DNA from: Candidatus Izemoplasma sp.
GTDB lineage: Bacteria > Bacillota_I > Bacilli_A > Izemoplasmatales > Izemoplasmataceae
Assembly: GCA_036172455.1 (NCBI GenBank)
Contig: JAXKVY010000002.1
Coordinates: 310,001-374,000 of the forward strand
DNA length: 64,000 nt
Direction: 5' to 3'
Shown: positions 1 to 64,000 of the stretch, piece by piece
Position numbering within the stretch: the first letter of the stretch is position 1
Layout: the number at the start of each line of letters is the position of its first letter
Notes under the pieces: generated by a model
What the model saw: only the letters and a program-made list of their open reading frames with translations
Databases searched by the model: none
What the model was told of the DNA's origin: nothing
Translations under genes and position numbers: made by a program

Positions 1-164
1 TCTTTTACATCTTTATCTAATAAATCTGAACCTTCTAATGCATTAACATATTTATTGATGTATCCTTGATGATGTTTTGTATGGTGTATACGCATCGTTC
101 TTTCATCAATAATGGGTTCTAGTGCATCGTAATCATATGGTAATTCTGGCAATTTGTGTTCCAC
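1..164 (-). CDS. sodA: Superoxide dismutase (Fe/Mn), N-terminal part
   Basis: The gene is cut by the window edge; only about 54 residues are visible. The reading starts at GTG with a GGAGAG ribosome site 7 bases upstream and gives [17 protein letters not shown], followed by [20 protein letters not shown]. This matches the N-terminal helical hairpin of Fe/Mn superoxide dismutases, including the first metal-binding histidine in the HHTKHHQ motif. The enzyme converts superoxide to oxygen and peroxide in the cytoplasm. The metal cannot be decided from this part. A superoxide reductase gene lies 3 kb away. Confidence 0.9.
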
Positions 165-215
165 TAAATATCTCTCCCTTTTTATTTATATTATTTCTAA
201 ATTTGTTATAATTAT

Positions 216-244
216 ATTATGAGGGATATTTAGATTTTTTTCAA
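216..244 (-). promoter_or_regulatory. Probable sodA promoter
   Basis: On the minus strand TTGAAA is followed after 17 bases by CATAAT, about 50 bases upstream of the sodA start. A second AT-rich -10-like hexamer lies just downstream. Confidence 0.5.
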
Positions 245-269
245 TTATATTGCTTACATTTTTAAACAA

Positions 270-298
270 AAAACACCCCAGTTTTACTGTGATGTTTT
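270..298 (-). terminator. Intrinsic terminator of the Nudix gene
   Basis: AAAACATC pairs with GGTGTTTT (one G-T pair) across a 13-base loop, followed on the minus strand by a T-rich tract. The Nudix stop codon lies inside the loop. Confidence 0.6.
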
Positions 299-847
299 AA
301 GTGATTTAATCTTTTGAAATGCCTTTGTATAGATAGGAATCATTCGTGGTTCATCGACTATTTTTAAGACGCTATTTATATCGAACCATTTTACCCCACT
401 ATTCTCATCAGCTTTAATTATAAGTGGATTATTCTCATCGGCTATCAATAGGTAGGTGATATTTAGATGTAAATGATCTGGCACATATTCCCCATGTTTA
501 ATATGATTTTCAACATAGATGACATCTAACATGAAAATATCTTCTGAATAAGGATAGATATCGGTCACACCCGTTTCTTCTTTAGCTTCTTTTATCGCTA
601 CATTCAAGAAATCTGCATCACCATCATTATGACCACCTACCCATCCCCACGCGTTATAGATATTATGATGGATAAACAATACTTTTGTCATCGATTCATT
701 CACAACAATTGCGCTTGAAGTTAAATGGGCGGCTAAATCATGGCGATGCAATACGTTAGGATTATGTTTAATGTACTCTAAAATAAGTTGTTTGTCTTTT
801 ATTTCCTGTTCATTATAAGGTGTATAGTTCTTTATTAAATCAATCAT
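284..847 (-). CDS. Nudix hydrolase
   Basis: 187 residues with a Nudix box near residues 72-95: GGHNDGDADFLNVAI then KEAKEETGV. Family members hydrolyse nucleoside diphosphates linked to another group; the substrate cannot be told here. Compared with the consensus G-x5-E-x7-REUxEExGU, the first Glu is Ala and the Arg is Lys, while the catalytic EExG core is intact. The GGHxDGDxD form occurs in a common Firmicutes subgroup. The ATG start has a GGAGGG ribosome site. It appears monocistronic, between sodA and the tRNA cluster. Confidence 0.85.
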   Translation of the reverse strand: MIDLIKNYTPYNEQEIKDKQLILEYIKHNPNVLHRHDLAAHLTSSAIVVNESMTKVLFIHHNIYNAWGWVGGHNDGDADFLNVAIKEAKEETGVTDIYPYSEDIFMLDVIYVENHIKHGEYVPDHLHLNITYLLIADENNPLIIKADENSGVKWFDINSVLKIVDEPRMIPIYTKAFQKIKSLKTSQ

Positions 848-897
848 AAGGTCCCTCCAATTAATAGGTTACTTCTATTGTAACATATGATAATAAA

Positions 898-920
898 AAA
901 ACGATGATTTCTCATCGTTT
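898..920 (-). terminator. Terminator of the tRNA operon
   Basis: Perfect stem AAACGATGA/TCATCGTTT with a 4-base loop, followed on the minus strand by a T run, just after tRNA-Pro. Confidence 0.85.
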
Positions 921-932
921 AAAAGCTTTAAA

Positions 933-1009
933 TGGTCGGGAAGACAGGATTTGAACCTGCGACCTCTTGGTCCCAAACCAAGCGCTCTACCAAGCTAAGC
1001 TACTTCCCG
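933..1009 (-). tRNA. tRNA-Pro (TGG)
   Basis: The minus strand folds as a cloverleaf with acceptor CGGGAAG/CTTCCCG, anticodon loop TTTGGGA giving TGG, a GGTTCAAATCC T arm and encoded CCA. It is the last of three co-oriented tRNAs. Confidence 0.95.
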
Positions 1010-1014
1010 TTATG

Positions 1015-1091
1015 TGGCGCGCCCAAGAGGAGTCGAACCCCTAACCTCTTGATCCGTAGTCAAACGCTCTATCCAGTTGAGCTATGGGCGC
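1015..1091 (-). tRNA. tRNA-Arg (ACG)
   Basis: Cloverleaf with acceptor GCGCCCA, anticodon loop CTACGGA giving ACG (A34 normally edited to inosine by TadA), T arm with GGTTCGACTCC, and encoded CCA. Confidence 0.95.
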
Positions 1092-1097
1092 AATTAA

Positions 1098-1173
1098 TGG
1101 CGGTCCGGACGAGATTTGAACTCGCGATCTCCAGTGTGACAGACTGGCATGTTAACCACTACACTACCGGACC
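1098..1173 (-). tRNA. tRNA-Asp (GTC)
   Basis: Cloverleaf with acceptor GGTCCGG, anticodon loop CTGTCAC giving GTC, T arm with GTTCAAATC, and encoded CCA. First gene of the tRNA operon. Confidence 0.95.
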
Positions 1174-1189
1174 ATTAAACAGTAATGAA

Positions 1190-1218
1190 ATTATATCACA
1201 CCTGATGTTTGAATTCAA
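1190..1218 (-). promoter_or_regulatory. Promoter of the tRNA Asp-Arg-Pro operon
   Basis: TTGAAT, 17-base spacer, perfect TATAAT on the minus strand, ending 16 bases upstream of tRNA-Asp. Confidence 0.85.
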
Positions 1219-1317
1219 TCTTTTTCAGGGCCGATATATATATTACCAAATTATTAGGTGATACGCAAGTAATTTATGCTTATTTTTTAAAATAATTTGC
1301 TCCTTTAAAACAATAAA

Positions 1318-1357
1318 GAAAACACCCCTTAATAAAGGACTTATTAGGGATGTTTTC
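1318..1357 (-). terminator. Intrinsic terminator of the uracil permease
   Basis: Long hairpin built from GAAAACA and CCCTTAATAA paired with TTATTAGGG and TGTTTTC, followed on the minus strand by a T-rich tail. It may act in both directions. Confidence 0.85.
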
Positions 1358-1374
1358 ATCTATATATTGGATGT

Positions 1375-2712
1375 TTAAGCTAATTCGGTATGTGCATCAC
1401 TTTCTAAGAAACTTAATCCATAACTAACCGCGATTCCAACGATAGCAGCTAATGCCATGCCTTCAACAGCAACGATATCATTTAGTGCGATTGATATGAC
1501 TGGGAACCATGGTAAGAAGTTTGCGATGATTGGTGATAATCCAACAAATAATGTTACAACGACAACCGTAATGGCTTGCCAGTTCCAAATCACTTTTGAT
1601 CGTAATACTTTATAACCGTTATAAGAGATTAAACTGAATAAGATTATTGAAATACCGCCCATAACAGCTAATGGTATGCTATTTAGAAAATCTGCGATAA
1701 CACCAATAAACCCTAACAAGAATGCGAAGATAGCAGCTGTCCCAGTTACATAGACAGAACCAACTTTCGTCAAGGCAACAACGCCTGTATTTTCGCCATA
1801 GGTGGTATTAGCTGGTCCACCGATCAATCCTGATACGGCTGTTGCGACACCATCACCTAATAATGTATTGTCTAATCCTGGTTCTAATAAGAAGTCTTCT
1901 TCACATATTTGCCCAAGGACGGTATGATCACCAATATGTTCTGCTATTGTAACAAGGGCAAGTGGTGCAAAAATAATAGCACCTTGGAAATCAAATCCTA
2001 AATTCCAGAAAAATTTAAAATCTGGGAAAACGAAGAATGATCCAAAGTTAACATCTCCGATATTATATAATCCACCCATTTGAGCCGCAAGAACACCGAT
2101 TACAATTCCTAAAATAATTGGAATAACTTTAACAAATCCCGACCCAAACTTATTAATAACAACGACGCTCGATAATGTAATAAATCCAATTAATAAGGCT
2201 AAGTTATCATTCCAACTATTAAATACTGTTGTTGTTCCGTAATCGCCATCCAAAAATCCTCCTACAAGATTAACGTATTCCATCGCAACAGGTAACAATG
2301 TTAATCCTATAATCATGATAAGGGGTCCAATAACACGGGCTGGTAATAATACTTTAATCCACTCTTTACTCGTGTACTTAATAATCAAAGCAAACGTAAC
2401 ATAGATTGCTCCAACTAACACTAGTCCAGTCATTACCGCATCAAATCCATATTGTGAGGACGTAACGATAATTGCGCCAATGTAAGCGAAACTACTTCCT
2501 AAATACACCGGTACTTTTCCTCGTGTAAATCCAATGTAAATCAATGTCCCAATTCCACTAGCTACAAGTGCTACACCAACAGGTAGGCCTGTTAATACTG
2601 GGACCAATACAGTCGCACCGAACATCGCAAATACATGTTGAAGTGATAAGATGATCCATTTCCAAATACTACTTGGTTTTTCTTGAATACCAATTACTAA
2701 GTTCTTTTCCAT
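1375..2712 (-). CDS. pyrP: Uracil/xanthine permease, NCS2 family
   Basis: 445 residues, about 12-14 hydrophobic segments, with the nucleobase:cation symporter-2 pattern: LQHVFAMFGATVLVPVLTGL near the N terminus, and IAEHIGDHTVLGQICEEDFLLEPGLDNTLLGDGVATAVSGLIGGPANTTYGENTGV in the core, which carries the substrate-binding Glu/His region. The uracil branch is indicated by the sequence and by the PyrR-type leader just upstream. The ATG at 2712 was chosen because AAAAGGAG lies 7 bases before it; the reading could extend 18 residues upstream, but without a ribosome site. Import of uracil would feed the phosphoribosyltransferase Upp at 48.6 kb. Uracil over xanthine is inferred from the leader. Confidence 0.9.
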   Translation of the reverse strand: MEKNLVIGIQEKPSSIWKWIILSLQHVFAMFGATVLVPVLTGLPVGVALVASGIGTLIYIGFTRGKVPVYLGSSFAYIGAIIVTSSQYGFDAVMTGLVLVGAIYVTFALIIKYTSKEWIKVLLPARVIGPLIMIIGLTLLPVAMEYVNLVGGFLDGDYGTTTVFNSWNDNLALLIGFITLSSVVVINKFGSGFVKVIPIILGIVIGVLAAQMGGLYNIGDVNFGSFFVFPDFKFFWNLGFDFQGAIIFAPLALVTIAEHIGDHTVLGQICEEDFLLEPGLDNTLLGDGVATAVSGLIGGPANTTYGENTGVVALTKVGSVYVTGTAAIFAFLLGFIGVIADFLNSIPLAVMGGISIILFSLISYNGYKVLRSKVIWNWQAITVVVVTLFVGLSPIIANFLPWFPVISIALNDIVAVEGMALAAIVGIAVSYGLSFLESDAHTELA

Positions 2713-2809
2713 TTTCTTTCTCCTTTTCGTTTTTTTCCAATAAAAAAATTCTAAGTCGAAAGACATAGAAAGAAATTTGTTTAAATATAGAGCACGCAGC
2801 TCATGTAAA

Positions 2810-2845
2810 TTCCTTACTAGTCTCTCTGGACTACCTTAAAGGTTT
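2810..2845 (-). promoter_or_regulatory. PyrR-binding hairpin in the permease leader
   Basis: The minus-strand RNA contains AGUCCAGAGAGACU flanked by CCUU and AAGG. This reproduces the PyrR anti-antiterminator: a hexaloop CAGAGA closed by AGUC/GACU, an internal bulge and a lower stem. Known PyrR leaders end transcription when UMP is high. A strong terminator was not evident between this hairpin and the gene, so the output mechanism is uncertain. Confidence 0.75.
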
Positions 2846-2893
2846 CTAGAAGAATATTATCATAAAAAAATACATAGCGCAAGGATAATTTTA

Positions 2894-2917
2894 AAGAGAC
2901 TCAAAAAAGAGTCTCTT
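2894..2917 (-). terminator. Terminator of superoxide reductase
   Basis: Perfect stem AAGAGACTC/GAGTCTCTT with a 6-base loop, directly after the stop codon on the minus strand. Confidence 0.85.
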
Positions 2918-2921
2918 CAGT

Positions 2922-3206
2922 TTATTCTAATTCTCCTTGCCAAAGCCCGTGCACATTACATAACTCGCGTGCATAAACATGTTTTCCCTTATCAACGTTA
3001 AATTCAGCTACTGGCTCATCACCTGGTTCAAATTCTTTTTTTGCAACCATTTCATCATCAACATACAATTCGACATACTCAATATAATGCATATCTTTCA
3101 TAGGATGAATCGCTGGTTTCCCCATGGTAACCCGGTAACCGTTATCTAGTTCTTCTATAAAAGGGACGTGTTTCTCTTCGTTCACATTACCTGTTTGAAT
3201 TTTCAT
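2922..3206 (-). CDS. Superoxide reductase (neelaredoxin/desulfoferrodoxin type)
   Basis: 94 residues, a single ferrous-iron (centre II) domain without the N-terminal desulforedoxin domain. The iron ligands are visible: EKHVP near residue 13, HPMKDMHYIEYVEL near 34-46, and CNVHGLW near 83-89 (four His and one Cys). The enzyme reduces superoxide to peroxide without producing oxygen, as in anaerobes. The start has a strong AAAGGAGGA site. It is divergent from ridA, and the two promoters overlap at their -35 regions. Confidence 0.92.
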   Translation of the reverse strand: MKIQTGNVNEEKHVPFIEELDNGYRVTMGKPAIHPMKDMHYIEYVELYVDDEMVAKKEFEPGDEPVAEFNVDKGKHVYARELCNVHGLWQGELE

Positions 3207-3229
3207 AAAATCTCCTCCTTTATACTTTT

Positions 3230-3259
3230 ATTATAAGATAAAAAGAGTTTGACTTCAAA
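3230..3259 (-). promoter_or_regulatory. Promoter of superoxide reductase
   Basis: TTGAAG, 18-base spacer, perfect TATAAT on the minus strand. Its -35 overlaps the -35 of the divergent ridA promoter. Confidence 0.75.
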
Positions 3260-3279
3260 CAAAACTTAACGATATACTA
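3250..3279 (+). promoter_or_regulatory. Promoter of ridA
   Basis: TTGACT, 18-base spacer, TATACT, ending about 19 bases before the ridA start. Confidence 0.7.
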
Positions 3280-3297
3280 TAGATAGGAGTTGATGAC

Positions 3298-3681
3298 ATG
3301 AAATTCGTTCACACAAACAACGCACCTGAAGCTGTTGGACCCTATAGTCAAGCGATATTTAAAAATAATACATTATATATTTCAGGGCAAATTCCTTTTG
3401 ACCCTAAAACAAACATGTGTGTTATAGGTGGGATAGCTGCCCAAACTAAACAGTCTTTATCTAATATATTAAGTATTGTCAAAGAAGCCGGTTTGTCAAA
3501 AGAAGATATTGTAAAATGTGGCGTCTTTATGAAAGATTTATCAATGTTCACCGATATGAACACAGCTTATAGTGACTTTTTTAAAGATCATAAACCCGCA
3601 CGGTTTGCGGTTGAAGTCTCGCGACTACCAAAAGATGTTTTGATAGAAATTGATGCGGTTGCTGTAAAAGAAAAAAACTGA
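3298..3681 (+). CDS. ridA: RidA family enamine/imine deaminase
   Basis: 127 residues, full length for the YjgF/YER057c/UK114 family. Motifs: NAPEAVGPYSQAI at the N terminus, LYISGQIPFDP, and PARFAVEVSRLPKDVLIEIDAVA at the C terminus with the Arg that binds the substrate carboxylate. RidA hydrolyses reactive enamines/imines released by PLP enzymes such as threonine dehydratase, protecting other PLP enzymes. It acts as a cytoplasmic trimer. Its last bases form one arm of a terminator shared with the convergent gene. Confidence 0.93.
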   Translation: MKFVHTNNAPEAVGPYSQAIFKNNTLYISGQIPFDPKTNMCVIGGIAAQTKQSLSNILSIVKEAGLSKEDIVKCGVFMKDLSMFTDMNTAYSDFFKDHKPARFAVEVSRLPKDVLIEIDAVAVKEKN

Positions 3682-3699
3682 GTGGTTACTCAGTTTTTT
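3672..3699. terminator. Bidirectional terminator overlapping two gene ends
   Basis: Perfect 12-bp stem AAAAAACTGAGT/ACTCAGTTTTTT with loop GGTT. The stop codons of ridA (plus) and of the convergent membrane protein (minus) both lie within the hairpin. Confidence 0.92.
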
Positions 3700-4201
3700 G
3701 TACTGTTTCTTCTTTTTCTTCATCAAATTGATAATCACCAGCAAACATCTTATATTCATCCACACCTCGTCGTATAAATCGAAATATATACGGTCTAAAA
3801 ACATAAATGGCATATATTAAATACGTTGGGACAAATAAAATAGTTGCAGGACCAAACAAAATAAGTGATGTCCAAACCCATTTAGCATAGCCTTTACGGT
3901 TACAATAATCAAACACAAGGACAAAGATGATGGCATACCATAACATAAGTCCTAATACACCTAAAATAACATACAACCATTTGGTGTTGTCAATTGCAAT
4001 GATACGGATGACAAACGTCGGTGTTGATGGCAAGTTCGTTGACATCCATCCATTTTGAATAAATTTAAATAAATTAAACCACCAGTAAGCCATTTGTTGG
4101 AATAACATCACAGCAAAAATAATAAAGGCTGCTGTTTCGTATGGTCTTTTACCATTCTTTAATGCGTTTCGTTCCATTTTAAATTGCTCTTTTAAATTCA
4201 T
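3686..4201 (-). CDS. Membrane protein of unknown function
   Basis: 171 residues with about three transmembrane segments (around residues 25-45, 75-100 and 110-135), a basic N terminus (KEQFKMERNALKNGKRPYET), an RPYIFRFIRRG stretch after the last helix, and an acidic tail. I do not recognise the family. The ATG at 4201 was chosen because AGGTGG lies 4 bases upstream; a TTG one codon earlier is too close to that site. It is divergent from the nqr operon and might be linked to it, but nothing in the sequence proves that. Confidence 0.7.
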   Translation of the reverse strand: MNLKEQFKMERNALKNGKRPYETAAFIIFAVMLFQQMAYWWFNLFKFIQNGWMSTNLPSTPTFVIRIIAIDNTKWLYVILGVLGLMLWYAIIFVLVFDYCNRKGYAKWVWTSLILFGPATILFVPTYLIYAIYVFRPYIFRFIRRGVDEYKMFAGDYQFDEEKEETVQKTE

Positions 4202-4293
4202 CAAACCACCTCTCTTTGATTTTAATATAGCATAGTAAGGACCTTAAGTAAATAATAATTTATTTAACTAACTTATAAATCTTATCATATCCC

Positions 4294-4322
4294 TTTATAT
4301 CAGGTATATAATAAGATATAAT
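4294..4322 (+). promoter_or_regulatory. Probable nqr operon promoter
   Basis: Perfect TATAAT preceded at 17 bases by TTTATA (4 of 6 consensus bases). It lies about 36 bases upstream of nqrB. Confidence 0.5.
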
Positions 4323-4358
4323 ATTTATAAATAAAATGAAATTTTGACAGAGGAAAGG

Positions 4359-5258
4359 ATGACAGACGTGAAACAATTATTTGTGCCGCTAGAGCGGCAA
4401 AAAGTAACATTTTTTATTGGGACACTGATTATGTTAATCGCTGGCGCTACTATTTTTGGCGCACGTGTTTATTTGATGGCACTCGTTGCGATTATTATTG
4501 CTGGAGTGACCGATTTAATTTTTGCATTAATTAGAGGTTATAAATTAACACTTAGTATTGTTATTATGCCGATTGTGTTAGTCTTATTATTACCGCCAAC
4601 AATGCCATTATACATGGTAGGTGTCGGTGCCTTTTTTACATCGTTTTTTGCAAAAGGCGTTTTTGGTGGAGATGATAAATATATTTTCCATCCTGCAACT
4701 GCTGGTGTATTATTTTTAATGATTACTTTCTTAGCTTATTTTACGACGATGTGGTTAGATCCCATCACTGGTACTGTATCAGCAGCTACACCATTAGGGT
4801 CTCTTGCTAGTGGTAATTTAGATGCTTCCCTTTGGCAATTACTTATTGGGACTGTTCCAGGTTATACAGGTGGGACCTTCCGGATTGGTATTATACTGAT
4901 TGGCGTTATATTTAGTGTTCTTAAGGTTATTGATTACCGGATACCTCTTTATTATATTGGTTCATTCTTAATCTTCACCCTCATCTTTAACCTTCTAGCA
5001 CCTGATACAAGTCGAGATGTGGTGATGAGTTTATTTACTGGAAACATTCTATTTGTTAGTGTGTTTGTCGCAGCTGATCCACCAACAACCCCTGATTATG
5101 ATAAGAGTATTCTCTATTATGGACTAGGTCTCGGATTGATTACAGTTGTTATTAGACATTTTGCGGCGTATCCTGAAGGAACCATATTTGCTGTCATTAT
5201 AATGAACAGCGTTGCGCCATTAATTGATAGTTTCTTTGAAACGGAGAAATCATCATGA
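4359..5258 (+). CDS. nqrB: Na+-translocating NADH:quinone reductase-like subunit B (NqrB/RnfD)
   Basis: 299 residues, polytopic membrane subunit that binds flavin and contributes to the ion path. The covalent FMN site, normally S-G-A-T, appears as SAAT at residues 141-144 (Thr144) followed by PLGSL; the Gly-to-Ala change is notable. Other family features are the FAKGVFGGDDKYIFHPA segment and VAADPPTTP near the C terminus. It is shorter than typical NqrB (about 400) and nearer RnfD, so the family split is not sharp, but NqrF downstream identifies the complex as Nqr-like. The ATG at 4359 follows AGAGGAAAGG; a TTG start 5 codons upstream is possible. It overlaps nqrC by 4 bases. No nqrA lies upstream. 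Confidence 0.9.
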   Translation: MTDVKQLFVPLERQKVTFFIGTLIMLIAGATIFGARVYLMALVAIIIAGVTDLIFALIRGYKLTLSIVIMPIVLVLLLPPTMPLYMVGVGAFFTSFFAKGVFGGDDKYIFHPATAGVLFLMITFLAYFTTMWLDPITGTVSAATPLGSLASGNLDASLWQLLIGTVPGYTGGTFRIGIILIGVIFSVLKVIDYRIPLYYIGSFLIFTLIFNLLAPDTSRDVVMSLFTGNILFVSVFVAADPPTTPDYDKSILYYGLGLGLITVVIRHFAAYPEGTIFAVIIMNSVAPLIDSFFETEKSS

Positions 5259-5833
5259 ATCGGAGTGTAAGAATGCTCGTGTTTGTTGCTCTGTTAGGAA
5301 CATTTACATCCATCTTATTACTTGGTATGAATCAATTAACGGATGCACGTATTGAAGCAAATGAAGAGGCATTATTGCGTTCTCAAGTGCTTGATGGATT
5401 TGATATTGATTATACTGATACCAATATCAATACGGTATTTAATAAGAACGTTACAATACAGACCATTGATGAGTATACTTTTTACTTATATGAAGAAACA
5501 GGTGAACTCACTTTTCGCTTTGAAGGTGGTGGCGTTTGGGGACCAATTATTGGATTATTAACGCTGGAGCCTGATCTTGAAACGATTGAATATATTACAA
5601 TTTTAGAACAAGAGGAGACACCTGGACTTGGTGGCGTTGTTGCAGAACGTCCGTATCTATCCAAGTTTGTCGATAAAGTTATGACAATCGATATTACAAA
5701 GAGTGCTGATATGTCAACAAATAGTGAAGTTGATGCGATTACAGGTGCCACTAGAACATCAGATGCCTTTGAAACAATTTTAAATTCAACCTATGAGACC
5801 GTCATCCCATTATGGGAAGACACACAAGAATAG
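5255..5833 (+). CDS. nqrC: NqrC/RnfG FMN-binding subunit
   Basis: 192 residues: one N-terminal transmembrane helix (about 7-26), then an extracytoplasmic FMN-binding domain. The flavinylation motif TGAT is at residues 163-166, with Thr166 expected to be linked to FMN by ApbE (not in this window). GGGVWGPIIG at 91-100 and QEETPGLGG at 119-127 are family motifs. In Nqr this subunit passes electrons between NqrF/NqrD-E and NqrB. Coupled to nqrB through a 4-base overlap. Confidence 0.95.
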   Translation: MNRSVRMLVFVALLGTFTSILLLGMNQLTDARIEANEEALLRSQVLDGFDIDYTDTNINTVFNKNVTIQTIDEYTFYLYEETGELTFRFEGGGVWGPIIGLLTLEPDLETIEYITILEQEETPGLGGVVAERPYLSKFVDKVMTIDITKSADMSTNSEVDAITGATRTSDAFETILNSTYETVIPLWEDTQE

Positions 5834-5842
5834 AGGGATACA

Positions 5843-6472
5843 ATGAAACTTATTCGCTTAACCTATACGAAATGGTATAACATATTACGTAATGGGCTCT
5901 CTCAAGAAAATCCAATAGCGATTGCAGTACTTGGTATTTGTTCGGCTTTAGCTGTATCAAATAAAGTTGAAAATGCATTAGCAATGGGACTGGGAGTGAC
6001 GTTTGTTATCATGGCAAGTTCTTTAACTGTTTCTATGCTTCGAAAATTTATTCCCCAACGCGTAAGAATGATTACTTATATGGTGATTATTTCTACCTTT
6101 GTTATTTTAGTACAACAGTTTTTACAAGCTTACTTTCCTAGTATTGCGGCGGCTCTTGGCGCATATGTTGGACTCATTATTACCAACTGTATTGTTATGG
6201 GACGCAGTGAAGCATTTGCGGTTAAAAACCCTGTAAAATACTCCTTATTAGATGGATTTGCTAATGGCTTAGGGTATACATATGTCTTAGTTGTTGTCGC
6301 AGTTATTCGTGAAATTCTTGCCTTTGGAACAATCTTAAATATCCAAGTACTTCCTGATTCGTTTGAACGCTGGACATCGATGGCGATGGCCCCAGGCGGA
6401 TTCTTCATTTTAGGCATTCTAATCTGGATTATTCGTGAGTTAACACGTAATTATGAAATGCAGGAAGGGTAA
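5843..6472 (+). CDS. nqrD: NqrD membrane subunit
   Basis: 209 residues with about six transmembrane helices, the NqrD/RnfE family. GLSQENPIAIAVLGICSALAVS and GLIITNCIVMGRSEAFA are the inverted-repeat signatures. Cys33 and Cys116 match the conserved cysteines that, with those of NqrE, hold an intramembrane iron-sulfur centre. The start is 9 bases after nqrC with AGAGGGATACA upstream. Confidence 0.95.
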   Translation: MKLIRLTYTKWYNILRNGLSQENPIAIAVLGICSALAVSNKVENALAMGLGVTFVIMASSLTVSMLRKFIPQRVRMITYMVIISTFVILVQQFLQAYFPSIAAALGAYVGLIITNCIVMGRSEAFAVKNPVKYSLLDGFANGLGYTYVLVVVAVIREILAFGTILNIQVLPDSFERWTSMAMAPGGFFILGILIWIIRELTRNYEMQEG

Positions 6473-6487
6473 TGAAAGGATGACATT

Positions 6488-7069
6488 ATGGGAAACTTAT
6501 TAGAAATTTTTACCGCATCAATATTAAATCATAATATTGCACTAACCTATATATTAGGAATGTGCCCATTAATCGCGATTTCAACAAATATCAAAAACGC
6601 AAAAGGGATGGGATTAGCTGTTATTTTTGTAGTAACCATAACAGCGATTATTAATTATCCAATATATCTCTTATTACAATATACTGATGCAACAGAAATA
6701 CGCTTGTTAATCTTTATCATCACAATCGCTGCAACAGTACAGTTTTTGGAAACATTTTTAGAGAAATTTATCCCTAGTTTATATAATGCCTTTGGTATCT
6801 ATCTACCATTAATTACAGTTAACTGTGTAGTCCTTGCTGTCAGTTTATTCTTTGTAAATCGTGACTATAATTTTGTAGAGACTGTATCATTCTCATTCGG
6901 TAGTGCAGTCGGATGGCTCGTCGCAATTGTCTTACTCGCAGCCATTAGAGAAAAAATTGAACGACAAAGTAATATTCCAAAAGGGCTTGCTGGTAAAGCA
7001 ATTACCTTCATTATTTTAGGTATTTTATCACTTGCTTTTATCGGATTTACTGGACTAGCAAGCATTTAA
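6488..7069 (+). CDS. nqrE: NqrE membrane subunit
   Basis: 193 residues, six predicted helices, NqrE/RnfA family. Cys26 (YILGMCPLIA) and Cys113 (ITVNCVVLA) are the conserved iron-sulfur ligands that pair with those of NqrD. FGSAVGWLVAIVLLAAIREK is the C-terminal signature. It lies between nqrD and nqrF, the standard Nqr order. Confidence 0.95.
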   Translation: MGNLLEIFTASILNHNIALTYILGMCPLIAISTNIKNAKGMGLAVIFVVTITAIINYPIYLLLQYTDATEIRLLIFIITIAATVQFLETFLEKFIPSLYNAFGIYLPLITVNCVVLAVSLFFVNRDYNFVETVSFSFGSAVGWLVAIVLLAAIREKIERQSNIPKGLAGKAITFIILGILSLAFIGFTGLASI

Positions 7070-7082
7070 GAGGAGGTCAATC

Positions 7083-8165
7083 ATGAACTTATTTATACCA
7101 CTCATCATACTCGGTGTATTATTACTGATCACCGGTATATTAATCTTACTTGACCAATTACTCGGTTCAAATAAAGAGAAAATACTGACCATTAATAATG
7201 ATACAGAGATTAAAATTACACAAACTGATACCTTATTAAACACTTTAGCTAAAGAAGAAATTTTCATTCCAAGTGCATGCGGAGGAAAGGCAACATGTGG
7301 CTTATGTAAATGTAAAGTGACATCAGGCGCAGGAGATACGCTACCTACTGAAGAACCTTTCTTAAGTGAGGCTGAAAAAGAAGCCGGTGTTCGACTGAGT
7401 TGTCAGGTCAAAGTACGTGATGATATGCATATTGAGTTACCATTGGATCAATTAAACGCACAAGAATATAAAGCTAAAGTGACAGCTGTAGAAGATTTAA
7501 CATATGACATCGTTCTCCTTCGTGTTAAACTTATTGAACCAGACACAATGGACTTTAAACCCGGACAATATGCACAGATTGAAGTCCCTGGATTAGAAGT
7601 CATTCGCGCGTATTCAATTGCGAGTAACCCAAAACATAAAGACATGTTAGAATTTATTATACGATATGTACCTAAAGGGAAAGCAACCACGTATATTCAT
7701 AAAGCTGTCATCGTTGGTGATACCATTTCATTAACAGGGCCATATGGTGACTTCTACTTGCAAGAAGAGTCTGATAAAGAGATGATATGTATTGCTGGTG
7801 GGTCAGGTAAAGCACCAATCCGTTCAATCCTCTCTTACTTAAAAGACCAAGGGATGCCACGTAAAGTAACCTATTTCTTTGGTGCTAAAAGTAAAAAAGA
7901 TTTATATTATACGGAAGAATTTAGAGACCTTGAGAAAGAATTCGATAATTTTAAATATGTCCCTGCCTTAAGTGACCCAGACCCAGATGATAACTGGGAA
8001 GGTGAAACCGGATTAATCACAGAAGTCGTCGATCGAATGACAGGTGATTTATCGGATAAAGAAGCTTACTTATGTGGTTCACCTGGAATGATTGACGCAT
8101 GTAACAAAGTATTAGAGGATCATAACTTACCAGACCAACAATGTTTTTACGATAAATTTAGTTAA
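7083..8165 (+). CDS. nqrF: NqrF, NADH-oxidising subunit
   Basis: 360 residues: one N-terminal membrane helix (about 4-24), a plant-type [2Fe-2S] ferredoxin domain with Cys66, Cys72, Cys75 and Cys107, an FAD domain (RAYSIAS at 175-181) and an NAD(H) domain (GGSGKAP at 240-246; YLCGSPGMID near 328). It takes electrons from NADH and is the subunit that separates Nqr from ferredoxin-driven Rnf. The canonical aromatic-rich C terminus is present as CFYDKFS. Strong AGAGGAGG ribosome site. Confidence 0.96.
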   Translation: MNLFIPLIILGVLLLITGILILLDQLLGSNKEKILTINNDTEIKITQTDTLLNTLAKEEIFIPSACGGKATCGLCKCKVTSGAGDTLPTEEPFLSEAEKEAGVRLSCQVKVRDDMHIELPLDQLNAQEYKAKVTAVEDLTYDIVLLRVKLIEPDTMDFKPGQYAQIEVPGLEVIRAYSIASNPKHKDMLEFIIRYVPKGKATTYIHKAVIVGDTISLTGPYGDFYLQEESDKEMICIAGGSGKAPIRSILSYLKDQGMPRKVTYFFGAKSKKDLYYTEEFRDLEKEFDNFKYVPALSDPDPDDNWEGETGLITEVVDRMTGDLSDKEAYLCGSPGMIDACNKVLEDHNLPDQQCFYDKFS

Positions 8166-8175
8166 GGAGATAATA

Positions 8176-9867
8176 ATGACATTTAATGATTTTAAGTATG
8201 AACGTCCCGATGTGGACGCATTAAAAAAACGCTTAGAAACACTCATCAACCGATTAGGTGATGAGACATCATTTGAACAAGAAAAAGATGCTATTAATCA
8301 ATTGTTAAAAGAAAAAGATCATTATGAAACAATGGATACGTTAGCATCAATTCGGAATTCGGTCAACACCAAAGATGCATTCTATGAAGCAGAAAAAGCG
8401 TTCTTCGATAACGTCAATCCTGAGTTGCAAGCTTATGATCATAAATTTAAAAAAGCCTTGTTAGAATCTAAGCATATCGATAAGTTGAAAGCGGTTTTTG
8501 GTGATTTAATGTTTGATCAGGCTGAACGCGAACTAAAAACTTTTGATGAAAGTATTATTCCCCTTTTACAAGAGGAAAATAGTTTATCAACACAATATCA
8601 AAAATTACTTGCCTCAGCTGAAATTGAGTTTGAAGGAGAAATCAGAAACCTCAGTCAAATGTCACCCTTCTTACAACATAAAGATCGAACCATTCGCCAT
8701 GATGCACAACTTGCAGTGTCAAGTTTTTTAGAACAAAACGAAACTGAAATTGATGCCATTTATGATAAGATGGTCAGTCTTCGTCATAAAATTGCTAAAG
8801 CACTAGGATATGATAATTTTATCCAACTGGGATATGATCGTTTGGGTCGTTTAGATTACGGTCCTAAAGATGTTGAAACATATCGCAAACAAATCTTAGA
8901 AGATGTTGTGCCACTCGTTGCCGAGTTAACAAAACGTCAAGCTGATCGCATCGGTATTGAAGAATTAAAATCTTGGGATTTAGGATTCAAATTTAAGTCT
9001 GGTAATCCGACACCAAAAGGTGACCGGGCTTGGCAAGTTGCTCAGGCAAAAGATATGTATAATCAAATGAGTGACGAAACTAGTGAATTTTTCAACTTCA
9101 TGTTAGATAATGAACTACTTGAACTAGATAGTAAACCTGGTAAAGCAGGGGGAGGTTATTGCACCTTTATATCAGACTATAAAGCCCCTTATATCTTCGC
9201 AAACTTTAACGGGACTAGCCATGACGTTGATGTCTTAACCCATGAAGCAGGTCATGCTTTCCAAATCTTCCAAAGTCGTGACTTGATCAGTCCTTATCGT
9301 TGGCCAACGTTTGAAGCCGCTGAAATTCATTCAATGAGTATGGAATTTCTCGCATGGCCTTGGATAGATAAATTCTTTGTAGATGATACTGAAAAATATA
9401 AATTTCAACACTTAGCTGGTGCTGTTTCTTTCTTGCCATATGGTGCGTTAGTTGATCATTTCCAACATGAAGTCTATACAAATCCTGAGATGACACCTGA
9501 TGAGCGAAAAGATACATGGCGTAAACTAGAAAAACAATACTTATCTTATAAAGATTATGGTGATGATGACTTCTTAGAAAAAGGTACGTATTGGTTCCGT
9601 CAAGGACATATTTTCGGTATGCCTTTCTATTACATCGATTATACATTAGCTCAAGTTCTTGCGTTCCAGTACTTTAATTTATCACGTGATAATCATGATA
9701 ATGCGTTTAAGAATTACTTAGCATTATGTCAACTTGGTGGGTCTAAGAGTTTTGTTGAGTTAATTCACTCTGCAAACTTGAAAAACCCATTTAAAGAAGG
9801 CACTATTAAAAAGGTTATTAAACCAATTAAAAACTACTTAAATGGTATTGATGATACGAAATTATAA
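8176..9867 (+). CDS. pepF: M3 family oligoendopeptidase
   Basis: 563 residues, typical length for the oligoendopeptidase F-like M3 family. The zinc motif HEAGH is at residues 356-360 within DVDVLTHEAGHAFQIFQS, and the third ligand is expected in FEAAEIHSMSMEF about 25 residues later. It cleaves short peptides in the cytoplasm. It begins 10 bases after nqrF with an AAGGAG site and no terminator between, so it probably shares the nqr transcript, although no functional link is evident. Confidence 0.93.
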   Translation: MTFNDFKYERPDVDALKKRLETLINRLGDETSFEQEKDAINQLLKEKDHYETMDTLASIRNSVNTKDAFYEAEKAFFDNVNPELQAYDHKFKKALLESKHIDKLKAVFGDLMFDQAERELKTFDESIIPLLQEENSLSTQYQKLLASAEIEFEGEIRNLSQMSPFLQHKDRTIRHDAQLAVSSFLEQNETEIDAIYDKMVSLRHKIAKALGYDNFIQLGYDRLGRLDYGPKDVETYRKQILEDVVPLVAELTKRQADRIGIEELKSWDLGFKFKSGNPTPKGDRAWQVAQAKDMYNQMSDETSEFFNFMLDNELLELDSKPGKAGGGYCTFISDYKAPYIFANFNGTSHDVDVLTHEAGHAFQIFQSRDLISPYRWPTFEAAEIHSMSMEFLAWPWIDKFFVDDTEKYKFQHLAGAVSFLPYGALVDHFQHEVYTNPEMTPDERKDTWRKLEKQYLSYKDYGDDDFLEKGTYWFRQGHIFGMPFYYIDYTLAQVLAFQYFNLSRDNHDNAFKNYLALCQLGGSKSFVELIHSANLKNPFKEGTIKKVIKPIKNYLNGIDDTKL

Positions 9868-9871
9868 TAAA

Positions 9872-9895
9872 AAAATCCGCTATTAGGCGGATTTT
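9872..9895. terminator. Bidirectional terminator between pepF and the ferric-reductase-like gene
   Basis: Perfect 9-bp stem AAAATCCGC/GCGGATTTT, loop TATTAG. The end of the convergent gene lies inside it. Confidence 0.9.
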
Positions 9896-10548
9896 ATTTT
9901 GGGATAAATACGATTTTTACTTTTCATAAATAGATATACCAAAAAGGCAATATGATATAGTAAACTATCTTCGGCATATGACACTTGTAGACCATTGAAG
10001 GCAATTAATGTAAATCCTAAATGAATATAAATCATAAGATAAACGATATATGCCATCTTGTGAACCTGTAACCAACGTTGTCTTGATAATTGTTTACGAA
10101 TTAATGGATAAGATGTAATCACTAACGGCACCATAATGATAAACGCAATTAGACCGGTAAAATTATACCCGTTTAATGCTAAGTTAAGCCGCGTACTTGC
10201 ATGTGGAATCAAAAATATAAACCCGATTAATGCCATCTCTCTTCTCACTTGCATAAATATGATATAGGGTTTACTTCCTCGATTAAATGCCCCGGTTAAC
10301 ATCACCAAATAAAACAAAGCAAACGACATCCCACCACTAGTAATCGATAAAAAGACTTCTTGACGGATTACATCATACCTAGCATTAAGTAGTATACAAC
10401 CAACAAACCCTAAAGCAACTAAATAAACTGTATTTTCATGTCTATGAATAGGTTTGCGCCAAGCAATTACAAGAAGTGTTATAGGTATAGTTAAGAGTAA
10501 CCCGCTCGCATTGCCAATTAAATCTAATACACTACTCAACCAGTTCAC
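9883..10548 (-). CDS. Ferric reductase-like transmembrane (haem-binding type) protein
   Basis: 221 residues with about six transmembrane segments and a layout like the ferric reductase-like transmembrane domain/MsrQ group. Candidate haem-ligand histidines occur in PHASTRLNL, in LQVHKMAYIVYLMIYIHLGF (two His about 13 apart), and in LLYHIAF. It starts at GTG and overlaps the upstream cytochrome b5-like lipoprotein gene by 17 bases, so the two are probably translated together and may form one electron-transfer module at the outer membrane face. Convergent with the nqr-pepF unit. The family call is by topology and His pattern only. Confidence 0.7.
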   Translation of the reverse strand: MNWLSSVLDLIGNASGLLLTIPITLLVIAWRKPIHRHENTVYLVALGFVGCILLNARYDVIRQEVFLSITSGGMSFALFYLVMLTGAFNRGSKPYIIFMQVRREMALIGFIFLIPHASTRLNLALNGYNFTGLIAFIIMVPLVITSYPLIRKQLSRQRWLQVHKMAYIVYLMIYIHLGFTLIAFNGLQVSYAEDSLLYHIAFLVYLFMKSKNRIYPKIKSA

Positions 10549-10897
10549 CGACGATATCTAGATTGTCTAATACACTCGTTCCATGAGGACTCAAGTTGTT
10601 AATCTCTTCAGTTAAATCTTGCCCAGCTTGTAAGCCGTTATGACTTCCCTCACTCCATTGTGATACATTCGTCACATCATATATGATACCATCAACTGCG
10701 ATATAAGCATTATTACCATCCTGACCATCAAATTCGCTTAGTTCAGCCAAAGTCAACTGTAATAGATCACTACTATCATCACTATTATCATCAACAACCT
10801 TATCTTTTCCATCTTCTGTTGTGACATTTTCATTTGTACACCCGATTAATCCAAGAGATAAAGTGACTATCCCTATTATTACAAATAATCGTCTCAT
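10532..10897 (-). CDS. Lipoprotein with cytochrome b5-like haem domain
   Basis: 121 residues. The N terminus MRRLFVIIGIVTLSLGLIGC is a lipoprotein signal with lipobox LIGC, so the protein is anchored outside the membrane. An acidic linker follows, then a domain LTLAELSEFDGQDGNNAYIAVDGIIYDVTNVSQW with GSHNGLQAGQDL and SPHGTSVL. This is the bacterial cytochrome b5-like haem/steroid-binding pattern, in which the two His (GSHNG and SPHG) are the likely axial ligands. ATG at 10897 has AAGGAG 9 bases upstream; an ATG three codons earlier abuts the ribosome site. Overlaps the membrane partner downstream. Confidence 0.85.
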   Translation of the reverse strand: MRRLFVIIGIVTLSLGLIGCTNENVTTEDGKDKVVDDNSDDSSDLLQLTLAELSEFDGQDGNNAYIAVDGIIYDVTNVSQWSEGSHNGLQAGQDLTEEINNLSPHGTSVLDNLDIVGELVE

Positions 10898-10971
10898 CAA
10901 AACCATCTCCTTTTTTTAATTATAAATGTTTTTTGTATTTTTTCCAAATAATACGGAATAAAACATAAAAA

Positions 10972-10997
10972 AAGTACTCATCTTGCGATAAGTACTG
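10972..10997 (-). terminator. Terminator of the rrn operon
   Basis: AGTACT arms with an inner ATC/GAT pair and TTGC loop, followed on the minus strand by a run of seven T. It lies just after tRNA-Glu. Confidence 0.85.
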
Positions 10998-11007
10998 AAT
11001 TCTCAAT

Positions 11008-11084
11008 TGGTGACCCGTACGGGATTCGAACCCATGAATGCATGCGTGAAAGGCATGTGAGTTAAGCCGCTTCTCCAACGGGCC
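11008..11084 (-). tRNA. tRNA-Glu (TTC)
   Basis: Cloverleaf with acceptor GGCCCGT/ACGGGTC, anticodon loop CTTTCAC giving TTC, T arm GGGTTCGAATCCC, and encoded CCA. Last gene of the rrn operon. Confidence 0.95.
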
Positions 11085-11091
11085 AAAAAAA

Positions 11092-11168
11092 TGGCGCCCA
11101 ATCTAGGACTCGAACCTAGGACCCCATGATTAACAGTCATGTGCTCTAACCAACTGAGCTAATTAGGC
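11092..11168 (-). tRNA. tRNA-Asn (GTT)
   Basis: Cloverleaf with acceptor GCCTAAT/ATTGGGC, anticodon loop CTGTTAA giving GTT, T arm CTAGGTTCGAGTCCTAG, and encoded CCA. Confidence 0.95.
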
Positions 11169-11183
11169 ATATTATAGAAAGAA

Positions 11184-11291
<108 letters not shown>

Positions 11292-11328
11292 CTATTCTTT
11301 CAAAACTGAATAATACTGCATTAATTAA

Positions 11329-14163
<2,835 letters not shown>

Positions 14164-14291
14164 ATTACAGTATTATTCACTTTTCAAAGACCTTCTAAAT
14201 AAATGAAGATTAGAGAGCACTTAAGTCTCTCAAAACAGAATAGAACTTATCAATCGTTGTTTAGGTAATGTTTCAAATTGTCTTTCTCCCT
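14164..14291 (-). other. 16S-23S spacer with processing-stem arms, no tRNA
   Basis: 128 bases without a tRNA gene. It holds the 3' arm of the 16S processing stem (14228-14248, pairing with 15890-15910 in 18 of 21 positions) and the 5' arm of the 23S stem (14168-14190). Both arms share a core resembling CTTTGAAAACTGAATA. Confidence 0.75.
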
Positions 14292-15831
<1,540 letters not shown>

Positions 15832-15949
15832 AATTATATGAATTGTTTTTAATAATCTTAGATTACTTTTCCTAAACTCAAATTGACTTGTTCTATTCAG
15901 TTTTCAAAGACCTAAATTACTGCACACTATTTTCTAGCGTGCGTTTAAT
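15832..15949 (-). other. rRNA leader region
   Basis: Transcribed leader between the nearest promoter and 16S. It contains TCTTTGAAAACTGAATAGAAC (15890-15910), the 5' arm of the 16S processing stem, and near 15921-15941 a hairpin GCACGCT/AGTGTGC just inside the transcript. Confidence 0.65.
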
Positions 15950-15978
15950 ATTCTACTACATGTAGGATATTATGTCAA
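15950..15978 (-). promoter_or_regulatory. rrn promoter nearest 16S
   Basis: TTGACA, 17-base spacer, TAGAAT on the minus strand. Just upstream lies GGAAAAAAGTTTCGTGAAAG, an A-rich UP-element-like tract. Confidence 0.85.
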
Positions 15979-16046
15979 TACTTTCACGAAACTTTTTTCC
16001 GGTTTCTCAGTATCGTTACGCGCTTTTTTTCAAGCCCGCAATAAAG

Positions 16047-16075
16047 AGTATATTATTTTTCAGAGAACTTGTCAA
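16047..16075 (-). promoter_or_regulatory. Second rrn promoter
   Basis: TTGACA, 17-base spacer, TATACT. An A tract AAAAAAAGTTTTGAAAAAG lies directly upstream of the -35. Confidence 0.9.
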
Positions 16076-16185
16076 CACTTTTTCAAAACTTTTTTTGAAG
16101 TCGTGTTATCCGTGCTGATCGGTCAAAATCTTTCCGGATTTTCTCATAATTTTTGGCGTTAATTTTTCTTAACGCCGCAATAAAA

Positions 16186-16214
16186 AGTATACTCTTTTTC
16201 ACCAGAATTGTCAA
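16186..16214 (-). promoter_or_regulatory. Third rrn promoter
   Basis: TTGACA, 17-base spacer, TATACT, with nearly the same upstream A tract as the second promoter. The predicted transcript starts before a strong hairpin GGCGTTAA/TTAACGCC. Confidence 0.9.
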
Positions 16215-16292
16215 CACTTATTCAAAACTTTTTTTAAGTTTGTGTTTTTCAATTTTTATAGTGAAAGCCGTCTTTTTAGACGTGCAATAACA

Positions 16293-16321
16293 AGTATACA
16301 CAACACACTTAAATATGTCAA
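16293..16321 (-). promoter_or_regulatory. Distal rrn promoter
   Basis: TTGACA, 17-base spacer, TATACT, with an upstream A/T tract and a GTCT/AGAC hairpin just downstream. Together with the other three it explains the gene-free stretch 15832-16364. Confidence 0.88.
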
Positions 16322-16364
16322 TACATTTGACTATCTTTTTTCATCTTTTTTTACATCTAATAAA

Positions 16365-16392
16365 AAAGAGAAATCTAGGTAGATTTCTCTTT
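16365..16392 (-). terminator. Terminator of the proS operon
   Basis: Perfect 12-bp stem AAAGAGAAATCT/AGATTTCTCTTT, loop AGGT, followed on the minus strand by TTTTTTT. Confidence 0.93.
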
Positions 16393-16417
16393 CATATATA
16401 TATATATATAGTATTTA

Positions 16418-17674
16418 CTATTGGTCATTTGAAGTTAATTTTGCACGGACTTCCTCAATGGTCATTACAGATTTCTTACCTGTTAGTCGATCAGCATATT
16501 CGATCTTACCCTCTTTTGCATCACGACCGATAATTATTCGATGAGGGATTCCAATTAAGTCTGCATCCTTAAATTTGCTCCCTGCACGCTCTTTACGATC
16601 ATCAATGAGTACTTCGATGCCTTGTTCTTTGAAAAAGTCATAAAGATCAAATGCGACGCGGTGTTGGTTTTCATTGTTTAAGTTGATTGGAATCAAATGC
16701 ACAGTGAAGGGTGCAATCTCTTCTGGCCATATAATTCCATCATCTTTAGAATGTTGTTCAACGCTCGCCATGAGCGTTCTAGATATACCAATACCATAAC
16801 ATCCCATTAGTGGATAGACATGCTTTCCTTCTTGGTTGATCACTGAACAATTCATGCTTTTGGTATATTTATCGCCAAGTTTAAAGATGTTTCCAACCTC
16901 AATTCCTTTTGCGATTAAAATAGAGCCTTCTTGACAGCTTGGACATGTGTCACCTTCGTTTAGGTGGCTGTGTTCTTGATTAGCCGCATAATCGCAAGTG
17001 TTACAATAAGTAATATTATCTTCTCCGACTTCACTAATAACCATAAACTCATCGGCTTCATTACCACCAATTTGTCCAACATCACTAGCAACCACTTTGG
17101 TCTCTAATCCACAACGCGCAAAGATACGTGTATAGGCATCCGCAAAGCGATCATACCATTCATTGAGTTCATCTTCTGTTTCTGTAAATGTATAGGCATC
17201 TTTCATAATAAACTCTCTCCCACGCATTAAACCAAAACGTGGTCGCATTTCATCACGGAATTTCGTTTGAATTTGATATAAGCTAAGCGGCATTTTTTTG
17301 TAGGAGTTTAAGTAATCTCTTACAACTTGTGTAATCACTTCTTCATGAGTTGGTCCAAGACAAAAGTCACGTTCTTTACGGTCTTTTAACCGCATAAGTT
17401 CTGGACCATATTTATCCCAGCGGCCTGATTCTTCCCATAAATCACGTGGTTGTAGGGCTGGCATTAATAATTCACTTGAATCAATTGCGTCTAGTTCTTC
17501 ACGTATGATCTGTTCAATCTTCTTAATGACGCGATACCCAAGTGGTAAATAGGTATAAATTCCCGAGGCAAGCATTTTAATTATTCCTGCTCGACTCATT
17601 AACTTATGGCTCTTAACTTCAGCATCTTTTGGTGCATCTTTGCTCGTTGGTACAAATAAATAACTTTGTTTCAT
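16418..17674 (-). CDS. proS: Prolyl-tRNA synthetase lacking the INS editing domain
   Basis: 418 residues, about 150 shorter than usual bacterial ProRS. Class II motif 2 is at about 139-165 (TKFRDEMRPRFGLMRGREF) and motif 3 at about 291-305 (GCYGIGISRTL); the anticodon-binding domain follows. In E. coli the INS editing domain sits between GEDDVVFSDTSDYAAN and GIEVGHIF. Here GEDNITYCNTCDYAAN runs within about 25 residues into GIEVGNIF, joined by a short segment with CNTC (224-227) and CPSC (244-247), a possible zinc knuckle. It charges tRNA-Pro; correction of Ala-tRNA-Pro would need a separate protein. Last gene of the tsf-to-proS operon. Confidence 0.95.
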   Translation of the reverse strand: MKQSYLFVPTSKDAPKDAEVKSHKLMSRAGIIKMLASGIYTYLPLGYRVIKKIEQIIREELDAIDSSELLMPALQPRDLWEESGRWDKYGPELMRLKDRKERDFCLGPTHEEVITQVVRDYLNSYKKMPLSLYQIQTKFRDEMRPRFGLMRGREFIMKDAYTFTETEDELNEWYDRFADAYTRIFARCGLETKVVASDVGQIGGNEADEFMVISEVGEDNITYCNTCDYAANQEHSHLNEGDTCPSCQEGSILIAKGIEVGNIFKLGDKYTKSMNCSVINQEGKHVYPLMGCYGIGISRTLMASVEQHSKDDGIIWPEEIAPFTVHLIPINLNNENQHRVAFDLYDFFKEQGIEVLIDDRKERAGSKFKDADLIGIPHRIIIGRDAKEGKIEYADRLTGKKSVMTIEEVRAKLTSNDQ

Positions 17675-17688
17675 ACTTTCACCCTTTA

Positions 17689-19251
17689 CTATCTAATGTT
17701 AAATAATCGTAATATGTCGTTAAATGTGACATAGATAAATAGCCCCATTAAGGCTAAATACATCACGTAATGTAGTGTGTTTTCAACTTTTTTATTTGGT
17801 TTTCGTTTGGTCACGCCCTCATATCCTAAGAAGACTAGGCGTCCGCCATCTAAAGCAGGAATTGGTAATAAGTTAATGATACCTAAGTTTACACTAAGGA
17901 GACCAATCCAGTTTAATAAGGAAATGACACCTTGTTCTAAAGCGCGAGAAGTAATTTCAAAGATACCCACTGGTCCAGCTAATTCACCAACACCAATGCC
18001 AGCCCCTGCGCCATCGGAATCAAACAATAACCCAATAGTTGTAAAAATAATCATAGTAGAAGATTTCAATTGAGAAAATCCATTTTGCACAGATTTCACA
18101 AAATTGAAGTTATACACGGGGCCAATCCCGATATAGGAATCAACAACCGGTAGATTTTGTGTTTCCAAAAAGGCTTTACTGTAAGGATCACTTACGGTTA
18201 AGGTTTCCTCTTCTCCATCTCTTGAGACAACAAAATCAACATTCACTGGATTATCATCAGTTGGAATATTTAAGCTAATAGCTTCTATTTTATTTACAAC
18301 ATCAGTCCACGTGTTCATTGGTGTGCCATCTATAGAAACAATCACATCGCCAGCTTGGAAGCCAGCACTCTCTGCCTTTGTTCCTTCGGCTACCTCACCA
18401 ATTTCTAAGGCATCACCTGTCTCTTTAGCACTGTGAAAGCCGATCGAATAGAAATATAATGTCGGTATTATTTGTTTTGAATTGACTTGGCCATCTCGAT
18501 TGTAGGTAATGGTAATACTACGATCACCAACTAAACCATTCAATTCAGTCGTTATATCTGTCCAGGAATCAGTCGGTTCTCCTTCAATTGAGATAATCTC
18601 ATCACCAGCTTCTAAAACAGTATCCGCAGGATAGTTTGGCGAAACACTTCCTAACGTATTATTGTCAAGATCTGGTACACCAACATAGAGATTGACCGCT
18701 AAGAAAACGAGTAACGCTAACACAAAATTCATAAACGGCCCCGCAAAAATAGCTAAAAACCGTTCAATAATTGTTTTTGATTCAAAACTTCGATTATGCG
18801 GCGCTATTTGAATCTCACGTTTTGGCATAATCATCATCGCATCACGATTGACCCTATACGCATTAATATAAAGTTCTGAATCGTCGATGCCTTTTAAATC
18901 AACACGCTCAACAAGGACTTCTTCTAGATGATTGTAGTCTTCATTCTCAGGGTCAATAACAATTTTTTCAACATGATTTTTATCATCAAACTGTAATCTA
19001 ACCTCCATACCGACTTTAACCATCTCGTCATCCATCTCTTCACCAGCCATCATCACATATCCCCCAATAGGAATAGCTCTAATGGCATACACCGTTTCTC
19101 CTTTTTTGGTTGACCAGAGTAACGGACCCATCCCTATGCTGAATTCATGACATAGGATACCGGCACGTTTTGCCATAAGGAAGTGTCCTAACTCATGAAT
19201 CATAATAACAGTACTTAAACTAATTAAAAATACTAAAATACTCACTAACAT
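17689..19251 (-). CDS. rseP: Site-2 membrane metalloprotease (RseP/RasP)
   Basis: 520 residues. HELGH at 19-23 in the first membrane helix is the zinc site; NLLPIPALDGGRL near the C terminus is the second motif. Two PDZ-like domains lie between membrane segments (around 195-260 and 280-350), as in E. coli RseP, whereas many Firmicutes RasP have one. Cytoplasmic-side beta hairpin segment after IPIGGYVMMAGE as in RasP. It cuts membrane-anchored anti-sigma factors and leftover signal peptides. It lies between dxr and proS, the conserved Firmicutes position. Confidence 0.93.
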   Translation of the reverse strand: MLVSILVFLISLSTVIMIHELGHFLMAKRAGILCHEFSIGMGPLLWSTKKGETVYAIRAIPIGGYVMMAGEEMDDEMVKVGMEVRLQFDDKNHVEKIVIDPENEDYNHLEEVLVERVDLKGIDDSELYINAYRVNRDAMMIMPKREIQIAPHNRSFESKTIIERFLAIFAGPFMNFVLALLVFLAVNLYVGVPDLDNNTLGSVSPNYPADTVLEAGDEIISIEGEPTDSWTDITTELNGLVGDRSITITYNRDGQVNSKQIIPTLYFYSIGFHSAKETGDALEIGEVAEGTKAESAGFQAGDVIVSIDGTPMNTWTDVVNKIEAISLNIPTDDNPVNVDFVVSRDGEEETLTVSDPYSKAFLETQNLPVVDSYIGIGPVYNFNFVKSVQNGFSQLKSSTMIIFTTIGLLFDSDGAGAGIGVGELAGPVGIFEITSRALEQGVISLLNWIGLLSVNLGIINLLPIPALDGGRLVFLGYEGVTKRKPNKKVENTLHYVMYLALMGLFIYVTFNDILRLFNIR

Positions 19252-19262
19252 ACTATCACGTC

Positions 19263-20408
19263 CTAACTATATTGCTGTAAAACAGTTTCTTTCACCTGTT
19301 CATCAAGCGATAAAATATATTCTATTGATAATGGCTTATCTTGTTTAAACTTATTTAAACATTCTACCACAATTTGTTCAATTTGTAAAAATGTGATTTT
19401 CCCATTTAAAAAGAGTTGAACGGCTGCTTCATTGGCCGCATTCAATACAACTGGTTTAATCCCACCAGCTTTACCCGCATTCAAGGCTTGTTCAAACAAC
19501 GGATACCTATCTATTGATACTTTTTCAAAATGTAGTGTACCAACCTTTGTTAAATCCAATCGCTTTGCTTGAAACGGCATGCGTTTTGGATAAAATAAAG
19601 CAATATTAATCGGTACATGCATATCGGGTTCCCCCAAATGAGCTAACTGACTGCCATCATTAAACTCAACAAGTCCATGAACAATACTTTCTTGATGCAA
19701 TAATGCCGTAATACGATCATAAGGCTGATCGAATAAATGATGTGCTTCAATCACTTCAAAACCTTTGTTCATCATAGTTGCTGAATCGACTGTGATTTTA
19801 GCACCCATCGACCAATTGGGATGATTTAATGCATCTTTCACAGTAACATTTTTCAACTCACTGCGTTTACGATTACGAAAACTTCCGCCAGATGCTGTGA
19901 TATACAGATGCTTAATACTTTCTTTGTCACTGCCTTCTAAACACATCATTAGTGCGCTATGCTCACTATCTACAGGAATTAAGTTGACGCCTTCTTGTTT
20001 CACTAGAGGAACAATGATTTCGCCACCAATCACAAGTGTTTCTTTATTGGCCAAAGCAATATCTCTTTGACACTTAATTGCTTCATATGTGGGCTTTAAT
20101 CCAGCGCTCCCCACAACTGCATTTACCAATAAGCCCCCATTATCCCCATATGTTGCGGCACGTACTAATCCCACTTCGCCAACACCAATTTCTAAATTGG
20201 GATAGGTTTGTTTAAGTTCATTCTTCGCTTCTTCTGAACCAACACTCACGAACTCTGGTGTAAATGTATCAATAATCTCTTTTAATGCTTGAATATTTGA
20301 ATACGCTGTTGCAGTCATGAGTCTAAACTCATGAGGATATGCTTTTAAAATATCACATACTTGTTTGCCGATACTTCCTGTTGCGCCTAGTAAATAAATA
20401 TCTTTCAT
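19263..20408 (-). CDS. dxr: 1-deoxy-D-xylulose-5-phosphate reductoisomerase
   Basis: 381 residues, full length. GATGSIGKQ (8-16) binds NADPH; ANKETLV, PVDSEHSAL and TASGGSFR are metal/substrate motifs. It makes MEP from DXP, the committed step of the MEP isoprenoid pathway, which ultimately supplies the substrate of UppS. The start overlaps the cdsA stop in TAATG. Presence of the MEP pathway argues against a strongly reduced mycoplasma-type genome. Confidence 0.96.
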   Translation of the reverse strand: MKDIYLLGATGSIGKQVCDILKAYPHEFRLMTATAYSNIQALKEIIDTFTPEFVSVGSEEAKNELKQTYPNLEIGVGEVGLVRAATYGDNGGLLVNAVVGSAGLKPTYEAIKCQRDIALANKETLVIGGEIIVPLVKQEGVNLIPVDSEHSALMMCLEGSDKESIKHLYITASGGSFRNRKRSELKNVTVKDALNHPNWSMGAKITVDSATMMNKGFEVIEAHHLFDQPYDRITALLHQESIVHGLVEFNDGSQLAHLGEPDMHVPINIALFYPKRMPFQAKRLDLTKVGTLHFEKVSIDRYPLFEQALNAGKAGGIKPVVLNAANEAAVQLFLNGKITFLQIEQIVVECLNKFKQDKPLSIEYILSLDEQVKETVLQQYS

Positions 20409-21211
20409 TAGACAATCACTTCACTTAATAAGAACAGAATTACGCCAACAAATAAGACACTGTCAAAACGGTCCATTACGCCCCCGTGCCCAGGAAAAAG
20501 CTGTGAAAAATCTTTCACTGCATGATCGCGTTTCATCTTCGATGCGACTAAATCTCCCGCTTGTGCAAAAATACTTATAATCGCTGCAAATACAATCATT
20601 AATGGCAATGATAGTTCAATACTTAAGACCTGATTCAACCCAGTTAACCAAATATATACCAAGCTAAAGATAACAGTAAAAACTAATCCACCAATACTCC
20701 CTTCAATACTCTTTTTAGGACTAATTGTAGGAGCTAATTTATGTTTACCAAAATTAATTCCCACAAAATAAGCAAAGACATCAGTGACAACCGTAATTAA
20801 AAATAAATATCCGATATCTACTAACCCAGATTCTCGGAACGCAAATAATGCCGCAAACCCGATGCTCGGGTAAAGAGCTGCAATTAAAAACATCTTCATT
20901 GAATCATCAAGTGCAACATAATAATAGACTGATACGAGTAATATAAGACCAATCATTGTGTAAGCATAATACAATGATATGCCATTTTTAATATACAAGA
21001 TTAAAAATGTGTACAATAACGCACTTGATACTAATTCAGTGGCATATAAATAACGATTGCGATCATTTGCATCGTCTTGTAAATGGGTTATTTCATATGT
21101 AGCGACAAGTGTTAACACACCAAATAAGCCGACTAAAAGCCAACTTCCAATTAGAATAATAGGAATAATGACAATGGCCATTAAAGCGCCAGTATAAATA
21201 CGGGTTTCCAC
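20408..21211 (-). CDS. cdsA: Phosphatidate cytidylyltransferase
   Basis: 267 residues, about eight transmembrane helices. The CDP-alcohol signature KMKRDHAVKDFSQLFPGHGGVMDRFDS lies near the C terminus. It makes CDP-diacylglycerol for phospholipid synthesis in the membrane. GTG start with AGGAGG 6 bases upstream, 1 base after the uppS stop. Confidence 0.95.
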   Translation of the reverse strand: METRIYTGALMAIVIIPIILIGSWLLVGLFGVLTLVATYEITHLQDDANDRNRYLYATELVSSALLYTFLILYIKNGISLYYAYTMIGLILLVSVYYYVALDDSMKMFLIAALYPSIGFAALFAFRESGLVDIGYLFLITVVTDVFAYFVGINFGKHKLAPTISPKKSIEGSIGGLVFTVIFSLVYIWLTGLNQVLSIELSLPLMIVFAAIISIFAQAGDLVASKMKRDHAVKDFSQLFPGHGGVMDRFDSVLFVGVILFLLSEVIV

Positions 21212-21212
21212 A

Positions 21213-21947
21213 TTATTCCTCCTTCAATCCACCAAAACGTCGTGTCCGTTTTTGAAATTGCTTAATTGCTTTATATAATTTCTTTTTATTAAATGCTGGC
21301 CAATAAGTTTTCGTAAAGATAAACTCAGAATATGCTATTTGCCATAATAAAAAATTGCTCAATCGCTCTTCTCCACTTGTTCTGATTAATAAATCAAGTT
21401 CAGGTAACCCACTTGTATAAAGATGGTTTTCAATCACAGTTGGATTAATATCTTCTATATCATATTTCCCTTGTTTAACTTCTTTAGCAATCATTTTCGT
21501 TGCTTCTGTTAATTCATCATGGCTTCCATAATCAAAACAAATATTTAAAGTCATCCCTTGACGATCTTTTGTTTTTTCTTCTACACGTCTAATTAGTGAC
21601 AACACATTTTCATTGAATCGATCACGACGACCTGAAAATATAACACGAATGTCATGCTCTTCAAATTGTCCTTTAAATGATTCCTCAAACTCGCTCGGGA
21701 GTTTCATTAAATAGTCTATTTCAGCTTTCGGTCGATTCCAATTTTCAGTGCTAAAGGCATAGACGCTCAACGCTTCAACACCTAGATCGTTGCATGCAAT
21801 TGCCATATCTTTTAAGTTTTCACTACCTTTTTTATGTCCATACGTTCTTGGCATACGACGTTTTTTTGCCCAACGTCCATTACCATCCATAATAATCGCA
21901 ATATGTTTAGGGATATACCCTTTTATAATTTGTTCTTTTAGTCCCAT
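21213..21947 (-). CDS. uppS: Isoprenyl transferase (undecaprenyl diphosphate synthase type)
   Basis: 244 residues. HIAIIMDGNGRWAKKR gives the catalytic Asp21; YAFSTENWNR and LLIRTSGEERLSNFLLWQ are further cis-prenyltransferase signatures. It makes the polyprenyl carrier used for cell-surface polymers. The ATG at 21947 was chosen for its AGAGGTGG site; the frame extends 19 residues upstream without one. An intrinsic terminator separates it from frr, so it probably also has its own promoter (TATAAT near 21973). Confidence 0.94.
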   Translation of the reverse strand: MGLKEQIIKGYIPKHIAIIMDGNGRWAKKRRMPRTYGHKKGSENLKDMAIACNDLGVEALSVYAFSTENWNRPKAEIDYLMKLPSEFEESFKGQFEEHDIRVIFSGRRDRFNENVLSLIRRVEEKTKDRQGMTLNICFDYGSHDELTEATKMIAKEVKQGKYDIEDINPTVIENHLYTSGLPELDLLIRTSGEERLSNFLLWQIAYSEFIFTKTYWPAFNKKKLYKAIKQFQKRTRRFGGLKEE

Positions 21948-22014
21948 TTTTCCACCTCTTTTGCTTTTATCATTATACAACAAAATCCTAGCTATTACCA
22001 TCAAATCATATTAA

Positions 22015-22039
22015 AAATGCACCCCTTAAGGGTGCATTT
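22015..22039 (-). terminator. Terminator between frr and uppS
   Basis: Perfect 10-bp stem AAATGCACCC/GGGTGCATTT, 5-base loop, followed on the minus strand by TTTT. It splits the otherwise continuous operon. Confidence 0.85.
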
Positions 22040-22042
22040 GTC

Positions 22043-22600
22043 TTAAAGAGTCATAATATCTTTTTCTTTTTGTTCAACTAATTGATCTGCTTTTTCTACG
22101 TATTTATCAGTTAATTCTTGGATATCATCAAAATAATTATGCATTTCATCTTCTGAGATATCACCATTTTTCTCTAATTTCTTAATCGCATCGCGTCCAT
22201 CATGACGGGCACTACGAATAGAGACTTTACATTCTTCACCGAGTTTATGAATATCTTTTTTCAGTTGTTCACGACGTTCTTTTGTTAATGCCGGCAAGAC
22301 AATACGTAATTGTTCACCTTCATTGTTTGGATTAATACCGAGGTTTGCGGCATTAATAGCCTTCTCAACATCTTTAACCATACTTTTATCATATGGTTTT
22401 ACAAGTAATTGATTTGCTTCTGGGACAGAGATTTTTCCAACTTGCGACAATGGGGTTTGCACACCATAATAATCGACATGAACTTGCTCCAATAATGCCG
22501 GATTAGCGCGGCCTGTACGAACTTTAGCTAGTTCGTGTTTTAACATGTCGATACGATTCGTCATTTTTTCTTCTGTTTCTAATAAAATCATATCTGGCAT
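22043..22600 (-). CDS. frr: Ribosome recycling factor
   Basis: 185 residues, the expected length. KVRTGRANPALLEQVHVDYYG, NQLLVKPYDKSM and INPNNEGEQLRIVLPALTKERREQL are diagnostic. With EF-G it splits post-termination ribosomes. AGGAGG lies 6 bases before the ATG, and pyrH ends 10 bases upstream. Confidence 0.97.
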   Translation of the reverse strand: MPDMILLETEEKMTNRIDMLKHELAKVRTGRANPALLEQVHVDYYGVQTPLSQVGKISVPEANQLLVKPYDKSMVKDVEKAINAANLGINPNNEGEQLRIVLPALTKERREQLKKDIHKLGEECKVSIRSARHDGRDAIKKLEKNGDISEDEMHNYFDDIQELTDKYVEKADQLVEQKEKDIMTL

Positions 22601-22610
22601 AGTTTTCCTC

Positions 22611-23321
22611 CTAATATATCCTTGTTCCTATTTGTTCACCACTAGCAGCACGTCTAATATTACCTTCTTTATTCATATCGAAGACGACAATTTCAATATT
22701 ATTATCTTTACATAGGGCTGCAGCAGTTGAATCCATAACGCCAAGATTTTTTTCTAATACCTCGTGATGTGATAACTCAGTAAACTTTTTCGCGTCTTTA
22801 TGCACTCGAGGGTCTTTATCATATACACCATCGGTGCCATTTTTCGCCATTAAGATAACTTCTGCGTTTAGTTCTGCAGCACGTAAGGCACTGGTCGTAT
22901 CAGTTGAGAAAAACGGGTTCCCAGTTCCTCCACCGAAGATCACAATGCGGTCTTTACTTAAATTACTTAAGGCTTTTCGGCGAATATAAGGCTCAGCAAC
23001 TTGAGGAATGTTTAAGCTTGTCATGGTTCTTGTTTCCACTCCAAGTTCTTCAATAGCATTTTGTAGTGCTAATGCATTAAAGATTGTTGCAAGCATTCCC
23101 ATATAATCAGCATGGCTTCGTTCCATCCCCATCTCAGCTGCAATTTTTCCTCGCCATATGTTGCCACCACCGACAATAATGCCAATCTCAAGATTACCCA
23201 AATCATATGCATTCTTGATTTCTTTGGCAATCTGTTTTACTTTAATGGGGTCTAACGCTAAGCGTTGATTACTAGATAATGCCTCACCACTTAACTTAAT
23301 TATAACACGTTTTTTCTTCAC
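22611..23321 (-). CDS. pyrH: UMP kinase
   Basis: 236 residues. Amino-acid-kinase fold: [13 protein letters not shown] at the start, [12 protein letters not shown], and [20 protein letters not shown]. It phosphorylates UMP to UDP. The GTG at 23321 has GGGAGG 6 bases upstream; an in-frame ATG 10 codons earlier has no site. Confidence 0.96.
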
Positions 23322-23380
23322 AATAAACCTCCCATTACAAAGATAGGACACAAAAATTGCGTCCTATATATTTTATGAAT

Positions 23381-24256
23381 TTATTTTTTAACTTGTGACA
23401 TAACTTCTTCAGCAAAGTCATCTTGTCGTTTCTCAATACCTTCTCCAACTTCGAGACGTAAGAAAGAAACTACTTCACTGTCATTTTGTTTAACATATTG
23501 TTCAACAGTTAAGTCAGGATTTTTAACAAATGGTTGGTTAACTAAACAAATTTCTTTTAAGTATTTATTTAAGCGACCAGCAACCATTTTTTCAACGATT
23601 TTAGCAGGTTTACCTTCATTTAATGCTTCATTTGTTAATACTTCTTTTTCATGAGCAATGACTTCATCGCTGATATCATCTTGCGTTAAATACTTAGGAT
23701 TGATAGCGGCAACATGCATTGCAACATCACGAGCAACATCTTCATCATCACCATTTAAAACAACTAATGAGACAATTTTTCCACCCATATGTTTATAAGG
23801 ACCGAATACTTGCTCATCTGTTTTTGTTGTTCTAGACACACGACGTAATGAGATTTTTTCACCAATTTTAGCAGTTGCACTAACAAGGGCAGCCTCTAAT
23901 GTTTCACCATCAAAGTCAACTTTTAATGCTTCTTCTAAGTTATTTGCATCACTTTTTAAGATAGCTTGACCAACTTTTTCTAATAAATCAGCAAAGTTTT
24001 CATTTTTAGCAACAAAGTCTGTCTCACTATTTAACTCATAAACAACAGCTTCATTTCCATCAACTAAAACGTTACATAATCCTTCGGCTGCGATACGTGT
24101 TTGTTTTTTCGCTGCTTTAGCGATTCCTTTTTCACGTAACCAATCAACAGCTTTATCTAAATTACCATCTGTTGCAGTTAATGCTTTTTTACAATCCATC
24201 ATTCCTGCACCAGTTTTATCTCTTAATTCTTTTACTAATTTTGCACTAATAGCCAT
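23381..24256 (-). CDS. tsf: Elongation factor Ts
   Basis: 291 residues, full length. [37 protein letters not shown] is the N-terminal module; the [12 protein letters not shown] core follows. It exchanges nucleotide on EF-Tu. GGAGGAATAATCT precedes the ATG. It has its own promoter because rpsB ends in a terminator. Confidence 0.97.
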
Positions 24257-24285
24257 AGATTATTCCTCCAATCTTTATCATTCAT

Positions 24286-24314
24286 ACTATATCATATATC
24301 ACGTATGATATCAA
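24286..24314 (-). promoter_or_regulatory. Promoter of the tsf-pyrH-frr unit
   Basis: TTGATA, 17-base spacer, TATAGT on the minus strand, 30 bases upstream of tsf. Confidence 0.75.
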
Positions 24315-24338
24315 TTATAATTATTCCAAATACTTTTC

Positions 24339-24364
24339 AAAAAAGAGCCCGAAAGCTCTTTTTT
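24339..24364 (-). terminator. Terminator of rpsB
   Basis: Perfect 10-bp stem AAAAAAGAGC/GCTCTTTTTT with a 6-base loop, directly after the rpsB stop. Confidence 0.88.
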
Positions 24365-24365
24365 A

Positions 24366-25403
24366 TTACTTTAATGTTTCGATTAATTCAGCTTTGCGTA
24401 ATTTTGAGTATCCAGAAATTCCACGTTCTTTACATAACGCTTTTAACTCTTTAACTGTCATATCTTCTAATTCAGATTCAGTTAATGTATTAGTTTCTGG
24501 AGTTTCTTCTTTTTTAGGAGCTTTTGTTTTCGCTTCAGCTTTAGGTTTAGGAGCAGGTTTGCTTTCCTTTTTCGGCGCTGGCTTAATTTCTTTCTTAGGC
24601 TCTGGCTTATTTTCTTTTTTCGGCTGAGGTTTAGTTGATTTTTTTGGCGATGGTTTGGTTGATTTTTTAGGGGTTGGTTTTTTGCTTTGTTGTTTTGGCT
24701 TCTCTTGTGTTGCTTCACCAGCACCACCAGAAGCATTTAACATTGCATCAGCAAATTTGTTAACGATAAGTTTGATTGCACGGATCGCATCATCATTACC
24801 AGGGATAATAAAGTCTACTAAGTCTGGATCACAGTTTGTATCTACGATAGCAAATACTGGGATCCCTAACTTTTTAGCTTCTAATACAGCATTTTTATCT
24901 TGGATAATATCCACAACAATTACTGCATCTGGTAATGTTCTCATGTCTTTGATTCCGCCTAAGAACGATTCTAAACGTTCCATTTCACGACGTGCTTCTA
25001 AGACCTCTTTCTTAGGTAAACGATCAAACGTACCATCTTTCTCTTGACGATTTAAGTTATGTAATTTACGGATTGATTTACGGATCGTTTTAAAATTTGT
25101 TAACGTTCCACCTAACCAACGCTTCGTTACATAAAATTGACCAGAACGAATAGCTGCCTGTTTAACAACATCTTTCGCTTGTTTTTTTGTACCAACAAAT
25201 AAAATCTTTCCACCATTTTGACCTATCTCTAAAACTTGTTGATAGGCATCTTCCATCATTTTCACCGTTTGTTGTAAATCCACGATATGGATTCCACCAC
25301 GAGATGTGTAAATGTATTGATCCATTTTCGGATTCCATCTACGCGTTTGGTGACCAAAATGAACTCCTGATTCTAACAATTCTTTCATTGTTACAACGCT
25401 CAT
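24366..25403 (-). CDS. rpsB: Ribosomal protein S2 with Pro/Lys linker and C-terminal SAP-like domain
   Basis: 345 residues, about 100 longer than usual. Residues 1-226 are ordinary S2 ([62 protein letters not shown]). Residues 234-306 form a low-complexity linker rich in Pro, Lys and Ser/Glu with repeats such as KPAPKKE and KSTKPSPKK. Residues 311-345, [18 protein letters not shown] then [12 protein letters not shown], fit the SAP helix-turn-helix nucleic-acid-binding motif. The ATG at 25403 has AAAGGAGG upstream. S2 helps assemble the 30S subunit and holds S1-like contacts; the added arm could contact RNA or DNA (inference). Confidence 0.95.
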
Positions 25404-25505
25404 TTTTATTCCTCCTTTTGATTTTGCCTCCACTACCTTCAACGTAACTAGCGACTTTTTCAAGCTCACCACGAGTTACTCCAGTGTGTGTGTATTCATT
25501 ACGGC
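25404..25505 (-). promoter_or_regulatory. rpsB 5' leader, possibly autoregulatory
   Basis: About 100 bases of leader. GTAACT (near 25475) and AGTTAC (near 25445) can pair and enclose a smaller AGC/GCT helix. S2 leaders are autoregulated in other bacteria; this one is a candidate by position and fold only. Confidence 0.4.
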
Positions 25506-25511
25506 TTAATT

Positions 25512-25540
25512 ATTGTATCAAATAACCTCTATTTGTGCAA
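25512..25540 (-). promoter_or_regulatory. rpsB promoter
   Basis: TTGCAC, 17-base spacer, TACAAT on the minus strand. Confidence 0.8.
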
Positions 25541-25583
25541 GTAATTTTGTTTATTTTTCATATATTATATAAAGGATAACTAA

Positions 25584-25607
25584 AAAGATGGCGTTTTAGC
25601 CATCTTT
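25584..25607 (-). terminator. Terminator of the cobalamin-uptake operon
   Basis: Perfect stem AAAGATGGC/GCCATCTTT, 6-base loop, directly after the S-component gene. Confidence 0.88.
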
Positions 25608-25611
25608 CATA

Positions 25612-26130
25612 TTATTTTACATGTACTGGATAGGGTGAGTTAAATGAGATTCTTAACACTTTAACCAGTGGCTCATACCCCCACAATACAGTTAAAAATC
25701 CTGTGGTTGCCATAATTATTTCATAGGGCAGATCAGCGAGTAGATATGGCCAAAATTGATTTATACCTGTTTGCAACATGTGAAATGGAATGAACATCCA
25801 TCCATAAACAAAGCCAAAAGCAAATGCTAGAATCGCTTTCAAGTATAGATTATCACTATCTTTAAACAATGCATGATAAATATAGGCAATCATTAGCCAG
25901 TTTATCATCAATGGCACCATATAGAATAGATTAAATCCTCCCATATATAAACTATCAATGAGAACATACCCAATGATATATATAGTCATTTCTTTGAGCG
26001 AGAAAACACTGGCAAACACAAATACTAATAAGACGGTAAATTGAATGTTTGGTAAAAAAACAAGTACTTGTTCCTGCGTAAAGGTAATCGCAATCGCAAA
26101 TGCTATCATTAACAATTGTCGTGTTTGCAT
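25612..26130 (-). CDS. ECF transporter S component, probably cobalamin-specific
   Basis: 172 residues with about six transmembrane segments, the size and topology of an ECF substrate-binding S component (IAFAIAITFTQEQVLVFLPNIQFTVLLVFVF at the N terminus; YVLIDSLYMGGFNLFYMVPLMINWLMIAYIY in the middle). Substrate is inferred from the cobalamin riboswitch upstream and from two transcobalamin-like partners in the same operon. The start overlaps the previous stop in TGATG. The ATPase and T subunits are not in this window and are presumably shared. Cobalt or another corrinoid is possible. Confidence 0.75.
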   Translation of the reverse strand: MQTRQLLMIAFAIAITFTQEQVLVFLPNIQFTVLLVFVFASVFSLKEMTIYIIGYVLIDSLYMGGFNLFYMVPLMINWLMIAYIYHALFKDSDNLYLKAILAFAFGFVYGWMFIPFHMLQTGINQFWPYLLADLPYEIIMATTGFLTVLWGYEPLVKVLRISFNSPYPVHVK

Positions 26131-26552
26131 CAGTCATCAGCTCCAATCATAATTTCTTCAAAGGTAATGGTGTCGCCATCTTTTAATGCGATGCCATCGA
26201 CTCCGACATTACTATATGTGTCATTAATATAGATACCAATATAATGGTTTCGCCAATCTGTGATAACCTCATCAACGCCGAGTACTATCCGACCATTAGC
26301 AAAGTGTGTTTCACACCGTGTGGTTGGTTTGTATGATGTATTTGCACAAACAACGGTATAATGTTCTTGCAGCAAACTCACTAGGTCGTCTTCTTCAGTA
26401 AATGATAAGGTATCATCAATAACAACCGTATCGTTGCGATCAATGAGCACAAATTGAATCTCACCTAGGTCATCATTTTCTAAACGAGTGAGCATAAATA
26501 CAGCAATCACTGTCACAATAACAACGGCTATTGATAGTATAACTTTTTTCAT
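26130..26552 (-). CDS. Membrane-anchored DUF4430 (transcobalamin beta-domain-like) protein
   Basis: 140 residues: an N-terminal membrane anchor without a lipobox Cys (KKVILSIAVVIVTVIAVFML), then one domain with the DUF4430 pattern: a beta strand start IQFVLIDRNDTVVIDDTLSF, DLVSLLQEHY, ITDWRNHYIGIYINDTYSNVGVDGIALKDGDTITFEE. DUF4430 resembles the beta domain of mammalian transcobalamin/intrinsic factor, which covers bound B12. ATG at 26552 has AGGAGG 6 bases upstream. Two Cys (CANTSYKPTTRC) could form a disulfide outside the cell. It likely works with the lipoprotein encoded just upstream. Confidence 0.75.
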   Translation of the reverse strand: MKKVILSIAVVIVTVIAVFMLTRLENDDLGEIQFVLIDRNDTVVIDDTLSFTEEDDLVSLLQEHYTVVCANTSYKPTTRCETHFANGRIVLGVDEVITDWRNHYIGIYINDTYSNVGVDGIALKDGDTITFEEIMIGADD

Positions 26553-26567
26553 ACTCACCCTCCTAAT

Positions 26568-27905
26568 TTATTCTGCATCAAATGGATGAACCGCAGTTCC
26601 TTCATTTGATATTTTTTGGTACATAACAAGCGCTAAGAAAGCTTGTGGTGTACTAAATAATAAATCTTCATTAGTATCGTCTGTTAATACCCAATCAAAA
26701 CTTCCTGTGTCAGTTTGAAATAATAATAAGGCATCAATCAAGGTATTATCATTTGTCGTATATTCTGCGCTTCTTGGGTTAACTCCATTAGCCATCATAC
26801 CCATAAGCACTTGAGAAATACTTGCAGCATTTAGGGTGGATCCCCATCCCATATCACGCGTCATGATACCACCATTATCCAGTTGATCTGTTTTAACCCA
26901 ATTTAGATAATCATTAATTAATGTATCAACACCTGTTTCATCTGTATATTTAGATAATGCCATCAAATCGACACCACCTGTGTCTAATCCGGCATCATAT
27001 GGGGTATTATTGGTAAAATAGCTTAGTGCATTCGACTCAAAGGTTGTAAAATCAACATCTGTATCAACACTATTTAACGCCATTAATGTATATGCGGTCT
27101 GTCCATATGGCCCAGTTTGTGCAATATTAGCCAAATCACTAATATAGGTCGTTGCATCGTTGTTCGAAGCATTTAACAGTGCAATGGCTTTAAAATAGTC
27201 ACTATACGTCTCCAATGTTAAGCCTTCAACATACGTTTCAATGGCTTCATTCGTTGTGTACTCTTCTAGGATACCTAAAAGGTTTAATGCTGAAACAACA
27301 TGATAATTGTAAGTTGTTTCATTGACATAATCATTGACATGGTTGATTAAGAATAATTGAATAGCGTCATCTACCTGTTGCTCAAAGGCATCCCAATATT
27401 CAACAGTAAAGCCAAAAACATCCCCGTTTTCAAAACTAGTTGCTTCAACGCCAGTCATGGACATTTCACCATTTTTATAAAAAGCAATGTAAGCGCCATT
27501 AAGTGGTGTTAAATGTTCAAAAGATGTGATCATTTTACCATAGTCAGTATCGTCAGCATCAATCGAAAACTCCGTTTCTAAGAGTTCAAATAAATTTCCC
27601 TCGTAATCATCATTGTACCCAACTGATGTACTACGGTAATCACCATAGTAATCTTCATATGTGACTGTAATAATGTTGTCATAAATTTGAGATTGTAACG
27701 CGGCAATTTGTGCCTCTAAATTATCAATCTCAGATTCATATTCAGCAATAAGATTATCCTTATCACCTAAGTTGTCCTGTAGTGTTTCTACTTCTTGTTG
27801 CAAGGTTTCAATTTCACTTAGTTTTTCATTAAGCTCTGTATTATTACATGCTGTTAATGAAAAAATTAGCATTATCATTAAAACCATAGAGAATAGTTTT
27901 TTCAT
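26568..27905 (-). CDS. Transcobalamin-like lipoprotein: coiled coil, DUF4430, alpha/alpha barrel
   Basis: 445 residues. A lipoprotein signal ends at LTAC (Cys20). Residues 24-74 are a predicted coiled coil (heptads such as EIETLQQEVETLQDNLGDKD). Residues 78-168 match a DUF4430 domain (ITVTYEDYYG, NLFELLETEF, YIAFYKNGEMSMTGVEATSFENGDVFGF). Residues 175-440 show repeated helical pairs with motifs like NGGIMTRDMGWGSTLNAASISQVLMGMMANGVNP and DALLLFQTDTGSFDW, as in the prenyltransferase/terpenoid-cyclase toroid. Mammalian B12 carriers combine the same two folds in the opposite order. First gene of the riboswitch operon; it probably captures cobalamin at the surface and hands it to the S component. 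Confidence 0.8.
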   Translation of the reverse strand: MKKLFSMVLMIMLIFSLTACNNTELNEKLSEIETLQQEVETLQDNLGDKDNLIAEYESEIDNLEAQIAALQSQIYDNIITVTYEDYYGDYRSTSVGYNDDYEGNLFELLETEFSIDADDTDYGKMITSFEHLTPLNGAYIAFYKNGEMSMTGVEATSFENGDVFGFTVEYWDAFEQQVDDAIQLFLINHVNDYVNETTYNYHVVSALNLLGILEEYTTNEAIETYVEGLTLETYSDYFKAIALLNASNNDATTYISDLANIAQTGPYGQTAYTLMALNSVDTDVDFTTFESNALSYFTNNTPYDAGLDTGGVDLMALSKYTDETGVDTLINDYLNWVKTDQLDNGGIMTRDMGWGSTLNAASISQVLMGMMANGVNPRSAEYTTNDNTLIDALLLFQTDTGSFDWVLTDDTNEDLLFSTPQAFLALVMYQKISNEGTAVHPFDAE

Positions 27906-27940
27906 TGTGTCCTCCTTTTTAGTATTTTGTAAAATAAAAA

Positions 27941-27960
27941 AACCATCCTCCTGGATGATT
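27941..27960 (-). terminator. Riboswitch expression-platform terminator
   Basis: CATCC/GGATG stem followed on the minus strand by GTTTTTTTA, between the aptamer and the lipoprotein start. CCAGGA in this hairpin is complementary to TCCTGG near 28004-28012, a plausible antiterminator pairing. Confidence 0.8.
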
Positions 27961-27997
27961 TACCGTTTTTATAAAATACCTTAAAAACGACATACTC

Positions 27998-28180
27998 ATT
28001 ACCCAGGAGTATTTGTGTTTCTCAGATCCTAGGTAGGTCTACCGGCTGATGTTCATCCTACTATGCGTCCTTCCCGCTAAAAAGCAGTGGACAAGCGCAT
28101 TTCGTCCGAATCACGGTTGCTGGGACAGCTTGAGATTTTCACTCAATTCCCTGTTATGTCTTGTTAAAAGACACCTAACA
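27998..28180 (-). promoter_or_regulatory. Cobalamin riboswitch
   Basis: The minus-strand RNA contains the ordered class I cobalamin aptamer elements: AGGTG near 28178, GGGAAT...GTGAAAATC, then GCTGTCCCAGCAACCGTGA (28111-28129), GGGAAGGACGCA, GATGAACATC, and AGCCGGTAGACCTACC (close to the consensus GYCxGGAGACCUGCC). It is expected to stop transcription when adenosyl- or other cobalamin is abundant. It controls the three-gene uptake operon. Confidence 0.92.
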
Positions 28181-28189
28181 TCTAGTTTT

Positions 28190-28218
28190 ATTGTATGATA
28201 TGAATACGGTCATGTCAA
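28190..28218 (-). promoter_or_regulatory. Promoter of the cobalamin operon
   Basis: TTGACA, 17-base spacer, TACAAT on the minus strand, about 10 bases upstream of the riboswitch. Confidence 0.85.
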
Positions 28219-28275
28219 TGAAAGTTTATGAAAGTTTTTCTTGATTATAAATACGTTACTATTTTAAATTAAACG

Positions 28276-28719
28276 TTATTTACCTGTACTGCCAAACCCG
28301 CCATTGCGCGACGTTTTTACTGGTGGTTCATCTGGACTAATCAAGTATTTTTGAAATATCCCTTGCGCGACGCGTTCCCCTTTTTTAATGGTGACTGGTG
28401 TCTTACCAAAATTATATAAAGATACAAAAATAGCGCCATCATTGTCTGGATTAGAATAGTAATCCTTATCAATAATGCCAACGTTATTAGGGATAGTTAA
28501 ACGGTATCGTTTTGGTAAACTACTACGGGGATATAACTTTAAAACTTCATCATCTTTCATATAAGCTTTGATGCCTGTCACCCCTAAGGCGATCTTTCCT
28601 GGGGGTATCGTTAGGTCTTCAATAAGCGCAATGTCATAGCCTGCGCTGTGCATAGTTGAGCGTTTAGGAAGCGGAAACGCTAAGTGATTATATTGTTTGG
28701 CTTTTTCAAAACCTCTCAT
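28276..28719 (-). CDS. dut: dUTP diphosphatase
   Basis: 147 residues, trimeric dUTPase family. Motifs in order: HSAGYDIA, PRSSLPKRY, GIIDKDYYSNPDNDG, KGERVAQGIF and C-terminal RNGGFGSTG (the flexible arm closing on the uracil site). It converts dUTP to dUMP, keeping uracil out of DNA. The start overlaps the upstream Nudix stop in ATGA with GGAGATGATGGC before it. Confidence 0.94.
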   Translation of the reverse strand: MRGFEKAKQYNHLAFPLPKRSTMHSAGYDIALIEDLTIPPGKIALGVTGIKAYMKDDEVLKLYPRSSLPKRYRLTIPNNVGIIDKDYYSNPDNDGAIFVSLYNFGKTPVTIKKGERVAQGIFQKYLISPDEPPVKTSRNGGFGSTGK

Positions 28720-29228
28720 GCCATCATCTCCTTAAGTAATTCTAGTATGTATATTTCACGTTCTGTCCATAAATGGTGTGTATCTTTTGCCATTACTTTC
28801 TTATTAGCAGCTAATGCATCATCAATACTAACCCACATTGGTTCAAAACGTAAATTTTGTTCATATAAATTAAGATTTTGTTTAAGTATCTCGTCAGTTA
28901 CTTCGCAAAAATAGTAATAGCTCCGTAAGTAAAAATATTTTCGATCATCATAAATATCATTATAGAGTTGATCAGTATACCCAAGTGATTCATTGACACT
29001 ATTGACTTTTCGACCAACTTCTTCTAAGACTTCCCGACGTAACGCTTCTTCACGGATTTCATCTTGTTCAATACCCCCGCCAGGAAATTTGTATTCGTTG
29101 GTAGACCGTGCATGAACCATTAATAATTGCCCATGTTTAAAAATAATTGCCCGTACACTATTTCTGTATACAATTGGCAAGTATCCCTGTTTACGGTCTC
29201 GGCGATCGAAAATATGAAGTAACTTCAT
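28716..29228 (-). CDS. Nudix hydrolase
   Basis: 170 residues with a perfect Nudix box: G GIEQD E IREEALR REVLEEVG. The N-terminal part FDRRDRKQGYLPIVYRNSVRAIIFKHGQLLMVHA fits a general nucleotide-clearing enzyme; the substrate is unknown. The ATG at 29228 forms an ATGA overlap with the upstream methyltransferase, preferred over an ATG 10 codons earlier that has no ribosome site. Also overlaps dut by 4 bases, so the three genes are likely translated in series. Confidence 0.88.
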   Translation of the reverse strand: MKLLHIFDRRDRKQGYLPIVYRNSVRAIIFKHGQLLMVHARSTNEYKFPGGGIEQDEIREEALRREVLEEVGRKVNSVNESLGYTDQLYNDIYDDRKYFYLRSYYYFCEVTDEILKQNLNLYEQNLRFEPMWVSIDDALAANKKVMAKDTHHLWTEREIYILELLKEMMA

Positions 29229-29941
29229 CGTTTTAACACCATCACTTTCGTTGGACATGTATCAAATCCATGCCGTTCGATATATGTTTTAATTGATTCT
29301 GCTTCTTTAATCAAAGCATCCGTCTCTTCAGTCTCATGAGGTATTTTTTGTAGTAACCGATCAATTGTTTTTAGTAACCATCCTATCTCTTCATCTGAAT
29401 TTGATTTCTTCCTGCTATAGCGTAAAATCCAATCATCTACTAAAGTAAACTTAGGATAGGATAACACCATGTCTTTAATTTCTTTTCGTGTATAAGTCTC
29501 TTCATGGATAATGTGACATAATCGATCTATTTTTGCTGCAAAATGGTGTAACTGTTTATGACTCTTTTGTGCATCAGTTAATCGGTCACTAACCATTTCA
29601 GCTACAATAAAATACCCTCTTGGATTTAGTACGGTATGTACCTGATTAAAGATTTTATAGATATCACTCACATGATGTAAGGAATTACTAAAACACACAA
29701 TATCAAATGTATTAGGCGAAAATTCTAAGTGATCTCCATGCATTTGCTTAAAGTGAATACGGTTATCATCGAAATTTTGTCTTGCCATATCAATAGCGCT
29801 TTTTTCTTTATCAATACCAATAATCTCAGTATAATCATCAGTTAATGTGGTCAATAGTGTGATAAAGTTTCCAGCACCTGTTGCAATATCAAGAATCTTA
29901 GGTTGATCAATCTTGGCTATATAAGACGATAGTTTTTTCAT
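29225..29941 (-). CDS. Class I SAM-dependent methyltransferase
   Basis: 238 residues. Motif I ILDIATGAGNFITLL (about 15-29), acidic residue at the second strand in EIIGIDKEK, FDIVCFSNSLHHV (motif IV) and ARGYFIV-like motif VI are visible. The fold resembles small-molecule methyltransferases of the UbiE/11-domain type; substrate unknown. The ATG at 29941 has AGGTGG 4 bases upstream. Confidence 0.85.
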   Translation of the reverse strand: MKKLSSYIAKIDQPKILDIATGAGNFITLLTTLTDDYTEIIGIDKEKSAIDMARQNFDDNRIHFKQMHGDHLEFSPNTFDIVCFSNSLHHVSDIYKIFNQVHTVLNPRGYFIVAEMVSDRLTDAQKSHKQLHHFAAKIDRLCHIIHEETYTRKEIKDMVLSYPKFTLVDDWILRYSRKKSNSDEEIGWLLKTIDRLLQKIPHETEETDALIKEAESIKTYIERHGFDTCPTKVMVLKR

Positions 29942-30018
29942 CATACCACCTACTTTGAATAATTTATTATAACATATCAAAAATATTCATGAAAGGGCTT
30001 TTGCTTTTTCCAAAGAAA

Positions 30019-30043
30019 AACAGGTATTAAATCAATACCTGTT
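30019..30043 (-). terminator. Terminator of the fatty-acid synthesis operon
   Basis: Perfect 10-bp stem AACAGGTATT/AATACCTGTT with a 5-base loop, directly after fabZ, followed on the minus strand by TTTTTC. Confidence 0.9.
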
Positions 30044-30049
30044 CGTTTT

Positions 30050-30478
30050 TCATTGTTCAATCGCAAATTTTAATATTGCTTTTACTGCAACTTTACCATT
30101 TACACGTGCAACAGCCTCTCCCACGCCTATTGGTCCTTTTTGTTTAAGAATGTCAACACTAAGTTCTAATTGATCACCAGGAATAACTTTATGCTTAAAC
30201 TTACATTTATCAATCCCCGCAAAATAGGCTATTTTGCCTTTATTTTCCTCTAAAGATAAAATAGCCACAGCGCCTGTTTGAGCCAACGCTTCAACCATTA
30301 AAACGCCGGGCATTACATGTTCCTTTGGAAAATGTCCCATGAACTGCATTTCATTTGCTGTAACATTTTTAATGGCCTTTGCTGATTTGCCCGGTTCTAG
30401 TTCTATGACTTGGTCTATCATCAAAAATGGATAGCGGTGAGGAATTATATCTTGTATTTGATTACTGTTTAATAGCAT
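30050..30478 (-). CDS. fabZ: 3-hydroxyacyl-ACP dehydratase
   Basis: 142 residues. [14 protein letters not shown] holds the catalytic His, and [18 protein letters not shown] the catalytic Glu region. It dehydrates 3-hydroxyacyl-ACP in fatty-acid elongation. Last gene of the acpP-acc-fab operon, so FabZ rather than FabA is the only dehydratase here. Confidence 0.96.
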
Positions 30479-30482
30479 CTAA

Positions 30483-31721
30483 TCATTCCTTTATTTTTTT
30501 AACTAAGATTGTCGCGTTATGTCCCCCAAATCCAAGACTATTGGATATCGCAACATGTACTGGTTTTTTGACAGCTTTACCTAAAGTATACTCTAAATCA
30601 CATTCTTCGTCTAGTTCCTTGGTATTAATTGTTGGTAAGATAATGTCTTCTTGAGTAGATAGCACAGAGAAAATTGCTTCAATAGCTCCACTTGCGCCAA
30701 GAAGATGTCCTGTCATACTCTTAGTTGATGACACATGTAATTGATAACTGTGATTCTTAAACACAGATTTGATCGCTTTTGTTTCAGTACTATCGTTTAA
30801 TGGAGTTGATGTTCCGTGTGCATTAATGTAATCTACATCTTCAGGTGTTAATCTCGCATCCTTTATCGCCATTGCCATACAGTCTGCAGCACCTTCTCCG
30901 TCGGGACTAGGTGATGTAATATGATGGGCATCACAGGTTGCACCGTAACCTGATATTTCAGCGTAAACCTTAGCCCCTCTGGCTTTTGCGTGTTCATAAC
31001 TTTCAAGAACTAATGTACCCGCACCTTCACCCATAACAAACCCACTTCTGTTCTTATCAAATGGGATAGATGCATTCTGTGGATCATTGCTTTTGTTTAA
31101 AGCTTTCATAACATTAAAACCACCAATACCTAGTGGAATTAAGGACCCTTCACTACCCCCTGTTACAGCAACATCTAAATAGCCATCGCGAATTGCGCGG
31201 AATGCTTCTCCAATACTATTTGTTGCGCTTGCACAAGCTGTGACACTCGATGTCGCAATACCTTTTAAGCCATACTTAATAGCAATGTTCCCAGCGGCAA
31301 TATTGATGATTGCAGACGGAATAAAGAATGGGCTGATACGATTAAATCCCTTCTTTTTTGCACGATCTTCTTGATCTGCAATGGTTTCAAGACCACCGAT
31401 ACCACTACCATAATATACCCCAATACGTTTGACATCCTCATTCTCTAAATCTAAATTGGCATCTGCCATTGCTTCATCGGTTGCGACCATAGCGTATTGA
31501 ACAAATCTATCCATCCGCTTCAATTCTTTTTTTCCGAAATAGGCTTCAAAGTCAAAGTCTTTAATTTCTCCACCAATCTTAACGTCATTTTGGGAGACAT
31601 CAATCCCCTTAAGAAAGTCAATGCCATTGGTTCCTCTTTTAGCATTTTCCCACATCGTTTTTACTGAGTTACCTATTGGCGAGAGTGCGCCTAACCCTGT
31701 CACAACAACTCGTCGTTTCAT
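30483..31721 (-). CDS. fabF: 3-oxoacyl-ACP synthase II
   Basis: 412 residues. Catalytic triad visible: Cys163 in TSSVTACASATN, His in NAHGTSTPLND and His in SMTGHLLGASG. It condenses malonyl-ACP with a growing acyl chain. Good AAGGAGG site before ATG. Confidence 0.97.
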   Translation of the reverse strand: MKRRVVVTGLGALSPIGNSVKTMWENAKRGTNGIDFLKGIDVSQNDVKIGGEIKDFDFEAYFGKKELKRMDRFVQYAMVATDEAMADANLDLENEDVKRIGVYYGSGIGGLETIADQEDRAKKKGFNRISPFFIPSAIINIAAGNIAIKYGLKGIATSSVTACASATNSIGEAFRAIRDGYLDVAVTGGSEGSLIPLGIGGFNVMKALNKSNDPQNASIPFDKNRSGFVMGEGAGTLVLESYEHAKARGAKVYAEISGYGATCDAHHITSPSPDGEGAADCMAMAIKDARLTPEDVDYINAHGTSTPLNDSTETKAIKSVFKNHSYQLHVSSTKSMTGHLLGASGAIEAIFSVLSTQEDIILPTINTKELDEECDLEYTLGKAVKKPVHVAISNSLGFGGHNATILVKKIKE

Positions 31722-31723
31722 TG

Positions 31724-32812
31724 TTACATTCCTCCTTGCTTCTGTAGTTCTAACTTACAGCCACTAATGAGTGACTGTACAACCTCTTCAACTGTTTCTA
31801 TTTTATCGATTAAATAGGCTTTTGCACCTGTAAATAATAATCCATCTGTATCTCCATCAGCTGACTTACCGAGTTGTTCGGTTATACAAAATGGGATATC
31901 TTTTTTAGCACACGATTTTAAACAATCTACACAGTAAGATACTCTCATATTTTGCCGTTTTAAAAAATTTGTTAAGTGATTTTTTATTGCTCTTCCTGGT
32001 AGACCTGCTGGACTATCTACACGGACAATATCATCTTCTTTAGCATTAACAATTTCTGTTTTATAGGCATGATTCACATCACATTCTTCAGTAGCAATAA
32101 ATCGGGTAGCTACTTGTACACCATCAGATCCTGATGATAAAGCTTTTGCCATATCGATACCATCATGAATACCACCTGCTGCAATGACTGGAATGGTTAC
32201 ATCATACTTCTGTTCAAACTGTGTTACAACCTCTTTTGTCTCTTTAACAATGGTATGTAATGATGGCACTTTACCGGCATCAAAATCAGCCTTTGAGAAT
32301 CCTAAATGTCCACCTGCTAATGGTCCTTCACAGACAATAAATGCAGGCATAAACTGATAATTGCGGTCCCATTTTTTTAACATGATTTTAGCGGCTCGAG
32401 CTGATGAAATGATAAATGCACCCTTGACTTTAGAGTTCTTAATGTATTCTGGTAAATCTGTTGGTAGTCCTGCACCACTGATAATAAAGTCAATATCTTG
32501 TGTACTTAAAAATTTACAGTATGCATCATAATGATTTATTGCATGCATTACGTTAACGCCAAGAATCCCATCTGGATTGGTTGCTCTAATAGCATCAATT
32601 TCTTCTTTTAAAGCCTCTTTATTGATTTGTAATGGGTTATCCTTAAACCCTTTTTTTAGCTGGCCAATTTGCGCTGAGCTAATGGTCGCAATAATACCAC
32701 TATCCATACAAGCTCGAGCAAGTTTTTTTAAACTTATACGAATCCCCATACCCCCTTGAATGATAGGGTATTTTACAGTCTTATTATTAATCGTCAAACT
32801 TGGAAGTTTCAT
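31724..32812 (-). CDS. FMN-dependent nitronate monooxygenase/FabK-like protein with C-terminal Cys cluster
   Basis: 362 residues, TIM-barrel flavoprotein family shared by FabK and nitronate monooxygenase. Visible: IIQGGMGIRISL at the N terminus, VIAAGGIHDG and GSDGVQVATRF for FMN binding. It differs from the FabK at 34.4 kb by about 50 extra residues and a C-terminal cluster CVDCLKSCAKKDIPFC that may bind metal. Position between fabF and fabG, with a TAATG overlap, suggests a lipid role, but the substrate is unknown. Confidence 0.82.
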   Translation of the reverse strand: MKLPSLTINNKTVKYPIIQGGMGIRISLKKLARACMDSGIIATISSAQIGQLKKGFKDNPLQINKEALKEEIDAIRATNPDGILGVNVMHAINHYDAYCKFLSTQDIDFIISGAGLPTDLPEYIKNSKVKGAFIISSARAAKIMLKKWDRNYQFMPAFIVCEGPLAGGHLGFSKADFDAGKVPSLHTIVKETKEVVTQFEQKYDVTIPVIAAGGIHDGIDMAKALSSGSDGVQVATRFIATEECDVNHAYKTEIVNAKEDDIVRVDSPAGLPGRAIKNHLTNFLKRQNMRVSYCVDCLKSCAKKDIPFCITEQLGKSADGDTDGLLFTGAKAYLIDKIETVEEVVQSLISGCKLELQKQGGM

Positions 32813-33552
32813 TAAATCATGCCACCATTAACACTGAGCACTTGGCCTGTAATATAGCAGGCTTCTTCACTTGCTAAGAAGCTGACAGCATTGGCGACAT
32901 CAACTGGTTTACCGAATTGTTGTAAAGGTATTTGTTTCATATAATTATCCCTAACATCTTTACTTAATTCATCTGTCATTTTTGTTTCAATGAATCCAGG
33001 GGCAACAGCATTTACCCGTACCCCTCTGATTCCTAACTCTTTGCTTAATGACTTTGTCAATCCAATTAGACCTGCTTTAGATGCAACATAGTTGCTTTGA
33101 CCAGCGTTACCGATAATCCCCACAACACTTGAAATATTAACAATATTCCCACTGCGTTGTTTCATCATCACACGAGCTGCACTTTTGGCCATATTCCAAG
33201 CGCCTTTCAAGTTAACATTAATAACCTGATCAAACTCTTCTTCTTGCATTCTAATAATAAGATTATCCCGTGTAATACCACTATTATTAACGAGTACATC
33301 TAATTGACCATATGTCTTTTTAACGGTTGTGACCATCGCTTTACATGATTCTAAATCTGTCACATCAGCATGATAAATCATACCATCACCACCGAGCGTT
33401 CGGATCTCATCAAGAACATCTTTAGCCGCACCTTCATTCACTATATAATTAACAACAACAGTAGCTCCTTGTTGTCCAAATAAAAGTGCTATCTCTTTAC
33501 CAATCCCTGAATTTGCCCCAGTGATTAATACAACTTTTTCCTTAAATTTCAT
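32812..33552 (-). CDS. fabG: 3-oxoacyl-ACP reductase
   Basis: 246 residues, short-chain dehydrogenase. TGANSGIGKEIA binds NADPH; NNSGIT; catalytic Ser in NISSVVG and YVASKAG (Tyr/Lys); C terminus YITGQVLSVNGGMI as in FabG. Overlaps fabD by 11 bases with a GGAGG site inside fabD. Confidence 0.95.
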   Translation of the reverse strand: MKFKEKVVLITGANSGIGKEIALLFGQQGATVVVNYIVNEGAAKDVLDEIRTLGGDGMIYHADVTDLESCKAMVTTVKKTYGQLDVLVNNSGITRDNLIIRMQEEEFDQVINVNLKGAWNMAKSAARVMMKQRSGNIVNISSVVGIIGNAGQSNYVASKAGLIGLTKSLSKELGIRGVRVNAVAPGFIETKMTDELSKDVRDNYMKQIPLQQFGKPVDVANAVSFLASEEACYITGQVLSVNGGMI

Positions 33553-34450
33553 TTTCTAACGCCTCCAATACGTCATGTAGTGATGTCTCATCATACACCG
33601 CATAAGTAGTTAATTTACGGTTAATACGTTTTACCATATTACAAAGTACACGTTTTGGTCCAATCTCAATTAAGACATCAAGATTGTCATTTTTTTCAAC
33701 TATTTGATAAAATTTTACTGGTGATGTCATTTGTCGAATCATGTTATCTTTAATATTACCTTCAAATAAATCACCTGTTACATTCACATAAAGTGATTTT
33801 GTTGGTTCTTTGAGTGTTAGTTGATTTAGATATTCTGTTAGTTCTTCAGCTGCATCTTTCATTAAAAATGAATGAAATGCACCAGTTGTCGGTAACATAA
33901 CAGCACGCTTAGCACCTGCTTCTTTCGCTAGGTCAGCCGCATGTTTTACAGCGGCTAAATCACCACTGATAACAAGTTGTTTTGGTGTATTATAATTCGC
34001 AATAACCACCTCTTCTAGTGAATTGACAAGGGTTTCTATCTTAGAGGCTTCTAATCCGATTAATGCACACATTGCGCCTGGATGATTATTAGCTGATTTT
34101 TGCATTAACTCTCCCCGTTTTTGCAATAACGCTAACCCTGTTTTGAAGTCAAACACAGAAGCATCATACATCGCCGCATATTCGCCTAATGATAGACCGA
34201 AGGTAACATCTGAATGTATCCCTTTTTCAGCTAATAGTTTGATTAAACTGACTTGAAGTAAAAAGGTTAAGGGTTGAATTTTTTGTGTGTCTTCAAATGT
34301 TTTTGGATCATTGAGAGCACTTTCTGGATTATACTCTAATATTGCTTCTGCTTCATTAAATAATGTTTTTACACTGTCATATTGTAATAAAGAAGTCCCC
34401 ATCCCAACACGTTCACTACCTTGACCTGTAAACATAAATCCTAGTTTCAT
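33542..34450 (-). CDS. fabD: Malonyl-CoA:ACP transacylase
   Basis: 302 residues. GQGSERVGMG at the N terminus, nucleophile Ser87 in GLSLGEYAA (the GLSLG form rather than GHSLG is common in Firmicutes), and GAFHSFLM with the catalytic His. Loads malonate onto ACP. Overlaps fabK by ATGA. Confidence 0.95.
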   Translation of the reverse strand: MKLGFMFTGQGSERVGMGTSLLQYDSVKTLFNEAEAILEYNPESALNDPKTFEDTQKIQPLTFLLQVSLIKLLAEKGIHSDVTFGLSLGEYAAMYDASVFDFKTGLALLQKRGELMQKSANNHPGAMCALIGLEASKIETLVNSLEEVVIANYNTPKQLVISGDLAAVKHAADLAKEAGAKRAVMLPTTGAFHSFLMKDAAEELTEYLNQLTLKEPTKSLYVNVTGDLFEGNIKDNMIRQMTSPVKFYQIVEKNDNLDVLIEIGPKRVLCNMVKRINRKLTTYAVYDETSLHDVLEALENEI

Positions 34451-35376
34451 AGTACCCCTCGTTTCACGAAGTCACTTTGGTCATAAATATTTGATAAGAT
34501 CTCTTTAATCGGAAGGATCTTTTTAACCATCCCTGCACTTTGTCCAGCCATGATGCTTCCTTCATTCATATCTCCATCAAAGACAGCTTTACGTAAGCTT
34601 CCTAATGTTAATTGTTCTAACTCTTCTAACGTCACATTTTTATCTTGAGTTAGCTTTAGATACTGTTTTGCCATTTTATTTTTGATGACACGAACTGGTG
34701 CACCTGTATTACGTCCAGTGACAACAGTATCAGTATCTTTCGCTTTTACAATACGTTGCTTATAATTAATATGAATCGGACACTCTTCACTTGCCAATAA
34801 AACAGTTCCAATTTGAATACCACTTGCACCTAAACTTATGGCGGCATCAAATCCACGATGATCAGCAATACCTCCAGCCGCAATGACAGGTATATCAACC
34901 GCATCAACAACCTGTGGTACGAGGGTAAATGTTGTGGTCTCACCAATATGACCACCTGCTTCTGTGCCTTCTACAATTAACGCGTCAACACCTTTTCTTG
35001 CTAACCGTTTTGCAAAAGCAACTGACGGTACAACGGGAATCACTTTAATGCCGGCATCTTGCCATTTTTTCAGATAAATGCCAGGATTGCCTGCCCCAGT
35101 TGTGACAACTTTAATACCTTCTTCGATAACCAAATCACTAATTGCTTCAGCATGGGGACTCATTAACATAATGTTAACTCCGAATGGCTGATTCGTTAGT
35201 TCTTTGACTCTATGGATTTCTGACTTAACTTTATCAACATCCCAGCCACCACAACCAATTAACCCAAATCCGCCTGCATTACTCACAGCTGCACATAATT
35301 CCGCAGTAGCGATATTAGCCATTCCCCCTTGAATAATGGGGTATTTTGATTCTAAAATTTCTGTTAAAGATTTCAT
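34447..35376 (-). CDS. fabK: Enoyl-ACP reductase II (FabK)
   Basis: 309 residues, FMN-dependent. YPIIQGGMANIATAELCAAVSNAGGFGLIG, EGTEAGGHIGE, VPVIAAGGIADHRG and GASGIQIGTVLLAS are typical FabK segments. It completes the elongation cycle; no FabI or FabL is present in the cluster, so triclosan insensitivity at this step would be expected from the family. Confidence 0.9.
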   Translation of the reverse strand: MKSLTEILESKYPIIQGGMANIATAELCAAVSNAGGFGLIGCGGWDVDKVKSEIHRVKELTNQPFGVNIMLMSPHAEAISDLVIEEGIKVVTTGAGNPGIYLKKWQDAGIKVIPVVPSVAFAKRLARKGVDALIVEGTEAGGHIGETTTFTLVPQVVDAVDIPVIAAGGIADHRGFDAAISLGASGIQIGTVLLASEECPIHINYKQRIVKAKDTDTVVTGRNTGAPVRVIKNKMAKQYLKLTQDKNVTLEELEQLTLGSLRKAVFDGDMNEGSIMAGQSAGMVKKILPIKEILSNIYDQSDFVKRGVL

Positions 35377-35385
35377 TATTCCCCC

Positions 35386-36354
35386 CTAAAGTTTAATAAG
35401 AGCGCCACCATAGGTGAAGCCACCGCCAAAAGCGACTGTGACAAAGGTGTCTCCAGAATTTAATTTACCTTTACGAATAGCTTCATCAATTGCAATCGGA
35501 ACACTTGCGGCTGATGTGTTTCCATATTCCTCAATATTAACATACATCTTATCCATTGGAATACCGACATCCTTACTCGCTTTTTCTATGATCCGTTTAT
35601 TTGCTTGATGCGCAACAACATAATCAATGTCTTCTTTTTTAAGTTGATTACGTTCTAATAATGTATTAATCGTACTTGGCATCACGCGCGTGGCAAACTT
35701 GAACACTTCGCGACCATTCATATGAATATGGTCTTGTGTTGAGATATTGTTGATGACAGGATCTTTTAATGCCGGACTGTCACAGATTAAATGTCCTTCT
35801 GTATCACTTCGACTGCCAATAATAACATCTTGAATACCTGGTTCATCGCTCACTGAAATAACCATAGCCCCAGCTCCATCTCCAAATAACACACATGTGT
35901 TTCGGTCAGACCAGTCGGTTAGTCTCGTTAATGTTTCTGCGCCAACGATTAATATATGGTTATATGCATCACTCTTAATTAATTTATCTGCTAAGTTTAA
36001 CGCATAGACAAATCCGCTACAAGCAGCATTAATATCAAATGTTGGGACTTCATCTAGACCTAAACGTTGTTGGAGCAAATTACTAACACCAGGAAATGCG
36101 TGATCTGGTGTTACTGTCGCAACAATAACCATATCAATGTCTTTAATCGTTACTGAAGAGGCTTCTAACGCTTTCAACGACGCTTTTTCAGCTAAATCGG
36201 TTGTCGTATCAGTTACACTAATATGACGGCGTTTAATCCCGGTACGAGATGCAATCCATTCATCATTAGTCTCTACTATATTTGCAAGATCATCATTGGT
36301 CAGTACCTTTGGTGGTACCGCATGTCCTGTGCCATTTATTTTTGTATATCTCAT
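35386..36354 (-). CDS. fabH: 3-oxoacyl-ACP synthase III
   Basis: 322 residues. Cys112 in NAACSGFVYAL, His in VAHQANKRI and Asn in EYGNTSAASVPIA form the catalytic triad. It starts chains from acyl-CoA and malonyl-ACP. ATGA overlap with accA. Confidence 0.96.
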   Translation of the reverse strand: MRYTKINGTGHAVPPKVLTNDDLANIVETNDEWIASRTGIKRRHISVTDTTTDLAEKASLKALEASSVTIKDIDMVIVATVTPDHAFPGVSNLLQQRLGLDEVPTFDINAACSGFVYALNLADKLIKSDAYNHILIVGAETLTRLTDWSDRNTCVLFGDGAGAMVISVSDEPGIQDVIIGSRSDTEGHLICDSPALKDPVINNISTQDHIHMNGREVFKFATRVMPSTINTLLERNQLKKEDIDYVVAHQANKRIIEKASKDVGIPMDKMYVNIEEYGNTSAASVPIAIDEAIRKGKLNSGDTFVTVAFGGGFTYGGALIKL

Positions 36355-37307
36355 CGTTTTACGCCTCCTAAATTATCATAATTAAAGCGTTGGAAAAAGC
36401 CAATTTCACGATATTTTTGATATCGTTTTTGTAGCAATTCACTTTCTTTATAAATAGAAAGCATATCCAACCCTTGCTCAATTGCTTGTTTGGTTCGCTC
36501 ATAAGTTAGCAATTTGTCATAATGTGCACCACCAATTGGTTCTTGAATAATACGATCAATAATGCCTAACTCTTCTAAATCATAACTTGTTAACTTCATA
36601 CTTTCTGCGGCTTCACTTGCTTTTGATGCATCTTTCCATAAGATTGATGCATAGCCTTCTGGACTTAGTATTGAATATATACTGTTTTCTAACATATAAA
36701 TATGGTCACTTACACCAAGTGCAAGGGCACCACCACTACCACCTTCACCAATAACAACCGATATAATAGGGACAGTTAAATGGCTCATTTCATACAAATT
36801 TTTTGCGATTGCTTCGCCTTGTCCTCGTTCCTCTGCGCCTATCCCAGGATAGGCACCAGGTGTATCGATAAACGTAATAATAGGACGGTTGAATTTCTCG
36901 GCTTGTTTCATTAACCGTAACGCTTTACGATATCCTTCTGGATGTGGCATAGCGAAATTCCTTGTGATATTTTCTTCAACAGTGGTCCCTTTTTGTTCAG
37001 CAACGATAGTGACTACATGTCCATTTATTTTACCGATCCCACCAATAATACTGCCATCATCACGAAAGTTTCTGTCCCCATGCAGTTCAATAAAAGACTC
37101 TGTCATATATTCGATAAAGTCTTTTGCTGTGGGACGTTTTTGATGACGTGCAAGTAAGACACGATCCCAGGCACTTAAATTCGTCATTGCCGTATGCTTG
37201 TACTGACTTATTTTTTCACGAATGGATTCTATAAGTACTTGGTCTTCTAAATCATTTAATTGTTCTTCTAATGTTTTTAGCTTTCGCTCTTTGTCTAAGA
37301 TTGTCAT
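36351..37307 (-). CDS. accA: Acetyl-CoA carboxylase carboxyltransferase alpha
   Basis: 318 residues. LHGDRNFRDDGSIIGGIG, KGTTVEENITRNFAMPHPEGYRKALR and FIDTPGAYPGIGAEERGQGEAIA identify the alpha subunit, which binds biotin-carboxylate. Translationally coupled to accD (4-base overlap). Confidence 0.96.
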   Translation of the reverse strand: MTILDKERKLKTLEEQLNDLEDQVLIESIREKISQYKHTAMTNLSAWDRVLLARHQKRPTAKDFIEYMTESFIELHGDRNFRDDGSIIGGIGKINGHVVTIVAEQKGTTVEENITRNFAMPHPEGYRKALRLMKQAEKFNRPIITFIDTPGAYPGIGAEERGQGEAIAKNLYEMSHLTVPIISVVIGEGGSGGALALGVSDHIYMLENSIYSILSPEGYASILWKDASKASEAAESMKLTSYDLEELGIIDRIIQEPIGGAHYDKLLTYERTKQAIEQGLDMLSIYKESELLQKRYQKYREIGFFQRFNYDNLGGVKR

Positions 37308-38185
37308 CCAATCACCTTCCGATGATACTGTAATAATTGACTTAAGGTGTGAGTCATGTCTTTGCGATCGACAATCTTATCAATGAACCCTTTTTCTAAT
37401 AAAAACTCACTTTTTTGAAAGCCATCAGGTAAAGTTTGATTAATAGTTTGTTCGATAACACGCGGTCCTGCAAAACCTATTAGTGCCCCAGGTTCAGCTA
37501 GAATAATGTCTCCTAATGTCGCAAAACTGGCTGTAACACCACCTGTTGTAGGATGTGTTAAGACACTGATATATAGTAATCCATTATCGCTATGTTTTTT
37601 TACTGCGCCACTGGTTTTAGCCATCTGCATCAAGCTAAAAATTCCTTCCTGCATACGTGCACCACCACTGGCTGTAAAGAGAATCATTGGCAATTGTTTA
37701 TAAATAGCATATTCAAAGCTTTTTGTAACTTTTTCACCCACAACACTTCCCATACTTCCCATAAGGAAATAACTATCCATAACACCGATTACACAAGGGT
37801 TTCCGTCTATTTCGGCATACCCATAGATATAGGCTTCATCAAGTTTTGTCTGATCTTGATAGGTTTTTATTTTTTCATCATACCCTTCATTAAAGAGCGG
37901 ATTCAAGGTAATAAACCCTAGTCCCTTTTCAACAAAGGTACCTTCATCAACCGTTATACGAATTCGATCGACAGCTCGCATACGAAAATGTTCATTACAG
38001 TGTTTACATGTAAACAATGTTTTTTTCATATGATTCATATTCACTGTTTCTTTACATTTTGGACACTTTTCGTATAATCCTTTAGGGACATCTACGGCAT
38101 TTTTATAGTTTTGTTTTAACGTTAAATATTTCTTTTTTTGCGTATCTTTTTTACGCGTTTCAAATGCTTTTACGAGTTTATTCAT
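37304..38185 (-). CDS. accD: Acetyl-CoA carboxylase carboxyltransferase beta
   Basis: 293 residues. N-terminal zinc ribbon CPKC (about 40) and CKHC (about 59), then the crotonase-like domain with FTASGGARMQEGIFSLMQMAKTSGA and LTHPTTGGVTASFA. Partner of AccA; binds acetyl-CoA. The ATG at 38185 follows AGGTGATGACT and overlaps accC by 8 bases; a GTG three codons upstream is possible. Confidence 0.96.
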   Translation of the reverse strand: MNKLVKAFETRKKDTQKKKYLTLKQNYKNAVDVPKGLYEKCPKCKETVNMNHMKKTLFTCKHCNEHFRMRAVDRIRITVDEGTFVEKGLGFITLNPLFNEGYDEKIKTYQDQTKLDEAYIYGYAEIDGNPCVIGVMDSYFLMGSMGSVVGEKVTKSFEYAIYKQLPMILFTASGGARMQEGIFSLMQMAKTSGAVKKHSDNGLLYISVLTHPTTGGVTASFATLGDIILAEPGALIGFAGPRVIEQTINQTLPDGFQKSEFLLEKGFIDKIVDRKDMTHTLSQLLQYHRKVIG

Positions 38186-39536
38186 AGTCATCACCTATCA
38201 GCATATCTTTATATTTAGCGATAAACGATGTGTCGAAGTCTCCGCGCCTAAACTGTTTATGACTAATTATTTGACGACAGAAGCTTCGATTATATGCAAA
38301 TCCTTCAATAATCAGTTCATCTAACGCATTACGCATTTTCATCAGCGCTGCCTCTCGTGAATGATCGTGAACAATCAATTTCCCGACCAATGAATCATAA
38401 TATGGACTCACGGTATACCCCGTATATAAGAAACTATCAAATCGTACACCAAATCCATTTGGTACATGTAATAACTCGACAGTTCCCGGGGATGGTCTAA
38501 AGTTATGATTGGGGTCTTCTGCGTTGATACGACATTCAATGGCATGTCCATTGACAGTAATATCTGATTGCTTAAGTAATAGTTTTTCGCCACTCGCAAT
38601 ACGAATTTGTTCTTTAATTAAATCAACGCCTGTAACCATCTCAGTTACAGGGTGTTCAACTTGAATACGGGTGTTCATTTCAATGAAATAATACTTGCCT
38701 TGACTTACAAGGAATTCAATTGTACCGGCATTTTCATACTTTACAGCCTTAGCTGCTTTTATAGCAGATTCTCCCATTTGCTGTCTTAAATCATCACTGA
38801 TTAATGATGGTGACTCTTCCACAACTTTTTGATTGCGTCTTTGAACAGAACAATCTCTCTCTGCCAAATGGATCACATGGCCATACTTATCAGCCAATAT
38901 CTGAAACTCAATATGTTTTGGGTTTTCAACAAACTTTTCAAGGTATACTTGGTCATCCCCAAAAGCGTTCTTTGCTTCTGATTTCGCAGTTTCATAGCCT
39001 ATGACAAGTTCATCTCTGGTGTAAGCGATACGCATACCACGTCCTCCACCACCACTACTGGCTTTAATCAATACCGGTAGTCCAATCTCATCTGCTAATT
39101 CCTTAAGATGCTCAACTGATTTTATAATGCCTTTACTACCAGGGACTACAGGAACACCTGCTTCTATCATTGTTTTACGCGCTTCTGATTTATTTCCCAT
39201 TTTGCGAATGACATCAGCTTGTGGACCAATGAACCGTAATCCTACTTCATGACACAATTCCGCAAAATCTGCATTCTCACTTAAAAATCCAAATCCTGGA
39301 TGAATCGCTTCTGCATGGGTTTCGATCGCAGCACTGACAATGTTTTCCATATGTAAGTATGATTCACTGCTTTTGGCACCACCAACACAAACAGCCTCAT
39401 CGGCGATTTGGACATGTAAACTTTCTTTATCAACATCACTATAAATTGCAACGGTCGCTATCCCTAACTGTTTGCACGCTCGAATAATTCGTACAGCGAT
39501 TTCACCTCGATTTGCAATTAAAACCTTTTGAAACAT
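38178..39536 (-). CDS. accC: Biotin carboxylase
   Basis: 452 residues, ATP-grasp enzyme. FQKVLIANRGEIAVRIIRA, GGGGRGMRIA (ATP loop), ERDCSVQRRNQKVVEESP and FIEMNTRIQVEHPVTEMVTG. Carboxylates the biotin on AccB. Its ATG overlaps the accB stop in TAATG. Confidence 0.97.
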   Translation of the reverse strand: MFQKVLIANRGEIAVRIIRACKQLGIATVAIYSDVDKESLHVQIADEAVCVGGAKSSESYLHMENIVSAAIETHAEAIHPGFGFLSENADFAELCHEVGLRFIGPQADVIRKMGNKSEARKTMIEAGVPVVPGSKGIIKSVEHLKELADEIGLPVLIKASSGGGGRGMRIAYTRDELVIGYETAKSEAKNAFGDDQVYLEKFVENPKHIEFQILADKYGHVIHLAERDCSVQRRNQKVVEESPSLISDDLRQQMGESAIKAAKAVKYENAGTIEFLVSQGKYYFIEMNTRIQVEHPVTEMVTGVDLIKEQIRIASGEKLLLKQSDITVNGHAIECRINAEDPNHNFRPSPGTVELLHVPNGFGVRFDSFLYTGYTVSPYYDSLVGKLIVHDHSREAALMKMRNALDELIIEGFAYNRSFCRQIISHKQFRRGDFDTSFIAKYKDMLIGDDYE

Positions 39537-39985
39537 TATGCTTCAATCTCCAAAAGGACTTCTCCATACTCTACCATAGTTGCATCAGTAGCATGGATCT
39601 TCACTACTTTACCACTCACAGGTGCCGTGATTTCATTCATAACTTTCATCGCTTCAACAATACATAAAGTGTCCCCTTCTGATACTGTTTGATTTAGTGA
39701 AACAAACGGACTACTGTCTGGCGATGGACTATTATAGAATGTCCCCACCAATGGTGCTTTCACTAATACATTCGTGTTTTCTTCCTCTGCCTTTGGCGCA
39801 GCAGTAGTTGTTTGTTCACTAACTACTGCTGTATTTGCCGCTGGCGTTAGAGAGGAAGTGATATTATTATTAGTTTTACCTTCTTTTTCTAATTTTAAAG
39901 AAAATTCGTCATTACTCAATTCTAATTTATGCACCTTAGAGTTCTCAAATTCCTTTAATATATTTTTTATCTGACGTAAGTCCAT
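39536..39985 (-). CDS. accB: Biotin carboxyl carrier protein
   Basis: 149 residues. N-terminal helical region, an Ala/Thr/Pro-rich linker (around 45-75), and a biotinyl domain with Lys114 in CIVEAMKVMNEI. The ATG at 39985 follows GAGGAGG; the frame runs 10 residues upstream without a better site. Modified by the BirA encoded upstream. Confidence 0.95.
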   Translation of the reverse strand: MDLRQIKNILKEFENSKVHKLELSNDEFSLKLEKEGKTNNNITSSLTPAANTAVVSEQTTTAAPKAEEENTNVLVKAPLVGTFYNSPSPDSSPFVSLNQTVSEGDTLCIVEAMKVMNEITAPVSGKVVKIHATDATMVEYGEVLLEIEA

Positions 39986-40043
39986 AATATCCTCCTCAGA
40001 TACTTTGAAATTCAAATATTTTTTCGAATAAAAAAATTACGTT

Positions 40044-40271
40044 TTATTTGTTATTTTCGATGTAATCAACAATCGATTGGACAGTTGTTAACGATTGTGC
40101 TTTTTCATCACTAATTTCTAAATCAAATTCATCTTCTAATGCCATGATTAATTCAACCGCATCTAATGAATCTGCCCCTAAATCTTCTGTCAAGTTTGCT
40201 TCAAGTGTGACTTCGTCTTTATCAACACCTAATTCGTTTGCAATAATGTCCTTTAACTCTTCAAATACCAT
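40044..40271 (-). CDS. acpP: Acyl carrier protein
   Basis: 75 residues, acidic four-helix protein. The phosphopantetheine Ser35 lies in [18 protein letters not shown]. Carries acyl chains for all Fab enzymes. First gene of the operon, GGAGGATAATT before ATG. Confidence 0.97.
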
Positions 40272-40303
40272 AATTATCCTCCAATCTTTCTAAATTATAT
40301 CCT

Positions 40304-40332
40304 ATTTTATCCAAAAAAAAAGGACTTGTCAA
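40304..40332 (-). promoter_or_regulatory. Promoter of the acpP-fab operon, its -35 inside a terminator loop
   Basis: TTGACA, 17-base spacer, TAAAAT on the minus strand. The -35 lies in the loop of the bioY terminator hairpin. An alternative -10 (TATAAT near 40295) lacks a good -35. Confidence 0.65.
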
Positions 40333-40340
40333 ATCCTTTT
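40318..40340 (-). terminator. Terminator of birA-bioY
   Basis: AAAAGGA/TCCTTTT stem with a 9-base loop, followed on the minus strand by TTTTT. Confidence 0.75.
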
Positions 40341-40365
40341 GAAGTTCAAAGCATCAATTTTATTT

Positions 40366-40911
40366 TCATATTGATTCTCGCTCATATGTTACGTCTGAAC
40401 GTATGCGCACATATGCATACAATGAGACACATATTTTCAAAATATCGCCAGGAACATACAAGTAGAATGCCTTTATAACAAGCCAATATCTTACATTTGA
40501 TACAAAAGTTAAATATGCGGCTCCACTCATATATATAATTGCGTTGGCAATAAGTAAAATGACGAAAACACTTACATAATTTTTATTTATAAAATTTATG
40601 TTTTTCATTTTAGCAATAAAAAAAGCGGCTATAATAAACCCAATTAGAAATCCTAAACTTTTACTTAAAACCACGCCTAGTCCACCAGTAAAACCACTAA
40701 AAATAGGGAGTCCAATAGTCCCTAATAAAACATACACACTCATACTAAGAAATGCCTTTTTGGGTGACAATAATAATCCCGCTAAGATGACAAACAACGT
40801 TTGTAAGGTGATTGGTGGTAAACTCCCTAATGGAATGACAATCCCTGCCGTTGCCGCCATTAAAGCGGGAAAAATCGCGATTTCCGTTAAATCTTTTGTT
40901 TTACTTGTCAT
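40366..40911 (-). CDS. bioY: Biotin ECF transporter S component
   Basis: 181 residues with six membrane helices. IAIFPALMAATAGIVIPLGSLPPITLQTLFVILAGLLLSPKKAFLSMSVYVLLGTIGLPIFSGFTGG, in shorter blocks, is the BioY signature region; FLIGFIIAAFF follows. It binds biotin for uptake. Overlaps birA by 11 bases. With BirA and AccB it forms a biotin supply line next to the biotin-dependent carboxylase. Confidence 0.93.
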   Translation of the reverse strand: MTSKTKDLTEIAIFPALMAATAGIVIPLGSLPPITLQTLFVILAGLLLSPKKAFLSMSVYVLLGTIGLPIFSGFTGGLGVVLSKSLGFLIGFIIAAFFIAKMKNINFINKNYVSVFVILLIANAIIYMSGAAYLTFVSNVRYWLVIKAFYLYVPGDILKICVSLYAYVRIRSDVTYERESI

Positions 40912-41593
40912 AATACAACTCCTCTAATGTAATGTCATCCATTGATACCAATCTGAATGTATCATCAAATGAAATTTGTAATAACCCTTTACGGGTAATT
41001 TTTGTAATCGTTGCTTTGTGACCTTGAAACTTTATTTCTTTACCAATAACATACGAATGAGCAATATACTGTTGATATAAGTGCTCTTCTTCTTTGTGCA
41101 TAATATCATTACAGTTTTTGACAAAAGCATATAAAATATCTAGTGGATCAAAATTATATCCTGTTTCAAATTTAATACTTGTTGCTTTGGCTTCAAGGGT
41201 TTCAAACTGCTCTTCTCTTACATTCAACCCAATACCAATAATCATAAATCCCTTTTTCGCTTCAATCAAAATACCAGCAATTTTTCTTCCTCTTACCATA
41301 ATATCATTTGGATATTTAATCTTAGCCTCAAGACCAAACTCAGCTAGTGCTTGAACCAAGACGGTACTAGCCCGCATGACATAGGAAAAATTACAGTCAT
41401 AATCTCTTTCTAATAACAAGCTAAAAAATAGATTTCCTTCATTACTAATCCACTCTTTACCACGTCTACCCTTACCAGCTATTTGTCTCTTGGCTGTAAC
41501 AATTGTCCCCGGTTCCAACTTGTCAAGGTGGTTTTTGACATACTCATTTGTACTGTCTAAAGAATTGAAAAATAAAATATCTTGACCAATCAC
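40901..41593 (-). CDS. birA: Biotin-protein ligase, catalytic domain only
   Basis: 230 residues. LDSTNEYVKN, the biotin/AMP loop GKGRRGKEWIS, NLFFSLLL, KYPNDIMVRGRKIAGILIE and a short C-terminal SH3-like domain. It lacks the N-terminal winged helix of regulatory BirA, so it should not bind DNA. The GTG at 41593 has AAGGAGG 8 bases upstream; an earlier GTG abuts that site. Confidence 0.93.
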   Translation of the reverse strand: MIGQDILFFNSLDSTNEYVKNHLDKLEPGTIVTAKRQIAGKGRRGKEWISNEGNLFFSLLLERDYDCNFSYVMRASTVLVQALAEFGLEAKIKYPNDIMVRGRKIAGILIEAKKGFMIIGIGLNVREEQFETLEAKATSIKFETGYNFDPLDILYAFVKNCNDIMHKEEEHLYQQYIAHSYVIGKEIKFQGHKATITKITRKGLLQISFDDTFRLVSMDDITLEELYYDK

Positions 41594-41616
41594 TGGTCCC
41601 ACCTCCTTCTGCCCAT

Positions 41617-41645
41617 AGTCTAATTCTTTTTACTTTGTATGTCAA
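41617..41645 (-). promoter_or_regulatory. Promoter of birA-bioY
   Basis: TTGACA, 17-base spacer, TAGACT on the minus strand. Confidence 0.8.
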
Positions 41646-41684
41646 ATAAAATCAATTAATAATCACCTTACTTGTCTTTAAAAA

Positions 41685-41711
41685 AAGCAAGTAACAATGC
41701 GTTACTTGCTT
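41685..41711 (-). terminator. Terminator of the ATP synthase operon
   Basis: Perfect 11-bp stem AAGCAAGTAAC/GTTACTTGCTT, 5-base loop, followed on the minus strand by TTTTTTT. Confidence 0.92.
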
Positions 41712-41716
41712 ATAAA

Positions 41717-42106
41717 CTATTTTCCTGCTTTTGCTTTTTTAATGTTTTTCTTGAGTTCTCGCTCTGCCTTAGCAAAGTCAAAATTACGCTTTCTATTTTC
41801 TTCAAGGCGTTCTTCACGGACGGTATTTAAATGGTCCATCGCACTTTCTTTACTCATACCAACATGCGCTTCTTGTGCACTAACGTTCACAATATTATTG
41901 TTGTGTTCAACAACACCATTAATAATCACGGTGAATAATGCTTTGTCGTCGCGTACCATTTTGACATAGCCTTTATCAATTGATGAAATGATGGGAATAT
42001 GATCTTTTAAAATCGCAAACTCACCATTCATCTGTGATGAGACAACAACATAATCAACATTTTCGTTATACAGTTCACCACTTGGGGTTACGACATTGAC
42101 TTTCAT
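41717..42106 (-). CDS. atpC: ATP synthase F1 epsilon subunit
   Basis: 129 residues. N-terminal beta barrel (MKVNVVTPSGELYNENVDYVVV, DHIPIISSIDKGYVKM) and a C-terminal helical hairpin (AMDHLNTVREERLEENRKRNFDFAKAERELKKNIKKAK). Regulates and couples rotation. Last gene of the operon. Confidence 0.93.
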   Translation of the reverse strand: MKVNVVTPSGELYNENVDYVVVSSQMNGEFAILKDHIPIISSIDKGYVKMVRDDKALFTVIINGVVEHNNNIVNVSAQEAHVGMSKESAMDHLNTVREERLEENRKRNFDFAKAERELKKNIKKAKAGK

Positions 42107-42114
42107 ATTTTCAC

Positions 42115-45960
<3,846 letters not shown>

Positions 45961-46476
45961 CTATTTCTTTAAGTTAGCTTTTAGGCTGTGTAAATAATTA
46001 TTGATAGTATCATCAAGTATATATCCTTCATACTCAATTCTTAGTCCACCAACAATTGATTCATCAACAACATTTTTAAGCGATATATCTCGATTTGTTT
46101 TTTGCTTAAGATCTTTAATAACACGATCTTTTTCTGTATCTGATAAGTTCTTTCTCGAATAGACCGTTACCTCTAACAACTTATTCTGCTTATCTAGAAT
46201 CGTTTTATACTCATCTTTAATGTTATTCAATTCATTTAGCCGATTATTATCGATCAACACAAACAAAAAATGACGAAAAAGTTCATCTTCACTCATTTTT
46301 GCAATAACTGTTTTTTTATCTTCTTTAGGCACATTTGGATGTGTCAAGAAAATATGACTATCACGATCAATTTGTGTTAATACAGTATCAAAAAGGGGAT
46401 AAATATTATCAGCTTTTTTGGCTTCATTTGCAAGAGAAAACAAAGCTTCTGCATATTGAAACCCAAGTAAACTCAT
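45961..46476 (-). CDS. atpH: ATP synthase F1 delta subunit
   Basis: 171 residues. YAEALFSLANEAKK at the N terminus and the C-terminal DESIVGGLRIEYEGYILDDTINNYLHSLK are the delta/OSCP signatures. Links the stator stalk to F1. Overlaps atpF by 4 bases. Confidence 0.95.
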   Translation of the reverse strand: MSLLGFQYAEALFSLANEAKKADNIYPLFDTVLTQIDRDSHIFLTHPNVPKEDKKTVIAKMSEDELFRHFLFVLIDNNRLNELNNIKDEYKTILDKQNKLLEVTVYSRKNLSDTEKDRVIKDLKQKTNRDISLKNVVDESIVGGLRIEYEGYILDDTINNYLHSLKANLKK

Positions 46477-46997
46477 GATTTCATGACCTCACTTGTAGCT
46501 TTTTCTATCCACTTTTTATGTTGTGTTTCATCAATCTCTTTTTCGATGATTTTTTCTGCCATCAACGTTGCAACACTCACAATTTCATCATTAATTTCTG
46601 CTTTTGCTTTTTCAACCATACTGTCCACTTCTTTATGGGCATTATTAATAATTGTTTTCGCATCATTCTTAGCTTCCGAAATGATTTCTTTGCGCTTTTC
46701 TTCACCACGTTCTTTGGCTTGGTTGTATTTTTCGCTAGCCGATTCTTTGATTAAAATCAATTCTTCTTCAGCTTGCTTTTTTAAATCTTCTGATGCATTT
46801 TTATTCGCAACAGCTTTTTCATAATTTTCTGACATTTCTTTACGGCGATCTTCTAAATACGCCGTAACTTTTTCCCAGAAAAAGTATTTAACAACCAAAA
46901 ACAAAATCACCGTTGAGATAATCTGAATCGCCATTTCTTCAAATGAAACCCCTAAGGCTTCATTCACAAAAAGCGAAATTTTTTCAGCAAACCCCAT
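46473..46997 (-). CDS. atpF: ATP synthase Fo b subunit
   Basis: 174 residues: a membrane helix (about 20-40, IQIISTVILFLVVKYFFW) then a long charged coiled coil (YLEDRRKEMSENYEKAVANKNASEDLKK). Stator stalk. Only one b gene is present. Confidence 0.95.
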   Translation of the reverse strand: MGFAEKISLFVNEALGVSFEEMAIQIISTVILFLVVKYFFWEKVTAYLEDRRKEMSENYEKAVANKNASEDLKKQAEEELILIKESASEKYNQAKERGEEKRKEIISEAKNDAKTIINNAHKEVDSMVEKAKAEINDEIVSVATLMAEKIIEKEIDETQHKKWIEKATSEVMKS

Positions 46998-47028
46998 GAT
47001 TTTGCCTCCTAATAAAGCGTATTTTTAA

Positions 47029-47307
<279 letters not shown>

Positions 47308-47354
47308 CTAAATTTTTTTATATTTTATATATTATCTGAAAACTCAGTTAATAA

Positions 47355-48005
47355 CTATTCTTCTACTGCCATACTGATAAAAATGGTCAGTAACATATAA
47401 TACACATATGCCTGGACAACACCAAAGAAGATATTGAATACGGCATGTAAGAATGGTCCAAGAATTATACCAGCCCATCCTAATATTGCATAAATAAATA
47501 GCGCGATAATACTACCACTGATTAAGTTCCCAAATAAACGTAAGCCCATCGCAAATGGTGTTGACATTTCTCCAATAATATTAATCGGTGTAAACGCCCA
47601 ATGTGGACTAGCTATATCTTTAGCGCGTTGCTTTGGTTTCTTAATAAATAGTGCTGAAAACTGAATCGATAGAAAGGCAAAAATACTGAAACTTAATGCC
47701 ACACTAATATTAGATAATGGAGCTGTTAACCCTAGAAGTCCTGCTGTGTTCGCAAGCGACAAATACAGTAGAATAGTAAACAATAAGGGGGTGAATTTTC
47801 GCCAATACGTTGGGAAAAAATCCTTTTGTGAAGTATTAATACTATCAACTAATTTTACCACTACTAATGTAAATCCTGTTGGCACTTGATCTGTCTTTAA
47901 ACGTGACACCTTAATTCCTTGAAATACCAAAATCACCATCATTAATAATGTGATGATTAATGATGCCTTAATCCCGCCTGATAATCCCACATAAAACTCA
48001 AGCAT
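47355..48005 (-). CDS. atpB: ATP synthase Fo a subunit
   Basis: 216 residues, five or six helices. The stator Arg lies in MGLRLFGNLISGSIIALF. The ATG at 48005 follows GAGGTG and overlaps the upstream gene by 8 bases; a GTG three codons earlier is possible. Confidence 0.96.
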   Translation of the reverse strand: MLEFYVGLSGGIKASLIITLLMMVILVFQGIKVSRLKTDQVPTGFTLVVVKLVDSINTSQKDFFPTYWRKFTPLLFTILLYLSLANTAGLLGLTAPLSNISVALSFSIFAFLSIQFSALFIKKPKQRAKDIASPHWAFTPINIIGEMSTPFAMGLRLFGNLISGSIIALFIYAILGWAGIILGPFLHAVFNIFFGVVQAYVYYMLLTIFISMAVEE

Positions 48006-48372
48006 TTTGCTCACCTCGATCAGTTATAAAATAGAGTATATAAAAAACAATTTTAAATGAAAATAATCCGATAGCAGTCACAATGATATTCAAATTGGGA
48101 TGTACTGCTGCTGTAATCAGAATGATTGCATAAAATAGATATCTAAAGGCGTAATTCTTGATAGCCATACGTTGAGCTCCTTGTTTATCTTGAGCTAGTA
48201 CTTTTTTTGAACTTTTATATAACATACTCATCGTAAACAGCATTGTAATTGAACCTAAGGCATAAGATAATGCCCAGATTGGTTGATTTACCAACCAAAG
48301 CACAATACTGATGATGAATGTTAATCCCCACATAACAGGGAATGTTACTAAGAAAGGGTCACGTTTATCCAT
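47998..48372 (-). CDS. atpI: AtpI-like membrane protein
   Basis: 124 residues with about four membrane helices, in the position of atpI. Family members help c-ring assembly or Mg2+ supply. Sequence similarity is weak, so the call leans on position and topology. ATG at 48372 has GGAGG 8 bases upstream and overlaps the previous gene by 8 bases. Confidence 0.75.
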   Translation of the reverse strand: MDKRDPFLVTFPVMWGLTFIISIVLWLVNQPIWALSYALGSITMLFTMSMLYKSSKKVLAQDKQGAQRMAIKNYAFRYLFYAIILITAAVHPNLNIIVTAIGLFSFKIVFYILYFITDRGEQNA

Positions 48373-48583
48373 CGTTATCCTCCAAATCATTTGCCCGTTT
48401 AATCAGTCGTAAAATACCTGCAACAATTGCAATTAATGCGAGTAATATTGTAAATAACGGACTACTATCAAAGCGTGTATCTAAGAATCGTCCAATAAAG
48501 AACAATCCCCCAATCAATACAACCATCTCAAACGCAAAAGCACTCACTAAAGCAATGAGTCTAGCTGTATCTTTTTCCTTCAT
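48365..48583 (-). CDS. AtpZ/AtpQ-like small membrane protein
   Basis: 72 residues, two membrane helices, with the pattern LVSAFAFEMVVLIGGLFFIGRFLDTRFDSSPLFTILLALIAIVAGILRLIKR seen in parts of the F0F1-ATPase-associated AtpZ family (G-x-x-x-G in helix 1, Asp-rich turn). The start overlaps the upp stop in TAATG. Confidence 0.75.
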   Translation of the reverse strand: MKEKDTARLIALVSAFAFEMVVLIGGLFFIGRFLDTRFDSSPLFTILLALIAIVAGILRLIKRANDLEDNDG

Positions 48584-49209
48584 TATTTTGTGCCAAATAA
48601 TCTGTCGCCACAATCTCCAAGTCCTGGAACGATGTAGCCAACATCATTTAATTTCTCATCCAATGCAGCTAAATAGATATCAACATCTGGATGATCTTGA
48701 TTAAGTTTTTCAACACCTTCAGGTGCCCCAACTAATCCTACAAATCGAATATCTTTAGCCCCACGTTTTTTTACAGCATCAATAGCTGCAGAGGCACTTC
48801 CTCCAGTTGCTAACATCGGATCAACAACCAAGACAGTCCCATCAACAATTTCTGCAGGGAATTTCGCATAATATTCATGTGGTTGTAATGTTGTTTCATC
48901 GCGATACATACCAACATGACCAACTTTGGCTGTTGGAATAATCATTTGAATACCATCAACCATCCCTAAACCAGCACGTAAAATTGGTACAATAATAACA
49001 TCTTTACTTAATTGTTTTGCAATCGTTTTTTGAATTGGCGTTTCTATTTCAACATCTTTCGTTGCTAAATCTCTTGTAATTTCATACGTAATCAATCCCC
49101 CAATTTCATTTACGTTCTCGCGGAAACGTTTTGTATTGGTTGACTTATCACGAATGATTGACATTTTATGATCAATTAATGGGTGATTCAATACCGTTAC
49201 TTTTGCCAT
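48583..49209 (-). CDS. upp: Uracil phosphoribosyltransferase
   Basis: 208 residues. PRPP loop [16 protein letters not shown] and C-terminal [11 protein letters not shown] identify Upp; it makes UMP from uracil and PRPP. The ATG at 49209 has GGGAG 8 bases upstream; an ATG two codons earlier overlaps the rpiB stop but is too near that site. Position before the atp genes follows the Bacillus order. Confidence 0.96.
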
Positions 49210-49214
49210 CGTCA

Positions 49215-49655
49215 TCACTCCCAATAATTGTTAATTTTATTAACACGTCGTTCATGGCGTTCAACACCACTAAACTCTGTATTTACCCATACATCAACAA
49301 TTTTCAATGCAAGGTCTTTACCAATTATGCGGCCACCCATAGTTAACACATTACTATCATTATGTAATCTGGTTGCTTCTGCGGTAAATACATCATGAAC
49401 AAGCGCTGCACGAATACCTTTAATTTTATTCGCCATAATAGACATACCGATACCTGTACCACAAACTAAAATACCGCGATCAAACTTTTTATCGCGAACA
49501 CCCTCTGCGACTTTAACAGCATAGTCATTATAGTCAACACTGTCCTGTGTTTCAGGCCCCATATCTGTCACATCAAAGCCTTTCTCTTTTAAAAACTTTT
49601 TGATGGCTTCTTTCAGCTCAAAACCACCATGATCTGCACCTAATGCAATTTTCAT
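49215..49655 (-). CDS. rpiB: Ribose-5-phosphate isomerase B
   Basis: 146 residues. [12 protein letters not shown] at the N terminus, catalytic Cys in [15 protein letters not shown], and [15 protein letters not shown]. Interconverts ribose-5-P and ribulose-5-P, feeding PRPP used by Upp. The stop is TGA, in TGATG. First gene of this unit. Confidence 0.95.
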
Positions 49656-50009
49656 TTTTCAAAACACCTCACTGTTTGTTTTGTCTCACCTATAATATAT
49701 CATTACAATTATATCAAAACATGTGAATAAAACAACCTTTTTATGAAACAATTTCATGATTATTCGACCTTGAAAATGTGTTATCGAAAATGTGTTACCG
49801 AAAATCGTTTCGACTATCGAACTATTCAATAAACTAACGCTCAAATGCATGCTGCATTTACCATTCTACAACTTATAAAGAATTATAATTAAGAGCTACG
49901 TGTCGTTGAATAACACCGTATTATAATCAATTAAAAGTGTTTTTATTCACCATATTTATTGTAACACATTTTAATAAATTATGTTATAATTAGTTTTGAG
50001 GTGTTTTAG
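49656..50009. other. Gene-free divergent promoter region
   Basis: 354 AT-rich bases between rpiB (minus) and the ABC exporter (plus). I see no gene. A minus-strand TTGATA-N17-TATAGG near 49690-49720 may serve rpiB; a plus-strand extended -10 TGTTATAAT near 49982-49990 may serve the exporter. ATGAAA-CAA-TTTCAT at 49743-49757 is an operator-like inverted repeat. A short tandem repeat is listed separately. Confidence 0.5.
49772..49805. repeat. 14-base tandem repeat
   Basis: GAAAATGTGTTATC, GAAAATGTGTTACC, GAAAAT: two copies with one change and a partial third. Confidence 0.8.
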
Positions 50010-51731
50010 ATGTTAAAGAAATTTATTGACTACTATAAAAACCATCAATTGTTATTTTATTTAGATACATTAGCCGCCACAATTATGAGTGGGTTGAATC
50101 TTATATTTCCTGTCATTGTTAAAAATTTCATTGATGACTATATCCCTAATGAAAGATTGAACTTAATTTTTACTTTTGGGGCTATTTTATTTTTGCTTTA
50201 TTTGGTTCGCATGGGCTGTAACTACTTTGTGAATTATTATGGCCACGTTATGGGAACACGAATTGAACGAGATATGCGGATTGACCTCTTTAAGAAGATT
50301 CAAACATTAGATTCCGATTACTTTGATGAACATAAAACAGGTAGTATTATGACCTATATTGTTGGCCATTTACGAGATATATCCGAAATGAGCCACCATA
50401 CACCAGAAAATTTATTTGTTTCATTAATCATGATAGTAGGTAGTTTTATCATTTTGATTAACATCCATGCACCATTTACATTAATCGTCTTCTTCTTCAT
50501 TGTCTTACTCGTCATTTTTAGTGCAATGCGCCGTAAAAAGATGTTGAATGCTTCAAGAAAAACTCGTACAACACATGAATCAATTAACTCTGAAATTGAA
50601 AACTCTCTAGGAGGTATTCGTTTAACAAAAGCATTTACGAATGAGGACTTCGAAATGCAAAAATTCACCCGTGTTACCAATCAATACCAAGAATCTTATG
50701 ATCACTTTTATAAACAAATGGGGATATTCTCAAGTGGCACGAATTGGTTCATTGATTTACTCTATATTGCAGTGTTAGTTTTCGGTGGTTACTTTGTATA
50801 CTTAGGACAAATAACGGTTGGACAGTATACCCAATATTTTCTATACTTAGCGTATCTAATCCAACCGATTAGAACATTAATTATGACAATTGAACAGGTT
50901 CAAAAAGGTTGGAGTGGCTATGAGAAGTTTTACAAAATACTTCAAATCGAGCCCAAAATTGTTAATCCTGATCATCCTGTATTCTTGAAGGACCCACAAG
51001 GAAAAATAGAATTTGATAATGTGGATTTCACCTATCAAAGAAACCGTACTCACGTTTTAAAGAATTTCAATTTAACTGTTAAGCCTGGTCAGAAAGTTGC
51101 CTTAGTAGGTGAAACAGGTGTGGGTAAAAGCACGATATCAAAACTGATTCCACGTTTTTATGATGTTGAAAAAGGTACTGTAAAAGTTGATGATGTTAAT
51201 GTAAAAGATTACGACATATACTCATTGCGTTCAAACATAGGACACGTACAACAAGATGTTTATATATTCTTTGGTAGTATTAAAGATAACATACTATATG
51301 GTCGACCAGAAGCAACTTATGAAGATGTTGTTACTGCGGCAAAACAAGCAAATATTCATGACTTCATCATGTCATTAGAAGATGGTTATGAGACACTTGT
51401 TGGCGAACGTGGTGTCAAACTATCGGGTGGACAAAAACAACGGGTGAGCATTGCTCGAGTATTCTTAAAGAACCCCCCTATACTCATTTTAGATGAAGCA
51501 ACATCCTCACTCGATACAATCACAGAACGACTCATACAATCAGCTCTAGACAAACTAAGTAAAGGTCGAACAACCCTAGTGATTGCACATAGACTATCAA
51601 CCATTTCTAATTCTGATGAGATTCTTGTCTTAAGTCAAAATGGTATTAGTGAAAGAGGCACTCATCAAGAACTGATTCAAGCAGATGGATATTATGCATC
51701 ACTTTATAAAGCAAGCATAAACCAAGTTTAA
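50010..51731 (+). CDS. ABC exporter, fused membrane and ATPase domains
   Basis: 573 residues. Six-helix membrane domain (about 1-310), then an ATPase with Walker A GETGVGKST, signature LSGGQKQRVSIARVF, Walker B ILILDEATSSLDT and switch His in IAHRLST. A half-transporter of the multidrug/lipid type that would act as a homodimer; no partner gene is adjacent. Substrate unknown. Spaced 20 bases from an extended -10. Confidence 0.94.
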   Translation: MLKKFIDYYKNHQLLFYLDTLAATIMSGLNLIFPVIVKNFIDDYIPNERLNLIFTFGAILFLLYLVRMGCNYFVNYYGHVMGTRIERDMRIDLFKKIQTLDSDYFDEHKTGSIMTYIVGHLRDISEMSHHTPENLFVSLIMIVGSFIILINIHAPFTLIVFFFIVLLVIFSAMRRKKMLNASRKTRTTHESINSEIENSLGGIRLTKAFTNEDFEMQKFTRVTNQYQESYDHFYKQMGIFSSGTNWFIDLLYIAVLVFGGYFVYLGQITVGQYTQYFLYLAYLIQPIRTLIMTIEQVQKGWSGYEKFYKILQIEPKIVNPDHPVFLKDPQGKIEFDNVDFTYQRNRTHVLKNFNLTVKPGQKVALVGETGVGKSTISKLIPRFYDVEKGTVKVDDVNVKDYDIYSLRSNIGHVQQDVYIFFGSIKDNILYGRPEATYEDVVTAAKQANIHDFIMSLEDGYETLVGERGVKLSGGQKQRVSIARVFLKNPPILILDEATSSLDTITERLIQSALDKLSKGRTTLVIAHRLSTISNSDEILVLSQNGISERGTHQELIQADGYYASLYKASINQV

Positions 51732-51754
51732 GAGATGGCAACATCTCTTTTTTT
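51731..51754 (+). terminator. Terminator of the ABC exporter
   Basis: AGAGATG/CATCTCT stem, GCAA loop, followed by TTTTTT. Confidence 0.9.
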
Positions 51755-51814
51755 GTCGTATTGATTTCTTTTATACGGTTTTTACATTATAATAATTATA
51801 AAGAGGTGAGTAAT

Positions 51815-52693
51815 GTGGCAAAATTTGATTTATTAGAAGCTGCCCTTGTTGGTAGTGCTAGTGCTTTAGGATATAACTGGATCTATGATCGTGAGTTGCT
51901 TAATTCCATAAAGGATGATAAACAACTTCTATTCGCACCAATTGACCATGAACTGTATAAGCAAGCAAAACATGCGTTTGATGTTTATCCAAATTACAGT
52001 GTTGGTGATGTTGATTTTATGGCAGAAATGATGCTTGTCTTACATCGTTATTTAATGAACACCGACATCCCTACACCAAAAGGGTTCTTTAAAGCAGTGT
52101 ATGAACATATCAGCGATAACGGACCTTATGATGGGTATATTGAAGGGTATGGAAAAGATCTTATTAAACGCTATGAAGATAATGATATAACTCTGCCAAC
52201 CCCCTACATTGATAAACAGCTTATAGGACCAGCAATTTACTTGGTGATTCATGAGCATTTCAAAGAAGATAGAATTAAAACTGGCCTTCGTTATGCTCAT
52301 GTATTTACAAGTTATAAACATACGAAACATTTCATGCTACTGTTTAAACAGTTACTAAATGATTTAGACAATGGCATATCTATGAAAGAAACTTTACAGC
52401 AAAACATTAAGAATGCACCCGCTTCATATCAACCTTCTTTAACAAAAGCTTTAACAGATATTGATATTGATTCTTTTATAAAAGAATATAGTGGCGTAGC
52501 TTGCGGTCTTGACCAGGCTGTCCCTTTAATCTTCTACATCTTAGCACATAATGATACGACAGCAGCTGCCTTAAAACAGAATATTATTTTAGGAGGCGCA
52601 AGTTGTGCAAGAGGTATCTTTATAAGTGCCTTAATGAATAAAGTAGACCCGCTTAAAACAAAGTACAAAAAGAACCTTAAAATTACGCTGTAA
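51815..52693 (+). CDS. ADP-ribosylglycohydrolase-like protein
   Basis: 292 residues, all-helical. The start EAALVGSASALGYNWIYDRE and the C-terminal GLDQAVPLIFYILAHNDTTAAALKQNIILGGASCARGIFISALM, in parts, resemble the ADP-ribosylglycohydrolase/DraG fold. The usual metal-binding D-T-D motif near the C terminus reads GGASCARG, so the classic dinuclear Mg site looks altered and the activity is uncertain. The GTG at 51815 has GAGGTG 6 bases upstream; the frame also extends 18 residues upstream. Single gene between terminators. Confidence 0.6.
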   Translation: MAKFDLLEAALVGSASALGYNWIYDRELLNSIKDDKQLLFAPIDHELYKQAKHAFDVYPNYSVGDVDFMAEMMLVLHRYLMNTDIPTPKGFFKAVYEHISDNGPYDGYIEGYGKDLIKRYEDNDITLPTPYIDKQLIGPAIYLVIHEHFKEDRIKTGLRYAHVFTSYKHTKHFMLLFKQLLNDLDNGISMKETLQQNIKNAPASYQPSLTKALTDIDIDSFIKEYSGVACGLDQAVPLIFYILAHNDTTAAALKQNIILGGASCARGIFISALMNKVDPLKTKYKKNLKITL

Positions 52694-52704
52694 GGCGTAA
52701 TTTT
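52679..52704 (+). terminator. Terminator overlapping the ADP-ribosylglycohydrolase-like gene end
   Basis: Perfect 10-bp stem AAAATTACGC/GCGTAATTTT; the stop codon lies in the loop. Confidence 0.9.
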
Positions 52705-52783
52705 TATATGCTCTTAAACTCATACAAGCATTAACGTTTTCATCCACTCAAAACACGTTTAATAAGAAATAGGAGGTGTTCCT

Positions 52784-54165
52784 GTGGCAAGTGATTTAAC
52801 GAAAGGACGTTTGACAGACCATTTCAAAAATATTAGTATTCCAGCATCTGTTGGTTTTCTATTTAATACATTTTATAATGTTGTGGACACCTTTTATGCT
52901 GGGCGTTTAGGAACTGAGTCTTTAGCTGGTCTCACCATTAGTTTTCCTATTTTTTTTTGCTTCTTTCTATCAGCAACGGATTAGGAAATGGAACAGCCGC
53001 ATTGTGTGCAGTCGAGAAGGGGAAAGATAATCAAAAACAGTTTCATCTCATCGCTAAAAACGCGCTGTTTCTAGCCATTATATTTGGACTTTTTATCCCT
53101 TTATTGTCGCCACTATATATAGATGGTTTATTTGCCTTAACACGGGCTGAACAATCGGTTATTAATATTGGTATTACCTATACTCAAACCATCTTAGTTG
53201 GTATAATATTCTTCATGATTAACAGTACCTTTTATGGCATTTTAAAGGCTCAAGGTATCACTAAACCCTACCGAAACTTCTTAATTATAGGATTCTTACT
53301 GAATGTCCTTCTAGATCCATTATTTATGTTCGGATGGTTATTCATACCAGAACTTGGTGTTAGGGGTGTCGCGATTGCGACAATCCTTATTCAAGCAATG
53401 GGGAATATCTATTTAGGATATCATGTGCTTCAATCTGGCTATGTTAAAATTGAGTATATTCAACCTATTAAGATTAAACTTGAAGCGATTAAAGATATTT
53501 TAGATCAAGGAATTCCTGCATCATTAAACAGCGCGACCATTGCGATTGGTGTCTTTATCATTAATTACTATGTCATTAAGTATGCTGGGTCAAGTACCTT
53601 AGCTGGCTATGGTATTGCTGTTAGGATTGAACAAATTGCTCTAATTCCAGCACTCGGACTTAATGTTGCTGTATTATCTATTGTTGGACAAAACTATGGT
53701 GCAGAGCAACTTGAAAGAATTAAAAAAACCCGTAAAAAAGCCACACTCTACGGGGTTATTATTATGCTAATTGGTACTGCTGTGATTGTACCATTGGCGC
53801 CATTCCTAATACAAATTTTTGATAATTCTAATGATGTTGTAAATGCGGGGAAAACTTATTTACGGATTGAAGCTATAGCCTTTACAACATATGTCTTCAT
53901 CAATGTCAACAACTCCACCATCCAAGGTATAAAAAAACCGCGTTTTGCGATTATCCTTGGTGTTTATAGACAAATACTACCGTTTGGACTGTTTTATTTG
54001 CTTGGTACTACTTTTGGTCTTGGTATTTATGGTGTCTGGTGGGGTATCGTTATCATTAACTGGTCTGCTGTCTTGTTATCACACACCTACACAACATATC
54101 GGCTTAACCATATCTCATATGACCGTAAAGATGCACAACCGTTTACTGCTGCAATGGCTAAGTAG
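52784..54165 (+). pseudogene. MATE family efflux transporter, frameshifted at a T9 run
   Basis: Frame 1 starts at GTG (52784, AGGAGG upstream) and reads LTKGRLTDHFKNISIPASVGFLFNTFYNVVDTFYAG through TISFPIFF to a TAG at 52984. The next frame continues the same protein from LLLSISNGLGNGTAALCA to 54165. The two join at a run of nine T (52950-52958); one more T would give a continuous 460-residue MATE transporter, the normal length. The family exports drugs or metabolites using Na+ or H+. The shift may be a sequencing error, a phase-variable state, or rescued by slippage. The rest of the gene has no other defect. Confidence 0.9.
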
Positions 54166-54183
54166 ACGGTTTTTTTTTAAAAG

Positions 54184-54208
54184 AAAAAAAGACTCATTAA
54201 AGTCCTTT
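54184..54208 (-). terminator. Probable terminator of the small membrane protein gene
   Basis: AAAGGACT/AGTCTTT stem with one bulged base and a T-rich tail on the minus strand. Confidence 0.5.
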
Positions 54209-54386
54209 ATCCTAAAACTTTCTTTTCAATAATCCAATATAAAATAACACCAATCAATGGAAAGAAAATCACAATTAAAGCCCAAATGATTTTGTTTAAA
54301 TTCTTTGGATTAGGTCCTGTAAATAAAACGTAGAGCGTGTAAATAACCAAAATAAAGTGAAGCAATCCCAATAATCCTTCAAACAT
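54207..54386 (-). CDS. Small membrane protein, PLDc_N-type
   Basis: 59 residues: MFEGLLGLLHFILVIYTLYV, then FTGPNPKNLNKIIWALIVIF and FPLIGVILYWIIEKKVLG. Two membrane helices with W-x(7)-P-x-x-G-x-x-x-Y, the pattern of the phospholipase D nuclease N-terminal (PLDc_N) family of small envelope proteins. TAAGGAGGTCGACTA precedes the ATG. Function unknown; immediately upstream of (and on the same strand as) nothing else, convergent with the MATE gene. Confidence 0.8.
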   Translation of the reverse strand: MFEGLLGLLHFILVIYTLYVLFTGPNPKNLNKIIWALIVIFFPLIGVILYWIIEKKVLG

Positions 54387-54415
54387 TAGTCGACCTCCTT
54401 ATTTATATCTCTATT

Positions 54416-55714
54416 TTAAAAGCGTAATAAATCAAGTGATGTCTGATCATGATCGTGAATTTCACCGGCTTTTTCGAATGCTTTTTTAACAATTATTTCA
54501 CCAATAAGTTTATATACAATAACTGCAGATAAGACAACGGTGAATATTGTTTGACCGATGATCTCATATTGAATGTTTCCTGTTTCTTGAGCAATTTGAA
54601 CAAAACGTAACTCAGCGAGAATTGCCATGTCTAATGCGACGCCACCTTGTGGAATCATCATTAGCCCTAAAAACTTCTTCGCTTTTGTATTTTCTTTAAC
54701 AGCATAAGTAGCCATCATCGTTCCAAAAACCTTACCAAATATCCGTGCAAATAGGTAAATTATAGTTAATATTCCAATAACATCCATTTGTTGAATGCGT
54801 AAATCCGCCCCTGACATAGTGAAGAACACCAGCAATAATGGGAGTAAAATAGTATCTGTATTATTTTTGATTTTATTAATAATTTCTGGGTTAAAGAAAT
54901 TTGTTATTACAATCCCCATTACGAGAGGAATTAAGATGTCAGACATATTGACTAATTCACTAATACCTACTGAAATCATGATTGATACAACTATGATTAA
55001 CTCAAGTGACATGTTAGTTGAATGGCGTAAATATTTAATGACTAATGATGTGAAATATCCTAAAAGTAATCCGATAAAGACAGACATCGCGATATCAAAT
55101 AATGGTTGTTGGATTAGTTCCATAAATGTAATAACTTCCCCTTCATGCCCTGCTAAGAATATCGCAAACGGTAAAATCAATGTAAAGACAATAATGCCAA
55201 CAATATCATCAAGCGCTACTACTGGAGGAATTAATTCAGATAATGTCCCTTGTGTTTGATAGCTTCGCATACATGCAATAATTGGTGCAGGTGTTGTAAC
55301 GGTTGCGATTGATGCTAATATAAGGGCATATACAATATTGTGTGTACTAGCTAGAAAATAAACAAATGCAAAGACAACAGCAAATGTAAATAATGCTTGA
55401 ATTATCGTGATTAAAATAACTTCTAATCCTTTATTTTTTAATATTAACCCTTTTACTTCCATGCCGATATTAAACCCAATGAATCCCATGGCTAGTATTT
55501 TCACAAGTTTTAGATCCGTTATAAAGTCTCCTGAAATAAGACCAATTGCGTTTGGTCCAAATAGAATTCCTGCAAAGATATAACCTGTTACTTTTGGTAA
55601 TTTAAATCTATGAAAAATAATTCCACCCATAAGACCAATAATAATTAATAGGCTTAAATTAAGAAAAAAACTTGAGCCATAATCAGTTGCTAATAAATAA
55701 AACATATACATCAT
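54416..55714 (-). CDS. CPA2 cation/proton antiporter (NapA/KefB-like)
   Basis: 432 residues, 12-13 membrane helices. Features: FKLPKVTGYIFAGILFGP at the N terminus, ASIATVTTPAPIIACMRS, and PPVVALDDIVGIIVF with the paired Asp that in NapA-type Na+/H+ antiporters bind the ions. No C-terminal TrkA domain. Extrusion of Na+ coupled to H+ entry is the likely role, with K+ possible. The exact start among closely spaced ATGs is uncertain. Confidence 0.88.
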   Translation of the reverse strand: MMYMFYLLATDYGSSFFLNLSLLIIIGLMGGIIFHRFKLPKVTGYIFAGILFGPNAIGLISGDFITDLKLVKILAMGFIGFNIGMEVKGLILKNKGLEVILITIIQALFTFAVVFAFVYFLASTHNIVYALILASIATVTTPAPIIACMRSYQTQGTLSELIPPVVALDDIVGIIVFTLILPFAIFLAGHEGEVITFMELIQQPLFDIAMSVFIGLLLGYFTSLVIKYLRHSTNMSLELIIVVSIMISVGISELVNMSDILIPLVMGIVITNFFNPEIINKIKNNTDTILLPLLLVFFTMSGADLRIQQMDVIGILTIIYLFARIFGKVFGTMMATYAVKENTKAKKFLGLMMIPQGGVALDMAILAELRFVQIAQETGNIQYEIIGQTIFTVVLSAVIVYKLIGEIIVKKAFEKAGEIHDHDQTSLDLLRF

Positions 55715-55815
55715 CCAATTCTAAAAATGTTATGTCGATATATTCTTTCTTTTATTTTAGCACGAACAAGCTAAATATTCTAATATTTTATAATTGATTA
55801 GAAATCAAACACTCT

Positions 55816-56463
55816 TTACCCATTCTTTTTTAATACAATTACATTTTTATTATTGTGTTTTAAAATCTCTAACCCGGTCGTTTTAGCAATATATTGAAAG
55901 GTTTCAATTGTATAAAAACTTATGTGTGTATTATCTCTACGATACCACCATGATAAAAAGTCTTCCCGATCATACTTATTAAAACTTGTCATTACAAACA
56001 AATACCCTCCTGGCTTTAACAAAGATTTCAAATGTTCAAACTCTTCTATCGGGTGAGCAAAATGTTCAGCTACCTCAGTTGTAGTTATAAAATCAAAGGC
56101 CTTTGTTTGATACGTCATATCCGGATGGTAAAAAGGGTCATAGTGCATCATATCGTACCCCTTCCTTTTAAGGAGTTCGTATAATACAGGTCCTGGTCCC
56201 GAACCGAATTCAAGCCCTTTTTTGAGACCTTCAACAGGTTCTATAAATGCCTCTATAAATGACTCAAACATATTTACATATCCTGTAGATTCAAAAGTGT
56301 TTTGGTGTTGATCATAGGTTGCCTTTTCATTTTTTTCATTGACCTGATACTGTGTTTGCTTATAAATGAACCCGCAATTATCACACACATCATAATATAG
56401 TGATAGTTGAGGGTCATATAGCGGCGTGGTCTTCATATGACAAATTTGACATTTATGACTCAT
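55816..56463 (-). CDS. Class I methyltransferase with N-terminal zinc ribbon
   Basis: 215 residues. N-terminal CQIC and CDNC pairs (about 5-8 and 28-31) form a likely zinc ribbon. The methyltransferase core has KGLEFGSGPGPVLYELL (motif I), DFITTTEVAEHFAHP and PGGYLFVMT. Similar architecture occurs in methyltransferases acting on sugars or other small molecules; target unknown. Overlaps the cupin gene by 11 bases. A GTG three codons upstream is an alternative start. Confidence 0.8.
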   Translation of the reverse strand: MSHKCQICHMKTTPLYDPQLSLYYDVCDNCGFIYKQTQYQVNEKNEKATYDQHQNTFESTGYVNMFESFIEAFIEPVEGLKKGLEFGSGPGPVLYELLKRKGYDMMHYDPFYHPDMTYQTKAFDFITTTEVAEHFAHPIEEFEHLKSLLKPGGYLFVMTSFNKYDREDFLSWWYRRDNTHISFYTIETFQYIAKTTGLEILKHNNKNVIVLKKNG

Positions 56464-56893
56464 GTTTATCACTTTTTCCTGTCCAGACTTTTTCTTTAAG
56501 TTCTGTCAGAATATGATTAATCTCTTGATCAATCATAACTTTGGGTGAGTTATCATCTGAAGTATCATCATTCTCAACAATTAATACCTTACTATCCTCT
56601 TTTAATGTATGGGTGTGATACACCCCTTTTTTTATGTTATAAATCTTATGAGGTTCCATATCAATAGCGTTAATATTGGCAATTCTGCCATCTTTCTTAT
56701 CGCCCAAAAACAAGATACACTTACCACTTAACAAGATGAATGTTTCATCTGTTTCTAAGTGGGCTTGAAAATTATCAATCTGCATTGTTTCTAATTCATC
56801 GATATAATTTAACATGGCAACTCGCCAATTATTATAGGCTACTAATGGTTTATAACCTGGCTCATTAAAATCTATTATTTCTATTCTTTTCAT
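56453..56893 (-). CDS. Cupin-fold protein
   Basis: 146 residues. A beta-barrel pattern with AHLETDETFILLSGKCILFLGD and MEPHKIYNIKKGVYHTHTLKEDSKVLIVEN fits a single cupin domain; metal ligands His/Glu are visible in HLETDE and HTH. Function unknown. ATG at 56893 has GGAGGC upstream. In one unit with the zinc-ribbon methyltransferase. Confidence 0.75.
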   Translation of the reverse strand: MKRIEIIDFNEPGYKPLVAYNNWRVAMLNYIDELETMQIDNFQAHLETDETFILLSGKCILFLGDKKDGRIANINAIDMEPHKIYNIKKGVYHTHTLKEDSKVLIVENDDTSDDNSPKVMIDQEINHILTELKEKVWTGKSDKHES

Positions 56894-56948
56894 TATTGCC
56901 TCCAATCCGCTATTGATTATAACACACTTTGTATAATTAATCACAAAA

Positions 56949-56972
56949 AAAGTGCCTTATAATGGGCACTTT
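56949..56972 (-). terminator. Terminator of the acidic lipoprotein gene
   Basis: AAAGTGCC/GGCACTTT stem, 8-base loop, followed on the minus strand by TTTTT. Confidence 0.85.
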
Positions 56973-56990
56973 CATTATTTTTATATGATG

Positions 56991-58019
56991 TTAAGCTGTT
57001 GTAGTTTCTTCTGTATCCTCGTCTTCCTCTTCCTCTTCATCATCGTCAGGATCTTCTTTTTCAATTTCTTTACGGTCTTTACCTTCTTCTTCAATTTCGT
57101 AAGTATAAATTGTTTCTCCTGCTTCATTTTCGCCAACAGTTATTTTAATTTCTCCTTCAACACCATCAACCTCATATTCAAGTTTATAAACGAGACCTTC
57201 ATCTTCCATTTCACGTTTGAATTCGTATGATTTACCTTCTTCTACGATTTCAATTTTGTACTCGTCAGCCTCTTGTTTAATTTGGAGTTCAACGGCACTT
57301 TCAACACCATCAATGTTTTTAACAATGACAAACTCTGTTTCGACTTCTTCTTCATCACTTTCTGCCTTATAGGTGATTGTGATTGTATCAGTACCGTTTG
57401 TTGCGGTAAGCGTCATTTCTTTTTCAGTTTCTTCCTCATCTTCGTCATCTTCAGAGTCATCATCAGTATCTACTTCTTCATTTTCATCGTCTAACTCATC
57501 TTTGTCTTCGTTATCTATTTCTTCATTTTCATCGTCTAACTCATCTTTGTCTTCTAAGTTGTTGGTGGCAATGATATTATACTCAACGTCATCAACGATA
57601 AAGATTCCGGTAATGGCATCCGAATCAACATCTAAATTATAATAAAGAACATAAAAATCTTGATTAACTGTGATTGTCATTTTATGTTCATATTCAGCGC
57701 GGTCTGATGTTTCTTCAATGATACTTCCAAATTGATCTGCGCCATTAATGAATGCCATTAATTTATCAACGTAAACATTAATATTATCTAACTCATCTTC
57801 AACAACTGTCGTTTCCTGTTCTGATAAAAATGTAAGTTCAGAAGCTGTTGGGGTATCTATATCCCCTGTGTTCATGAATCCAGCACTTAAATATGATAGT
57901 GTTGCAATTGCTTCATCACTTGATAAAGGTTCTTTTAAAGTGGTTGTCTCAGTTCCTGAACATCCTACTAAAGTTATGGCTAATGCAAGTGTAACCAAAA
58001 ATGCTAATAATTTTTTCAT
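56991..58019 (-). CDS. Highly acidic lipoprotein with internal repeat
   Basis: 342 residues. Lipoprotein signal MKKLLAFLVTLALAITLVGC (Cys20). Residues 25-150 form a helical/beta domain; an acidic stretch follows, including two copies of EDKDELDDENEE (about 157-186) and a DDDSEDDEDEEE run. The second half is beta-rich with alternating charged residues (EYKIEIVEEGKSYEFKREM), ending in an acidic tail. I do not recognise the family. The charge suggests cation binding or a surface role, which is speculation. Confidence 0.8.
   Translation of the reverse strand: MKKLLAFLVTLALAITLVGCSGTETTTLKEPLSSDEAIATLSYLSAGFMNTGDIDTPTASELTFLSEQETTVVEDELDNINVYVDKLMAFINGADQFGSIIEETSDRAEYEHKMTITVNQDFYVLYYNLDVDSDAITGIFIVDDVEYNIIATNNLEDKDELDDENEEIDNEDKDELDDENEEVDTDDDSEDDEDEEETEKEMTLTATNGTDTITITYKAESDEEEVETEFVIVKNIDGVESAVELQIKQEADEYKIEIVEEGKSYEFKREMEDEGLVYKLEYEVDGVEGEIKITVGENEAGETIYTYEIEEEGKDRKEIEKEDPDDDEEEEEDEDTEETTTA
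57467..57555 (-). repeat. 45-base tandem repeat inside the lipoprotein gene
   Basis: Two adjacent copies with very few differences, in frame, encoding NEDKDELDDENEEI/V. Recent duplication is likely. Confidence 0.9.
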
Positions 58020-58084
58020 TTTAATTCAACTCCTTTTCACATATATACAAAGGTCATCCAGTTTTTTCTCCATTTTTGTTAAAA

Positions 58085-58705
58085 TTAATCAATTATTTTA
58101 ACAAATGCTCTAACAAATGCTCCTTCAGAAGCTATTTTAAGTGGCATAATATTAACCTCAAAATGAGTGAGCGATAATAGTTTGTCGGTATTCACTGCAT
58201 TTTCAACAATTAAGATATCGTGTTTCAATAATTTTTTATGGATAGTAAAAGGGGCATAATCAGGGCTAAAACTATCTAAAATGATGGCTTTAACTTGTTG
58301 CTTGATTAAAAGTGATACAAACTTATCTGTAAGTACCGGATAGTCATTATAATAAGCATCATCACCAAAATCAACTTGTTTATTTGTATGGATAATAACA
58401 ATAGAATGCATGGGAATTTTCAATGCATCACTATCCTCTAATTCAATTTGACTGGCGTTCGTAAAATCAAGTGCGACACCTTGAGCAATAAAGTGTTCTA
58501 GGGGATAGTCACTCATTAATTTCCCACCAGGAATCATATGACTTGGTGCATCCATATGGGTACCTACATGCATTGAGGTATCTAGTCTTGAATCAGCATA
58601 TCCATCATTCTCTATTGTCTTATATGTTGTTAAAGAAAGCATATCATCAAAAGGCGACGTGCTAATTAAATCGGTAATCGTTCGTGTTAAATCGATTATC
58701 CTCAT
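58085..58705 (-). CDS. Cyclase family metal hydrolase (kynurenine formamidase-like)
   Basis: 206 residues. The metal-binding motif HVGTHMDAPSHM (about 46-57) is the family signature; YPLEHFIAQGVALDF and ILDSFSPDYAP follow. Relatives hydrolyse formylkynurenine or cyclic/ester substrates; with no tryptophan genes nearby the substrate is open. Overlaps the HAD gene by ATGA. Confidence 0.88.
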   Translation of the reverse strand: MRIIDLTRTITDLISTSPFDDMLSLTTYKTIENDGYADSRLDTSMHVGTHMDAPSHMIPGGKLMSDYPLEHFIAQGVALDFTNASQIELEDSDALKIPMHSIVIIHTNKQVDFGDDAYYNDYPVLTDKFVSLLIKQQVKAIILDSFSPDYAPFTIHKKLLKHDILIVENAVNTDKLLSLTHFEVNIMPLKIASEGAFVRAFVKIID

Positions 58706-59340
58706 ATCAGTTCACCTACTAAATCAGTTGTTATCTTAGGTACTACTGTGCATCTTTTGTGTTCAAAATCATCCAACTTATCTCTTTCAACACCAATGAC
58801 ACTTGCACCACTTTTAATACCTGCCTTAATCCCAGATAGGGAATCTTCAATAATCAGCGTTTCTTCTGGTTGACTCTCTAGTAAAGCCATTGCATGAAGA
58901 TATAGATCTGGATATGGTTTATTTCTTAAGTTATTATCTTTTGTCCCTTCAATTACAAGATCAAAATAACCCAGTAGTCCTGCTTTGTCAAGCACTTCTT
59001 TGGCCATGGATGAGGCACTCACAACTGCAAGTTTAAGTTTTGATTGTTTTACATCTTTAATAAAATTCATTGTATCTTGATACACATCAACATGTTTATT
59101 AATACGTTCTTTATATACCTGACGTTTGGTTTGTGAAATTAATTCAATTATTTTCTTGTCATTTGAACCAATCACTGCGCTAATCGCTTGTTGATGGTTA
59201 CGCGCCTGAACATGTTCATGATAGTTATTTTTCGTAATATCTATATCAGCTAACTTGAATGCTTCTTGCCAAGACTCAAAATGATACTTCTCAGTATTGG
59301 TTATCACACCATCCATATCAAATAAAATTGTTGTTATCAT
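58702..59340 (-). CDS. HAD superfamily sugar phosphatase/beta-phosphoglucomutase-like
   Basis: 212 residues. Motif I FDMDGVITNTEKYHFESW has the nucleophile and acid Asp; SASSMAKEVL is motif II; NKPYPDLYLHAM carries the Lys; IEDSLSGIKAGIKSG is motif IV. The helical C1 cap matches the beta-phosphoglucomutase branch. No maltose/trehalose genes are adjacent, so phosphatase or mutase cannot be decided. Confidence 0.88.
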   Translation of the reverse strand: MITTILFDMDGVITNTEKYHFESWQEAFKLADIDITKNNYHEHVQARNHQQAISAVIGSNDKKIIELISQTKRQVYKERINKHVDVYQDTMNFIKDVKQSKLKLAVVSASSMAKEVLDKAGLLGYFDLVIEGTKDNNLRNKPYPDLYLHAMALLESQPEETLIIEDSLSGIKAGIKSGASVIGVERDKLDDFEHKRCTVVPKITTDLVGELI

Positions 59341-59426
59341 ATTATCACCATTATTATTCTATCATAGAAACAAAGGACTTGACATACTTATGATTTATTA
59401 TTCAGTGTCATTTTCTCTAAATATAA

Positions 59427-59451
59427 AAATGCAACCATAAAGGTTGCATTT
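59427..59451 (-). terminator. Terminator of guaC
   Basis: Perfect 10-bp stem AAATGCAACC/GGTTGCATTT, 5-base loop, with a T-rich tail. Confidence 0.88.
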
Positions 59452-59455
59452 AGTC

Positions 59456-60529
59456 TTATTCTTCAAACACGTCATTATATTGTTTTGTAACGCGAATAAA
59501 TGTTGTACATTTGGATAATTGTTTTAATGTTGGTGCCCCAACATATGTGCATGTCGACCGTAATCCACCTAAGATATTTTTTACTGTACAATCCACATTG
59601 CCACGATATGGTAATCTAACTGTTCTCCCTTCACTACTTCTATATTCAGCCACACCACCATGATGTTTATCCATTGCAGTATCACTCGACATTCCGTAAA
59701 ACTCAACATATTTTTTGGTTTCAGTCTTAAGTTGTTGTGTCTTTGGATCAACTTCTTTTGTTTGCATAACTTTTTCGATGATTGTCCCGCCACCTTCGTC
59801 ATGACCAGCAAACATTCCGCCTAGCATTACAAAGTCTGCACCTGCACCAAATGCTTTGGCAATATCGCCGGGTGATGTACAGCCTCCATCAGCTATAATA
59901 TGTGCGCCAAGTCCATGTGCTGCATCAGCGCACTCCATGATTGCACTGAGTTGTGGATAACCTACGCCCGTCTGAATACGTGTGGTACAAACACTACCCG
60001 GCCCGATCCCAACTTTAATTATGTCAGCGCCGCGTAAAATGAGTTCTTGTGTCATATCCGCAGTCACTACATTACCTGCGATAATGGTATAATGCGGGAA
60101 GTCTGTACGTACCTTTTCAACAAAGTCTCCAAACTTTTCTGAATAGCCATTGGCCACATCAATACAAATAAAGTAGAGTTCTGGATGTGCTTGTATAATT
60201 GCTTGCACTTTTTTATAGTCTCGTTTCGAAATACCCGTGCTAATCGCAACATAATCAGGATTAACATTAAAGCCTTTTAAATCATCTTCATCATATGTCT
60301 TTACGAGACAGGTAAAGAGTTGCCGTTTTTGTAACTCGTTGGCCATTTCTAATGTTCCAACACCATCCATATTGGCAGTCATAATTGGAATACCAGTCCA
60401 TTCTTTATGGCTATGTTTAAAGGTGTATGTTCTCTTTAAACTGACTTCTTTACGACTTGATAAATTCGATCGCTTTGGTCGTATTAAGACATCCTTAAAA
60501 TCTAGTTTTGTATCGCTTTCCATTCGCAT
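59456..60529 (-). CDS. guaC: GMP reductase
   Basis: 357 residues. [21 protein letters not shown] at the N terminus, catalytic Cys in [37 protein letters not shown] and [14 protein letters not shown] with [15 protein letters not shown]. No CBS domains, and the length fits GuaC rather than IMP dehydrogenase. Converts GMP to IMP. GGAGG 6 bases before ATG. Confidence 0.94.
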
Positions 60530-60555
60530 GTTTAGCCTCCTTAGGCAATCGTTAA

Positions 60556-61920
60556 TTATGAACTAACTCTATTTTTATAATACTCGATTCCGTAATAAAT
60601 TGGAAGACCTAAGAGAATTAATCCTGTTCCGATTAATGACGATTGTAAATTCTCAACATATGTCGCAATCAATAATAAAACAGTAATAATCACTGCTAGA
60701 GCAGGTAAGAATGGATATCCCCAAACACGGTATGGTCGCTCTATATTTGGTCTTGTTTTGCGGAATATAAATAAACTAATAAAGATTAATGTATTGAATA
60801 ATAATCCTCCAAATGCTACAAGTGAAATTAAATCATCTAGCCCGAACACAAGTAACAAAATAGCCATTGTTCCTGATCCAATAATTGCATAAACAGGCGT
60901 TTTGTAAGTTGAATCAACTTCTTTAAATTTGCTAAAGAACACACCGTCTATACTCATAGCATAATAAACACGTGGAAAAACAATTATTGCGCCGTTAAGA
61001 GCGCCTAAAACACTTAAAAGCATCGTTATCATGACTAAATACATACCAATGTTTCCTAATAATAAAAATCCAGCATTAATCCCTGTATAAATGTTACCAC
61101 CTGAAATCATAGTTTCAAGTTCAGAGATAGACAAGACGCGGAATGTCGAAAACTGATACAACACATAAAGTAATGTCACAGAGCCTATTGAAATAATTAA
61201 CGACAAGGGTAAATTACGTTCTGGATGTTTCACTTCTCCAGCAACATTATTAAGATTTGTCCAGCCCTCATATGCCCAAAATGTTGCGATGACGGCATAC
61301 CCTACCAAAGTAAGAGATTCAAAAACACCTAATCCGGCAAAATCTAATTGAAGAGAGACGCTATTTGTCCCTAATAATAATCCTAAAATAACAATCAATA
61401 AAATAGGAATTGCTTTAATGACCAGAAATGCTTTTTGCACAAGCGTTCCTAACTTAATCCCAAAGTAATTTAGCACGGACAAACCAATAATAGCCACTAT
61501 CGAAATAAGTGACATCACCAATGCACTCATTTGGATGCCATACAGTAATCCTAATATGTTGTTTAGAATTAAACTGAATGCAATAGCTAATGCTGCAATA
61601 CTACCACTTGATGCTAAAGTAAAATTCATAAACCCACTTAAAAACGCTATTGGTTTACCGAATGCTTCACGTAAATAAACATAATAACCGCCAGCTTTAG
61701 GCATCATTGCGCCAAGTTCAGCATAAATCAAACCATACATCAAGGTAATTAAACCGCCTAATAACCACACAAATAAACTCGTTCCAGTTGAGTAATTTGT
61801 CCGTATTAAAACATATGACCCAATAAAAAAGATACCCGATCCTACCATGATACCTGTAAGAATTGATATCCCCCCGAATAACCCTATAGATCGCTTAAGT
61901 TCTTGCTTTTTTTTCTCCAT
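60556..61920 (-). CDS. APC family amino-acid permease
   Basis: 454 residues, about 12 membrane helices. [25 protein letters not shown] is the first-helix GSG substrate motif; [23 protein letters not shown] and [27 protein letters not shown] are family signatures, closest in feel to serine/threonine or LAT-type exchangers. Substrate unknown. The ATG at 61920 has AAGGAG 7 bases upstream; the long upstream frame lacks a ribosome site. -10 TATACT at 61949-61954. Confidence 0.92.
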
Positions 61921-61990
61921 AAATGAACTCCTTTTCTGTGATAGTCCTAGTATATCATAATTTTTATAAAATAACCTGTGTAAAACTAAA

Positions 61991-62014
61991 AAAAGAAACA
62001 TTTTTGTCTCTTTT
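61991..62014 (-). terminator. Terminator of the methyltransferase gene
   Basis: AAAAGAAACA/TGTCTCTTTT stem (one mismatch), TTTT loop, T-rich tail on the minus strand. Confidence 0.75.
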
Positions 62015-62017
62015 CCA

Positions 62018-62809
62018 TCACATTGTTTTCCAATATTTACGTTTCCAACCATGTGAAGGTGATGGTCCCGACTCAAAGAACCGGTCATATTTAAACCCAT
62101 TCTTAAGCAAAAATGAATGTACTTCATTATCTCGATCATCATTGCCAGGCATAAGGATAATCGTACCGCCAGGCTTAGTGATGCGTTCTAACTCATCCAA
62201 TTCTTCTTCTGGCAAGTCTCCAAATACATGGCCCGTCACGGTTATATCAGAAAAATGATCATGAAATGGAATCTCTGTCAACAATCCATCGACAATATAA
62301 ACATGGGTGAGTTCTAATGAAGGGGCTTTTTCTTTTAGATACGTTCTCAAATGGCCAATCGGTTCTACACCATAAGCATTTTTAGCGTTTGGTGTCATTC
62401 GGAAAAGTTGTGAACCAGTGCCACTTCCAATATCAACTATCGTTTTACCTTTGAAGTCGGTCAGTGATAATAATGCTTGATCATCCCAGTTGTTAAATGA
62501 CAATTGATCGTAGATATTAAGATCTGTTACATAGATTATCCAATCTTCTAACGACTGAATAAATGCTGATTCAATGTCTTTTAGTGTTGTATTATCTGGG
62601 AGTATTTGATAGCTCGTTTCTAATTCTTTAAATGTTTTACATAATGATGGTGCTTTGTGTTTTAATATCCAAATTACATAGGGATAATGATGCAATCGTA
62701 GTCCTAAAGATTGTTGATCTTTATACTTAACCATCCACTTTAGTTGAATCGGTTCTAAAAGTATGACTACATGAAAATTATAATGACTTAAATCTATCCA
62801 ACCTAACAT
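62018..62809 (-). CDS. SAM-dependent methyltransferase of unknown target
   Basis: 263 residues. An N-terminal helical region (1-115) precedes the core: KTIVDIGSGTGSQLFRM (motif I), AYGVEPIGHL, DITVTGHVFGDLPEEELDELERI and PGGTIILMPG. Not an Erm or KsgA signature. AGGAGG lies 4-5 bases before the ATG, half inside a small hairpin, and a 12-codon reading frame precedes it (see findings). Own promoter after the rnhB terminator. Confidence 0.85.
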   Translation of the reverse strand: MLGWIDLSHYNFHVVILLEPIQLKWMVKYKDQQSLGLRLHHYPYVIWILKHKAPSLCKTFKELETSYQILPDNTTLKDIESAFIQSLEDWIIYVTDLNIYDQLSFNNWDDQALLSLTDFKGKTIVDIGSGTGSQLFRMTPNAKNAYGVEPIGHLRTYLKEKAPSLELTHVYIVDGLLTEIPFHDHFSDITVTGHVFGDLPEEELDELERITKPGGTIILMPGNDDRDNEVHSFLLKNGFKYDRFFESGPSPSHGWKRKYWKTM

Positions 62810-62816
62810 GTTACCT

Positions 62817-62832
62817 CCTGATGTTTTTCAGG
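62817..62832 (-). promoter_or_regulatory. Hairpin touching the methyltransferase ribosome site
   Basis: CCTGA/TCAGG with a 6-base loop; the 3' arm covers the first AGG of the AGGAGG site (62814-62819). Confidence 0.5.
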
Positions 62833-62843
62833 TCTAAATGAAA

Positions 62844-62882
62844 TTACGTACGCCGTTCCTTTTTCATTTTGTATAGTTTCAT
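62844..62882 (-). CDS. Candidate 12-residue leader peptide
   Basis: ATG with GGAGG exactly 8 bases upstream reads MKLYKMKKERRT and stops 35 bases before the methyltransferase start. Very basic. Could be a regulatory leader, but the predicted promoter would start transcription at about 62890, inside or after that ribosome site, so translation is uncertain. Confidence 0.4.
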   Translation of the reverse strand: MKLYKMKKERRT

Positions 62883-62896
62883 TGTAATCGCCTCCA

Positions 62897-62925
62897 ATTT
62901 TACTAAACTAGTTGTCTTTTTTCAA
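62897..62925 (-). promoter_or_regulatory. Promoter upstream of the methyltransferase
   Basis: TTGAAA, 17-base spacer, TAAAAT on the minus strand, directly after the rnhB terminator. Confidence 0.6.
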
Positions 62926-62933
62926 TATAAAAA

Positions 62934-62950
62934 AAGCCCTATAAGGGCTT
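62934..62950 (-). terminator. Terminator of rbgA-rnhB
   Basis: AAGCCCT/AGGGCTT stem with a 3-base loop followed on the minus strand by a run of T; overlaps the rnhB stop. Confidence 0.85.
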
Positions 62951-63569
62951 AAATATCTAACTTAATTTGACGATTAATCTGATCCTTGACAGGTTGATAG
63001 CTTCTTCTATGTAGTGGTGTCACACCAAATCTTTTTAAAGCCGCCATATGTTCTTTGGTAGGATAGCCTTTATGCCGGTCAAATCCATAATCAGGATAGG
63101 TGATAGCTTGATCAATCATATACCGATCACGACTCACTTTTGCGATAATACTTGCTGCCGCAATGCTTTCACTTAATGTGTCTCCTTTTATAATAGACTC
63201 ACATATGATATCTTTTAAAGATAATGGCATGGCATCACTTAATACCACGTCTGGTCTTAATGATAATTGCGTAATCGCATCATTCATAGCTTTTTTGCTG
63301 GCTTGATAGATATTTATTTGATCTATTTCTTCGGGATATATAAAGACTGTTGCAATCGCTTTTGCATACCTATGAATTTCATCATATAGATGGTTACGTT
63401 TCTTTTCACTTAATTGCTTCGAATCATTTAAACCATCAATGGGATGATTCTCATCAAGGATAACAGCACTCGCAACAACTGGTCCTGCTAAAGGACCCCT
63501 TCCTGCTTCATCAGTACCAGCGATTAATCGATATCCTTGTTTAAGATATTTCGTTTCAAATTGTCTCAA
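62949..63569 (-). CDS. rnhB: Ribonuclease HII
   Basis: 206 residues. Catalytic Asp/Glu in AGTDEAGRGPLAGPVVASAV, LNDSKQLSEKKR, and SESIAAASIIAKVSRDRYM identify type II RNase H; VLSDAMPL carries the next acidic residue. Removes RNA from RNA-DNA hybrids. Overlaps rbgA by 14 bases, the order seen in Bacillus. Confidence 0.96.
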   Translation of the reverse strand: MRQFETKYLKQGYRLIAGTDEAGRGPLAGPVVASAVILDENHPIDGLNDSKQLSEKKRNHLYDEIHRYAKAIATVFIYPEEIDQINIYQASKKAMNDAITQLSLRPDVVLSDAMPLSLKDIICESIIKGDTLSESIAAASIIAKVSRDRYMIDQAITYPDYGFDRHKGYPTKEHMAALKRFGVTPLHRRSYQPVKDQINRQIKLDI

Positions 63570-64000
63570 AGTCAGTCACCTCATCCAAACATAAGCGACC
63601 AAATTTTAAATGTCTAAAATCATGTAAAAACAAACTATAAACACGATCATAATCAATTTCATTACCCCGCATGATACATCCGCGTGCCCTCCCGATATTA
63701 TCAAGCACCTCAATGACATCATCACTTAACAAAATATCGTAATAATTCTTCAATGCCTCAGGATTGTGTTCTAGTAAATAATTTAAGCCATAGATCACCA
63801 CATTATCAATGGGTAAAATACTATCTTTGATTGCTCCAATTAAAGCAAGTTTTAAGGCAATTGCTTCATCATCAAATTTGGGCCATAATATTCCTGGTGT
63901 ATCCATAACTTCTAGTCCTTTTCTAACAGTAATAAACTGCGTTTGTCTAGTCACACCTGGTTTATCCCCTATCTTTAATTTCTTCTTACCCGCTAATTGA
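63556..64000 (-). CDS. rbgA: Ribosome-biogenesis GTPase RbgA, C-terminal part
   Basis: 148 residues visible; the 5' end is beyond the window. Residues at the edge include KPGVTRQTQFITVRKG (G2 region) and DTPGILWPKF (G3), the circularly permuted YlqF/RbgA GTPase pattern, followed by the helical C-terminal domain. RbgA helps mature the 50S subunit. Followed by rnhB as in Bacillus. Confidence 0.93.
   Translation of the reverse strand, partial: QLAGKKKLKIGDKPGVTRQTQFITVRKGLEVMDTPGILWPKFDDEAIALKLALIGAIKDSILPIDNVVIYGLNYLLEHNPEALKNYYDILLSDDVIEVLDNIGRARGCIMRGNEIDYDRVYSLFLHDFRHLKFGRLCLDEVTDFETI

Follow-up and report, generated by a model that had tools for sequence, protein, structure and literature searches.

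Bacterial proteins that join an SLBB domain to a toroid, in either order and alongside a further SLBB protein encoded in the same operon, were described by Burroughs et al. (2007, PMC1796856), who predicted that bacterial SLBB proteins of the transcobalamin clade scavenge B12, usually in hosts without B12 synthesis, and whose systems have CbiO/CbiQ-like ECF-type transport genes nearby. Toroid plus SLBB beta domain is also the build of the animal carriers transcobalamin, intrinsic factor and haptocorrin (PF01122). On the import side, the closest described systems are ECF-CbrT of L. delbrueckii (Santos et al., 2018, PMC5997447), for which a crystal structure has been published; BtuM (PMC6072759), a small B12-related membrane uptake protein that holds cobalt via a cysteine; and BtuH (PMC8941943), a surface protein of Bacteroidetes that adds direct B12 binding to a transport system. 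No experimental study of a bacterial toroid-SLBB protein was found in the open-access literature, which also yielded nothing relevant on Izemoplasma and cobalamin.

Here we analyse a cobalamin-related operon on the minus strand (28218-25584) of a 64,000-nucleotide stretch of Candidatus Izemoplasma DNA (the window), which we read, with a probability of about 0.8, as a B12-repressed operon for corrinoid capture and ECF import in a wall-less bacterium that does not produce B12. A first-pass annotation had proposed a riboswitch-controlled corrinoid-capture operon, a proposal that the riboswitch, the folds, the conserved gene order and the B12-enzyme context all support. As in the systems of Burroughs et al. 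(2007, PMC1796856, PF14478), a secreted SLBB-plus-toroid protein is accompanied by a paralogous second SLBB gene; B12 scavengers of this kind, with either domain order, were thus already predicted in 2007 and are not new. The present operon differs from those systems (PMC1796856) in having a dedicated S component and a distant EcfAA'T, with no ATPase or CbiQ of its own, in its cobalamin riboswitch (the word 'riboswitch' does not occur in PMC1796856), and in its wall-less host, its coiled-coil stalk and its split and adenosyltransferase-linked versions.

Results

The operon, all features of which are given here on the minus strand, begins with the sigma-70-type promoter TTGACA-N17-TACAAT (28190-28218; 11/12), which the first-pass annotation had picked out and which is the top of 20 promoter-like sites in the window. 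It is followed by a riboswitch with terminator and antiterminator, three abutting genes and an end terminator (25584-25607; hairpin listed on the plus strand) that on the minus strand runs into CTTTTTAG. The cobalamin riboswitch, previously placed at 27998-28180, was recovered by covariance-model search with RF00174 as a full-length aptamer at 28015-28193 (97.0 bits against a cut-off of 31.5, E = 5.8e-23, model positions 1-189), the single copy in the whole 1.69 Mb host genome. Downstream lie an antiterminator arm, CTCCTGG (28003-28009), whose CTGGG is complementary to CCCAG in loop L5 of the aptamer, allowing a kissing loop, and the anticipated terminator platform, an intrinsic terminator with T run (27940-27961) that contains CCAGGAG (27954-27948), the pairing partner of that arm. 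CCCAG is conserved in 41/42 aptamers compared and CTGGG in 39/42 of the stretches downstream, and the antiterminator/terminator pairing is 7/7 (G-U allowed) in all 28 family leaders; judged by this pairing, the leader has the L13 and antiterminator/terminator elements of a switchable expression platform.

The pairing partners of the switch can thus be named from the sequence, and the switching itself is the established mechanism of cobalamin riboswitches, in which the ligand-bound kissing loop blocks antitermination. When intracellular B12 is absent, CTCCTGG would pair with CCAGGAG, block the terminator and allow transcription of the three genes, whereas bound B12 would sequester CTGGG in the L5-L13 kissing loop, let the terminator fold and turn expression off.

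The first gene (26568-27905) encodes a 445-aa lipoprotein whose lipobox Cys20 is invariant among 29 homologues. Its AF2 model (pLDDT 90.8, pTM 0.83) contains the three parts named in the first-pass annotation: a helix at residues 22-74 (27684-27842), predicted to be a coiled-coil spacer and missing from several relatives; a DUF4430/SLBB beta domain at residues 77-170 (27396-27677), modelled as a beta-grasp with hairpin (helix 105-112, then strands 115-120 and 123-129); and an all-helical alpha/alpha toroid starting at residue 173 (delimited here as residues 171-440 or 171-445; 26571-27395). D308, N359 and T419-P420-Q421 of the lipoprotein are conserved. The match to PF14478 (DUF4430) is 21.1 bits, below the gathering cut-off of 23.8, and 25/29 homologues match the family at E<=0.01 (best E 4e-14). 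As single-sequence PDB searches with the 445-aa protein and with the 172-aa protein of the third gene yielded little, profiles were required. The beta-domain profile found 3u7z (E = 1.7e-7), transcobalamin-1 (0.074) and transcobalamin-2 (1.1) and nothing further, the toroid profile placed two sequences of intrinsic factor first (0.036 and 0.043), and a profile of the whole protein matched transcobalamin-2 in permuted order; taken one by one, the E-values of 0.04-1 obtained for the human carriers fall short of significance. In Foldseek comparisons the beta domain resembled 3u7z and the transcobalamin beta domain (5no0/5np4), and the toroid matched intrinsic factor and transcobalamin. The nearest solved DUF4430 structure, 3u7z, bears the title 'putative metal binding protein'.

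Confident models and the profile matches link the beta domain to transcobalamin; the link between toroid and intrinsic factor is weaker. The domain order is reversed: the toroid follows the beta domain here and precedes it in the animal carriers. The reverse order suggested in the first-pass annotation is borne out, although it is not a novelty (Burroughs et al., 2007, PMC1796856). Further differences from the carriers are the attachment as a membrane lipoprotein, a score that does not reach the PF01122 cut-off, and Ala305 at the position aligned by profile with the cobalamin-binding His173 of transcobalamin. PF01122 was tried as a phylum-wide marker for the toroid and discarded, there being no match over the curated cut-off in 392 phylum genomes; one homologue of the lipoprotein matches it at E = 0.0005-0.0015.

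Terpene cyclases and GH105 have the same toroid fold and score equally or better in Foldseek; squalene-hopene cyclase and MstE match it as well as or better than transcobalamin, and three toroids weakly match PF00432. Together with the existence of a haem-specific ECF transporter (PMC7299338), this leaves room for a lipoprotein that binds another large ligand, such as haem, another tetrapyrrole or a polyprenyl compound, and is merely co-regulated with B12 status. We consider this very unlikely, given that intrinsic factor leads the PDB matches of the toroid profile, that the toroid is fused to an SLBB domain, that a riboswitch is present in all modules examined, and that the module is linked to glutamate mutase and adenosyltransferase genes. 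Binding of a corrinoid by the lipoprotein, whose carrier fold comes from the model, remains the reading that we infer.

The second gene (26130-26552) encodes the membrane-anchored 140-aa DUF4430/SLBB protein announced in the first-pass annotation, which scores 26.3 bits with PF14478, over the cut-off of 23.8. Its beta domain is a paralogue of that of the lipoprotein (hhalign 99.5%), and it is through this paralogy only that it is linked to the transcobalamins, direct sequence similarity to solved transcobalamins not having been found. A cysteine pair on the ligand-side hairpin (Cys69/Cys80) is conserved in 24/30 homologues.

The third gene (25612-26130) encodes the 172-aa protein, for which an ECF S component had been proposed. 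The model (pLDDT 90.3) has six transmembrane helices, and its best 18 fold matches in the PDB are all ECF S components (TM-score up to 0.73-0.76, best E 0.012). The qualifier 'CbrT-like' holds by fold only: a profile of the protein found zero PDB sequences at E<=10, and instead of CbrT the nearest folds are S components of the folate/biotin type and others. Pfam and NCBIfam gave no meaningful match to it. An AxxxA-like motif, of the kind through which S components contact EcfT, occurs in TM1, where residues 10 and 14 are both A/G/S/T in 32/35 sequences (strict AxxxA in 13/35). The protein has no cysteine, in contrast to BtuM (PMC6072759). With neither similarity to a solved S component nor a BtuM-like cysteine, it is the gene context, and not the sequence, that points to a corrinoid as the probable substrate. 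In its reliance on a shared ECF module, its B12-related gene context and the lack of BtuCDF the system resembles ECF-CbrT (PMC5997447), from which it differs by its two extracellular SLBB partners. The host genome has one EcfT gene adjoining two ATPase genes, away from the operon, and no BtuC-type permease; its sole FecCD match was rejected as BtuC because it is an ABC-3 family permease.

The lipoprotein is present in 45/49 family genomes, and a riboswitch precedes its gene in 28/29 homologous loci, the remaining one ending at a contig end; this association is far above chance. Riboswitch and three-gene order are retained in the family wherever sufficient DNA is available. Simple common descent may account in part for this constancy of gene order in the family. 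In other families the module occurs with different neighbouring genes, again with the riboswitch ahead of every homologue for which the available DNA extends far enough. The gap between lipoprotein and beta genes ranges from -4 to 61 nt across loci, and the beta and S genes mostly overlap. Modules of some relatives lack the toroid and retain the beta-domain/S-component pair, which favours a role of the anchored SLBB protein adjacent to the S component. Among relatives, the module at L120 continues into glutamate mutase genes, and at L115 and L116 it is coupled to a PduO-like gene with its own riboswitch.

In some families (L118, L120, L121) a toroid without its own beta domain is followed by a separate SLBB protein. 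Together with structure 5np4, in which the beta domain of human transcobalamin on its own holds cyanocobalamin, such loci suggest a compatible sub-model of our preferred explanation: both beta domains would handle the same corrinoid molecule, with the anchored SLBB protein replacing or completing the beta-half of the clamp, and the lipoprotein by itself would make up no more than part of a carrier. We regard it as somewhat doubtful, the lipoprotein of the window and of the family having a beta domain of its own.

The host, a marine bacterium, encodes five PF02310 proteins (B12-dependent enzymes; present in 45/49 family genomes) and a PduO-type adenosyltransferase, and has none of the tested markers of B12 synthesis: CobS is found in 2/49 family genomes, the host not among them, and CbiD in 0/49. 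Four genomes (g9) retain the module although they have neither PF02310 proteins nor PduO; their B12 user may be a QueG-like reductase, which is backed by PF08331/PF13484 only, TIGR00276 matches falling below the curated cut-off. The SEDS peptidoglycan polymerase is absent from all 49 family genomes, and a distinct cell wall is likewise lacking in strain zrk13, a cultured relative of Izemoplasma (PMC8397711), so that the 'Gram-positive surface' of the first-pass annotation has to give way to a wall-less one.

The lack of synthesis markers also bears on two other readings of the substrate. Cobalamin riboswitches are also found before cobalt transporters in B12 makers, and with the title of 3u7z in mind one could imagine an S component that imports cobalt or another metal, next to surface proteins that serve to store or sense B12; in a host without corrin-synthesis markers, and with a vitamin-type S-component fold, we hold this to be highly improbable. 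The ligand might instead be an incomplete or different corrinoid (cobinamide, non-benzimidazole cobamides) handled by the same machinery: CbrT also transports cobinamide (PMC5997447), Burroughs et al. wrote of 'B12 or its precursors' (PMC1796856), and no sequence feature fixes a lower-ligand preference. We judge this unlikely, as the host has no CobS to finish a precursor, and cobinamide alone would therefore give no usable coenzyme unless another route exists.

Discussion

In the corrinoid-capture reading, the lipoprotein would sit on the naked membrane, raised by its coiled-coil stalk, and clamp the corrinoid in the manner of transcobalamin and intrinsic factor, with toroid and SLBB domain on either side of the ligand but in reverse order along the chain. 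The anchored SLBB protein may stand beside the S component and take part in hand-over or closure, a role suggested by the tight pairing of the beta-domain and S-component genes even where the toroid is missing; such a relay step is tentative, and we put it at less than even odds. The S component, whose fold is evident from the model and whose substrate is probably a corrinoid, would be powered by the cell's single, distantly encoded EcfAA'T module. Imported corrinoid would pass through the PduO-type adenosyltransferase to enzymes of the lysine/ornithine aminomutase and glutamate mutase types. Like BtuH, the surface proteins would add direct B12 binding to a transport system; BtuH, however, belongs to Gram-negative gut commensals, to other transport systems and to a different protein class (PMC8941943).

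We regard as new the dedicated S component, the riboswitch logic, the split and adenosyltransferase-linked versions and the tight pairing of beta domain and S component. The usual view is that S components pick up their vitamin unaided. It is possible, at a confidence well short of even, that this ECF importer has a dedicated extracellular delivery chain, in which the lipoprotein captures the corrinoid and hands it to the anchored SLBB protein, which then docks on the S component; if so, the S component would be loaded by a protein partner and not from solution. With one S component and two extracellular binding partners in a conserved operon, it becomes directly testable whether substrate is delivered, and two families without database names, the toroid and the S component, gain a likely function.

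A riboswitch-led operon with a conserved terminator platform

The operon lies on the reverse strand and opens with a TTGACA-N17-TACAAT promoter (28218–28190), as the first-pass annotation had proposed. A cobalamin aptamer, likewise predicted and now recovered by the RF00174 covariance model (28193–28015; 97.0 bits), and an intrinsic terminator (27961–27940) precede the genes for a 445-aa lipoprotein (27905–26568), a 140-aa anchored DUF4430/SLBB ‘beta’ protein (26552–26130) and a 172-aa S component (26130–25612), and a further terminator (25607–25584) ends the operon. RF00174 occurs only once in the host genome (1.69 Mb, 99% complete). Directly upstream of the promoter lies a dUTPase-family gene (PF00692; 28276–28719), which, with rpsB on the downstream side, borders the module in many genomes of the family.

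On the 3′ side of the aptamer, CTCCTGG (28009–28003) is complementary to CCAGGAG (27954–27948), which makes up the 5′ portion of the terminator hairpin. This pairing is complete in 28/28 family leaders, and the terminator-side variants (CCAGGAG, CCGGGAG, CCAGGGG, CTGGGGG and TTGGGAG) all preserve it. Within the CTCCTGG-bearing arm, CTGGG complements the CCCAG of aptamer loop L5, itself found in 41 of 42 aptamers. Since ligand binding fixes the L5–L13 kissing loop in cobalamin riboswitches, bound B12 would be expected to release the terminator and halt transcription.

The lipoprotein is predicted to join the two folds of animal B12 carriers in reverse order

An AlphaFold2 model of the lipoprotein, built from a 38-sequence alignment (pLDDT 90.8, pTM 0.83), comprises a signal helix, a coiled coil (residues 22–74), a beta domain (77–170) and a helical alpha/alpha toroid (171–440), in agreement with the domains claimed from the DNA. 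The coiled-coil stalk is optional, being absent from several relatives. Foldseek searches matched the beta domain to 3u7z (DUF4430; 1.4e-5) and to its counterpart in human transcobalamin (5no0, 5np4; 1.5e-4); over 250–320 columns they also aligned the lipoprotein with intrinsic factor and transcobalamin (1.5e-3 to 6e-3). Against the toroid, terpene cyclases and GH105 score as well as or better than B12 carriers, so fold alone does not name its family. Among 177,635 PDB sequences, however, a toroid-only profile placed intrinsic factor in the top two positions (E 0.036 and 0.043), ahead of squalene-hopene cyclase (0.57), and a beta-only profile matched 3u7z (1.7e-7), transcobalamin-1 (0.074), transcobalamin-2 (1.1) and no other entry. 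These values are singly weak; the argument is that both domains, searched separately, rank one small B12-carrier family at or near the top. The whole-lipoprotein profile aligns transcobalamin-2 in permuted domain order, upholding the proposed reversal. D308, invariant in 38/38 sequences, aligns with Asp176 of the transcobalamin SVDT motif, whereas the cobalamin-binding His173 of transcobalamin is not conserved.

Several relatives (L022 and L025 among these loci) encode a lipoprotein with two tandem DUF4430 domains ahead of the toroid. A toroid lipoprotein paralogue at L119:4062–5438 (genome G102) has no cobalamin riboswitch, DUF4430 or S-component neighbour.

The beta protein and S component stay paired in the variants seen

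The 140-aa protein is a paralogue of the lipoprotein beta domain (hhalign 99.5%, E 3e-23), with one transmembrane helix preceding the beta domain and a longer loop at the hairpin that follows the domain's helix, which in transcobalamin is the ligand side (Burroughs et al., 2007; PMC1796856). Two cysteines occupy this loop in 24 of 30 homologues, none in five and a single one in one; the pair, Cys69/Cys80 in the window protein (26130–26552), is thus kept or lost jointly in 29/30, and is a candidate disulfide or cobalt contact. The 172-aa protein had no match in family searches. Its model (six helices, pLDDT 90.3) retrieved ECF S components as the first 18 PDB folds, bearing out the proposed assignment, and TM1 carries a small-xxx-small motif in 32/35 homologues. 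The host genome has a single EcfT, adjoining two ATPase genes.

Homologues of the lipoprotein occur in 45 of the 49 family genomes and in 20/20 good ones, with the riboswitch ahead of the gene in 28/29 loci; ‘Candidatus Izimaplasma/Izemoplasma’ genomes are the named relatives. The three genes are consecutive at every family locus with enough sequence, and with the riboswitch they recur in other families of the class, several times among different neighbours, so the block is a functional unit and more than inherited synteny. In L118, L120 and L121 the toroid is a separate lipoprotein, followed by the beta protein and S component, while L115 and L116 have a riboswitch leading to a PduO-like adenosyltransferase, beta protein and S component, with the toroid absent. 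Because split and toroid-less variants both retain them, beta protein and S component are the pair kept in every variant seen.

Individual loci add detail. At L120:5283–10580 (G140) the riboswitch and the genes for a separate toroid lipoprotein, a DUF4430 protein and an S component are followed in one row by a B12-dependent glutamate mutase set (B12-binding subunit, MutL, MutE-type). L115:1801–3444 (G011) is a second riboswitch-led, toroid-less PduO-like/DUF4430/S-component module, ∼2 kb upstream of a standard one, and L116:6084–8724 (G046) includes a coiled-coil lipoprotein besides the PduO-like gene, DUF4430 protein and S component.

Corrinoid demand, proposed uptake and relation to earlier predictions

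The host encodes lysine/ornithine aminomutase-type and glutamate mutase-type enzymes, a small B12-binding protein, a B12-binding radical SAM protein and PduO. Markers of B12 synthesis were tested as well: CbiD was found in 0/49 family genomes and CobS was absent from 47/49. The host's one FecCD match belongs to an ABC-3 permease and was set aside as a BtuC candidate. The small genomes G021–G024 (genus g9) keep the lipoprotein gene, and G023/G024-type loci the riboswitch too; they lack both PF02310 proteins and PduO. Their QueG-like reductase, a candidate user that may be their sole B12 enzyme, would need cobalamin and no adenosylation.

The first-pass annotation's Gram-positive surface did not hold up: SEDS proteins are absent (0/49 family genomes), so the cells should have no wall, consistent with a cultured Izemoplasma relative that has no distinct cell wall (PMC8397711), and the lipoprotein would sit on a bare membrane. 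There, the lipoprotein clamp would bind a corrinoid, the anchored beta protein would hand it over, and the S component with the shared EcfAA′T would import it.

Burroughs et al. (2007; PMC1796856) had predicted B12-scavenging bacterial proteins that combine SLBB and toroid in either domain order, together with a second SLBB gene in the same operon and CbiO/CbiQ-like partners, and also predicted a transfer to animals; our finding is therefore an independent recovery of their idea. We found no experimental work on a bacterial toroid+SLBB protein in the open-access papers searched. New relative to that study are the cobalamin riboswitch with its conserved platform, a dedicated S component rather than an ECF set encoded locally, the pairing of beta protein and S component, the split and adenosyltransferase-linked variants, and near-universality among wall-less Izemoplasma-type bacteria.
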